Below, in pieces: positions 1 to 43,750 of a DNA stretch of 43,750 nucleotides. Made by a program: the position numbers and the translations under genes. The notes beneath the pieces were generated by a model that was not told the DNA's origin, did no database searches, and worked only from the letters and a program-made list of their open reading frames with translations. Source of the DNA: Thermomicrobiales bacterium (GTDB lineage Bacteria; Chloroflexota; Chloroflexia; Thermomicrobiales; CFX8); contig JAMLIA010000022.1 in the NCBI GenBank assembly GCA_023954495.1, positions 1 to 43,750 on the forward strand. The letters run 5' to 3'. The stretch's first letter is position 1. The number at the start of each line of letters is the position of its first letter.

Positions 1-5
1 CAAAC

Positions 6-1202
6 GTGCGTGGTTTTGTCATCATGGTCGTCATCATCGGCTCGCTCGTTGTTCTCGCCGGATTGTATGCACTCCTCCCTCGAGATACGAACACGCCTGA
101 CAATCAGGGTAACCCGGTCGCCGCGCTGGCCACGGCGAGTGCCGAAGATGGCAATAGCGGCACGCAGGGCAGCGCCGAGGGAGCTGAGACCGCGGACGCA
201 GCAACTGTAGCGACGCTCGCGCCTGAGCAGAGTTCTGTCGCCGAGAATGTGCCGCTGCCAACAGTAGCGCAACCGAACCTCATGTCGCCGATTGGCCCGC
301 TTGGGTTCGTGCAGGAGTATTACGGCGAGACCTACACGTTCGGAAATGTCACTGTCGCATGGAGGCCCGGAGCGTTCGATCCATCGCTTGCACAGAACAT
401 CGCGGCGATGGCTGAGCATGGCACTGCCAAAGTCAATGCGTTCCTCGGGACCGATGACACATCGCCGCTGACGGTCTATCTGGCAGACCAGATGTTCAAC
501 GACGACTGCCGTGGCTGCCAGGGGTTTGCGGCCTCCGATTTGCACCAGATCTTCATCCTGCAGGATGGCAGTGTTGCGATGGATGAGATGCAGGGACTCA
601 TCACGCACGAGATCGCGCACGTCATCGCCGGCAACCATATCGCTCTGCCGAATAGCCTCTTCTTCGCTGAGGGTTTCGCCACCTACCTCATGGATGATGA
701 CGTGCAGGCGTCCGGATACATCACGTCGATTCAGTCCGCCGCCTGGGCCTACCAGGCCGGTGTGCTGCCAACGCTCGAGTTCCTCCGCGATGATGCGACC
801 TATGAGGGCCGAGTGCGGCGTCGACTGGAGTACGACGCAGCCGGTTCCTTCTCGCGCTTTGTGGTCGATACATACGGCGTTGAGGCGTATTCTGAGCTGT
901 ATCGCACCCGGGTTCCGGAGCAGGTGCTCGGCGTCGACTGGCAACAGCTCGAAGAAGCGTGGCACGCCTATTTGCAGCCCTATGCCACAGCCGTTGTTGA
1001 CGGTGTCGATGGCCCGACCTGGTGGAACGTCGCGCAAAACGTCGCGCTTGGCTTTGGTGCCCTCTACGACAATCCCGAATCTGTATCAGTTGAGGATTAT
1101 GGGGCGCTCACCGTCGCACGTTTGGCGCTGTATCGGCTCGATCTGCCGACGGCGATCCGCTATGCAAACGAGAGCAACCTCGCTCCCAAGACGGCGACAT
1201 AA
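6..1202 (+). CDS. Membrane-anchored gluzincin-type metallopeptidase (peptidase MA-like)
   Basis: Probable zinc peptidase of 398 residues acting outside the membrane. Residues 4-24 form a hydrophobic anchor, followed by a low-complexity Ala/Gly/Thr/Glu linker to about residue 90. The catalytic motif HEIAH lies at 201-205, and FFAEGFATYL at 219-228 supplies the likely third ligand Glu222, the usual HExxH...E arrangement of gluzincins such as the peptidase MA family. The open frame begins at a GTG at the very edge of the window, so the true start may lie further left. It ends 143 bases before the next gene on the same strand. Substrate is unknown. The peptidase class is well supported by the motifs; the family name is an inference. 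Confidence 0.75.
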   Translation: MRGFVIMVVIIGSLVVLAGLYALLPRDTNTPDNQGNPVAALATASAEDGNSGTQGSAEGAETADAATVATLAPEQSSVAENVPLPTVAQPNLMSPIGPLGFVQEYYGETYTFGNVTVAWRPGAFDPSLAQNIAAMAEHGTAKVNAFLGTDDTSPLTVYLADQMFNDDCRGCQGFAASDLHQIFILQDGSVAMDEMQGLITHEIAHVIAGNHIALPNSLFFAEGFATYLMDDDVQASGYITSIQSAAWAYQAGVLPTLEFLRDDATYEGRVRRRLEYDAAGSFSRFVVDTYGVEAYSELYRTRVPEQVLGVDWQQLEEAWHAYLQPYATAVVDGVDGPTWWNVAQNVALGFGALYDNPESVSVEDYGALTVARLALYRLDLPTAIRYANESNLAPKTAT

Positions 1203-1345
1203 CTGTTGCGACGTTCTTCGCATAGGAGCGCCACGTCTCGTCGGTATACTTTGGTTGCCGATGCTGATTGACGCTGAGGATTCAGCGGATTCATCGCATT
1301 GACGGCTTTACCTGATGGCGTCACACGACATAAGGATATATCAGC

Positions 1346-2368
1346 GTGCCGATAGAAGAAGATCAGATTTACGACATCATCGTGATTGGTGGGGGGCCGG
1401 TCGGTCTCTTCGCCGGGTTCTATGGATGTATGCGCGGGATGCGGACCAAGGTGATCGAGGCCCTCGAAGAGCTTGGTGGTGCGCTCACGGCGATCTATCC
1501 AGAGAAGTACATCTACGACATTGCCGGGTTCCCCCGCGTCCTCGCCAAGGACTACGTGGCTGCTGCGGTCGAGCAGGCAGCCAACATGGGGTGCGAGTTC
1601 GTGGTCAAGACCGCAGTGCAGTCAGTGACGCGAACCGAGGACGGCATCTTCGTGCTGGAGACAACGACCGGAACCCATTACAGCCGGACGATCATCATTT
1701 CGGCGGGCATCGGCGCGTTCGAGCCCAAGCGCCTCGACGTTCCCGGCATCGAGCGGTTTGAGGGTGGCGGCGGCGTCCACTATTTCGCCAAGCGCATCGA
1801 GGACTTCCGCGATCGAGATGTGTTGATTGTCGGCGGCGGTGACTCTGCTGTCGACTGGGCAAACACCCTCGCGCCGCTCGCGCGCTCAGTTCGCCTCGTC
1901 CACCGATCGAAGTTCCGCGCCCACGAGCACGCGATCTCGCAGATGGAAATCGGTGGCGTGCAACTGCATTACCCCGACTACGCTGTCAAAGAGGTCCATG
2001 GTTCAGATCGTCTGGAGTCGGTGACGTTCCATCACCTCAAGGAAGGTCACGAGCAGACGGTCGATGCGAACGAGCTCATCGTCGCGATCGGCTTCCTCGC
2101 CGACCTTGGCCCGCTCAAGACCTGGGGGCTGGAGGTCCAGCGCAACACGATCCGAGTCGATCCGATCACGATGGCCACCAACATCGACGGCGTGTACGGC
2201 TGCGGTGACGTCGTGACGTATCAGGCCAAGTTCAAACTGATCGCGACCGGCGTGGCCGAAGCGATCACGGCTGTGAACCATTGCGCGACCTTTATCAACC
2301 CGTCGATGCGGCTTGATCCGGGCCATTCCACCAACATCATGGAGAAGCGCGAACGGGCAGCGGTTTAA
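1346..2368 (+). CDS. Ferredoxin--NADP(+) reductase, type 2 (thioredoxin-reductase-like)
   Basis: FAD flavoenzyme of 340 residues that passes electrons between NADPH and ferredoxin. The FAD-binding GGGPVG is at residues 15-20 and the NADP-binding GGGDSAVDWA begins near residue 162. The C-terminal GCGDV motif near residue 285 binds FAD. There is no CxxC redox pair, which separates it from thioredoxin reductase and fits the type 2 FNR family (YumC-like, about 330-350 residues). The GTG start is supported by the purine-rich AAGGA about 10 bases upstream. A lone -10-like TATACT sits at 1245-1250 without a convincing -35. Two small [3Fe-4S]-type ferredoxins elsewhere in the window (22456 and 28755) are possible partners, by inference only. 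Confidence 0.93.
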   Translation: MPIEEDQIYDIIVIGGGPVGLFAGFYGCMRGMRTKVIEALEELGGALTAIYPEKYIYDIAGFPRVLAKDYVAAAVEQAANMGCEFVVKTAVQSVTRTEDGIFVLETTTGTHYSRTIIISAGIGAFEPKRLDVPGIERFEGGGGVHYFAKRIEDFRDRDVLIVGGGDSAVDWANTLAPLARSVRLVHRSKFRAHEHAISQMEIGGVQLHYPDYAVKEVHGSDRLESVTFHHLKEGHEQTVDANELIVAIGFLADLGPLKTWGLEVQRNTIRVDPITMATNIDGVYGCGDVVTYQAKFKLIATGVAEAITAVNHCATFINPSMRLDPGHSTNIMEKRERAAV

Positions 2369-2379
2369 TCCGCTGCCCG
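2354..2379. terminator. Hairpin between convergent genes
   Basis: A perfect 10-base stem (CGGGCAGCGG / CCGCTGCCCG) with a six-base loop that contains the FNR stop codon. There is no T-run on either side, so it is a candidate shared terminator for the two converging genes rather than a canonical intrinsic one. Confidence 0.45.
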
Positions 2380-2394
2380 CCAGAATTCGCGCGG

Positions 2395-3444
2395 TTACAC
2401 CGCTGAGGATGGCGGTGGGATGACGCGACGTTCACGGTGCGCGGCCAACTCGCGATAGGTCGTGACCTCCGGGTTAACCTGGCAGTGCGGCGGGTCGCCG
2501 TTGAGGACGTTGGTCACGTTGACGAGCGCCAAGTAGAGCGCCCGATCAAATGCTTCTTTCGTCGTCCCGCCGATATGTGGTGTCAGCACAACGTTGGAGA
2601 ACTCGGTGTACGGGTTGTCCGGATGCGGCTCGAACTGGAAGACATCCAGCCCAGCACCGGCGATCCTGCCTGATGCTAACGCACCAACCAGCGCCGATTC
2701 CTTAACGATCGGGCCGCGCGCCGTATTGATGAGGAACGCCGACGGCTTCATCAGATCGATCGCGCGCTCGTCGATCAGGTCGCGTGTGTGATCGTCAAGC
2801 GGGCAGTGCAGCGTCACGTAATCAGAACGCTTCAGCACCTCATCGAACGACATGTATGAGATGCCGTGCTCGTTGGCGAACGTCAGATCCCACGCGATAT
2901 CGGCCGCCAGCACGCGCATACCGAACGCCTTGGCGAGCAGCGCCGTCGACTTGCCGACGCGGCCGAGGCCGACGATTCCGATCGTCTTGCCCCACAGCTC
3001 GGTGTTAGCGTCGGTCGGAATACGATCGTAAGGGAACCACTCGCCGTCGCGGATCGATTGATCGACAACAAGGACGTTCCGCGCGAGATTGACCATCATT
3101 CCGAAGGCAAGCTCAGACACGGAATGGTTGTTGCACCCTGCGCAAATCGCGACCGCGATGCCGCGTCGATTCGCTTCTTCGACGTCAATGTGATCGTAGC
3201 CAACGCCGCCGGCACTGACTACCTTGAGGTTCGGCGCGGCTTCCATGACACGCGGCGAGATCCACTCCAGGCCGGTGATAATGCCCTCTGCGTCGGCGGC
3301 AAGGCGACACAGTTGCTCCTGATCGATGGGATACTGCATTTCCGCATCGATCATTTCGCAGTTCCGCCTCGACAGAAACTCTTGCAGGAACTCGCTATTC
3401 CCTTCGCGGAACTTGCGGGACAGGACCAGCACCTTGTGCGCCAC
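2395..3444 (-). CDS. D-isomer-specific 2-hydroxyacid dehydrogenase (phosphoglycerate dehydrogenase-like)
   Basis: NAD-dependent oxidoreductase of about 349 residues interconverting a 2-hydroxyacid and a 2-ketoacid. The Rossmann motif GIVGLGRVGKS lies in the middle of the chain. The family signatures INTARGPIV (active-site Arg) and TPHIGGTT (catalytic His) follow in the expected order. It lacks the ACT/regulatory C-terminal extension of long SerA forms, so serine biosynthesis is not assured; glyoxylate or hydroxypyruvate reduction are alternatives. The GTG at 3444 is preferred over an upstream ATG because GGGGAGG lies seven bases before it. The gene is divergent from the aminotransferase to its right, with 290 bases between starts. 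Confidence 0.87.
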   Translation of the reverse strand: MAHKVLVLSRKFREGNSEFLQEFLSRRNCEMIDAEMQYPIDQEQLCRLAADAEGIITGLEWISPRVMEAAPNLKVVSAGGVGYDHIDVEEANRRGIAVAICAGCNNHSVSELAFGMMVNLARNVLVVDQSIRDGEWFPYDRIPTDANTELWGKTIGIVGLGRVGKSTALLAKAFGMRVLAADIAWDLTFANEHGISYMSFDEVLKRSDYVTLHCPLDDHTRDLIDERAIDLMKPSAFLINTARGPIVKESALVGALASGRIAGAGLDVFQFEPHPDNPYTEFSNVVLTPHIGGTTKEAFDRALYLALVNVTNVLNGDPPHCQVNPEVTTYRELAAHRERRVIPPPSSAV

Positions 3445-3629
3445 CGCGTTGCCTCCCCAACTTTGCGTTACGGTCTTCATCAGATGGCGCATTGTAGCAT
3501 CGGTTTGATTAAGGCCGGGGTCGCATCTGTCCTTTCTGTCGGCTACAACTCGATATTGCCGATTCGGCAGTCATCATGCCTGATTGTTACCGAAATGCTC
3601 CTGCAGCAGGCGACTTCCGCGTCATGTAG

Positions 3630-3638
3630 TGCTATACT
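3630..3638 (+). promoter_or_regulatory. Extended -10 promoter of the aminotransferase gene
   Basis: TGC followed by TATACT (3633-3638) is a textbook extended -10 element about 97 bases upstream of the aminotransferase start. The -35 at 17 bases spacing is weak (GCGACT). The leader also holds GTACGTAC at 3684-3691, a shorter relative of the palindromes at 27149 and 36243. Confidence 0.5.
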
Positions 3639-3734
3639 GGCCAACAGAAGAGATTCAGATGGCGTTTCATGTGCGACTGCAAAGTACGTACGCGGCTTTT
3701 GCGCATGTATCGCCGGATACGCAAGGAGTCGGGC

Positions 3735-5129
3735 ATGGTACAGAGTCCGGTGGGCGGCAAACCGAAGACGGCCGAAGAGTACGCGCAGAGCGCACTTGAG
3801 CACGTCTGGATCCACTCAGCCAACTGGCAGGAGCTGGCGACCCAGAAGGGTATGAAGGTCTTCGATCACGGCAACGGCGCCCTCCTCTACGATGTCGATG
3901 GCAAGGAATATATCGACGGCATCGCCGGTCTGTGGGTGGTGAACGCGGGACACGGTCGCGCCGAGATCGGCCAGGCTATGGCCGAGCAGGCTGCGAAGGT
4001 CGCCTACGTTTCAGCCGCCAACTACACGACGGTTCCGGCTGTCGCGCTCGCAGAGACGATCGCTGAGATTTTGCCGGGTGATCTCAATCGTCTGTTCTTC
4101 TGCTCCGGTGGCTCTGAGGCCGTCGAGTCGGCGATGAAGATCGCCAAGCAGGTCCAGGTGATGCGCGGATTCCCGAAGCGCTACAAGATCATTGCCCGCC
4201 GCGGTTCGTACCACGGCATGACCTACGGCGCGATGAGCCTCACCTCGGCACGCAACGAGACCTATTTCGGTCCGTTCATGCACGGCGTGTACCATGTGCA
4301 GTCGCCGAACAACTATCGCCCGCAGTTCCCCGGCCTGTCCGGTGAGGCGGACGACATCGCCTGTGCCAACGCGTTCGAGGCCGAGATCGAATACCAGGGC
4401 CCCGAGACCGTCGCGGCGATCATTGCCGAGCCGATCTCGACCGCCAACGGTGTTCAGGTTCCGTCAAAGGCTTACTGGCAGCGGCTGCGGGAGATCTGCG
4501 ACAAGCACGGTGTTCTTCTGATCGCCGACGAGGTCATCAACGGTTGGGGCCGCTCGGGCAAGTACTTCACGATCGAGCACTATGATGTCGTTCCTGACAT
4601 GGTCACGATGGCCAAGGGTCTCTCGTCGGGTTATGCGCCGGTCGCTGGCGTGGCAGTTCGTGACTCGGTCTTCGACGGCTTCAAGGAGAAGGGCGATGTC
4701 GCCCTCGGTCACCTGCTGACCTTCGGTGGCCAGTCGGTTGCCTGCGTCGCAGCGCTCGCCAACATCGACATCTTTAAGCGCGAGAATCTGGTTCAGCAAT
4801 CGGCTGACAAGGGCGAGTACCTGAAGAAGCAGCTTGAGGAGCTTCTCGTCCACCCGACTGTTGGTCAGGTTCGCGGACTCGGTCTGATGTGCGGCATCGA
4901 AGTTGTCAAGAACAAGGAAACCAAGGAGAAGTTCGGCAAGGACTCGAAGTTCATGAAGCGAGTCTCCGAGCACTTCGATGACAAGGGACTGCTGACCCGC
5001 GCCTGGGACACCATTCACTTCGCGCCGCCGTTCGTCATCACGACCGACGAGATTGATCGCATGATCACCATCGTCGATGAGTCGCTGACAGCGGCCGAGA
5101 AGGAATTCGCTGACGAGATCGCCCAGTAG
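3735..5129 (+). CDS. Class III pyridoxal-phosphate aminotransferase (omega-aminotransferase family)
   Basis: PLP enzyme of 464 residues in the fold-type I class III group (ornithine/omega-amino acid:pyruvate transaminases). The PLP lysine is Lys294 in TMAKGLSSGYAP. The preceding DEVINGWGRSGK motif carries the cofactor-pyridine Asp, and FCSGGSEAVESA near residue 120 binds phosphate. Length matches the family (440-470). The ATG at 3735 is preferred over in-frame upstream codons because AAGGAG (3723-3728) is well spaced before it. It is a single-gene transcription unit: an extended -10 promoter lies upstream and a strong intrinsic terminator 24 bases after the stop. The amino donor cannot be told from the sequence. 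Confidence 0.9.
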   Translation: MVQSPVGGKPKTAEEYAQSALEHVWIHSANWQELATQKGMKVFDHGNGALLYDVDGKEYIDGIAGLWVVNAGHGRAEIGQAMAEQAAKVAYVSAANYTTVPAVALAETIAEILPGDLNRLFFCSGGSEAVESAMKIAKQVQVMRGFPKRYKIIARRGSYHGMTYGAMSLTSARNETYFGPFMHGVYHVQSPNNYRPQFPGLSGEADDIACANAFEAEIEYQGPETVAAIIAEPISTANGVQVPSKAYWQRLREICDKHGVLLIADEVINGWGRSGKYFTIEHYDVVPDMVTMAKGLSSGYAPVAGVAVRDSVFDGFKEKGDVALGHLLTFGGQSVACVAALANIDIFKRENLVQQSADKGEYLKKQLEELLVHPTVGQVRGLGLMCGIEVVKNKETKEKFGKDSKFMKRVSEHFDDKGLLTRAWDTIHFAPPFVITTDEIDRMITIVDESLTAAEKEFADEIAQ

Positions 5130-5153
5130 CGACCAATCGTTGAGCGTAACAGC

Positions 5154-5192
5154 CCGACCGACGGAGCAATCCGTCGGTCGGGTTTTCTTTTG
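5154..5192 (+). terminator. Strong rho-independent terminator
   Basis: A perfect 13-base GC-rich stem (5154-5166 with 5171-5183), a GCAA tetraloop and the tail TTTTCTTTT. It terminates the aminotransferase transcript. In the opposite direction no T-run follows, so it is one-directional in appearance. Confidence 0.92.
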
Positions 5193-5208
5193 CATGTCGG
5201 TCGCGGTG

Positions 5209-5901
5209 CTACGTACCGAATAATCGGTCGCCCGCATCGCCGAGACCGGGCAGAATGTAGCCGCTGTCGTTGAGCCTGTCGTCGAGCGCAGCGGTCACGA
5301 TCTGCACCCCGTCGTCGGCTTGTAGAACGGTCATTGCACCGAGAGGTGCCGTGACGAGGGCGACTACGTCGATTCGCCCTTCAAACGATCGCCGTACTTC
5401 GGCAATCACTCGCGCAGTCGATCCGCCAGTCGCCACCATCGGATCGAGCACAACGACCCGATCGGCCCAGCCGGACTTGTGCGGCAGGTTGGACGTGTAG
5501 ATCGCCGGTGCCAGCGTCTCCTCATTCCGCCGAATCCCGACCTGGTAGAGCGGTGCATCCGGCAGCAGTGACCGGAATGGGGCCGAGAAGAGCATCCCGG
5601 CGCGCAGGATGACGACGCCAGCGATGCGCTCTGCCGGACGAGCGATGTCGATCGGCGAGCCGTCAAATCCGGCCACTGATTCGTGCTGCAGCCGCAGTTC
5701 GGATAGCGCCATCCACAGCGTGTGCGCGGCGAGGACCTCTCCGGCTTGGCCAAACTCCAGGGACTTCGTCGCGCGATCGCGGAGCCGCCCGAGATGTATC
5801 TTCGCCAGCGGGTCGTCGTTTATCTGGACTCGACCGGTCGCGAGCACGCTTTCGCGCGATGGCTGCGCGCGTCTTCCCATCGCGCTTGTGTCATCTGACA
5901 T
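5209..5901 (-). CDS. upp: Uracil phosphoribosyltransferase
   Basis: Pyrimidine salvage enzyme making UMP from uracil and PRPP. The PRPP-binding loop DPMVATGGS and the C-terminal uracil-binding signature ending in PGLGDAGDRLFGT are both present. At 230 residues it is about 20 longer than the usual 208-210, the extra length being a polar N-terminal extension. The ATG at 5901 has GAGGA seven bases upstream. It lies 15 bases after the unknown gene to its right and is probably the last gene of a minus-strand operon with that gene and the MFS transporter. Confidence 0.95.
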   Translation of the reverse strand: MSDDTSAMGRRAQPSRESVLATGRVQINDDPLAKIHLGRLRDRATKSLEFGQAGEVLAAHTLWMALSELRLQHESVAGFDGSPIDIARPAERIAGVVILRAGMLFSAPFRSLLPDAPLYQVGIRRNEETLAPAIYTSNLPHKSGWADRVVVLDPMVATGGSTARVIAEVRRSFEGRIDVVALVTAPLGAMTVLQADDGVQIVTAALDDRLNDSGYILPGLGDAGDRLFGT

Positions 5902-5916
5902 GGCGTATCCTCGCGT

Positions 5917-6699
5917 TCACTCTGCGGAAACCTCCGCGCCGATGGTCTCCGCCAGCCTGTCGACCCACGCTCGTTCTCGTGCCAGCGAAGCGTCGATTTG
6001 CAGCGACGTGCGGTGACCGCCGCTTTCAATCTCCAACTCGAACAACCGCTGAACAGTCGGCTCCTCCCACGGCGAAACTGCCTCGATCGAGTGCGACTTT
6101 TCCGTGAGGCGATACGCGCCGAGAGCGAGCAATTCAGCAAGGACAGCGCTCTGTGTGACGCAGGCGATCGATGTCTGCGGACTTTGGATCACGATGACCC
6201 AGGTCGGCGCTGCCCAGGCGGTCAGCTCGACGGAACCGTCCTGCGGGAGCGCGGCGGCTCGCAATCGTGTATTGGGATGGAACAGCGCATCTGCCGCATG
6301 CGCCGCGCCGGAACGTTCGTGCGGCCTGCTCACCATAAGGATTTCCGGGGTGCTCGCCGCGTCGGCACGCATGTCGGCGGAAGTCAGCGAAGCGCCGGCG
6401 AGATCTGTCAGACGAACCCAGCCAGATGTGTTCGCGCTGGGCAGGATCGATGCGTCGACTACGTTGGCGATGGTGGCGACAATGCCGTCTGGCGGTCGCG
6501 ACGTTTCTCGTTCATCGATTAACAGCACCGCTGGGCCGTTGAGGTTGAGCGCGTCAGGCAGCCAATGCGCTATTTGGGAGACATCTCCGAGCGTAGCTGT
6601 TCGTTCGCGCGCTCGGTGGTTGACAGGCTGGCTGCGATCCGGTTGCGGCGGTCGCGTCGCTGCGATCGTGTTGCGCATGCCAGTGATCCAGCGAGTCAC
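5917..6699 (-). CDS. Protein of unknown function between an MFS transporter and upp
   Basis: About 260 residues; I do not recognise a family. It starts at GTG 6699 with GGGAGG four bases upstream; reading further upstream would run into the transporter gene, so that extension is rejected. The sequence alternates hydrophobic strands and helices without membrane segments or a signal peptide, suggesting a soluble alpha/beta protein. The most regular stretch is the C-terminal half, with a Trp/Val/Ile-rich strand region near residue 165. It starts 14 bases after the transporter stop and ends 15 bases before upp, so the three are probably co-transcribed. Confidence 0.7.
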   Translation of the reverse strand: MTRWITGMRNTIAATRPPQPDRSQPVNHRARERTATLGDVSQIAHWLPDALNLNGPAVLLIDERETSRPPDGIVATIANVVDASILPSANTSGWVRLTDLAGASLTSADMRADAASTPEILMVSRPHERSGAAHAADALFHPNTRLRAAALPQDGSVELTAWAAPTWVIVIQSPQTSIACVTQSAVLAELLALGAYRLTEKSHSIEAVSPWEEPTVQRLFELEIESGGHRTSLQIDASLARERAWVDRLAETIGAEVSAE

Positions 6700-6713
6700 A
6701 GAACCTCCCGCAC

Positions 6714-7979
6714 CTAGTCGAGCCGCCTGACTTCCGGATTCCACTTGATCAGTCCGAGCACGTAGATGAGCACGACACAGGCGTTCACCAGAATCGCGCG
6801 CTGCGTCCCCCATTTCTCGGCGACGATGCCGATCTGCAAATAGCCGATCGGAGTGAGCCCCCAAAATGTGGAGTAGACAGCCATGACCCTGCCGCGATAC
6901 TCATCATGCACGATTGTCTGGATGAGTGTGTCGGCCAGCGTGCCGTAGATCGCGCTGACCAGACCCATGCCGAATATCAGCATCATGCCGATGGCCAGCG
7001 TCGGCGCGAACGAGAAGATAATCTGGAACACGGCGAAGAGAAAGACGAAGATAATCACCAGCAGTCCGCGACGGCGGAGCGACGCCAGGGTCGCCACCAG
7101 CATCACGCCGAGGAACGCTCCGGCTCCGTCAGCAGCATACAGAAATCCGAGGCCCTCGGAGCCGCGCCCGTACACATCGCGGGCGAGAGCCGGCAGCAGG
7201 GCAAAGAACGACATGCCGAAGATGACCGGTATCAGGTCGACCGACAAAAGGCTCCGAAGAGTCGGGTAGCTCCAGATATAGGAATAGCCGTCGGTGATCG
7301 TGCGGATCGCCGAGGTTCGCACACCGCTTGGTAGCACCCGGTCGATGCTGAGCGTGAGCAGGACAACCATTGACGGAATGAACGCGAACGCCGACAGATA
7401 GAAACAGGCCGCAGTACCAATGATTGCGATCAGCGTCCCGCCGATGACCGGCCCCATAATTCGCGCGCCATTGAACGCAGCAGAATTTAGCGCAATGGCA
7501 CTCTGGAGTTCGTGCTGCGTGACGAGATTCGGCACGATCGACAAGCGGGCGGGCCAGTCGAACGCCGACGCTGCTCCTGCGAGCGTCGCAATGATCAGGA
7601 TGTGGTTGACCGTCAAAATGCCCAGCGCATCCAGCGTGGCCAGCGCGAACAGGTTCAGAGCGATGAATGCCTGCGTGGCAAAGAGCACCTTGCGTCGATC
7701 AAATCGATCGACAACGACCCCAACGATCGGCGACAGAATCAGGACCGGTATAGCACTGAGAAAGCCGACGAGCCCCAGCAGGAACTTGTCACTGGTCATG
7801 TCATAGACAAGATAGCCCTGGACCGTGATACGGATCCACAGCCCGGTGAGTGCCAGTGTGATGGCGAGCCAGAAGTGCCGAAACTGCGGGTTACCGAGGG
7901 CAGCGATCCTGTGAGGCTTTGGCAGAGTTTCCGGCTCCTGACTCGTGATTGAATCAGTAACTTCCGTGTCGAGCGGCAT
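6714..7979 (-). CDS. MFS transporter, exporter type (EntS/MFS_3-like)
   Basis: Major facilitator of about 421 residues with roughly 12 hydrophobic segments. The loop after TM2, GVVVDRFDRRKVLF, is the MFS motif A region (GxxxDrxGrR). The motif DWPARLSIVPNLV near TM5 is typical of the MFS_3/enterobactin-exporter-like branch, whose members export siderophores, drugs or metabolites. The start at 7979 is chosen because GGGGGAAC precedes it; an ATG 39 bases upstream has no ribosome site. It is divergent from the Fur-family gene, with 84 bases between starts, which makes metal control plausible but unproven. It is the first gene of the operon with the unknown gene and upp. Confidence 0.88.
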   Translation of the reverse strand: MPLDTEVTDSITSQEPETLPKPHRIAALGNPQFRHFWLAITLALTGLWIRITVQGYLVYDMTSDKFLLGLVGFLSAIPVLILSPIVGVVVDRFDRRKVLFATQAFIALNLFALATLDALGILTVNHILIIATLAGAASAFDWPARLSIVPNLVTQHELQSAIALNSAAFNGARIMGPVIGGTLIAIIGTAACFYLSAFAFIPSMVVLLTLSIDRVLPSGVRTSAIRTITDGYSYIWSYPTLRSLLSVDLIPVIFGMSFFALLPALARDVYGRGSEGLGFLYAADGAGAFLGVMLVATLASLRRRGLLVIIFVFLFAVFQIIFSFAPTLAIGMMLIFGMGLVSAIYGTLADTLIQTIVHDEYRGRVMAVYSTFWGLTPIGYLQIGIVAEKWGTQRAILVNACVVLIYVLGLIKWNPEVRRLD

Positions 7980-8063
7980 GCAGTTCCCCCACGAGCCGAG
8001 TTCCGAAATCCGCCGCATGTTACACTGGCCATACGGAGTTATCGGTTATCGGATCACGTTCAG

Positions 8064-8492
8064 ATGAGTACAATCAATCAAGCACTGAGCATCTTACAGG
8101 AATCGGGATACAGGGTCACAGCCCCGCGGCGAGCAGTTGTTGAGGCTGTCCATGCGACCGCAGGTGCCTTCACCGCTGACGATTTGCTGAGCAGCCTGGC
8201 GTCAGATGGTCAGTCTGTCGGGCGGGCGACTGTCTTCCGAACACTGGACGTGCTGGTGCGAAGTGGTCTTCTCGATCGACTGCACCGGCCGGACGGATGT
8301 CACAGCTATGTCCGCGTCAAAGGCGACGGCGGCCATCGGCATCATCTGATTTGCTCCGACTGCGGAGCCGTCGTCGAGTTTGACGAGTGCACCGTCGCTC
8401 CCATGCTCGAGGCGCTCGGCGCGCGCACCGACTTCGAGATCTCCGGTCACTGGCTTGAGGTCTTCGGCATCTGCGCCGCCTGCCGACACTAA
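8064..8492 (+). CDS. Fur-family metal-responsive repressor
   Basis: DNA-binding regulator of 142 residues. The N-terminal winged helix contains the recognition segment SVGRATVFRTLDVL (51-64). The metal/dimerisation domain has HRHHLICSDCG (91-101) and a C-terminal CAAC (137-140), giving the two CxxC pairs that bind structural zinc. Whether it senses iron (Fur), zinc (Zur) or peroxide (PerR) cannot be decided; the HxHH run fits Fur/Zur. A tandem repeat TTATCGG-TTATCGG at 8039-8052 lies just before the start and between the two divergent genes; it could be an operator. The exporter on the other side is a candidate target. Confidence 0.9.
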   Translation: MSTINQALSILQESGYRVTAPRRAVVEAVHATAGAFTADDLLSSLASDGQSVGRATVFRTLDVLVRSGLLDRLHRPDGCHSYVRVKGDGGHRHHLICSDCGAVVEFDECTVAPMLEALGARTDFEISGHWLEVFGICAACRH

Positions 8493-8618
8493 TCTATATT
8501 CAAACAGCATCATTGAGATTCGCTTGCACTTGCGTATCGTGCCGTTCGCAGCGACGATACGCTCTGTGCCGTGGCGCGTTCGTGCGCGCCAGCGACGTTC
8601 AGTGGGGAGGGCGGACTG

Positions 8619-10046
8619 GTGAGTCAGAACGACATCTGCTTTTCGACGGCGGTTGATCTCGCTCGTCGGATTCGGGAGCGCGAGCTATCCGCAGTCGAAG
8701 TGATGCAGGCGCATCTGGCGCAGATCGAGCGGGTGAACCCGAAGGTCAACGCGATTGTCACGTTGATCGACGGCGAGGAAGCGCTCGCCAAGGCGCGTGA
8801 CGCGGATCAGCAACTTGCCTCGGGTGCTGAAGTTGGACCGCTGCATGGGCTTCCTGTCGCGCACAAGGATCTGGAGGAGACCGCTGGGATTCGCACGACC
8901 TTCGGGTCGCCGATCTTCCGCGACAACGTGCCGACGCACGATACGCTGCTCATTCAGCGCATCAAGCAAGCAGGCGCGTTGACGATCGGGAAGACGAACG
9001 TTCCCGAATTTGGCGCTGGCTCGCACTCGTTCAACCCGGTGTTTGGCGCGACGCTGAATCCGTACGACACGACGAAGACATGCGGCGGGTCGAGCGGCGG
9101 CGCAGGTGCAGCGCTCGCCTGCGGGATGATCCCGATTGCAGACGGCAGCGACATGGGCGGATCGCTGCGTAACCCCGGCAATTTCAACAATGTCGTCGGA
9201 TTCCGTGGCTCGCCTGGCCGGGTGCCGGTTGTGCCCTCGATGAGCGCCTGGTCGAATCTAGGCGTCAAGGGGCCGATGGCGCGGACGGTTGACGATGTCG
9301 CGCTGTTCCTCAGCACGATTGCCGGGCCAGATCCGCGATCGCCGATCTCGATTGATACACCGGGCAGCACCTTCGCGCAGGCACTGGATCGTGACTTCAA
9401 GGGCGTACGCATTGGCTGGTCGCCCGACCTTGGCGGCCTGCCGCTCGACCCGCGTGTGCGCGAAGTCGTCGCCGGAGGCCGCAGTGTGTTTGGCGATATC
9501 GGCTGCGAGATCGATGACGCCAGCCCGGATTTCAGCGGAGCGAACGAAGCGTTCCAGACGTTACGGGCACTGAGCTTCGCGATGTCGCACGCCGAAAAGC
9601 TAAAGAACCATCGCGACATGGTCAAGGACACGGTCATCTGGAATACCGAGAAGGGCCTCGCGCTGACGCCGGACGAGATCAACCGCGCCGAAGTGCTGCG
9701 ATCGCAACTCTACGCGCGTATACAGGAGTACCTGGAGACGCACGAGTTTCTGGTTTGCGTTGTCAATCAGGTGCCGCCGTTCGATGTCGGAACTGAGTAT
9801 CCGACGGTGATCGACGGAGTCGAAATGGAGACGTACATCGACTGGATGAAGTCGGCGTACTACATTACGCTCACCGGGCTACCGGCGATCTCGGTTCCGT
9901 GCGGCTTCACCAGCGACGGCCTGCCTGTTGGCATCCAGATCGTCGGGCGCTGGCACGACGATTTTGGCGTGCTGCAGCTGGCCCGCGCGTTTGAGCAGGC
10001 CACTGAAGTCTGGAAGCGTCGACCGCCGGTCGTGACCGCGAGCTAA
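8619..10046 (+). CDS. Amidase (amidase-signature family)
   Basis: Ser-cisSer-Lys amide hydrolase of about 475 residues. The catalytic Lys lies in PVAHKDLEE. The glycine/serine-rich signature runs TCGGSSGGAGAALACG followed by DMGGSLRNPG, which holds the nucleophile Ser and the cis-Ser. Length is normal for the family (450-500). GTG 8619 is chosen because GGGAGG ends eight bases before it. The stop overlaps the stop of the convergent iron-sulfur protein gene by four bases. It is not next to gatC or gatB, so a role in Glu-tRNA transamidation is unlikely; a catabolic or detoxifying amidase is more likely. Confidence 0.9.
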   Translation: MSQNDICFSTAVDLARRIRERELSAVEVMQAHLAQIERVNPKVNAIVTLIDGEEALAKARDADQQLASGAEVGPLHGLPVAHKDLEETAGIRTTFGSPIFRDNVPTHDTLLIQRIKQAGALTIGKTNVPEFGAGSHSFNPVFGATLNPYDTTKTCGGSSGGAGAALACGMIPIADGSDMGGSLRNPGNFNNVVGFRGSPGRVPVVPSMSAWSNLGVKGPMARTVDDVALFLSTIAGPDPRSPISIDTPGSTFAQALDRDFKGVRIGWSPDLGGLPLDPRVREVVAGGRSVFGDIGCEIDDASPDFSGANEAFQTLRALSFAMSHAEKLKNHRDMVKDTVIWNTEKGLALTPDEINRAEVLRSQLYARIQEYLETHEFLVCVVNQVPPFDVGTEYPTVIDGVEMETYIDWMKSAYYITLTGLPAISVPCGFTSDGLPVGIQIVGRWHDDFGVLQLARAFEQATEVWKRRPPVVTAS

Positions 10047-12247
10047 AGACGCTCGGCAAGCAGCTCGATCACATGCAATACCCGGATGGGCTGGTCACGA
10101 CTGGCCAGCCCGCCCTGTATCTGCATGAGGCATCCCGGATTGTCGGAGACAACAACCTGCGCGCCGGTAGCAGTGATGTTGTTGATCTTCTTGGCCAGGA
10201 TCGCGCTGGACACATTCGGATAGTCCATCGAGAATGAGCCGCCGAATCCGCAGCAGACGCTCGAATCCTCCATCTCGCGCAGCTCCAGGCCCAGCACATC
10301 AGTCATCAGTCGGCGCGCCCCGTCGCCCAGACCAAGTGCGTTATGCGACTGGCAAGCGTCGTGGTAGGTGACGGTCGGAGCGTCAGGATTCGGCGGGAAG
10401 TCACTGCTGGCGATCTGCGCATGCTCATCAATAAATGTCGTGACATCGATAAGGCGTGCGGCCTGTTTCGCGGCACGCTCGCGCCACTCGGTGTCGTGCC
10501 GGAAGAGGTGCTGATAGTCCTGTAGCATCGCCCCGAGGCAACTTGTACTGTTGGTCACGATCCAGTCTGCCTTGGTCGATTCAAGCATGCGGATGGTCTG
10601 CTCGGCCATCTCGCGCCCATGCACGCGGTCACCGGAATTCAGCGCCACGAGGCCACAGCAATGCTGATCGGGTGGGAACGTGACGGTGCAACCTGCCGCC
10701 CGCAGCACACGCACCATCGCTTCGGCCATACCCGGCGTGATCCGGTCAGTCATGCAGCCGGGGAAGATGGCAACTGTCGCGCCCTTTACCTGACTACTGG
10801 GCAGCTCTCGGACCGGCTGGTTCATCACCGCATTGAAGCGCTTGCGAAACGGTTTGGTCGTCGGTGCAAGCAGCGAACGTCCGTCAGTCAGCACCGGTTG
10901 GAGCGGGATGTGCTTAACGACCCCGTTGCGATTACTCACCAGCGACGCCGCACGTGATGCCAGTCCTGCCCAGCGCTCGCCACTTGCTGGGTCGGTCCAG
11001 CGCGAAATCGCGAAGTTCTTGAGCGTCGGTTGCCCGAACGCTTCAGTCGCGCGCTCACGCACGTCCAAAATCAGACGCGGGATTGGAATCTCCGCCGGGC
11101 ACACCATCTCGCAGGCATTGCAGGATGCGCACAGACTCTGCGGGCCGGCGGCGTTCTCCAGTCCGTGGTGCATGGCTGTCATGATGAGGCCGATTGGGCC
11201 CGTGTAGATGTGCCCGAAGACGTGTCCGCCGACGATCTGATATGGCGGGCAGACGTTCGAGCATGCCCCGCAGCGAATGCAGTGCAACGCCTCGTGAAGA
11301 TCTTCGTCCTCACGCGCGGCCCATCGTCCATTGTCGAGCAAGATGATGTGCTGTTCTTTCGGCCCATGAACGCCTGTTGTCAACGTCAGCTCGATGTCGG
11401 CGCTACGGCTCGGGCCGGTCATGAACGAGACGTAGCTTGTGATCTTCTGACCGGTGCCGGAGCGCGGCAGAACCTGCAGGATCGCCGTTGCATCCTCCAT
11501 TGAGGGCACGATCTTCTCAATGCCGAGCACGGCAATGTGAACGGGCGGCAGCGTGGTCACGAGGCGGCCGTTGCCCTCATTCGTGACGATGACAAGCGTG
11601 CCGCTATCGGCGATGGCGATGTTTGCGCCGGAGATACCAACGTCCGCATCAATGAACGCCTGGCGCAAACGCTCTCGCGCAACGGCAACGAGTGTCGCCG
11701 GATCAGGCGGCAGATCCTGACCGGTCTCCTTCGAGAACAGCTCGGCTACCTGCTCGCGGGTCTTATGAACGGCTGGGGCGATCAAGTGCGAGGGGTGCTC
11801 GCCGGCAAGCTGCATGATCCATTCGCCGAGATCCGTCTCAACGACGTTGACGCCGAGCGCTTCGATCGACGGATTGAGCTGGATCTCTTCAGTCACCATC
11901 GACTTGCTCTTGACCACCAGCTTTGCATTCTGCTGCGTGATGATCTCGCCGATGATGCGGCGCGCGTCGGCATCGGTGGCGGCTGTATGGACGATTGCGC
12001 CGACGGCTTCTGCCTCTTGCGTGAAGCGCTCGACCAGCTCCGGCAGACGGGCGATGGCGTCGGCCTTGAGGTCGCGAACGCGACGGCGTCGGGCGGCAAA
12101 GTCCTGATCCTCGAACGCGCGCACGCGTCGGCGACCGAACTCCGGCAGCGCACGCTGGAGGGCAGTCCGGAGCTGCGGATCTGCGACGGCGCGATCGACT
12201 CGGCGCTTGAACTCTCGTTTATTTGGCTTCGCTGGTGCGGTACTCAC
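10043..12247 (-). CDS. LutB-LutA-type fusion: LUD domain, two 4Fe-4S clusters and two CCG domains
   Basis: Cytosolic electron-transfer protein of 734 residues related to the lactate-utilisation complex LutABC. Residues about 60-300 form the LUD (LutB/C-like) domain. Two ferredoxin motifs follow: Cys 323/326/329/333 and Cys 373/376/379/383. The C-terminal 240 residues hold two cysteine-rich CCG modules (HCCGL and CCGFGGSFS), as in LutA and GlpC/GlcF. Normally LutA and LutB are separate proteins; here they are joined in the order B-A. No LutC, lactate permease or FAD oxidase gene is adjacent. The GTG start has GAGGA six bases upstream. The exact substrate (L-lactate, glycolate or other) is inferred. 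Confidence 0.88.
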   Translation of the reverse strand: MSTAPAKPNKREFKRRVDRAVADPQLRTALQRALPEFGRRRVRAFEDQDFAARRRRVRDLKADAIARLPELVERFTQEAEAVGAIVHTAATDADARRIIGEIITQQNAKLVVKSKSMVTEEIQLNPSIEALGVNVVETDLGEWIMQLAGEHPSHLIAPAVHKTREQVAELFSKETGQDLPPDPATLVAVARERLRQAFIDADVGISGANIAIADSGTLVIVTNEGNGRLVTTLPPVHIAVLGIEKIVPSMEDATAILQVLPRSGTGQKITSYVSFMTGPSRSADIELTLTTGVHGPKEQHIILLDNGRWAAREDEDLHEALHCIRCGACSNVCPPYQIVGGHVFGHIYTGPIGLIMTAMHHGLENAAGPQSLCASCNACEMVCPAEIPIPRLILDVRERATEAFGQPTLKNFAISRWTDPASGERWAGLASRAASLVSNRNGVVKHIPLQPVLTDGRSLLAPTTKPFRKRFNAVMNQPVRELPSSQVKGATVAIFPGCMTDRITPGMAEAMVRVLRAAGCTVTFPPDQHCCGLVALNSGDRVHGREMAEQTIRMLESTKADWIVTNSTSCLGAMLQDYQHLFRHDTEWRERAAKQAARLIDVTTFIDEHAQIASSDFPPNPDAPTVTYHDACQSHNALGLGDGARRLMTDVLGLELREMEDSSVCCGFGGSFSMDYPNVSSAILAKKINNITATGAQVVVSDNPGCLMQIQGGLASRDQPIRVLHVIELLAERL

Positions 12248-12439
12248 TGTTGTTCCTCAAGTTGACCAATGACGGGATATCGACTGTTTTTGCGAGTATA
12301 GCCCTCGGTACAACGGTTGCCCGAATGCGATTCCCGCCCGCAATCGGGTAGAATGATCGTCCCCCACACGGGTGATTTGGGGTGCTATTCGAGCTGATTC
12401 GAGGCGTACCGATCTGGTCGCAGAAAGACGCTCTCCCTC

Positions 12440-14521
12440 GTGATGACTCCAGGACATGACTCGCAGGTACCCGCGAGTCATCCACTCGTACAATACCGCG
12501 AATCTGTGGCGACCGCCTGGCGCGATGTCGCACGCGAAGTAAGCCCCGCATACCGCCGCATGAGTCAGGCAATGCTGCGCGAGCGGATTGATGAAGCAAT
12601 CGACGCGCTCATCGAAGCAGCCGCCGGCATCGAATCAGCCGAGCAGCGTTTCCTCTCGAATCTCGATTGGGCCATCGACCAGCAGCGGATTGAGTTCGAC
12701 GACATTCTCGCTGGTCTTATCGGCGGCAGCGATGCGTTCGATCGCAGCCTCGCTCCGGACGTGCGCTACTCGCCGCAGATGATTGAGGCCGAGCGCACGC
12801 TGCGTGCACTCACCCGACGCTTCGCGGCGTCCGCAATCGACCTGATTACCGAGAAGCTTGAGGTAGAAGCTGCCGCTGAAGCGCGCAACAGAGCGCGGCT
12901 GCTGGCTCTGCAGCGCGTCGGTGCTGCCGTCACCAGCTCGCTGGATGTCGAATCGACGTTGCACACGATCGTTACCGAGGCGGCGTCACTGATGAACGGC
13001 GCGACGGCGCGCCTCCGACTCGCAGACGAGACCGGCGAGCACTTGCGGCTGATCGCGTCTTCGGGAGAGCTGGACAGCGAGGACTCCAACCCTGCTGTAC
13101 CGGTCGAAACGACGCTGGCTGGACTGAGCTACCGCAGCGGTCGCCCGGTGATTTCGAACGATGTGGCTGCCGATCCGCGCGGCGATCAGTACGCGCAATC
13201 ACGGCAACAGACACGATCGTTGCTCTCTGTTCCGCTCACCGTCCGAGGTACAGCAACCGGAGTACTCACGATTTCCAACATCTCCGACCGTGCGTTCGAG
13301 GAGTCAGACGCCGAGATCCTCGGCCTCTTCGCGGACCACGCTGCGATCGCCATCGAGAACGCGCGGCTGTTCGAGGAAGCTCAGGCGCAGATCACTGAGA
13401 TGGAGATCATCAACCGCGTCTCAGCAGTCGTTTCTTCGTCGCTGAATCTCAATCAGATTTATCGCTCGATTCACCACGAGATCGCACGAATCATGATCGC
13501 CGATGCGTTCCTGATCGTGATTCGCACGCCGGAAGGCCGCGACGATCTCGTGTACATCGTCGATCTGGGCCAAACGTTCTCGCCGCGTCACAACATCACG
13601 CTGCCGATCGAGTACCTGGAGTCGATGAGCGAGCGCAAGGCGAGAATTCTCGATGCGTCGCAGGTGATCGAGTACGACAAATGGGAGCGCTATGGTGACA
13701 TGTCCAAGCGCGTCCAGTCGATGCTGGTCGCCCCGCTGGTGCGTGGCAACGACGTCATCGGCTGCATCAGCGCACAGTCTTATGCGCCAAACAGCTACCG
13801 CCGCCGTGACACCGAGCTGTTGTGGACGGTTGCGAACGTCGCGGCTGTCGCAATCGAGAACGCGATGCTGTTCGAGCAGGCGTCGGATGTTGCCGTCGCT
13901 GAGGAGCGCAACCGCCTGGCGCGCGAGATCCACGACACGATTGCGCAGGGACTAGTTGGCATCATCCTCCAGCTTGAGGCCATCGGAGCGCAGGTGGAGT
14001 CGTCGCCACTTAGTACGCGGATCGATCGCGCGATTGCGCTGGCACGTGCCAACCTGGACGAGGCGCGGCGCTCAGTGCGCGATCTGCGTGCAGCGCCGCT
14101 GGAGCACTTGTCGCTCATTGAGGCGATTGAGCAACTTGCTGAGCAGCATATGGACGAAGTCGACACGCGCGTGATGATCGACTCGCCCGTGGGCTTGCCC
14201 CTGCTCGACGACAAGGTTGAGGCTGCGATCTACAGGTTTGTTCAGGAGTGCCTGACGAACTGCCGGAAGCACGCGCGCAATGCCGAAGTCAACATCTCTG
14301 TTTATATCGACGTTACCCTGAACATTGAGGTGCGCGACAACGGCCCCGGATTCGACCTGAAGACCCTCAAGCAGGACCGCACGGCCAACAGGTTTGGCGT
14401 GCTCGGCATGCGCGAACGAGCTGAGCGCCTGGGTGGGACGCTTGAGATTGACAGTGTGATCGGCTCTGGTACCCGCCTGGCGATGTCCTTCCCCTACGAT
14501 CGACAAACAGACCGCAACTAG
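12440..14521 (+). CDS. Sensor histidine kinase with two GAF domains (NarL-type kinase core)
   Basis: Cytosolic kinase of 693 residues without membrane segments. An N-terminal helical region (1-150) precedes GAF 1 (about 165-310) and GAF 2 (about 332-478). The HisKA_3 box follows, EERNRLAREIHDTIAQGL, with His498 as the phosphorylated residue. The HATPase domain (about 590-690) contains the N-box QECLTNCRKHA and the G-box DNGPGFD. This architecture belongs to kinases that pair with NarL/LuxR-type response regulators, but none is adjacent; it is an orphan here. Adjacent GTG and ATG codons at 12440-12445 are alternative starts and neither has a strong ribosome site. A lone TAGAAT at 12349-12354 might be a -10. 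Confidence 0.9.
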   Translation: MMTPGHDSQVPASHPLVQYRESVATAWRDVAREVSPAYRRMSQAMLRERIDEAIDALIEAAAGIESAEQRFLSNLDWAIDQQRIEFDDILAGLIGGSDAFDRSLAPDVRYSPQMIEAERTLRALTRRFAASAIDLITEKLEVEAAAEARNRARLLALQRVGAAVTSSLDVESTLHTIVTEAASLMNGATARLRLADETGEHLRLIASSGELDSEDSNPAVPVETTLAGLSYRSGRPVISNDVAADPRGDQYAQSRQQTRSLLSVPLTVRGTATGVLTISNISDRAFEESDAEILGLFADHAAIAIENARLFEEAQAQITEMEIINRVSAVVSSSLNLNQIYRSIHHEIARIMIADAFLIVIRTPEGRDDLVYIVDLGQTFSPRHNITLPIEYLESMSERKARILDASQVIEYDKWERYGDMSKRVQSMLVAPLVRGNDVIGCISAQSYAPNSYRRRDTELLWTVANVAAVAIENAMLFEQASDVAVAEERNRLAREIHDTIAQGLVGIILQLEAIGAQVESSPLSTRIDRAIALARANLDEARRSVRDLRAAPLEHLSLIEAIEQLAEQHMDEVDTRVMIDSPVGLPLLDDKVEAAIYRFVQECLTNCRKHARNAEVNISVYIDVTLNIEVRDNGPGFDLKTLKQDRTANRFGVLGMRERAERLGGTLEIDSVIGSGTRLAMSFPYDRQTDRN

Positions 14522-14630
14522 CGCCTGCCAGAATGGCGGAGTATCTCCCTGCTCGAATGGGGAGTTACCTTCTGCGACTCCAGAAAATACAATTGAGATA
14601 TCGAAACATTGATGATTGAAAGGAGCTGCC

Positions 14631-16568
14631 TTGAGAGATTTTGCGCACCTTGGTGCTACGCCTGGTGGTCGCCCCGGTGGAGGACGACGATCAGAGCAAG
14701 AAGAAAACACAACCCCGCGCACGCGGCAGAATGATTTGCAGATTCTGCGCCGTGTGATCGGGATATTCCGCCCGTATCGTGCTCAGGTCGGCGCGATCAT
14801 GCTGGCCATCCTCGTCTCGTCCGGTATCGGACTTGCGAACCCACTCCTCCTCCGACGCATCATCGACGACGCCATCCCAAACGGCGACATGAGCTTGCTG
14901 AACATTCTCGTCGCCTTGATGATTCTGGCCCCCATTCTCGGTGGCCTGGTTGGTGTCGGACAGTCGTATCTCAGCAATCGGGTCGGACAGAGCGTTATGC
15001 GCGATCTGCGAATGCGGTTGTACTCGCATCTGCAGGGCATGTCGCTGCGCTTCTTCACCGGAACGCGTACCGGCGAGATTCAGTCGCGTCTATCTAATGA
15101 CGTCGGCGGCGTGCAGGGTGTCCTCACCAACACTGCCGCGAGCATCGTGTCGAACATTGCGACCGTGCTTACGACCGTCGTGGCGATGTCGCTGATTTCC
15201 GGCAAGCTCACTCTCCTGTCGTTTGCGCTGTTGCCAATCGCGCTCTATCTGACACAGAAGGTCGGCCGCACTCGCCGCCGCCTGTCGACCCAGACGCAGC
15301 GGACGATGGCAGACATGAGCTCGATGGTTGAGGAGACGCTGTCGGTTAGCGGCGTATTGCTGACCAAGACGTTTGGCCGACAGACCTACGAAATCGATCG
15401 ATTTGGTGCCGAGAACGACTCACTGGCCAGCCTCCAACTGCACCAGCAGATGGTCGGTCGCTGGTATTTCATGATCATTGGTACGTTCTTCTCGATCGCA
15501 CCAGCCGTCGCCTACTGGCTCGCCGGGCGCGCGATCATTGGTTCGGGCAGTGCCGCTGTGCTGACGATCGGTGACCTGGTCGCGTTCACCACCTTGCAGG
15601 CACGCCTGTTCTTCCCACTCGGCGCGCTGCTGAACGTGCAGGTTGAGATTCAGGGAGCCCTGGCGCTCTTCGAACGAATCTTCGACTACCTTGACCGCAA
15701 GCAGGAGATCGTCGATGCCTCGCAGGCTATTGTGCTTGACCCTCACAAGGTTGAGGGTCGGGTCGTGTATGACGACGTGTTCTTCCGCTACGGGACTGGC
15801 GATGATGGGACGAGCGTCCCCAAGAACGCTGAACGCGATTGGACGCTTCAGGGCGTGAGCTTTGAAGGGCGACCCGGTCAGCTGATCGCACTCGTTGGTC
15901 CATCTGGCGCTGGCAAGACGACACTCACCTACTTGCTCCCGCGTCTCTACGATGTTGCTTCCGGGTCGGTGTCGATTGATGGCCACGACGTGCGAGACAT
16001 TTCACTCGCGTCGCTCGGTGAGATCATCGGCGCTGTCACGCAGGAAACGCATCTGTCGCACACAAGCATCCGCGAGAACCTGCGCTATGGTCGACCGGAC
16101 GCGACCGACGACGAACTGATCGCCGCAGCACGCGCTGCCGCGATTCATGATCGCATCATGGAGCTCGAAGACGGCTACGACACGGTCGTCGGCGAGCGCG
16201 GTTACCGACTCTCCGGCGGCGAGAAGCAGCGCCTGGCAATCGCGCGGGTGATCCTCAAGGATCCGCGCATCCTCATCCTCGATGAGGCAACGTCAGCGCT
16301 GGATACCCGCTCTGAACGACTGATTCAGTCGGCGCTTGAGCCGTTGATGCAGAGCAGAACGACGATTGCCATCGCGCACCGCCTGTCAACGATCCTGGCA
16401 GCCGATCTGATCCTGGTGATCGACGGAGGACAGGTTGTCGAGCGCGGCACGCATGACGAGCTGCTGGTGCGGGGTGGCCTGTACAGTCGGCTCTATCACG
16501 AGCAGTTCGCTGCGCGCCCGGAACTGTCACCGACGGTCCTGGATTTCGTCCCGGCCGCCGATGACTAA
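14631..16568 (+). CDS. ABC exporter, fused permease and ATPase (MsbA/MdlB-like)
   Basis: Half-transporter of about 645 residues that should work as a dimer, exporting a lipid, drug or peptide. The six-helix membrane domain spans about 35-330. The ATPase has Walker A GPSGAGKTT (near 423), the Q-loop, the signature LSGGEKQ (near 527), Walker B ILILDEATSALD (near 547) and the switch His in AIAHRLSTI. The TTG at 14631 is chosen because AAAGGAG lies five bases before it. The N-terminus up to residue 25 is Gly/Arg-rich and polar. It follows the kinase gene by 110 bases. Substrate cannot be predicted. Confidence 0.92.
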   Translation: MRDFAHLGATPGGRPGGGRRSEQEENTTPRTRQNDLQILRRVIGIFRPYRAQVGAIMLAILVSSGIGLANPLLLRRIIDDAIPNGDMSLLNILVALMILAPILGGLVGVGQSYLSNRVGQSVMRDLRMRLYSHLQGMSLRFFTGTRTGEIQSRLSNDVGGVQGVLTNTAASIVSNIATVLTTVVAMSLISGKLTLLSFALLPIALYLTQKVGRTRRRLSTQTQRTMADMSSMVEETLSVSGVLLTKTFGRQTYEIDRFGAENDSLASLQLHQQMVGRWYFMIIGTFFSIAPAVAYWLAGRAIIGSGSAAVLTIGDLVAFTTLQARLFFPLGALLNVQVEIQGALALFERIFDYLDRKQEIVDASQAIVLDPHKVEGRVVYDDVFFRYGTGDDGTSVPKNAERDWTLQGVSFEGRPGQLIALVGPSGAGKTTLTYLLPRLYDVASGSVSIDGHDVRDISLASLGEIIGAVTQETHLSHTSIRENLRYGRPDATDDELIAAARAAAIHDRIMELEDGYDTVVGERGYRLSGGEKQRLAIARVILKDPRILILDEATSALDTRSERLIQSALEPLMQSRTTIAIAHRLSTILAADLILVIDGGQVVERGTHDELLVRGGLYSRLYHEQFAARPELSPTVLDFVPAADD

Positions 16569-16599
16569 GCTCCCGAGAGCAGATTGCTCGCCTCGCTGG

Positions 16600-17682
16600 C
16601 TACTTCTTGGCGGTCCAGCGTGGCGGCAACGGCTCCCGCTCCAGGTAGGCGAGAATCAGATCAACGCATTGAACCAGCTCCGGCTCGGTCACCATCTCGT
16701 TCGGAGAATGGGTGTACCGGGTCGGCATCGTTAGCAGAACCGTCTCAATTCCCCGGCGGGTGAGCTCCGCGCCATCACTCCCATAGTTCTGGAAGACAGC
16801 ATGCTGCACGGGAATCCCGGCAACTTCGGCTGTTTCAGCCATCGCCATGGTCATGCGATGCGAGTAGTGACCCGATGAATCCTGATGGACGATGATCGGA
16901 CCACCGCCAAGCTTTGCCGGATGCGTCTCCGGGCGCGTCCCCGGAACGTCGCCACACAGGCCCACGTCCAGGTTGATGGCATAGGAGAAGTCGGCGATTT
17001 CCGGAATGCTCGACGCTCCCAGCAGTCCGTTCTCTTCCTGAATCGTCGAACCAACCCAGAGGGTGTGCTTCAACTTGCTGATGTCGGCACGCTCAGCCAC
17101 CGATGTTGCGATCGAGAGCGCGGCGCGATTGTCCATCGCCTTGCCCATGATCGCATCGCCCAGGCGTCGCGTTTTTGAGTTCACGACGATGCGGCTACCG
17201 GGCCGGATGCCGAGTCCCTCAACGCGCTCGCGCGTCATCAGGCCGAGATCAACAAACCAGTCGGCCCATTCAAAATGATCTTTCTGGTCAGCGGCACTGA
17301 TGACGTGGCCGCTCGCATAGACCAGCTGGCCGTCGATCGGACCCTCGTCCGACATAACCAGAACCGGCTGGTTGATTGGGACATAGCGCAGGGCAGGACG
17401 TCCGCGCGTATCCCTGCCGGCCGGCCAGACGCGGAGCAGCCCGTTGGCGGTGATCGATGTCACCATCAAGGTCAGTTCATCGCCGTGGGCCAGGATGATG
17501 ATGTTTGGTCCCTGACCGCCCACCCGCGCGATGACGTTGCCCACTCCGGTAATCTGAACATCGTCGGTGATCGTCGACCAGTGATCGGCGCACCATTCAT
17601 GGACGAGGTCTTCCTGCCCGGTTGGTCCCGGAATTTCCGTCAATGTCTTGACGAGGTCGTACATCGCCGTTGGCTTACCCAC
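16600..17682 (-). CDS. M42-family metallo-aminopeptidase
   Basis: Co-catalytic dinuclear metal aminopeptidase of 360 residues of the FrvX/TET aminopeptidase type. Visible metal-site motifs are ILAHGDE (the His and Asp of the usual HMDE, with Gly for Met), AMDNRAA, IQEENG (catalytic Glu pair) and NLDVG. A C-terminal RYTHSPNEM holds the last His. The GTG at 17682 has GAGGGG eight bases upstream. It is one of two M42 genes in this window; the other at 36793 has the classical HMDE. It converges with the ABC exporter gene. Confidence 0.88.
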   Translation of the reverse strand: MGKPTAMYDLVKTLTEIPGPTGQEDLVHEWCADHWSTITDDVQITGVGNVIARVGGQGPNIIILAHGDELTLMVTSITANGLLRVWPAGRDTRGRPALRYVPINQPVLVMSDEGPIDGQLVYASGHVISAADQKDHFEWADWFVDLGLMTRERVEGLGIRPGSRIVVNSKTRRLGDAIMGKAMDNRAALSIATSVAERADISKLKHTLWVGSTIQEENGLLGASSIPEIADFSYAINLDVGLCGDVPGTRPETHPAKLGGGPIIVHQDSSGHYSHRMTMAMAETAEVAGIPVQHAVFQNYGSDGAELTRRGIETVLLTMPTRYTHSPNEMVTEPELVQCVDLILAYLEREPLPPRWTAKK

Positions 17683-17847
17683 TCCAGATACCCCTCTCAG
17701 TATTCTGCGGCCTGTGAGCCGCCGGAGAATAGGCGCGAATGGAGTAGCTTGTCAACGCGATGCTTGACGGGTCGTCAGCCGACTCCTAGTCTTCTGGCGT
17801 CTGGATGCAACATATCCCAGCTACAAGAGAACGGACGGGTGGAACTC

Positions 17848-18654
17848 ATGAGCGACCTGATGCAGGGGTGGTTCGACGTACGGCGGTTTGATAGCGGAGT
17901 GACGATGATCGGCGAGCCGCTGCACTACGAGGACGTGAAGTCGTACCTGATCGAGGGTGATACCGACGTCGCTATCATAGACACCGGCATGGGAGTTGGA
18001 GACTTCGCAGCGGTTGTTTCCAGCCTGACGGATCGCGCGCCGATCGTCCTGCAATCCCACGCGCACTTCGATCACATCGGGGCCAGCAGTGCGTACCAGC
18101 GTGTCATGGTCCATCCATCCGAGGCCGAAGACCTGGCGCTTGGCTATCCCAACGAGAAGCTCCGCAAGTGGTGCGAACCGGAATACATGCGCGGCGCGCT
18201 CCCCGAAGGCTTCGATGCTACGACGGCCAGCATCGACGGCGTTGATTGGGCGATGCCGCTGGTTGCCGGTGACGAAATCGACCTCGGTGGTCGCGTGATC
18301 GAGGTGTTCCACACGCCGGGGCACTCATCGGGTGGACTCACGTTTCTTGATCGCGCAGCCAGGGTGCTGTTTCCCGGCGACGCAGTCTACGCCGGACCGA
18401 TGTTCGCCTATCGTGAGGGTAGCGATCCGTCGCAGTATCGCGATTCACTGCAGTTGCTCGCTGAATTGGCCGCAATCGTCGACCACGTCTATCCGTCTCA
18501 CAACCGTGTGCCGCTCAGACCGGACGAAGTGGTGGGGATGCACGAGGCGTATGAGCAGGTCTGGGCCGGGCGTGCGCCGGACAGCCGCCACCCGGATCAC
18601 GATGTCTTCGACTTCGGGGATTTCTCATTTTGGCTGGTGCCGCGCGAGGATTGA
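17848..18654 (+). CDS. Metallo-beta-lactamase-fold hydrolase
   Basis: MBL-fold protein of 268 residues. The metal motif HAHFDH is at residues 71-76, followed by TPGHSSGG, FPGDAVY and a final SHN that supplies the last His. This is the glyoxalase II-like pattern, but no substrate can be assigned. The ATG at 17848 with GGGTGGA just upstream is preferred; the frame is open 573 bases further left, but that part runs antisense to the M42 gene and does not look like protein. It converges with the ABC permease-prenyltransferase gene, with only 19 bases between stops. Confidence 0.85.
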   Translation: MSDLMQGWFDVRRFDSGVTMIGEPLHYEDVKSYLIEGDTDVAIIDTGMGVGDFAAVVSSLTDRAPIVLQSHAHFDHIGASSAYQRVMVHPSEAEDLALGYPNEKLRKWCEPEYMRGALPEGFDATTASIDGVDWAMPLVAGDEIDLGGRVIEVFHTPGHSSGGLTFLDRAARVLFPGDAVYAGPMFAYREGSDPSQYRDSLQLLAELAAIVDHVYPSHNRVPLRPDEVVGMHEAYEQVWAGRAPDSRHPDHDVFDFGDFSFWLVPRED

Positions 18655-18673
18655 GCGCAGCGCGTGGCAGCGG

Positions 18674-20359
18674 CTACCGGACCGCAGCGACGAGCAGAAC
18701 GACCGACATCAACGCACCGAACTGCAGATGCAAGCCTGCCGTCTTGCGTAATGCGGTATTGAGCGTGCCGACGTCCTGCCGGTGCATGACGATGCGCACA
18801 AGCTCGATTGCGCGCGGGATGGTGAGAAACACGATCAGGATACCGGCCGGCAGCAGACCGCCGAGGGCGACGAGGGCGACAGCGATGTAGGAACCGACGA
18901 GGAGCGCGACATATTCGCGTCGCGCCCAGCGGTAGCCGATGTACGTCGCTAGCGTCCGCTTGCCGGCGTCGGTGTCGTCGCGAATGTCGCGGATGTTATT
19001 AGCCTGCAGGATGGCCGTCACGAGCAATCCGACCGGGATCGACAGCGCGACCGCCTCCCAGGAAATGGACTGCGCCTGCACATAATACGCACCAACGACC
19101 AGCACTGGACCCATGAAGATGAAGACGGTCGCCTCGCCAAGCGCGACATATCCCAGAGGCTTGGGGCCGCCGGTGTAGAGGTACGCGGCCAGAAGGCTGG
19201 GAATCGCAAACAGCAGGACCGGCCATCCGACTCGGGCGACGATGAGGAGCCCGATGATGGTTGCGATGGCAAAGAGCGCCAGACCGAACCACAGGATAGT
19301 TTTTGGGCTTATGAGGCCGCGCTGGATGAAGCCGCCGTTGCCGCGTGAGATCGGCTTGTCTGCGCCGTTGCGGAAGTCGTAATAGTCGTTTACGAGGTTG
19401 CTGCCTGCGTGAACGAGCAGCGAGGCCAGAATGACCATCACGAACAGGCTCAGCGAGAATGCGCCGTCGATCGAGGCGAGGAGCGTGCCGAGCAACGCCG
19501 GGATGATTGAGGCGGTGAAGGAGAAGGGCCGCGTCGCCATGAACCAGTTGCGGACAGCCTGCGGCACCGGAATGCTGAAGCGGCGTCGCTCGGGCGCGCG
19601 CCACGGCATCGCGACCCGTTCGACTTCGTCCATGACGAGATTCAGTAGCCAGCCGAGCATGCCAGTGACGATCAGTCCAACATACATCTTCTCGATCGCG
19701 AACGTCTGATACGAGTTCCAGATCAGGTAGCCGATGCCATTCTTCGCGGCGAGGAACTCGGTGCCGACGATCACCAGCAACGAGAACCCGAGCGCGAGGC
19801 GCAGACCGGAGAAGATCCCCGGCAGTGCTGCAGGAACCGCGACCGTGCGAATACGCTGCAACACACTCGCGCCCGCGTCGCGTGCGACATCGAAGTACCC
19901 CTGTTCGATCTCCAGGACTGCGCTCATTGTCGACAGCACGACCATGAACAGGACGCTGACAGCAACCATCGCGACCTTCGAAGTCTCGCCGATGCCGAAG
20001 ATGATGATGACGAGCGGCAGAATGGCGATCTTTGGAACTGCGAAGAACGCTGCTGCGATCGGTGACACGACAGCACGCACCGGCCACCACAACCCCATCA
20101 GCACACCGATCAAAACTCCGGGCACGGCGGCGATGACGAACCCGGCCGCGACCCGTAGCATGCTGATCCGCAGATCGTCCCACAGCTGCCCGGACGAAAT
20201 CAGCTTTCGTGCTGTCGTTTCGAGCGATGTCGGCGGCGGGAAGAAGAGCGGGTTGATCGTTTGTGTTCGGGCCAGGATTTCCCACGTCACAAGCACGACA
20301 ACCGGCCCGAGCAGGGCCAGGATGAATCCCAGCCAGCGACGGCTCTCAGCGCCTCTCAT
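18674..20359 (-). CDS. ABC importer permease fused to a MenA/UbiA-type prenyltransferase
   Basis: Single uninterrupted reading frame of 561 residues with two complete membrane domains. Residues 1-255 are a NitT/TauT/SsuC-type permease with the cytosolic EAA loop at about 159-190 (VARDAGASVL...PAALPGIFSGLRLA). Residues about 268-561 are a UbiA-superfamily prenyltransferase: the first aspartate motif NDYYD is at 324-328 and the second, DIRDDTDAGKRT, at 458-469, both facing the cytoplasm in this family. The pattern matches MenA (1,4-dihydroxy-2-naphthoate prenyltransferase), and each half has its normal full length. Met274 begins the second domain but has no ribosome site before it. The start overlaps the stop of the ATPase gene (ATGA). 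Known: each family separately. Inferred: import of a prenyl acceptor coupled to its prenylation. Confidence 0.9.
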   Translation of the reverse strand: MRGAESRRWLGFILALLGPVVVLVTWEILARTQTINPLFFPPPTSLETTARKLISSGQLWDDLRISMLRVAAGFVIAAVPGVLIGVLMGLWWPVRAVVSPIAAAFFAVPKIAILPLVIIIFGIGETSKVAMVAVSVLFMVVLSTMSAVLEIEQGYFDVARDAGASVLQRIRTVAVPAALPGIFSGLRLALGFSLLVIVGTEFLAAKNGIGYLIWNSYQTFAIEKMYVGLIVTGMLGWLLNLVMDEVERVAMPWRAPERRRFSIPVPQAVRNWFMATRPFSFTASIIPALLGTLLASIDGAFSLSLFVMVILASLLVHAGSNLVNDYYDFRNGADKPISRGNGGFIQRGLISPKTILWFGLALFAIATIIGLLIVARVGWPVLLFAIPSLLAAYLYTGGPKPLGYVALGEATVFIFMGPVLVVGAYYVQAQSISWEAVALSIPVGLLVTAILQANNIRDIRDDTDAGKRTLATYIGYRWARREYVALLVGSYIAVALVALGGLLPAGILIVFLTIPRAIELVRIVMHRQDVGTLNTALRKTAGLHLQFGALMSVVLLVAAVR

Positions 20360-21159
20360 GACGCCACCGCCGTCGGTGGCGCGGCAGATTCATCGCGCAG
20401 GAGCGACCAGATGTGCAGAAATAGCGTTGCGAACGTCGGGTCGGAGCGCACGGTCTCGATCGAGCGTGGTCGGGCGAACGGAACATCGATGTCCGCCTTG
20501 ATCGTGCCGGGGCGCGAGCTCAGGACAATGATGCGGTCCGCCAGAATCATCGCTTCGTCGATTGAGTGCGTCACGAACATCACCGTCTTGCCGCTCTCCT
20601 CCCAGATGCGAAGGAGCTCGGATTGCAGGATCAGGCGTGTCTGCTCATCCAGTGCGCCGAACGGCTCGTCCATAAGCAACAGCTCGGGATCAACAGCGAA
20701 CGCCCGGACGATTGCGACGCGCTGCCGCATGCCTTCTGAGAGCTGCGAGGGATAGGCATACAGAAACTCGCCGAGCCCGACCTGACGGAGTAACCGCTCT
20801 GCAATCGCTTCGCGCTCCTCGCGCGAAACGCCGCGCATCGCCAGGCCGTAGGCGGCGTTGTCGAGTACGGTCATCCACGGGAAGACGGAACGGCCCTGGA
20901 AGACCATCGCTCTCAGCGGCTTGTCATCCGAGTTGCGCTGAATCGCGATGCTGCCAGCGGTCGGCGAAACCAAACCGGACACAGCTCTGAGTAGCGTGCT
21001 CTTCCCGCAGCCGGACGGGCCAACGATTGCGCAGAACTGACTCTCCGGAATCGCCAGCGAGACGTTGTCAATCGCGGTGACCACCGAGCGCGCGAGTGGA
21101 AAGGTCACCTCCAGACTGCTGATATTGACTTTGTGGCTCGCGCTATCCGGCGAGTACAT
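20356..21159 (-). CDS. ABC importer ATPase, NitT/TauT (SsuB) type
   Basis: ATPase subunit of 267 residues. Walker A GPSGCGKST, Walker B LLLMDEPFGALD and the switch His in VTHSIDEA are intact. The signature reads LSEGM rather than LSGGM, a substitution at the third position. It is the middle gene of a three-gene unit: the binding lipoprotein ends 14 bases upstream and the fused permease starts inside its stop codon (ATGA). GGAGGGA precedes the ATG. The family imports nitrate, sulfonates, taurine, thiamine pyrimidines or flavins. The permease fusion next door suggests another substrate here, by inference. Confidence 0.93.
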   Translation of the reverse strand: MYSPDSASHKVNISSLEVTFPLARSVVTAIDNVSLAIPESQFCAIVGPSGCGKSTLLRAVSGLVSPTAGSIAIQRNSDDKPLRAMVFQGRSVFPWMTVLDNAAYGLAMRGVSREEREAIAERLLRQVGLGEFLYAYPSQLSEGMRQRVAIVRAFAVDPELLLMDEPFGALDEQTRLILQSELLRIWEESGKTVMFVTHSIDEAMILADRIIVLSSRPGTIKADIDVPFARPRSIETVRSDPTFATLFLHIWSLLRDESAAPPTAVAS

Positions 21160-21173
21160 CGTCCCTCCGGTGG

Positions 21174-22274
21174 TTATTGTTCAGTGGCGACGCCGATTTC
21201 CTTAACTGCATTTTCGGCAAACGAGCGGTCGATCAGCGAGTTGACATCGAGCGGTTCGTCGTATTCGAGCAGGCCGCGATCAGCGAAGAATGTCTGCAAG
21301 GTGGCGAGATCGTCTGCGTGGATGTCGCCGTTCGGTTCGCAATAGGTGCGCGACGCCTCGCGAATCAGGTCCGGCGGCACATTCGTATGGGCTTCCAGGA
21401 TCTCCAGGTTCTCGTCGCTGTCCCAGTCGTCACCCCACAGATCGCGGCAGCCGCGCAGCATGCCGGCCATGAAGCCGGTCACCAGGTCGGGAGAATCAGC
21501 GGCGAAATCCGGATTGACCCACACGAATGTCGGCTGGAAGTTCTCCGGGAAATTCGCGTCGAGGCGAACGATCAACCCCTGCTGCTCGGCTTGCGTAGCG
21601 ATCGGCTCACCGAGCATCGCGCCATCGAGCGCGCCGGACGCCAGCGCCGCCGGCACGTCCGGGAATGGGAGCGTCTGGAGATCGACATCGCCGATAGTCA
21701 ATCCATCTGTTTCCAATGCGGCGTTGAGCCAGTACTCAGTCGCGCCGCGCGCATTCACCGAAACCTTCTTGCCCTCCAGGTCACCCGGTGTGGTCAACTC
21801 GCCGCTGTCGTAGCGTTCCTTGGAGACGACGAGCGGCGTCGCTGCCTCACCGCGCTCGAAGTGCAGCGGCGAGATGAGTTTTAGATCGATGCCGCGCGCT
21901 ACGGCGTTGAAGAAAGCTGGCCCGGTCCCACCGATGCCGATGTCAAAGTCGCCGTTGGCAGTCAGGACGACCATGTCAGATCCACCGGCAAGTGGCTCCA
22001 GGTTGACATCGAGGCCGTATTCCTCGAAGTAGCCCTTGTCGTGCGCGAGAGCGACCGGCGCGTAGATCAGCACCGGGATGAATCCGACTGTCACGGGAGT
22101 CAGTTCGGCGGGTGTCGATGTGTCGGCAGTCGCGTCGGTAGAGGAAGCAGTCGTCGCGGTCGAATCCGCTACTGGCGTCGATGTAGGATCCGAATCACCG
22201 CCGCACGCAGCGACCAGCATTCCCAGCATCACCAGAATCGTGAGCATACCAGCAGCACGGGTTCGCGTTCTCAT
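21174..22274 (-). CDS. ABC importer substrate-binding lipoprotein (NMT1/ThiY-like)
   Basis: Binding protein of about 366 residues anchored outside the membrane. A signal peptide ends in the lipobox VAAC with Cys24, followed by a Ser/Thr/Ala-rich linker. The mature part begins VTVGFIPVLIYAPVALAHDKGYF, the standard opening of NMT1/SsuA-like proteins; the motif ANGDFDIGIGG and the segment DVPAALASGALDGAMLGEP are also typical. The start at 22274 is the ATG just before the signal peptide; the longer open frame to 22631 would overlap the divergent ferredoxin gene. GAAGGGA lies 12 bases upstream, a little far. First gene of the operon with the ATPase and the permease-prenyltransferase fusion. Ligand unknown. 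Confidence 0.9.
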   Translation of the reverse strand: MRTRTRAAGMLTILVMLGMLVAACGGDSDPTSTPVADSTATTASSTDATADTSTPAELTPVTVGFIPVLIYAPVALAHDKGYFEEYGLDVNLEPLAGGSDMVVLTANGDFDIGIGGTGPAFFNAVARGIDLKLISPLHFERGEAATPLVVSKERYDSGELTTPGDLEGKKVSVNARGATEYWLNAALETDGLTIGDVDLQTLPFPDVPAALASGALDGAMLGEPIATQAEQQGLIVRLDANFPENFQPTFVWVNPDFAADSPDLVTGFMAGMLRGCRDLWGDDWDSDENLEILEAHTNVPPDLIREASRTYCEPNGDIHADDLATLQTFFADRGLLEYDEPLDVNSLIDRSFAENAVKEIGVATEQ

Positions 22275-22374
22275 CCGTAATTGGCGTCCCTTCGGGCTTG
22301 CTCGACCGAGCGTCTCTCGAAGTTCGGATATTGTTGGCGTAAGTCTAGCAGTGCCGCTATCGTTTGTGACTCGC

Positions 22375-22409
22375 TGCACAACTGAGATATTCCTGTGCAC
22401 GGCTACAAT
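22375..22409 (+). promoter_or_regulatory. Candidate promoter and inverted repeat before the ferredoxin-regulator operon
   Basis: TACAAT at 22404-22409 is a good -10. A short inverted repeat TGCACA (22375-22380) / TGTGCA (22394-22399) overlaps where the -35 should be; no good -35 is visible, so activator dependence is possible. It lies in the 181-base gap between divergent genes. The arms are only six bases, so this is tentative. Confidence 0.35.
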
Positions 22410-22455
22410 CGGACTGTTCCGGATTGCTGCTTGCTCGAACGGAGAAGGTCCCGCT

Positions 22456-22665
22456 ATGCGAGTGCGTATAGATCGCGACAAGTGTGTGGGTGCAGAGAAC
22501 TGCGTCGTAACTGCTCCGTCGATCTTCGCGCTGGACGCGGACGGCAAGGCGCGCCTGCTAGAGATTCGCGAAATGAGTGCTGACCTCGTCTGGCTGGCGG
22601 CCGAATTGTGTCCGACTGAAGCGATCATCATTGAGGCCGATGACGGCGAGCAGCTGTATCCATGA
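22456..22665 (+). CDS. Small ferredoxin, [3Fe-4S] type
   Basis: Cytosolic electron carrier of 69 residues. Cluster ligands are Cys10 and Cys16 (spacing CVGAENC, with Ala where a 4Fe ferredoxin has its second Cys) and a third Cys in the late CPTEAI motif. This three-cysteine pattern is that of actinobacterial P450-associated [3Fe-4S] ferredoxins. GGAGAAGG precedes the ATG. Its stop codon overlaps the start of the large LuxR-type regulator (ATGA), so the two are translationally coupled. No P450 lies in the window; the FNR at 1346 is a possible reductase. Confidence 0.9.
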   Translation: MRVRIDRDKCVGAENCVVTAPSIFALDADGKARLLEIREMSADLVWLAAELCPTEAIIIEADDGEQLYP

Positions 22666-25600
22666 CAGTGCCAGCGACAACTCCGCAGTTACCGGGCCGT
22701 GAGCGCGAGCTAGCTGATGCAGTAGCCGTCCTTGGTGCATCGGCTGCTGGTCAGTTGCGCGTCATGGTACTGACCGGCGAGCCGGGCATCGGCAAGTCGC
22801 GGCTACTGGATGCTATCGAGACGCTGGCCGTTGCGCGGGGCTTTCAGACAGTGCGGACTGTCTGCGACGAAGAGTCGATGCCGGTTGCATTTGCTCCGTT
22901 GCAACAGGTAGTCGCCGAGCTTGGGCAATCGGCGGGTCTCGAAGAGCACTCGGAATCGCTTGCTGAGCATCTGCGCCGGTTGCCGCGCGAGGCGACCGAG
23001 CCGGAGCTGCGCCTGGCTGCCACCGATTACATCGCGCGGGTGATTCGAGCACGCAGTGCGGGTCAGCCGGTTGCGATCCTGATCGATGACGTGCAGTGGC
23101 TTGACGAGTCGAGCGCCTCGGTGTTGCGGCGCTTGATCCGAACCGTTCGTTATGTGCCTGTGACGCTCGTTGTCGCCTACCGCGGTGATGACCCGCGGGT
23201 GACCGGTGCCGGCGATCGCTTCATCAGTCAGGTTTCGTCCGACCCGGTGTGTCGGTTGGTTCCGTTACGGAGACTACCCGATGACGCGACGCGCTCAATC
23301 GTCGCGACGCACCTCGGGACGTCGTCTGACGAGGTGGCCGCGCTGAGCGACGAGATTCAGCGACAGTCCGAAGGTGTGCCGCTCTACGTCGTAGAGCTGA
23401 TAAGCCATTTGCAGCGCTCCGACCTGCTGACGCGCAGGAATGGGCAGTGGCATGCCGACGCAGCGCAGATTGAAGGCATGCCCCTAAACATTCGAGCCCT
23501 GCTGGATCAACGGTTGGACCGTCTGGGCGACACACACCGCGATGTGCTTGAGGTTGCGGCAGTGCTCGGGTCAGACATCGAAGACGGAACACTGAGAGCG
23601 GTTGTCGATCTCTGCGCGCCGCATCTGGCGGAACACATCGACGACGCGCTCGCTCGCAGCGCAGAGCTGGGGCTTATTCTTGAAGATACGCGCGCAGACT
23701 CGACCGCAAGCCGATTTGGCCATCAGCTGTATCGGGATCGCCTGTACGCCGGTACCGGGCACGGCACGCGACGATCGATCCACGATGCCGCCGCGACCGT
23801 CCTTGAAGCGACAACTGCGAATGGAGAACAGGTAGAGCGCGTCGCGTATCACGCGATTCGAGGTCGTGACCCACTTGTCGGCGTTCACGCGGCTCGTCGC
23901 GCTGCACGGGCCGCCGCCGATATCCACGCCTGGGAAGATGCCGTGCAATGGATTGACGTTGCGATTGACTTGCTCAGCAGCATGCCGCCGGGCGACCCAA
24001 TCGAACGTCCAGCACGAGCTGATCAGCAGATAGCGCTGGCGATTGAACGTGACACCTACGTGGCCGTCGTTGGCGATCCCACCGCGCGGCAGTCGAGCGC
24101 CGAGATTCTGGAACGCCTGGCGATCGAAGCGGCAACAGCATCCAGACGTTCCGAGCTGCTCGTGCGTGCCACACGTGGAATGGTCGCTGGAGGTGCGCTC
24201 GACCGAGCGAAGAAGCTCGCCGCACAGCTCGCAGGTCTGGCCGACGACGAGGAGATCGATGAGACGGCGCAGCTCTGGATTGCTGTTGGCGAAGCGGCTA
24301 TCGGCAGGTCGATTGGAGAACCAGCGCCGGTGCGGTGCGCCGTTGATGGTCTGCAGCGAGCACGCAGTGCGTTTCATCGCGCCCTGTTTCTTGTTCCCGA
24401 GACGCCGACCAGCATCAGAGGATCGCTGCTTCAAGAGCTTGGTGTCGTGGAGGCGGCGCTGGCTGATCGTGGATTGCTGGAGCGACGTGTCGCGCACGAG
24501 AGGCTGCGGGCAGCGCTGGATGTTTACCGCCTGGCGAAAGACCGACGCGGCGAGACAACGATCCTGATCGCGCTCGCCTATCGCCGGAACATCGAAGCTG
24601 ACCGCCCAACTAGTGGCAACTCAGACCGCTTCGTCTCATTTCTCGAAGAGATCCGCCGGTTGCGTGCTGCCGAGCACCGGATCGTTGGTGCCACCGACCA
24701 GCCGCGTGCGGAGGCGCTCTCGCTCCTTTCGACTCAGCTCTACTGTCGAACGAAAGGCTGGTACGAGTTGGCGCTCGAACGTGGGGCACAGGCTCGCCGG
24801 TGGGCCGATGAATCACGCGATCCTCGCGTCGGCGCGATGGTCGAGATCGCGCTGTCAGAGTGCAATTGGCTGGTTGGGCGGGGTGCGCGCGCCCTCGAGC
24901 ATGCGGAGCGTGCGCTCGCTGCGCTCGATCAGCTCGCGGCTCATCCGAGCGCCGACAGCCTTTTGCACTGGCAGGCTTTGGCGGCCAGGGTCCGCGCGCA
25001 TCTCGCAATGGGCGACACTACCCGCGCGACGCACCTTGCACGGCAAGCTGCATCGGATGAAGGCAATCGTCGTGGCGCGACGACGGGCCAGGTTGAAGCG
25101 CTGCTCGTTGAAGCTCTGGAGGCCAACAGGCACATCGACGAGGCGCGGGCGCTGGCTGAGGGCGAGTTGCGCGGGGCCGTGGGCCTGTCGTCCGGCACCA
25201 TCTGGGACATCCAGCTGGACCTTGCGCTGTCTCGCATGGCGCTGGTTAGTGAGGATGGACGTTCGGCTGTCGGCCACGCCGCCGCCGCTGCGGCACGCCT
25301 GACCGAGCGCCGCACTCCGTTTGTCTGGCTGCGCCTCGCGGCCGGGACTGCCCTCGTCGCGTCACTGCTGGCAACCGGGCATGAGCGCGAGGCACGCGAT
25401 GCTGCGCGCGATCCGGCCGAGCTCGCCGCGACAGTGCTCAGCCGCATTTCCGACCCGACCCTCTGGGACGAGACGGCCAGCGCCGCACCATATCTGGCGG
25501 ATTTCCTGCGCATCATCGAGCCTCGCTGGCCCGACCTCATGCCGAAACCGATGCAAGCTACGCCGGAAATCTCGCACCCACTCACGGCGCGGGAGCTGGA

Positions 25601-25766
25601 GGTCATGCGACTCGTTGCGTCGGGACGCTCGAATCAGGAGATCGCCGACACGCTGTTCATTAGCGTCAAGACAGTGGCCCGTCATCTGACCAATGTCTAC
25701 ACAAAGATCGGCGCAGAGAGTCGGACACAGGCGGCGGCATGGGCGTATCGGAATCGCATCGTCTGA
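22662..25766 (+). CDS. Large ATP-binding LuxR-family regulator (LAL type)
   Basis: Transcription regulator of 1034 residues. The N-terminal AAA/STAND ATPase has Walker A GEPGIGKS (39-46) and Walker B VAILIDDVQWLD (about 138-149). A long Ala-rich helical middle region (about 400-950) resembles TPR-like repeats. The C-terminal LuxR helix-turn-helix begins LTARELEVMRLVASGRSNQEIA and ends at the last residues (about 970-1034). This is the LAL/MalT architecture, in which ligand and ATP binding allow DNA binding. It is coupled by a four-base overlap to the ferredoxin and followed 15 bases later by the DUF3891 gene. The inducer is unknown. Confidence 0.92.
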   Translation: MTVPATTPQLPGRERELADAVAVLGASAAGQLRVMVLTGEPGIGKSRLLDAIETLAVARGFQTVRTVCDEESMPVAFAPLQQVVAELGQSAGLEEHSESLAEHLRRLPREATEPELRLAATDYIARVIRARSAGQPVAILIDDVQWLDESSASVLRRLIRTVRYVPVTLVVAYRGDDPRVTGAGDRFISQVSSDPVCRLVPLRRLPDDATRSIVATHLGTSSDEVAALSDEIQRQSEGVPLYVVELISHLQRSDLLTRRNGQWHADAAQIEGMPLNIRALLDQRLDRLGDTHRDVLEVAAVLGSDIEDGTLRAVVDLCAPHLAEHIDDALARSAELGLILEDTRADSTASRFGHQLYRDRLYAGTGHGTRRSIHDAAATVLEATTANGEQVERVAYHAIRGRDPLVGVHAARRAARAAADIHAWEDAVQWIDVAIDLLSSMPPGDPIERPARADQQIALAIERDTYVAVVGDPTARQSSAEILERLAIEAATASRRSELLVRATRGMVAGGALDRAKKLAAQLAGLADDEEIDETAQLWIAVGEAAIGRSIGEPAPVRCAVDGLQRARSAFHRALFLVPETPTSIRGSLLQELGVVEAALADRGLLERRVAHERLRAALDVYRLAKDRRGETTILIALAYRRNIEADRPTSGNSDRFVSFLEEIRRLRAAEHRIVGATDQPRAEALSLLSTQLYCRTKGWYELALERGAQARRWADESRDPRVGAMVEIALSECNWLVGRGARALEHAERALAALDQLAAHPSADSLLHWQALAARVRAHLAMGDTTRATHLARQAASDEGNRRGATTGQVEALLVEALEANRHIDEARALAEGELRGAVGLSSGTIWDIQLDLALSRMALVSEDGRSAVGHAAAAAARLTERRTPFVWLRLAAGTALVASLLATGHEREARDAARDPAELAATVLSRISDPTLWDETASAAPYLADFLRIIEPRWPDLMPKPMQATPEISHPLTARELEVMRLVASGRSNQEIADTLFISVKTVARHLTNVYTKIGAESRTQAAAWAYRNRIV

Positions 25767-25781
25767 CGAGGAGGGATTCAC

Positions 25782-26567
25782 ATGCTGTTACGCAAGGTCG
25801 ACACCGGCTGGATAGCGATCACGCAGCCCGCTCATGCGCGTCTTTCGGCGCAGATCGCTGCGGCTTGGGACGCCGAGTGGGCCGCCCCGGTCACGCCGCG
25901 AGATGGCGTCGTCGCCGGAACACTTCTCCACGACATCGGCTGGCTCGACTGGGAATCATCCCCGACACTGAACCCGGAGACTGGGCTGCCGCACACGTTC
26001 CTGCAATTGTCTGTTACCGTGCATATCGGGATGTGGCGCACCGCTGCGCAGCGCGCGCTCGCGTTCGGTCGATATCCGGCGCTGCTCACGTCGATGCACG
26101 GCACGCGACTCTACGGGTCGCGCGATCTGAGTTCTCTGCCCGAGGGCGACGCGGCGTTAATTCGCGAGTTCCTGGCTGACGAAGCAGCTCGGCAGGGTGC
26201 GTTGATCGATTCGCTGCGAGCCGAGCCCTCGACTGCAGCGTCGGTGGAGGCCGAGCAGTTGGCGGTCAATAGTCAGTACGTCGCGCTGTGGGATGCGATG
26301 TCGCTGGCCATCTGCGGCGGAATCCGCGATGAGCGCTCGTTCAATCAGGTTCCGTCGGACGGAGAAGCATCTTCGATCCGAGTTCTCCCGGAGAATGGGC
26401 GAGAACGTCTAAGGCTGGACCCCTGGCCGTTCCGCGATGCCGCAGTCTCATTGACGTTCGACGCACGCCACATCGGCTCCACCTTCAACGATGAGGAGCA
26501 GATGCGGCGTGCGTTGAATGACTCTGTCTGGATTCAGGAATCGGTCGAGCTTGTCCCCGGCCCCTAG
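25782..26567 (+). CDS. DUF3891 family protein
   Basis: Protein of 261 residues matching the DUF3891 pattern as I recall it: an early HARLSAQIAAAWD helix, LLHDIGWLDWE with an HD pair, and a later MHGTRLYG. The His/Asp pair resembles HD-domain hydrolases, but the family has no established function. GAGGAGGG lies well placed before the ATG, and the gene starts only 15 bases after the regulator, so it belongs to the same operon. It converges with the dUTPase gene with 13 bases between stops. Confidence 0.8.
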   Translation: MLLRKVDTGWIAITQPAHARLSAQIAAAWDAEWAAPVTPRDGVVAGTLLHDIGWLDWESSPTLNPETGLPHTFLQLSVTVHIGMWRTAAQRALAFGRYPALLTSMHGTRLYGSRDLSSLPEGDAALIREFLADEAARQGALIDSLRAEPSTAASVEAEQLAVNSQYVALWDAMSLAICGGIRDERSFNQVPSDGEASSIRVLPENGRERLRLDPWPFRDAAVSLTFDARHIGSTFNDEEQMRRALNDSVWIQESVELVPGP

Positions 26568-26580
26568 GGCATGAGACGCG

Positions 26581-27114
26581 TCAGGGCTTGCGCGCACCTT
26601 CAAACTGGTACGCGCCAGCGTACGTCGCCGTTGTTGACGCGGTCAGGCCGTGAAACACCAGCTGGCAGATGCGCGCGTTGCGAACGACCGTGAAGCCGGC
26701 CGGATTGTAGACGACCAGCAGCGACATCCCGCGTCCGGAATACCCCGCATCCCAAACCGCTGTGTGAAGCGCAACGCCTGATCGCAACAGGCTGGAGCGC
26801 GGGCGGGCGTACGCCATCAACCATGGCGGCAGGTTTACTGTCTCGTTGAATCGCACCTGATACGCGCCGGGTGCCAGAAACAGGCTGTCATCTGCGCCAT
26901 ACGCGATGTCTTCAGTGTCGGGCAGCACCCGGTTTGCACTGGTCAGTCCCAGCAGTCCCGCACCCTGAAATCGGGAGACCGTATCGAGCGTGATGTCGAT
27001 GCCATTCGCTTGCAACTGGTCGTCCACGTCGATGAGACCCTCAAGCAGAGGTGGCGTCGATTCGAGGAGCGCCTCAATATCCTGGCGGCTCAGAACTCCG
27101 GTTGTCGGCTCCAT
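26581..27114 (-). CDS. dut: dUTPase / dCTP deaminase superfamily protein (archaeal-type dUTPase)
   Basis: Trimeric nucleotide-pool enzyme of 177 residues; members hydrolyse dUTP or deaminate dCTP. The ARPRSSLLRSG motif binds phosphates, and TAVWDAGYSGRG carries the motif around the catalytic water. ANGIDITLD early in the chain is the dCTP-deaminase-type N-terminal signature. The Ala-Arg-Pro-Arg-Ser-Ser and AVWDAGY forms fit archaeal-type dUTPases better than dCTP deaminases; which activity applies is not certain. The ATG at 27114 has AGGGG upstream; an upstream ATG at 27159 falls within the palindromic promoter element. Confidence 0.85.
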   Translation of the reverse strand: MEPTTGVLSRQDIEALLESTPPLLEGLIDVDDQLQANGIDITLDTVSRFQGAGLLGLTSANRVLPDTEDIAYGADDSLFLAPGAYQVRFNETVNLPPWLMAYARPRSSLLRSGVALHTAVWDAGYSGRGMSLLVVYNPAGFTVVRNARICQLVFHGLTASTTATYAGAYQFEGARKP

Positions 27115-27147
27115 GTCATCCCCTGTCCTCGGTCCGCGTCTCCACAT

Positions 27148-27187
27148 ATGTACGTACACTCTATCGTTGGCGGGTCGCGCCCGTCAA
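27148..27187 (-). promoter_or_regulatory. dut promoter with palindromic operator-like element
   Basis: Reading leftward: -35 TTGACG (27187-27182), 18-base spacer, -10 TAGAGT (27163-27158), then immediately the palindrome TGTACGTACA (27158-27149) over the expected start site. The 12-mer ATGTACGTACAC (27148-27159) recurs, inverted, over the recombinase promoter at 36242-36253. Confidence 0.6.
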
Positions 27188-27250
27188 TTCAATCGCGTAG
27201 GATCTGCATGCCGGGCATTCCGGCGGACGTGAGGGGTCGAGAGGGCAACC

Positions 27251-28444
27251 ATGGGCGAGCTGCGGAAACCCCGCTTCTATCAGGCATCCATTGATGAGAT
27301 TCGCGCCGGTGAAACGACCGACGTCTACTTCATTCGCACTGAGCAGATCATCCGCGAGGCTAATCTGGACCGGCACGTGCGTGCTGAGTTCTCGATCAAG
27401 GGCTTGCCACACAACTATCCGTGGGCGGTTTTCGCTGGCCTGGAAGAAGTGCTGGCGTTGCTCGACGGGCTCGATATCAATCTGCGCGGCATTCGCGAGG
27501 GCACGGTGATCCGTCCGCATCAGCCGATCATGGAGATCGAGGGCTCGTACCTCTCGTTTGCGCGGCTGGAGACAGCCATCCTCGGGCTGATCTGCGAGGC
27601 GTCCGGTGTCGCAACGAAGGCCGCCCGCATCCGCACCTTCGCGCGCGATCGTATTCTGGCCAGCTTCGGTGCGCGCCGCATGCACCCGGCCATTGCTCCG
27701 GTAATCGAGCGCGCTGCGTTCATTGGCGGCTGCGACGGCGTGAGCGTTGTCAAGAGCGCCCGCGAACTGGGGGAAGACCCGACCGGTACGACGCCGCACG
27801 CGTTGATGCTGATCGTGGGGGATACCGTCAAAGCAATGCAGCTCTTTGACGACCTCATCGAGCCTGGTGCGCAGCGCATCGCGTTGATCGATACGTTCGA
27901 GGATGAGAAGTTCGAGGCGTTGCGCGTTGCCGAAGGTTTGGGCGAGCGCCTCAACGGCGTCCGGCTCGACACGCCGGGCTCGCGTCGCGGGAACTTCGCT
28001 CAGATACTCCGCGAGGTCCGCTGGGAACTCGATCTGCGTGGATTCCAGCACGTGCGCTTGCTGGCCAGCGGCGGACTGGATGAGCGCGAGGTCGCCGACC
28101 TGTACGACTTCGTTGACGGTTACGGGGTCGGCACCAGCATCGCGAACGCACGAACCATCGACTTTGGTATGGATATCGTCGAGATCGAGGGACGACCTGT
28201 ATCGAAGCGCGGCAAGATGAGTGGCGGAAAGCAAGTGTGGCGCGACCCGAAAACGCTGCTCGATGTCGTTCTGCCGTTGGGCAGCGATCCGGCGGAATCA
28301 TCGCGCGAGCCGATGCTCAATCCGATCATTGACCATGGCACCTTGCTTGATCCTGTGCCGGATCCCCATGCGCTGCGTCAGTTCGTCCTCGACCAGTTAG
28401 CCATTGTCGGCGGCGAGATCGTGCCGAAGAACGAGGATGATTAG
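27251..28444 (+). CDS. Nicotinate phosphoribosyltransferase
   Basis: NAD salvage enzyme (Preiss-Handler route) of 397 residues that makes nicotinate mononucleotide from nicotinate and PRPP. Family segments are visible in order: the N-terminal TDVYFIRT strand, the FGARRMHPA active-site stretch, the TTPHALMLIVGD region, GVRLDTPGSRRGNF and the phosphate-binding LLASGGLDE, followed by VGTSIANA. The shape is the archaeal/thermophile NAPRT form rather than PncB of enterobacteria. GAGAGGG precedes the ATG. Its stop overlaps by four bases the stop of the convergent ferredoxin. NAD synthetase, which completes the same route, lies 1.8 kb to the right. Confidence 0.9.
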   Translation: MGELRKPRFYQASIDEIRAGETTDVYFIRTEQIIREANLDRHVRAEFSIKGLPHNYPWAVFAGLEEVLALLDGLDINLRGIREGTVIRPHQPIMEIEGSYLSFARLETAILGLICEASGVATKAARIRTFARDRILASFGARRMHPAIAPVIERAAFIGGCDGVSVVKSARELGEDPTGTTPHALMLIVGDTVKAMQLFDDLIEPGAQRIALIDTFEDEKFEALRVAEGLGERLNGVRLDTPGSRRGNFAQILREVRWELDLRGFQHVRLLASGGLDEREVADLYDFVDGYGVGTSIANARTIDFGMDIVEIEGRPVSKRGKMSGGKQVWRDPKTLLDVVLPLGSDPAESSREPMLNPIIDHGTLLDPVPDPHALRQFVLDQLAIVGGEIVPKNEDD

Positions 28445-28755
28445 CGTTTGTCCTTGTCTTCAGCAGCTTCCTGCTCGGCGAGGGCAGCGGCGATCTCCTT
28501 CGCGATGTCGGCCGGCATTGGCTCGATGATCTGGGGATAGAGTCGGCGGCCGAATTGTTCAATCATGATGGCTTGTGTCGGGCAGGCCCGGGCAGCTGCG
28601 AAAAGCTCCTTTGCTTTGGCGGTCTCGCCTGCTTCCAGATCGTAGACGGCTTTATTCGTGTCTTCGTCGATGGTGATGATGCCCGGCGCGAGCACCGCGC
28701 AACGGCCAAATCCGACGCATCGATTCGGGTCAATCCGAACGCTGAGCGTATTCAT
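28441..28755 (-). CDS. Ferredoxin, [3Fe-4S] type, with C-terminal helix
   Basis: Electron carrier of 104 residues. Cluster ligands are Cys13 and Cys19 (CVGFGRC, no middle Cys) and Cys58 in ACPTQAI, the same three-Cys pattern as the ferredoxin at 22456. It is longer than that one owing to a charged alpha-helical tail of about 35 residues (PADIAKEIAAALAEQEA...). ATG 28755 has AGGAG five bases upstream. It stands alone on the minus strand between two plus-strand genes. No P450 or oxygenase is near; partner unknown. Confidence 0.9.
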   Translation of the reverse strand: MNTLSVRIDPNRCVGFGRCAVLAPGIITIDEDTNKAVYDLEAGETAKAKELFAAARACPTQAIMIEQFGRRLYPQIIEPMPADIAKEIAAALAEQEAAEDKDKR

Positions 28756-28915
28756 GCATTGCTCCTGTTCTGCCTTGACCGTCCCGGTCGAAGGCGTCCT
28801 CACTGGCAGGTCTATCAGAGTGCGTAGGAGCAGGCAACGTGGTTGACGTTGGCGAGCGCCGCCTGCAAAGATCACAGCACGCCGGATTTGACCGGCGCTG
28901 GTGGACGGAGCCCTC

Positions 28916-29920
28916 GTGACGAAGTCTGCGCGTGCGAACGAGATTCGGATTGGCGAAGCATTGCGGCTTCAGCCGGTGCTCGATCCCAAGCCCTGGGGCG
29001 GTCGGCGGTTGGAACGCTACGGCAAGACCCTGCCCGATGGCCCGATCGGTGAATCCCTCGAAAGCGGCAACGAATCACACATCGTTGGCGGTCGGTTCGA
29101 TGGGATGACGCTCGGTCAGCTGTCTGATCGATACCCCCAACAGCTTCTCGGATCGCGCGGTGTCATTGCCACCGGAGAGGTCGGTGGATTCCCGCTACTG
29201 GTCAAGTTGCTCGACGCGCAGCAGGATCTGTCGATTCAGGTGCATCCGCCGGATGACTTAGCCCCGAGTGGAAGCCGCGGAAAGACCGAGGCATGGCTGA
29301 TTCTGGAGTCCGAGGTTGGCGGGAGTCTTGTCACCGGTGTCACCGGCGCAATTGACATCGCGCGAATTGAGGCTCAACTCGCCCGTGAGGAAGTGCGGCG
29401 CGGCGACGTGCTCTTCGTCGAGGCCGGGACCGTTCACGCCATCGGTGCCGGGGTGCTGCTCTATGAAATCCAGCAGGCAAGCGACGTCACCTATCGATTG
29501 TACGACTGGGGACGTCCGCGCGATCTGCACCTTGACCGCGGGCTGGAAGCTGCATCGCCCGATCTCCGCGCTCGGCACGTCACTCCGTTGCATCGGAACG
29601 ACTCGACGGAGGTCCTTGTCGCCTGTCGCCATTTCCTTCTTGAGCGCTGGCGCGTTGGCGCGGCGCGGATTGCTGCGGGTGACGGTCAGTCTTGCCGCGT
29701 TCTTACGGTGATCGAAGGTTCGGCAACAATCGGTGATCTGGCATTGCGGTGTGGCGATAGTGTCGTGTTGCCGGCCGACCTGCTCGCGACGCCTATCAGT
29801 GGCGAGGCTGCAGTGCTTGTCGCGTCGATTCCAGACGTTGAGACTGATGTGATCGACCCACTTCGCGCGGCAGGCCATTCAGACGCCGATATACGGAACC
29901 TGGGAGTGAACATACGGTGA
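28916..29920 (+). CDS. manA: Mannose-6-phosphate isomerase, class I (cupin)
   Basis: Zinc enzyme of about 334 residues interconverting mannose-6-phosphate and fructose-6-phosphate. KPWGGRRLERYG near the N-terminus, the zinc-binding QVHPPDD, GKTEAWLIL, the late zinc His in GTVHAIGAGVLLYEIQQASDVTYRLYDWGR and the C-terminal cupin with a GDSVVLPA turn are all present. GTG 28916 is preferred to GTG 28901 because ACGGAG lies five bases before it. The stop overlaps the next small gene (GTGA). Glycan or GDP-mannose supply is the usual role. Confidence 0.92.
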   Translation: MTKSARANEIRIGEALRLQPVLDPKPWGGRRLERYGKTLPDGPIGESLESGNESHIVGGRFDGMTLGQLSDRYPQQLLGSRGVIATGEVGGFPLLVKLLDAQQDLSIQVHPPDDLAPSGSRGKTEAWLILESEVGGSLVTGVTGAIDIARIEAQLAREEVRRGDVLFVEAGTVHAIGAGVLLYEIQQASDVTYRLYDWGRPRDLHLDRGLEAASPDLRARHVTPLHRNDSTEVLVACRHFLLERWRVGAARIAAGDGQSCRVLTVIEGSATIGDLALRCGDSVVLPADLLATPISGEAAVLVASIPDVETDVIDPLRAAGHSDADIRNLGVNIR

Positions 29921-30207
29921 CGAGCTCAACGTCATATCGCTGGATGCGTCGATGCCTTGAGATGCTGTACGACGACGTGAGTGATGATGACGCGCGCCAG
30001 ATGCTGACGAATCCGGATGTTCGGGATGCGCGATACGCACAGTTCGCGCCGGCACTGGAGGAAGCAGGAATGCCGGTTGGCATGCTTGCATCGAGCGAAG
30101 GCCAGAGCCTGGGCGTCGCGATTCTGGCGCTGCGGTTGCGCTTCCCCCGACAGGATGGACTCGATCGGGTCGACCTCAATATCGCAATGCGCGAAGGGCG
30201 TGTTTAG
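29917..30207 (+). CDS. Small protein of unknown function coupled to manA
   Basis: 96 residues, charged, no membrane segment and no recognised motif. An N-terminal region rich in Asp/Arg (MLYDDVSDDDARQML) is followed by a Gly/Leu-rich part. The GTG start overlaps the manA stop (GTGA), which supports a real, co-translated gene. Its stop overlaps by four bases the stop of the convergent NAD synthetase gene. Function unknown. Confidence 0.6.
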   Translation: MTSSTSYRWMRRCLEMLYDDVSDDDARQMLTNPDVRDARYAQFAPALEEAGMPVGMLASSEGQSLGVAILALRLRFPRQDGLDRVDLNIAMREGRV

Positions 30208-30938
30208 CTGGTCTCGTCGAGCGTGAATTTCGGCGGCAACTGGCGTTTGTGCTCGGAGCCGCGCACCATGCGCTCGACGTTCTGCACGGCTTCTGGCTCT
30301 GCATCGGGCTTTTCACCGGCGGCGAGCGCAGCGCGGATACTGTCGAGGACCGCATAGGAGATCCCCATCTCTTCCTCGTCGGTCTGGCCCTCCCAGAGCC
30401 CAGCGCTCGGCTGCCGGTCAATGATCGGCTGCGGTACGCCGATCTCGCGCGCGACGTCGTAGACCTGATGCTTGTAGATACCGGCCAACGGCAGGAGATC
30501 GACGCCCGAATCACCGTACTTGGTGAAGTAGCCGACCATCAGCTCGCTGCGATTGCCGGTGCCGACAACAGCGCGACCGAGCGTATTCGCGAGATAGTAG
30601 AGCGTGATCATGCGCAGACGGGGCTTGATGTTGGCTCGCGCGAGCTGGGTCCCCTCCGGCAGCAACGGCATGAACGCATCGACCACGCTGGAGAGATCGA
30701 CCGTGCGTTGCTCGATGCCGAACGCCTGGGCGGTGAGCTCCGCGTCGCGCGCATCCTGCGGCAACGAGTGCGCCGGCATGATGACGCCGAGGACGTTCTC
30801 CGGGCCGAGCGCGCGGGCGCACAAGCCGGCCACAACTGCAGAATCGATCCCGCCACTCAGGCCAAGCACGACGCCACTGACCCCGGCTCGCTTCACCTCA
30901 GTCGATATCCACTGCTCGATTTGCTCAGCAATGCTCAC
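30204..30938 (-). CDS. nadE: NAD synthetase (ammonia-type)
   Basis: Amidates deamido-NAD to NAD with ATP. Protein of about 244 residues with the PP-loop SGGIDS at 28-33. The substrate-site segments GTGNRSELMVGYFTKYGDSG and the DLLPLAGIYKHQV strand are clear, followed by the ADLWEGQ-like motif AGLWEGQTDEEE. There is no nitrilase domain, so it should use ammonia directly. GTG 30938 with GGGAG six bases upstream is preferred to the ATG at 30956, which has AGG too close; the difference is six residues. Together with nicotinate phosphoribosyltransferase at 27251 it covers two steps of nicotinate salvage. Confidence 0.92.
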   Translation of the reverse strand: MSIAEQIEQWISTEVKRAGVSGVVLGLSGGIDSAVVAGLCARALGPENVLGVIMPAHSLPQDARDAELTAQAFGIEQRTVDLSSVVDAFMPLLPEGTQLARANIKPRLRMITLYYLANTLGRAVVGTGNRSELMVGYFTKYGDSGVDLLPLAGIYKHQVYDVAREIGVPQPIIDRQPSAGLWEGQTDEEEMGISYAVLDSIRAALAAGEKPDAEPEAVQNVERMVRGSEHKRQLPPKFTLDETS

Positions 30939-31156
30939 ATCTGGCTCCCGCTGCATACCTGATCGCACGACGATTCGCCGCGTTTTCGGCGACCTCATCA
31001 ACGTACCAGTATCGCCGGAGTCGTCAAGTAGCCCGCAGCGATCAGCAGCGTTCCGCGATGCCCCGCATCCTTTGGCTGCGTCGTTCGTTGTACAGATTGC
31101 AGGGACGTGGTCGTCAACGTGACGGCCCGGGGGGACGGACGGGATCGGTAACTGGC

Positions 31157-31579
31157 ATGTTCGGTGTCGTTGCACTCGTAGCGGCGGGGATTCTCACAGT
31201 TCTTTCGATGCGCTCGATGGCGCTGGCGTTCGCCAGCACGGTGGGCGCTCACGCGCCTGATCGTGGCGCACCCGAGCGATCGCACCGTATCGCGCGCGGC
31301 TATCTTGCGTCGGGCGAGGCAGCCGTCCTCGTGTTCGATATCCTCATGTCGATCGGGATTGCGCTCCTCATTGTTGGGCTGACGGCGACTGCTGCGTTGC
31401 CGGGTCGCTTGATGGCCGGCGCACTCCTCGCTCAGGTAGCGGTCCTCTGCTCGTTGGTTGCGCCACCAATGGTTGTGTCGTACCGACAAATTGATGTGCG
31501 TCCGGTCGCGATTGCGCTGTGCATCGCCCAACTCGCCAATGTCGTCTTCTTCGTGCGGGCGATCGAATCTCTGCTGTAA
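31157..31579 (+). CDS. Small integral membrane protein of unknown function
   Basis: About 140 residues with four hydrophobic segments (near 1-22, 55-80, 83-105 and 115-137) separated by short charged loops. No family recognised. The ATG at 31157 has no strong ribosome site, and the frame is open about 100 bases further upstream, but the membrane segments start right at this Met. It ends two bases before the stop of the MBL gene on the opposite strand. Confidence 0.55.
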   Translation: MFGVVALVAAGILTVLSMRSMALAFASTVGAHAPDRGAPERSHRIARGYLASGEAAVLVFDILMSIGIALLIVGLTATAALPGRLMAGALLAQVAVLCSLVAPPMVVSYRQIDVRPVAIALCIAQLANVVFFVRAIESLL

Positions 31580-31581
31580 AG

Positions 31582-32286
31582 CTATTCTGAAACTGCAGGG
31601 CGCTGCCGACGCTCGTTGCTCGCTCGCCACTGGACGAGCGGAGCGTCCGGATCGCTAAGCGTTTCGAGCCACGATTCGTCGCCGATGGTCGTTGGACCGC
31701 CGTGTCCGGCGTAGATCGTTGTTGCTTCAGGAAACGCTGCGAGGCGGCGCACGCTCACACCGAGCGCTTCGATGGATGATCCAGGCTCGGCAGTGTGACC
31801 GGCCCCACCCTTCAGCAGGGTGTCACCAGTGAACATAACATCCAGCGACGGTACCCAGAGCGTGATGCTCCCGGGAGTGTGTCCGGGGGTCTGCAGCACA
31901 TGGATCTCCAGATCGCCAATGGCCAGGCGCTCGCCTTCGCGAAGCGGTCGATCGATCCGCACTGGCTCAACAATGAACGGCAGTGCCAGTCCTTGCCCGT
32001 GCGGGTCGGACATCATGTACTGATCGGCCGGGTTGCCGGCGATGGGGACACCAAGGTCATGAATACGCGACATGTCGGTGATGTGGTCCCAGTGCCCGTG
32101 CGTCGCAATGGCCAAACGGAGTGGCGCATCCAGGGCTTCGGCGGACTCTAGCGCGGCGCGCCATGCATCGCGCGGTGCGTCGATGATGATTGCGCCAACG
32201 CCCGGCACGATCAGTGCGTAGCACATTGTGTGGAGTGGTCCGCCGACAAATCGGCGCACAACTGGAGCGTTGGTACCCTGCGACAT
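31582..32286 (-). CDS. Metallo-beta-lactamase-fold hydrolase (glyoxalase II-like)
   Basis: 234 residues. Metal ligands are in HGHWDH (63-68), TPGHTPGS, FTGDTLLKGG and the last His in YAGHGGPT; this is the complete glyoxalase II-type set. The TPGHTPGS and TGDTLLKGG forms are those of hydroxyacylglutathione hydrolase-like and thiol-dioxygenase-like enzymes. Substrate is not determined. GAGGGGGAAG precedes the ATG. It is divergent from the uroporphyrinogen-decarboxylase-like gene across a 320-base gap. Confidence 0.88.
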   Translation of the reverse strand: MSQGTNAPVVRRFVGGPLHTMCYALIVPGVGAIIIDAPRDAWRAALESAEALDAPLRLAIATHGHWDHITDMSRIHDLGVPIAGNPADQYMMSDPHGQGLALPFIVEPVRIDRPLREGERLAIGDLEIHVLQTPGHTPGSITLWVPSLDVMFTGDTLLKGGAGHTAEPGSSIEALGVSVRRLAAFPEATTIYAGHGGPTTIGDESWLETLSDPDAPLVQWRASNERRQRPAVSE

Positions 32287-32606
32287 GCGACTTCCCCCTC
32301 AACCCGTTCCGTGTGCCATTGTACGGCGACAGTTAATGAACCGCCCCGACGTTGGCGTCGGGGCGGTTCTTCACGGGAAGGGTATTGGGGGTGGAGGGTT
32401 GCAGTGGGTGGGGAACCACTGCACTTTAGATAAGCGACGAATCACAGAACCGTTACGGTTCCTTTGCTACGAGTTCTTTGTGGTACGTTGTGCTGGCAGC
32501 GGGTGTGTGAGAAGCCATCCGGTTTCAGCAATCTATCTCGTACGCAGCGCAACAGGCTGACCTGATTGACGGCGGTAATCCCGACCGGGAAGGGAAGAAC
32601 GCAACG
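32287..32606. other. Hairpin-rich gap between divergent genes
   Basis: 320 bases without a convincing gene. It holds three inverted repeats: a strong 13-base stem at 32339-32368, an eight-base stem TGCAGTGG / CCACTGCA at 32400-32423 and a short GAACCG / CGGTTC at 32447-32461. No known riboswitch or RNA was recognised. A clear promoter for the plus-strand gene was not found. Confidence 0.4.
32339..32368 (+). terminator. GC-rich stem-loop, terminator-like
   Basis: AACCGCCCCGACG pairs perfectly with CGTCGGGGCGGTT around a TTGG loop; CTTC follows on the plus strand, a poor U-tract. As no plus-strand gene lies just upstream, it may stop read-through from the membrane-protein gene at 31157 or be part of the leader of the gene at 32607. 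Confidence 0.4.
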
Positions 32607-33575
32607 ATGTCGATGGTCATGGAAGAGATGACGAAGACAGAACGTGTCATGGCCGCAGTGATGGGCGAGGAAGTGGACCGCATTCCCGTCTGCTTCTGGC
32701 ATCACTTCAAGCCGGAAGGTTCCGGTCGTCGGATGGCGGAAGCCACACTCGAGTTCTTCGAGGCTGAGTTCGACCTCGATATCCTGAAGATCATGCCCGA
32801 CCTGCCATATCCGTTCCCGCGCCGGAGTGTGCGTGCGCCTGAAGACTGGCGGCTTGTTGAGCCGGTGGATATGGTCCGGTCGCGCTTTTTCCACCAGCGT
32901 GCTGTTGCCATCCAGGCGCTCCGCGATGCCGTCGGCTATGAGACGCCAATCATCATGACTGTGTTCTCGCCGCTCTGTGAAGCGCTCCACTTTACCGAAA
33001 CGAAGGAACTGTTCCTGGAGCACGCGCGGAAGCACCCGGGCGTGGTCCATGAAGCGTTGGCAACCATCGCCGAGAACCTGCGGGCTCACATCCAGGATTG
33101 TGTCGATTCTGGAGCAGACGGCGTGTTTTTCGCGCTGCAAGGCTGCACCAGCGCGATGATGACCCCTGAGGAATATCGCGAGCTGGGGCGACCGTACGAC
33201 CTGCTGGCGCTGCAGGGCGCGCGCGACAGCTGGCTGAACGTCCTGCATGTCCATGGCGACCGTGACCTGTTCTTCGACGATGTACTCGACTATCCGGTGC
33301 AGGTATTGTCGTGGTCGGATCGCCTCGCCGGGCCGAGCCTGGCCGAAGCGCGATCGAAGACGGACCTGTGCCTCATGGGTGGCTGGCACGAATTTGGCGC
33401 GCTTTCCAACGGGCCGGAAAACGAGATCCGGCGCGAGGCGGAAGACGCGATCGGCCAGACTGGAGGCCGCAAGTTCATTCTCGCCAACGGCTGCTCGGTG
33501 CCAGACGACACTGATCCGCAGTGGCTGCACATCGCGCGCGACATGGTTGACGAGCTGGAGTTGCCCACCGAATGA
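32607..33575 (+). CDS. Uroporphyrinogen-decarboxylase superfamily protein (not HemE)
   Basis: 322-residue URO-D/cobalamin-independent-methionine-synthase-like TIM barrel. The N-terminus MTKTERVMAAVMGEEVDRIPV is the usual opening of this superfamily. The conserved barrel strands SGADGVFFALQG and LNVLHVHGD are present, as is a late LANGCSVPDDTD. It lacks the HemE signature RQAGRYLPEY, having CFWHHFKPEG instead, so it is more like the methyltransferase-related members (MtaA/CmuA side) than the haem enzyme. GGGAAGGGAAG precedes the ATG. Its stop overlaps the start of the receiver-like gene (ATGA). Confidence 0.85.
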   Translation: MSMVMEEMTKTERVMAAVMGEEVDRIPVCFWHHFKPEGSGRRMAEATLEFFEAEFDLDILKIMPDLPYPFPRRSVRAPEDWRLVEPVDMVRSRFFHQRAVAIQALRDAVGYETPIIMTVFSPLCEALHFTETKELFLEHARKHPGVVHEALATIAENLRAHIQDCVDSGADGVFFALQGCTSAMMTPEEYRELGRPYDLLALQGARDSWLNVLHVHGDRDLFFDDVLDYPVQVLSWSDRLAGPSLAEARSKTDLCLMGGWHEFGALSNGPENEIRREAEDAIGQTGGRKFILANGCSVPDDTDPQWLHIARDMVDELELPTE

Positions 33576-33958
33576 CATCCACAGCACCGACAGACCAGGG
33601 ATCTCGCGGCGTGATCGTGGCGCTGATCCCGGACGTCTTCTTTTCGGTTAACGTCCGCTCGACGATACTGCGCCTCGGGTATCAGGCAGTGTTGGCCAAG
33701 GGCGTTGATCAACTGTCCCAGGGGCAGAGCGCGCGACTTGTCATTGTCGATGGGACTGCGATCAGATCAGCCGAGGACTGGGATGCGCTCGGTCTGCTCA
33801 GCGCCGCTGGAACGCCGGTGCTCGTGTTTGGTCCGCACAAGGATGTTGATGTGCTGCGCGCTGCGAAGCAGGCCAACGTTACTCGTGTCGTTGCGAACAG
33901 CCTGTTTCACCGCGAAATGCCCAACCTCATCGAACGCTACGCCCTCGCCGAGGACTAG
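33572..33958 (+). CDS. Degenerate response-regulator-receiver-like protein
   Basis: 128 residues. The layout looks like a CheY fold: strand VIVALIPD, helix VRSTILRLGYQAV, strand LVIVDG with an Asp at the acceptor position, strand TPVLVFGP, and a last helix RYALAED. The acidic pair normally after strand 1 is missing, the strand 4 Thr/Ser is absent and the strand 5 Lys is not clear, so phosphorylation is doubtful. It overlaps the decarboxylase-like gene by four bases (ATGA), so both are co-translated. It has no output domain. The fold call is from pattern only. Confidence 0.6.
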   Translation: MTSTAPTDQGSRGVIVALIPDVFFSVNVRSTILRLGYQAVLAKGVDQLSQGQSARLVIVDGTAIRSAEDWDALGLLSAAGTPVLVFGPHKDVDVLRAAKQANVTRVVANSLFHREMPNLIERYALAED

Positions 33959-35241
33959 CGAACGACTGGGTTGACGAGGAGTGTCTGCGTCTCGGTGCGG
34001 TTGCCGTTCACCAGAACGGTGATCGTGTACTCGACCGGCCCGTTCTCGCGCGTCGGGACATCTACGCTCAGCGGCACCGCTATCCAGCCCTCTTCGCGGG
34101 TCTGCCTCGGCAGGCGCTCGTTTGAGTAGAGACTTCCACGCCGATGAAGACGGACCTCGACGACATCGTCGCGGGTGAGGTTCTCGACTTCCATCGCGAG
34201 CCACAGATCGGCGGTTCCGTCTTCCCGCGAATCCCAGATCGTGATGTCGTCGCCGAGCGGCACATTAGTGCGCGGGTTCACGCGGTCAGTCACGACGAGA
34301 TCGGTGATGCGCACCGCGTTCGCCAGTGCAGGCGTCACGGTTGGAGTTGGCTCCTCGACTGGAACGCTGCCGGCCTCGGTGATTTCGAACGGTACCGTGC
34401 GAGCCTCGACGCCGTTCAGCAGCAACGTCACGGAGTAGTTGCCCTCGGGCAGCGAGCCATCCGGGCGTAGCGTGAACGTCAGCATCCGTGGGTCTTCGGT
34501 CGGATCGGGAGCGAGCTGATCGATCAGCACATCGCCACGGAACCAGAGCGTCGTGACTGTCCAGCCGTCCGGCTCAACCATGCGCGAGACACGGGCGCGA
34601 AATGTTAGCTCTTCGCTATCGGCTGGGAATCGGGTGCGGACGCCGACCGGTTTCCCGATGTTGTCGAACCCTGTCGCAAACGCGGCCTCGGCGATCGCCT
34701 TCGCCGGATCGCCCTTGCCAACGCGGAACAGGAATCGATCGAACTTCTGGTTGTCGATCAGCAGCTCGACGGCGTAGGTGGCGTCCGGCTTCAGTGCAAA
34801 CGGCGGTTGATACGCGAGCGCAACCCAACTCGGACTGTCCTGTGTCTCAATGGTCATGTCGTCGCTCTGGGCGATGATCTGCTCGTTCTCCAGCCAGTAG
34901 GCGCGCAGCGGCGTCCCCGGCGGGAGTCCCTGCACGTGCACACACAGGAAAATCTGGCGGGCGGTTTCCGACACGACCGTCGTCTCGGCGAGCGGAGCAT
35001 CACTGTCATCCACGCGTGTGGACAGCACGACTCGATCGACTGTTACGGGAACGGTAGTTGGTGTCGCAACCGGGCTGGCGGCCAGATCGACGGCGGTCGC
35101 TGTCGGCAGCGCTGTGGGTGTAGGCGGATTCGCCTCGGGAGTCTCACGAATGATGCGTGGCGTCGAGCAGCCAACCAGAAGCATGACGAGCATGCTCATC
35201 AGCAGCGTCTCAGCTGCCAGGCGGCTTCCGATAGACGCCAA
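33955..35241 (-). CDS. Secreted lipoprotein of unknown function with repeated modules
   Basis: About 428 residues. A hydrophobic signal segment LLMSMLVMLLVGC ends in a lipobox-type Cys, followed by a Pro/Thr linker. Three related modules follow (about 75-165, 185-285 and 305-420), each with a strand-rich start, a Trp/Leu strand and a length near 100; I read them as tandem beta-sandwich units. The TTG at 35241, with AGGA just upstream, gives a normal signal peptide (Arg then hydrophobic core); the first in-frame ATG (35199) leaves too short a leader. The start lies 32 bases inside the recombinase gene, so coupling is likely. The stop overlaps that of the receiver-like gene by four bases. Confidence 0.65.
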   Translation of the reverse strand: MASIGSRLAAETLLMSMLVMLLVGCSTPRIIRETPEANPPTPTALPTATAVDLAASPVATPTTVPVTVDRVVLSTRVDDSDAPLAETTVVSETARQIFLCVHVQGLPPGTPLRAYWLENEQIIAQSDDMTIETQDSPSWVALAYQPPFALKPDATYAVELLIDNQKFDRFLFRVGKGDPAKAIAEAAFATGFDNIGKPVGVRTRFPADSEELTFRARVSRMVEPDGWTVTTLWFRGDVLIDQLAPDPTEDPRMLTFTLRPDGSLPEGNYSVTLLLNGVEARTVPFEITEAGSVPVEEPTPTVTPALANAVRITDLVVTDRVNPRTNVPLGDDITIWDSREDGTADLWLAMEVENLTRDDVVEVRLHRRGSLYSNERLPRQTREEGWIAVPLSVDVPTRENGPVEYTITVLVNGNRTETQTLLVNPVVR

Positions 35242-36202
35242 AGGCGTCCTGATATTCGTCTGCGACCTCCTGGGCCGTCTTGTGAACATAGATCCTCGTG
35301 GTCGCCGGTGATGCATGCCCCAGCAGTGTCTGAACTGTCGATTCTCTGACGCGGCGTCGCACGAGCTCTGAAGCGAGGCCGTGTCGGAACGAATGGGGCG
35401 TGATCTCAGCTTCAACGCCGGCAGCAGTGCTTAGTTCGGCGACAATGTGCTCAACAGTGCGGGGCGAAATGTTTCGACCCGGCTCCCCAAGTTTGTCACG
35501 TCCGGAGAACGCAGGAAAGGCACCAGTTCCCCGGCCCTGATCGCCTCGGGCTGTCCAGTAAACGACGAGCGCCTCGGCTGTGGCTGCATCGAACAAGACG
35601 GTTCGGCTCTTGCCGCCTTTGGCGCGGTAGATCGACGCCTCTCCGCGCTCGAGGTCAATGTCGCGTCGCCGTAGTGCACAGAGCTCTGAGACACGAACGC
35701 CGGTTCGATACAGAAACAGGATCATCGCCCTGATCTTCAGGCGCCGTAGCTCAAGGTGCGGCTTCGTGGCGTGCGGCATCGCAAGGACGTGTTCAACGAT
35801 TGTCTCAATGTCGTCGAGGTGGATATCCGGCGGCGGCGGTGTAAACCGCGGCATCATCGCTCGCACGCGTGTCCGCAGCTTGTCGTTGGGCAGATCGGGG
35901 TGGAAGTCGTAGGCCGCCAGGTACGCATACCACTTCCGCACAGCAGCGAGCTGCGTCTGAACGGTCCGCATTCGCGAGACTTCTTCCGGAGTTCGCAGAT
36001 CCCGAGGCATCTCCCGCGAGACAAACGCAGTGACGTGCTCGATCGAAAGGTCGGTCACTGGCGTGGTTTGCGGATCGAGGCCGAAGTCATCTTCGACAAT
36101 CGTCAGGAAGCGGCGGATCGAGTAGTCGTACGTGCGACGAGAGCGCGGCGAAAGGCGCAAATCCTCGTCGATAAAGCGCCGATGAGCATCGGCGATGGTC
36201 AT
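35210..36202 (-). CDS. Tyrosine recombinase (XerC/XerD/phage integrase type)
   Basis: 330-residue site-specific recombinase. The N-terminal SAM-like core-binding domain (about 1-110) precedes the catalytic domain. Catalytic residues are visible: Arg in TGVRVSELCALRRRD, Lys in KGGKSRTVLF, HSFRHGLASELVRR (HxxR), GHASPATTRIY (second His and nucleophile Tyr). All are intact. The ATG at 36202 is preferred; the upstream in-frame ATG (36253) is inside the promoter palindrome. A good promoter with an operator-like element lies just upstream. No attachment site or other phage gene is near. The lipoprotein gene starts inside its 3' end. Confidence 0.9.
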   Translation of the reverse strand: MTIADAHRRFIDEDLRLSPRSRRTYDYSIRRFLTIVEDDFGLDPQTTPVTDLSIEHVTAFVSREMPRDLRTPEEVSRMRTVQTQLAAVRKWYAYLAAYDFHPDLPNDKLRTRVRAMMPRFTPPPPDIHLDDIETIVEHVLAMPHATKPHLELRRLKIRAMILFLYRTGVRVSELCALRRRDIDLERGEASIYRAKGGKSRTVLFDAATAEALVVYWTARGDQGRGTGAFPAFSGRDKLGEPGRNISPRTVEHIVAELSTAAGVEAEITPHSFRHGLASELVRRRVRESTVQTLLGHASPATTRIYVHKTAQEVADEYQDAFGVYRKPPGS

Positions 36203-36241
36203 CTCGTTGCCCGCTGAACCTGCTGATTGTGACTGATCACT

Positions 36242-36288
36242 GTGTACGTACATGTACGAACTATAGGATCAGTCATGGAAAAGAGCAA
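36242..36288 (-). promoter_or_regulatory. Recombinase promoter with palindromic operator-like element
   Basis: Reading leftward: -35 TTGCTC (36288-36283), 17-base spacer, -10 TATAGT (36265-36260), then the palindrome CGTACATGTACG (36258-36247) overlapping TGTACGTACA (36252-36243) at the expected start site. The 12-mer GTGTACGTACAT (36242-36253) is the reverse complement of the one at the dut promoter. Confidence 0.65.
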
Positions 36289-36450
36289 CCTGACCTCGTG
36301 GCTGCCCAAGTGGACAGGGTGCAACCATGTCTGCTGGCCCCCCTATTCCGACCATATGGCTGACGCGGATACGCGGTCGGCTGATTAGGCTGAATGCACT
36401 GAGGAACTCGCCTCAGCTCGACAACGACGTCGATGTCTGAGAGGACAGCC

Positions 36451-36763
36451 ATGCTGCTGGTTATTGCGTATCTGTTGTTTATCGCCTACGCCGCCGGGCT
36501 ATTCGTCTACGCTGCTGTACGCGAACGGTCGTTTGCGGCGATCGGCATTCTGGTGTCGATGGTCGGGCTGCAGTTTGCACTGTTTGAGACAACGATGCCC
36601 ATTGTTGGAATCGCCATCGCGGGTGTTGGATCGGCTGCTGATTGGTCGCGATCTGATCGACTCGATAACCCCGCGCCTCGCCCTGGCCGTCATTCAGCGT
36701 CGTCGCGGCAGCGCGATGTCGGCGCAGCCACGACGTGCCGGCAACCCGCTTTCGGAGTTCTGA
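36451..36763 (+). pseudogene. Small membrane protein gene with an apparent frameshift
   Basis: From ATG 36451 (GAGAGGA six bases upstream) the first frame encodes about 60 residues with two hydrophobic segments (MLLVIAYLLFIAYAAG..., then ILVSMVGLQFALFETTMPIVG). Near 36630 this frame turns into low-complexity, Ser/Arg-rich sequence and runs antisense through the M42 gene. In the next frame the region continues naturally as LLIGRDLIDSITPRLALAVIQRRR and stops at 36763. A single base gain or loss near 36620-36640 would join the two, making about 104 residues. It could be a real lesion, a sequence error or two unrelated frames. Confidence 0.4.
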
Positions 36764-36792
36764 AAGCAGGTTGCGCGACATGCTTTGAGAGG

Positions 36793-37872
36793 TTAATCGG
36801 TCTTAGCCCCGTACCGATACGAACCCTCGTGCGCGTGCTGCAGATAGGCAGTCAGCAAGTCGATTGCGGCCTGAATGTCAGCAGTCGAGCACATCTCGTT
36901 GACGGTGTGGACGTAGCGCGTTGGGATCGACAGCGTGACCGCCGGGACACCGGTGCGCGTGCGCTGGACTGCGCCAGCGTCGGTTCCGCCGCGTGGCAGG
37001 ATCTCCATCTGGTGAGTAATGTCGGCGCTCCGGGCGACCTCCCGCATATGCTGGACGAGCGCGTAATTGGAGATTGTTGACGAGTCCATCAGCTTGATCG
37101 CCACGCCGTCGCCGAGCTTCGTCACCGCGTCCTGTTCGGCTGCGCCGGGGATGTCCATCGCGAGCGTCACGTCGAGCGCAATACCGATGTCTGGATCAAC
37201 GCCGTAGGATGAAGTGATTGCGCCACGCAAGCCGACTTCTTCCTGTGTCGTAGCGACCGCGACGATTTCAGCCGATGTTGCCTCGCTCAGGGTGCGCAGT
37301 GCCTCCAGCATCTGGAAGACGCAGATCCGGTCGTCGAATGCCTTGCCGATGACGTTGTTGCCCAGCGGCTCGACAGTGCGCTGCATCGTCACCATGTCGC
37401 CAACTTCGACCAGGGCGCGGACCTCATCGCCGGACAGGCCGACATCGACGTACAGCTCGTCGATGCGCGGTGGCTTTACATCGCCGGGATCGAGCAAGTG
37501 GATCGGCTTGGCCGCTGTCGTCAGCACGCCCAGCAATGTCTCGCCGGCATAGCCGTGGACGAGAACGCGCTGCGCCGGTAACACCCGTGGATCGAAGCCA
37601 CCGACCGGGTGGATGCGGATGAAGCCGCGGTCATCGATGTGCTTGACCAGAAATCCGATCTCGTCCATGTGCGCCAGAATCATGACCCTCGGGCCGCCTG
37701 TACCCTTCTTGACACCGATGACGTTGCCAAGAGCATCAACCGAGATGTCGTCAACGAGCGGACGCATCTCCTCGATGACAATGTCGCGAATCGTGCCTTC
37801 ACGTCCGGCGATGCCTGCAGACTCGCAGAGTCGTTTGAGCAGGTGGAGATTCAATGTATGTCCGCTGGCCAT
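36793..37872 (-). CDS. M42-family metallo-aminopeptidase
   Basis: 359-residue dinuclear metal aminopeptidase (FrvX/YsdC/TET type). Metal and catalytic motifs are complete: LAHMDEIGF, AFDDRI, TTQEEVGLRG (catalytic Glu pair), ALDVTLA, and the final His in RYVHTVNEM. ATG 37872 has GGGAGGG four bases upstream; the open frame to 38190 is an antisense extension into the class V aminotransferase gene and is rejected. It differs from the first M42 protein (16600) in having the standard HMDE. The two are probably paralogues with different specificities. Confidence 0.92.
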   Translation of the reverse strand: MASGHTLNLHLLKRLCESAGIAGREGTIRDIVIEEMRPLVDDISVDALGNVIGVKKGTGGPRVMILAHMDEIGFLVKHIDDRGFIRIHPVGGFDPRVLPAQRVLVHGYAGETLLGVLTTAAKPIHLLDPGDVKPPRIDELYVDVGLSGDEVRALVEVGDMVTMQRTVEPLGNNVIGKAFDDRICVFQMLEALRTLSEATSAEIVAVATTQEEVGLRGAITSSYGVDPDIGIALDVTLAMDIPGAAEQDAVTKLGDGVAIKLMDSSTISNYALVQHMREVARSADITHQMEILPRGGTDAGAVQRTRTGVPAVTLSIPTRYVHTVNEMCSTADIQAAIDLLTAYLQHAHEGSYRYGAKTD

Positions 37873-38050
37873 AAGCCCTCCCTGATAGTGTCGATAACGC
37901 TGCCGAATCGAGATCGTGTCGGACTCTAGCAGCGTCGCGGATGACCCGTCAATCGCGACGCTGCCGTCGATTGCTCCCGACCGATTACACTGGCCGACAA
38001 TTGCGCAATGGTGCGGAATCAACAGTGATCGCAGTGGAGCAGGGGGCGAC

Positions 38051-39226
38051 GTGGCGTTCGATACTTCCAGGGCGCGTGCAGAAACGCCGGGTGCAGACGA
38101 GGTCGTGCATTTCAATAACGCAGGTTCGTCGCTGATGCCGCAGGTGGTGCTGGACGCGCAAATCGAGCATCTGCAGCTTGAGGCACGCATCGGCGGGTAT
38201 GAGGCCGCTGCAGTCGCCGCGGATCGTGTTGGCCACGTCTACGACGCGGCTGCTGACCTGATTGGTGCAAGGCCGGATGAGATTGCCATCATCGAGAATG
38301 CCACTCGGGCGTGGGACATGGCCTTCTACAGCATTCCGTTTCAGCCCGGCGATCGCATCCTGACCGCTCGCGCTGAATACGGTAGCAACTTCATAGCGCT
38401 ACTGCAGGTCGCAGAGCGCACCGGCGCGACCGTCGAAGCCGTGCCGAACGACGAACACGGTCAGCTCTCAGTCTCGGCGCTGCGCGACATGATCGATGAC
38501 CGCGTTCGGCTGATCGCCATGACGCACGTGCCGACAAATGGCGGGCTGGTGAATCCCGCCGCGGAGGTTGGAGCAATCGCGCGCGACGCGGGGATTCTCT
38601 ACCTGCTGGATGCCTGCCAGTCCGTCGGGCAATTGCCGGTCGATGTCGGCCGCATCGGCTGCGACATGCTCTCTGCGACCGGCCGGAAGTATCTGCGCGG
38701 ACCGCGCGGCACCGGCTTCCTGTACGTCCGCCGTGACGTGATTCCCACGCTGGAGCCGCCATTCCTCGACAACCACGCTGCCGTCTGGATGTCCCCGGAC
38801 ACATATACGGTGCGTGAAGACGCCCGACGATTCGAAAATTGGGAGACGAACTACGCGGCCAAGATCGGCCTCGGCGCGGCGCTGGACTACGCAAGTGCTT
38901 GGGGAGTTGACGTAACCTGGGCGCGAATTCAAGTGCTTGCCGACCGATTGCGATCGGGGCTGGACGCTCTTGCCGGCGTCACGGTACGCGACCTCGGTGT
39001 CGAGCGCTGCGGAATCGTCTCGTTCACGGTTGATGGAGTGGGCGGGCAGGACATCAAGGAGCGCCTTGCGGCGCAATCGATCAATGTCACCGTGTCACGA
39101 CCACCATCGACGCGCCTCGACATGGAAGACCGCGGGCTGGCAGAGGTGGTTCGTGCTTCCGTGCACTACTTCAACACTGAGGCGGAAGTGGATCGGTTTG
39201 TACAAGCAATCGACGGTTTGCGCTGA
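38051..39226 (+). CDS. Class V aminotransferase / cysteine-desulfurase-like PLP enzyme
   Basis: About 391 residues. HFNNAGSSLMP at the N-terminus is the typical opening of this fold-type I subgroup. The cofactor Asp is in LLDACQSVGQLPVDV, and the PLP Lys is Lys213 in SATGRKYLRGPRGTGFLYV. No active-site Cys loop of the SufS/IscS type is evident, so a lyase or epimerase role is as likely as desulfuration; the RGPRGTGFLYV form fits the isopenicillin-epimerase-like group. GTG 38051 is chosen with a G-rich site (GGGGG) upstream; the open frame further left is antisense to the M42 promoter region. It is divergent from M42 and 84 bases before the M19 gene. Confidence 0.85.
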   Translation: MAFDTSRARAETPGADEVVHFNNAGSSLMPQVVLDAQIEHLQLEARIGGYEAAAVAADRVGHVYDAAADLIGARPDEIAIIENATRAWDMAFYSIPFQPGDRILTARAEYGSNFIALLQVAERTGATVEAVPNDEHGQLSVSALRDMIDDRVRLIAMTHVPTNGGLVNPAAEVGAIARDAGILYLLDACQSVGQLPVDVGRIGCDMLSATGRKYLRGPRGTGFLYVRRDVIPTLEPPFLDNHAAVWMSPDTYTVREDARRFENWETNYAAKIGLGAALDYASAWGVDVTWARIQVLADRLRSGLDALAGVTVRDLGVERCGIVSFTVDGVGGQDIKERLAAQSINVTVSRPPSTRLDMEDRGLAEVVRASVHYFNTEAEVDRFVQAIDGLR

Positions 39227-39241
39227 TCGCGCTTCACGCTC

Positions 39242-39270
39242 TCGACGCGGAGCCTGAAGGCAGGTATTCT
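39242..39270 (+). promoter_or_regulatory. Candidate promoter of the M19 dipeptidase gene
   Basis: TCGACG (39242-39247), 17 bases, TATTCT (39265-39270), 40 bases before the start codon. Reasonable match to a vegetative sigma-70-type promoter; no other support. Confidence 0.4.
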
Positions 39271-39310
39271 GCCGCGTGGATACTGAGATCGAAACAATGA
39301 GGAGGAACGC

Positions 39311-40387
39311 GTGAGCGCAAGGAAGTTCCCACTGATTTTTGACGGTCATAACGACACCGTCCTGAGCATGGCTGGTGGTCGTTCCATCTTCGAGCGATCG
39401 GATGAGGGACACATTGACCTGCCACGCGCTGAAGAAGGCGGTCTCGGCGGCGGATTCTTTGCCGTCTTTCTCACTGATCCACAGCCCGAAGTTGAACCGG
39501 ATGCCGACCCGGAAGCGCTGGCCAATGCGGCAATGACTCGCTACCTCGACGCGGCGAATCGACCGCCAATGATGGAGCTGGGCTATGCGCAGGAGCATGC
39601 GATGGCGCACCTCGCACGCCTGTACCGTGCCGAGCGCGAGTCTGACGGCAAGATCCGCATCGCTCGCACCGCAGCCGAGCTCCAGCGCAACCTGGACGAA
39701 GGCGTCTTCACGATGGTGCTGCACTTCGAGGGCGCCGAACCGCTGGACACGAACGGTGATGCGCTGGAGGTCTTCTATCAGGCAGGTGTGCGCTCACTCG
39801 GCTTGACCTGGAGTCGCCAGAATCGCTTCTCCGAGGGCGTGCCGTTCCGCTTCCCCAGCAGCCCCGACATCGGCGATGGCCTCACCGACGCTGGCAAGCA
39901 GCTCGTCCGCGACTGCAATCGACTCGGTGTGATGATCGACCTGTCGCATCTGAACGAAAAGGGCTTCTGGGACGTGGCCAAGATCAGCGATGCTCCGCTG
40001 GTCGCGACCCACTCAAACGCCCACGTTGTTTGCGAGAGCCCGCGCAACCTGACCGACAAGCAGCTTGACGCCGTGCGAGATTCAGGCGGCGTCGTCGGCC
40101 TGAATTTCAACGTCGGCTTCCTGCGCCCCGATGGCGGGAGAGACGCCAGCATGCCGCTCTCGATCATGGTCGACCACGTCGATCATCTCGTCGAAAAGCT
40201 CGGCATTGATGGAGTCGCGATGGGATCCGACTTTGACGGTGCGCAGATGCCAACCGAGCTGCGCGATGCCGCCGGTCTGCCAAAGCTCATGCAGGCACTA
40301 CAGGATCGCGGCTACGACGATGATGCGCTGCAGAAGATCGCGCACGGCAACTGGGTGCGTGTGCTTCGTGAGACCTGGGGCGAGTAA
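39311..40387 (+). CDS. Membrane dipeptidase (M19, renal-dipeptidase family)
   Basis: Zinc dipeptidase of 358 residues with a TIM-barrel amidohydrolase fold. Metal ligands are visible: FDGHNDT (His13, Asp15), HFEGAEP (Glu140) and the later His residues in MIDLSHLNEKG and ATHSNAHVV, followed by RNLTDKQ and the catalytic Asp in MGSDFDG. GTG 39311 has GAGGAGG five bases upstream. No signal peptide is seen, so it is likely cytosolic, as in many bacteria. It is followed by a strong stem-loop shared with the convergent larE gene. Confidence 0.93.
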   Translation: MSARKFPLIFDGHNDTVLSMAGGRSIFERSDEGHIDLPRAEEGGLGGGFFAVFLTDPQPEVEPDADPEALANAAMTRYLDAANRPPMMELGYAQEHAMAHLARLYRAERESDGKIRIARTAAELQRNLDEGVFTMVLHFEGAEPLDTNGDALEVFYQAGVRSLGLTWSRQNRFSEGVPFRFPSSPDIGDGLTDAGKQLVRDCNRLGVMIDLSHLNEKGFWDVAKISDAPLVATHSNAHVVCESPRNLTDKQLDAVRDSGGVVGLNFNVGFLRPDGGRDASMPLSIMVDHVDHLVEKLGIDGVAMGSDFDGAQMPTELRDAAGLPKLMQALQDRGYDDDALQKIAHGNWVRVLRETWGE

Positions 40388-40395
40388 ATACTCAT

Positions 40396-40426
40396 GTGCG
40401 GTGCCGCAGGAGATGCGGCACCGCAC
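40396..40426. terminator. Stem-loop between convergent M19 and larE genes
   Basis: Perfect 13-base stem GTGCGGTGCCGCA / TGCGGCACCGCAC with a five-base loop. TCATTTCT follows on the plus strand, a weak U-tract; on the minus strand ATGAGTATTT follows. It probably serves both genes. Confidence 0.65.
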
Positions 40427-41266
40427 TCATTTCTGGCCTGTCGAGGCAGCCACAACGGCGGGCCGCAGCACGAGGTTCTGACTCCCTGATGTGAAGCCGG
40501 CGAGATCCAGCGCCGCATAGGTATAGCCAGCATCGCGCATCGCCTCGACGATCTCGGCGCGCAGCTCAAGCGCCCGTGGGAAGTCCGCTTCCGGCAGCTC
40601 GATGCGTGCCAATGACTCGTGATGCCGCACGCGAAACCCGCGAAAGCCGAGGGATCGCATTGCCGACTCAGCCTTGGCCACAACCCGCAGCTTCTCGACG
40701 GTGATGGGATCGCCGTAGGCAAATCGCGACGACAGGCAGGCGAACGATGGCTTGTCCCACGTTCGCAAATTCAGCGCAGCAGAGAGTTCCCGGATCTCGC
40801 GCTTCGTGAATCCGAGGTCTGCGAGTGGACTGCGAACACCCAGATCGCGAGCTGCGCGCAAGCCCGGTCGAAAATCGCCGGTATCGTCGGCGTTCGTGCC
40901 GTCGAGAATGTGGGCGAACCCGCGCTCGCGTGCGACCGCTGCCAGTTGCGAGTACAGCTCGGACTTGCAGAAGAAGCAGCGCTGACTGTTGTTCGCGGCG
41001 TACCGCGGATCGGTCAGCTCCATCGTGCGGACGAAGATGAACTCGCTGCCGATCTCGGCCGCAATCTCACGCGCCTCCTGCATTTCCTCAGCCGGGTAGG
41101 TGTCGGACAAGCCGGTGGCGGCGGCAGCGTTGTCCCCCAGCGCATCGTGCGCCGCACGCAGGACGAGCGTCGAATCGACCCCGCCGCTGAACGCGACAAG
41201 CACCGATTCGTACGCGGCAATGTGCGACAGCAACTCGTCATAGCGTTGTTGCAGTTCCGGGTTCAA
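40427..41266 (-). CDS. larE: LarE-type ATP-dependent sulfur transferase (nickel-pincer cofactor synthesis)
   Basis: 279-residue PP-loop enzyme that donates sulfur from its own cysteine to pyridinium-bisdicarboxylate mononucleotide for the lactate-racemase cofactor. The PP-loop SGGVDST is at 27-33, RCFFCKSELY follows near residue 96, and the sacrificial Cys177 lies in KPSFACLSSRF; this matches Cys176 of the Lactobacillus enzyme. The TTG at 41266 has GGTGGG five bases upstream and gives the normal N-terminus; an ATG at 41332 is possible but unsupported. LarA, LarB and LarC are not in the window. Some LarE homologues carry three active-site Cys and reuse sulfur; here the extra Cys are in the RCFFC stretch. 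Confidence 0.9.
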   Translation of the reverse strand: MNPELQQRYDELLSHIAAYESVLVAFSGGVDSTLVLRAAHDALGDNAAAATGLSDTYPAEEMQEAREIAAEIGSEFIFVRTMELTDPRYAANNSQRCFFCKSELYSQLAAVARERGFAHILDGTNADDTGDFRPGLRAARDLGVRSPLADLGFTKREIRELSAALNLRTWDKPSFACLSSRFAYGDPITVEKLRVVAKAESAMRSLGFRGFRVRHHESLARIELPEADFPRALELRAEIVEAMRDAGYTYAALDLAGFTSGSQNLVLRPAVVAASTGQK

Positions 41267-41425
41267 CCAATCCCACCTTCCAGATTCATGCCTGTTGGAT
41301 AGTAGATCGCCGTGCAGCGGCCGACGGGGCATACTTCGACATATGGAGTATCGACGAGCATTTCGACCGGCACACGGAACGTTTCAGCGCACTGGCGATC
41401 TGCATTCTGCGAAACAGCCCGCCTG

Positions 41426-42406
41426 ATGTTCGACCAGCTTCGATCGCGCCTGCTCATTGGCGTAGCGGCCGGCGTCGCTGTCATGGCAGCGATACTCCTG
41501 ATCTTCGACGCTGGCGACCTCACCAACGCGCTCCGCGATTTCGACTGGCGCTTCGTGCCGGCGATCCTCGCCCTGACACTTCTCAACTATGTCCTGCGGT
41601 TTGTCAAATGGCAGTACTACCTGCGAACGCTGGGCGTGAATTCACTGTCGCGCGGCGATTCCGCGCTCATCTTCGTCGCCGGGTTCACGATGGCGCTAAC
41701 GCCGGGCAAGGTGGGCGAGTACCTCAAGTCATACCTGATCCGTGTCCGGTCGGGTGTTCCGATGGCGCGGACAGCGCCGGTGATCTTTGCTGAGCGCCTG
41801 TCGGATGGCGTCGCGATGCTGATCCTCGCGTCGAGCGGATTGCTCTTCTTTCGGCATGGCTGGCAGATCCTGGTAGCCGGGGCCATCGCGATGCTGGCGC
41901 TCGTGATCCTGCTGCAGCGCGAGAGTCTGGTCCGCGCCATTCTGGAGCGCATCGGGCGAACGCGCCTGCACAAGTATGTGCACCTCCTCGAGCAAGCGTA
42001 CGACTCGATGCGCGAGCTGTTGCGACCGCGTCCGCTGGCGGTGGCCATTGGATTGGGTACAGTGTCCTGGCTCGGGGAGTGCCTGGCGTTTGTGCTGGTT
42101 CTGATCGGGCTTGGTATCGAGCCGAGTTGGCATCTGGTCGCCGCCGGCATCTTCGTCTTTGCGTCGGCGACGTGGATCGGCGGCGCGTCGATGCTGCCCG
42201 GCGGACTCGGTGCTGCCGACCTGAGCGTCGCGGCACTCTTGCTGCTCACGATCGACGATCCAGCGATGACCCGTAGCCTGGCCGGGGCAGCGACATTGTT
42301 GATCCGATTTGCGACACTGTGGTTCGGTATCCTCATTGGCATCGTGGCTCTGGCCCGCGTGTCGCGATGGCAGGAAGTGCCGCGACCGAACGATGCATCC
42401 GTTTGA
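41426..42406 (+). CDS. Lysylphosphatidylglycerol-synthase-type/UPF0104 membrane protein
   Basis: 326-residue integral membrane protein with about eight hydrophobic segments. The motif RFVKWQYYLRTLGV after TM2 and AGFTMALTPGKVGEYLKSYLIR (TPGKxGE) are hallmarks of the LPG_synthase_TM/UPF0104 family (AglD, MprF flippase half). The later PGGLGAADLSVAALL is the second signature. Members flip or transfer lipid-linked groups; the catalytic domain of MprF is absent. The ATG at 41426 lacks a good ribosome site, so the start is uncertain. The zinc-ribbon gene follows by 33 bases on the same strand. Confidence 0.87.
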   Translation: MFDQLRSRLLIGVAAGVAVMAAILLIFDAGDLTNALRDFDWRFVPAILALTLLNYVLRFVKWQYYLRTLGVNSLSRGDSALIFVAGFTMALTPGKVGEYLKSYLIRVRSGVPMARTAPVIFAERLSDGVAMLILASSGLLFFRHGWQILVAGAIAMLALVILLQRESLVRAILERIGRTRLHKYVHLLEQAYDSMRELLRPRPLAVAIGLGTVSWLGECLAFVLVLIGLGIEPSWHLVAAGIFVFASATWIGGASMLPGGLGAADLSVAALLLLTIDDPAMTRSLAGAATLLIRFATLWFGILIGIVALARVSRWQEVPRPNDASV

Positions 42407-42439
42407 TCCGCCGTCATCGACGGGACAGAGAGTTGTGAG

Positions 42440-42991
42440 ATGAGCGAGACACCACGCGACTATGCTGTCTGTCACAACTGCGGCGCGCTTTTGCCGCATG
42501 GCGCGCGCTTCTGCCCGACCTGCGGCGCTGCCGTGGCGGCACCTGTAGCAGCGCCTGTTGAGCAGCCCGCGAGCGACGATGCGTTCCGGAACGCAATCGA
42601 CGCCGCGCTCGGGACATCAGCGAGCCAGCCCGATCAGCCGACGGTGCAAGCACCGATCGTGGGGCCGACCGAATCTGAGCTACCGGATGAATCACCGACT
42701 TCAGAGTCGGCAGCGTCTGCTCAGAGTTGGACACCGCCGCCACCAGGTCCGAACCCCTCTGATTCAATGCAGCAACCAACCTGGACGGCCACGCCGGAGC
42801 AGTGGCCGGCAGATATCAGCTCGAATAACCAGACAGGTTGGCGCAAATCGCGCACGACCTGGATCATTCTGGCGGTCTTCGGCTTCATCCTCTTCTGCTG
42901 TTGCGGGATCTTGTTCACACTCTTCGTCGCGTCCGCGTTTGATGACGGGCTTCAGTCAGACATCACGATGGCTGTGAGCGCACTCCTGTAG
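42440..42991 (+). CDS. Zinc-ribbon membrane protein of unknown function
   Basis: 183 residues. An N-terminal zinc ribbon (CHNC at 11-14 and CPTC at 25-28) is followed by a long Pro/Ser/Gln-rich linker and one C-terminal membrane segment (about 143-168, with a CCCG run). The order ribbon-linker-membrane helix puts the ribbon in the cytosol in the likely topology. No enzymatic domain. Many such proteins exist without known function. It follows the flippase-like gene by 33 bases and is followed by a stem-loop. Confidence 0.82.
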   Translation: MSETPRDYAVCHNCGALLPHGARFCPTCGAAVAAPVAAPVEQPASDDAFRNAIDAALGTSASQPDQPTVQAPIVGPTESELPDESPTSESAASAQSWTPPPPGPNPSDSMQQPTWTATPEQWPADISSNNQTGWRKSRTTWIILAVFGFILFCCCGILFTLFVASAFDDGLQSDITMAVSALL

Positions 42992-43015
42992 CTGCGGAGC
43001 ACGTGAAGAGAGAAG

Positions 43016-43043
43016 CGCCCCGACCGTGATTGGTCGGGGCGTT
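43016..43043 (+). terminator. Stem-loop after the zinc-ribbon gene
   Basis: A perfect 10-base stem CGCCCCGACC / GGTCGGGGCG with a six-base loop and TTGTC after it, 24 bases beyond the stop codon. GC-rich stem, short T tail. Confidence 0.55.
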
Positions 43044-43090
43044 GTCGTGAGCGCAGCGTAACTGTCGAGGCGTGTTGGTCAGACGGATGA

Positions 43091-43564
43091 TCAGGTATTC
43101 ACGCGATGCCGACCGAGCGGCAACATCAACGGTCGGCCCGACACGGGATCGGTGATGATGCGGCTCTCCAGTCCGAACACCGTTCGAACCATGTCCTCGG
43201 TCAGGACCTCCGCAGGTTCGCCGACTGCGAACACGTCGCCATTGACCAGCGCAATCAGCTGATCGGCGTATCGCGCAGCCAGATTAAGATCGTGCAGCAC
43301 CATCACGATGGTCGTGCTGCGCGCGCGGTTCAGGTCAGTCAGGAGATCCAGGACCTCGACCTGATGGTTGACATCCAGAAAGGTCGTCGGCTCGTCGAGC
43401 AGCAGCAAGTCTGTTTGCTGCGCCAGCGCCATCGCGATCCACACGCGCTGCCGCTGACCGCCTGACAGCTCATCGACCGATCGCTCCACAGGATCCGCAG
43501 TGCCGGTCGCAATGAGCGCGTCGGCCACCGCTGCGTCGTCCGCGATTGAGTGGTCTGGCGAACG
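43091..43564 (-). pseudogene. Truncated siderophore ABC transporter ATPase (FepC/FecE-like), Walker A half missing
   Basis: About 157 residues of a protein that is normally about 265. The signature LSGGQRQRVWIAMALAQ, Walker B LLLLDEPTTFLD, the switch His in MVLHDLNLAARYAD and the C-terminal part are present and clean. Everything before the ADDAAVADALIATGT helix, including Walker A, is gone. The frame is blocked upstream by the stop codon at 43565-43567, which is the end of a binding-protein remnant. The usual permease genes are also missing, so an internal deletion joining binding protein to ATPase is the simplest reading. A GTG at 43528 could start a short protein, but it could not bind ATP normally. 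Confidence 0.8.
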
Positions 43565-43750
43565 TCAATCTGCTGACGCGACGGCGGCCGCGATCAGATA
43601 GACGTAATCGTTGATCACGTACGGGATCTAGAGCGGGGTCGGGTTGGACGCCGTACCCAGTGGTTCGTTGCCGGGCAGCGACACGATCGCGCCGTTCTTG
43701 ACCGCAGGAATCTGTGAGAGCAGCGGGTCGCCCTCAAGCGCCGAGACTAG
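43565..43750 (-). pseudogene. Remnant of a siderophore-binding protein (FepB-like) with an in-frame amber codon
   Basis: The last 62 codons of an iron-siderophore binding protein run in from the window edge: LVSALEGDPLLSQIPAVKNG, AIVSLPGNEPLGTASNPTPL, then TAG at 43630-43628, then IPYVINDYVYLIAAAVASAD and TGA. In relatives the motif is PTPLSIPYV, so a Ser codon TCG has probably become TAG. The reading frame continues as sensible protein on both sides of the amber. The upstream part lies outside the window. Confidence 0.72.

Follow-up and report, generated by a model that had tools for sequence, protein, structure and literature searches.

A conserved fusion of an ABC importer permease with a MenA-type prenyltransferase in Chloroflexota, encoded in a candidate operon for menaquinone-precursor salvage

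A contig from a Thermomicrobiales bacterium (NCBI GenBank assembly: GCA_023954495.1; contig: JAMLIA010000022.1) contains a gene in which an ABC importer permease of the NitT/TauT type runs into a MenA/UbiA-type prenyltransferase. The locus raises the question of whether such a protein is real and, if so, what an importer that carries an enzyme of quinone synthesis might do. The window, i.e. the whole stretch of DNA that was analysed, comprises 43,750 nucleotides (positions 1 to 43,750 of the contig, forward strand). A sequence-only reading of this window had proposed that one uninterrupted frame joins the two proteins. We found this to be correct: the frame starts with ATG, encodes 561 aa, has no internal stop and contains both Pfam domains completely (BPD_transp_1, residues 81-244, E 2e-23; UbiA, residues 285-523, E 1e-38). 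The fused protein passed the NCBIfam model TIGR00751 for menA (146.4 bits vs a cut-off of 102.15), and its UbiA half scored below the narrower PRK06080 MenA equivalog cut-offs (nearest 251 vs 277). Both Asp-rich motifs are intact and lie where the sequence-only reading had placed them, as does the EAA-type loop of the permease half at about residues 157-190. Across the fused homologues (25/25) no substitution occurs at the key residues N321, N324, D325, D328, D334, N454, N455, R457, D458, D462, K467 and T469. The features of the fused gene and of its operon partners are listed in Table 1.

Table 1. Coordinates of the fused gene, its parts and the two other genes of the operon in the window.
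Feature	Position	Strand	Basis
Fused gene, NitT/TauT ABC permease and MenA-type UbiA prenyltransferase, 561 aa	18674..20359	(-)	Pfam/NCBIfam profiles, homologous fused frames
Permease half, residues 1-255	19595..20359	(-)	Pfam PF00528 81-244; Foldseek
Linker, residues 254-271 (RAPERRRFSIPVPQAVRN), K/R-rich, low pLDDT	19547..19600	(-)	Homologue comparison, AF2 model
MenA-type UbiA half, residues 272-561	18677..19546	(-)	PF01040 285-523; TIGR00751; Foldseek
First Asp-rich motif NDYYD, residues 324-328	19376..19390	(-)	Sequence, homologue alignment
Second Asp-rich motif DIRDDTDAGKRT, residues 458-469	18953..18988	(-)	Sequence, homologue alignment
ABC ATPase of importer	20356..21159	(-)	PF00005; orthologue precedes permease in most relatives
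Substrate-binding lipoprotein, NMT1/SsuA-like, start inferred at MRTRTRAAGMLTILVMLGMLVAAC	21174..22274	(-)	PF09084/PF13379; kept upstream of ATPase

The possibility that the UbiA half is made separately, by initiation within the frame, was considered and rejected. The 20 nt upstream of the possible internal starts ATG 251, GTG 265, ATG 274 and TTG 289 contain no Shine-Dalgarno-like sequence, in agreement with the earlier claim that no ribosome site precedes Met274, and a start at Met274 would remove the conserved W272.

A search for the same architecture in relatives revealed the fused frame at 25 distinct loci across Chloroflexota. In the family of the source genome it is present in 5/5 genomes with 69-80% full-length identity and a linker of always 18 aa; about 20 further loci lie outside this family. 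Fusion carriers are found among the genomes of family f3 (G049, G052, G058), f4 (G011), f6 (G267, G394, G399), f8 (G198, G422) and f32 (G208, G352, G370) and among named MAGs of Chloroflexales, Anaerolineae and Caldilineaceae. Over all fused proteins the linker is 12 to 46 aa long. Most of the source genomes are fragmented MAGs, from which an assembly chimera or a sequencing error might arise; the same junction, however, recurs in about 25 independent assemblies of different samples, and the 18-aa linker is constant in 5/5 genomes of the family, which makes such an artefact hardly conceivable. As it is found repeatedly in the phylum, the fusion is not explained by a frameshift or by an accident of a single strain. 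The fusion is real and conserved, and the protein is a genuine transporter-prenyltransferase, as had been suggested.

An AlphaFold2 model of the fused protein, built from the 25 fused homologues, reached a mean pLDDT of 87.7 and a pTM of 0.63, with residues 251-270 in the linker as the weakest stretch between the halves. Foldseek comparisons of the permease half gave a TMt of 0.83-0.85 to the bicarbonate permease CmpB and of 0.71-0.79 to NrtB, and the closest fold to the MenA half was UBIAD1 (TMt 0.82); among the Foldseek matches listed, no single solved structure spans both halves. Lysine (K) and arginine (R) are enriched in the linker (7/40 residues, 242-281) and in both Asp-rich loops, and the loops on the opposite face (297-304, 427-436 and 497-506) contain zero K/R. 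This distribution places the permease C-terminus, the MenA N-terminus and the catalytic loops on the predicted cytosolic side. The modelled topology would permit, rather than show, a hand-over from the permease to the enzyme; the proposal of the sequence-only reading, that a compound could be prenylated on entry, is thus topologically possible.

The gene order on the minus strand is binding protein, ATPase, fused gene, and the last 4 nt of the ATPase gene (ATGA) are shared with the beginning of the fused gene. A complete NitT/TauT importer set, consisting of an NMT1/SsuA-type binding protein, an ABC ATPase and a BPD_transp_1 permease, is therefore encoded in one operon. The mechanical ORF of the binding protein extends to 22631, with a likely start at 22274. 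The genes flanking the operon, for a metallo-beta-lactamase-fold hydrolase and a ferredoxin, are oppositely oriented. Neither the permease nor the ATPase nor the binding protein reached the NCBIfam equivalog cut-off of a functionally named subfamily (taurine, sulfonate, nitrate); the nearest models for the ATPase were TauB/SaoA/NrtCD, all under cut-off. The nearest solved relatives of the binding protein have taurine, nitrate, bicarbonate or pyrimidines as ligands, not naphthoates. In f3 Thermomicrobiales a gene for a YaeI/LpxG-like metallophosphoesterase follows the operon (L039:5410-6249 and equivalents, about 15 loci), located immediately downstream of UbiA, or of the permease where UbiA is missing. 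As a clue to the substrate this phosphoesterase was dropped, because its gene does not adjoin the operon in the window.

In a permease tree, the MenA-linked permeases, fused or not, formed one clade of 44 (SH-aLRT 99), which lies within NitT/TauT apart from the other permeases examined and reaches into Sysuimicrobiota-like MAGs. A more distant ABC permease of family f2 (39-43%, with two binding proteins) was rejected as a member of the same system, as it falls outside this clade. Split arrangements are frequent: nine f3 genomes have a permease gene followed by a separate UbiA gene, the UbiA gene does not adjoin the permease in nine other operon genomes including G008, and in the Sysuimicrobiota-like MAGs (L098, L120) the two genes are separate, adjacent or overlapping. 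Since many relatives keep two separate proteins, the covalent fusion is dispensable for function. Inside the clade of 44 the fused proteins are not one clade (AU test on the permease half, p far below 0.05), so that a single fusion origin is rejected for this half and the fusion must have been gained, or undone, more than once. One locus of this survey, L108 (CAMBFS010000097.1), is titled Klebsiella pneumoniae, and its UbiA gene groups with Candidatus Binatia; it probably represents a mislabelled MAG.

These arrangements bear on another explanation of the fusion, mere operon compaction by a lost stop, in which the two jobs would be related but uncoupled and co-expression would be the only benefit. 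We find this account quite possible but short of probable. Fusion would be easy where the split genes are adjacent, with intergenic gaps of tens of bases and with open upstream frames as in G006 and G050, and the variable linker is poorly ordered in the model. On the other hand, the fusion has persisted along long branches in several families, the fused proteins do not form one clade in the AU test, and the genes of f32 and of some Anaerolineae (L095, L096, L167, L169, L170, Anaerolineae-type) stay fused with no recognisable binding-protein or ATPase gene beside them.

A substrate for the importer is suggested by the quinone metabolism of its carriers. We searched 61 genomes of the order Thermomicrobiales for key enzymes of both menaquinone routes; 27/61 carry the importer operon. 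MenD and/or MenB were detected in 25/61, a count that includes fragments and single-gene matches, and in 0/27 operon genomes (Fisher 7e-10); most of the genomes are incomplete MAGs and relatives do not count as independent data points, and the absences repeat over many genomes. When only genomes at least 90% complete were counted, 12 had the operon without a route, none had both, three had neither and 15 had a route only (p 1e-5). G007, G013 and G025 are without pathway and without operon. The complex I subunit NuoH was found in 28/28 good genomes of the order, as expected of bacteria that use quinones. MqnC-like matches were rejected as evidence of a futalosine route, because those tested (G011) proved to be CofG/CofH of F420 synthesis, and the PF02621 matches of the order are for the most part weak cross-hits to periplasmic-binding folds; the sole true MqnA homologue seen in the order lies on a 5.2-kb contig of G001.

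The comparison at class level used 400 genomes drawn evenly from the phylum; 57 of them belong to the class. Neither MenD nor MqnA was found in 7/57, and six of these seven route-less genomes carry the operon (G000, G006, G010, G198, G267 and G422; not G013), compared with 2/50 route-bearing genomes (Fisher 5e-6, kinship ignored). The two exceptions both contain the fusion: G394 keeps MenD and a standalone MenA, and G399 keeps MqnA and MqnD homologues. A strict mutual exclusion of operon and quinone synthesis is thus true of the 27 genomes of the order and is broken in the class by G394 and G399. Uptake and synthesis of a vitamin commonly occur in one organism. An importer of 1,4-dihydroxy-2-naphthoate (DHNA) would be expected where DHNA synthesis is missing and quinone use and the last steps persist; 27/27 operon genomes of the order and 6/8 of the class sample fit this expectation, and G394 and G399 do not. 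Within f6, f8, f32 and genus g21 the contrasts point the same way, and the pattern is therefore not dependent on a single clade. The link between the operon and missing quinone routes is strong, not absolute.

MenG is encoded in most operon genomes. In the source genome (G000) it adjoins a second, standalone MenA on contig C14, and G002, G004, G011 and others also hold a separate MenA beside MenG. Since G000 has a second MenA, the substrate of the fused one may be another aromatic. A different aromatic compound would then be imported and prenylated by the fused enzyme into another quinone or lipid, and menaquinone would be left to the standalone menA-menG. Consistent with this, G394 and G399 have the fusion as well as a complete de novo route, and the fused UbiA half scores under the cut-off of the closest MenA equivalogs though over that of TIGR00751. 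We nevertheless consider another aromatic unlikely: the standalone MenA of G000 likewise has no in-house DHNA supply, the operon tracks the loss of DHNA routes, and UBIAD1, the closest fold, is a menaquinone-4 synthase. G267 also argues for a role in menaquinone synthesis. This genome (97% complete) contains MenG and lacks MenD and MqnA; its other UbiA proteins are BchG, decaprenyl-phosphate phosphoribosyltransferase and a high-scoring PF01040 match of the heme-O-synthase type, which leaves the fused protein as the only MenA-like candidate found in that MenG-bearing phototroph. G267 and G198 (L166, L172) are BchG-bearing phototrophic Chloroflexia MAGs, 97-98% complete, with the fusion and MenG, and with MenD/MqnA absent. 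In G008 (L056; 92% complete) the importer operon is present, and no MenA-like protein and no MenG were found over threshold.

We therefore lean towards a salvage role for the operon, which would import a menaquinone head-group precursor, DHNA being the most likely one, through a permease with MenA built in; we consider this role somewhat probable. As MenB is absent, the imported compound must enter the route at DHNA(-CoA) or later, and DHNA is the simplest candidate. The lipoprotein would capture the soluble precursor, and the ATPase would power its passage through a homodimeric permease that bears a MenA prenyltransferase on each C-terminus. The attached MenA would prenylate the precursor to demethylmenaquinone, which would be retained in the membrane and methylated by MenG, encoded elsewhere. 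Bacteria without the Men and futalosine routes could thereby still supply complex I or phototrophy with a quinone. We infer the direction of transport and the hand-over from permease to MenA, and the identity of the substrate from genome context alone. Against a role in DHNA uptake stand the de novo routes of G394 and G399, the second MenA of G000, the three genomes G007, G013 and G025 with neither pathway nor operon, the nine operon genomes in which no UbiA adjoins the permease, the fused genes of f32 and Anaerolineae without adjacent partners and the ligands of the binding protein's relatives. Whether uptake and prenylation are also coupled is a separate matter, and it is this alone on which operon compaction bears; compaction is compatible with the salvage role. 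In a coupled system the permease would hand DHNA to the fused MenA, trapping it in the membrane as a prenyl lipid by a group-translocation-like 'vectorial prenylation', a suggestion that we make tentatively and regard as rather doubtful.

With the known NitT/TauT importers (SsuABC/TauABC/NrtABCD/CmpABCD) the operon shares a binding protein, an ATPase and a homodimeric-type permease with an EAA loop and a CmpB-type fold. Unlike in these importers, the permease belongs to a distinct MenA-tied clade and carries a C-terminal prenyltransferase, and its substrate is probably an aromatic naphthoate instead of an inorganic anion or a sulfonate. The fused MenA half resembles MenA and UBIAD1 in both Asp-rich motifs, in its TIGR00751 score and in its UBIAD1 fold; it differs from them in being joined to a permease and in occurring mostly in genomes without the DHNA-making enzymes. 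Transport and metabolism of a cargo are also combined in one polypeptide in the peroxisomal ABC transporter Comatose, which has acyl-CoA thioesterase activity (PMC6642094); this is a eukaryotic full transporter with the activity in its transmembrane domain, and its enzyme and cargo are unrelated to those of the fusion.

The presence of menA and menG only is the pattern that defines bacteria in need of their neighbours' DHNA (PMC9704088; PMC5738691). Such 'menAG only' cross-feeders, among them Porphyromonas pasteri (PMC9704088) and gut isolates that depend on quinones (PMC5738691), are likewise without the upstream men genes and keep menA and menG; those studies identified no DHNA transporter, whereas a dedicated ABC importer is proposed here. 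A genomic analysis of the gut microbiome from 2016 proposed that transporters of soluble menaquinone precursors must exist and that their annotation and computational prediction are needed (PMC4746308), and a study of quinone growth factors from 2017 noted that transporters for these compounds were undescribed (PMC5738691). A full-text search of the open literature, with subscription journals largely uncovered, gave no described importer of DHNA or of another menaquinone precursor and no UbiA-permease fusion. The transporter-prenyltransferase architecture is thus apparently undescribed so far, as the sequence-only reading had supposed. In a 2026 survey of 26,264 genomes, lineages without a quinone pathway were mostly Bacillota and Chloroflexota; many Chloroflexota lineages seemed to have none, a gap that was left unexplained (PMC13386864). 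The operon is a concrete candidate importer for exchanged menaquinone precursors and would explain part of this gap. It also leads to the prediction that these uncultured bacteria depend on DHNA, which may aid their cultivation.

Two further observations concern single loci. On the 5.2-kb contig of the sister genome G001 (L074; G001:C189:1-5219; locus at 3181-5217), the MqnA homologue is preceded by an ORF in which an MqnD/MqnA-like half is fused with the C-terminal portion of a protein resembling MqnE. The MqnE-like part is without the radical-SAM core. Neighbouring genes encode FkbH-like and methyltransferase proteins, and the tetranucleotide composition of the contig agrees with that of G001. 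The window itself contains two genes for M42-family peptidases, at 16600-17682 and 36793-38190, whose products are 32% identical.
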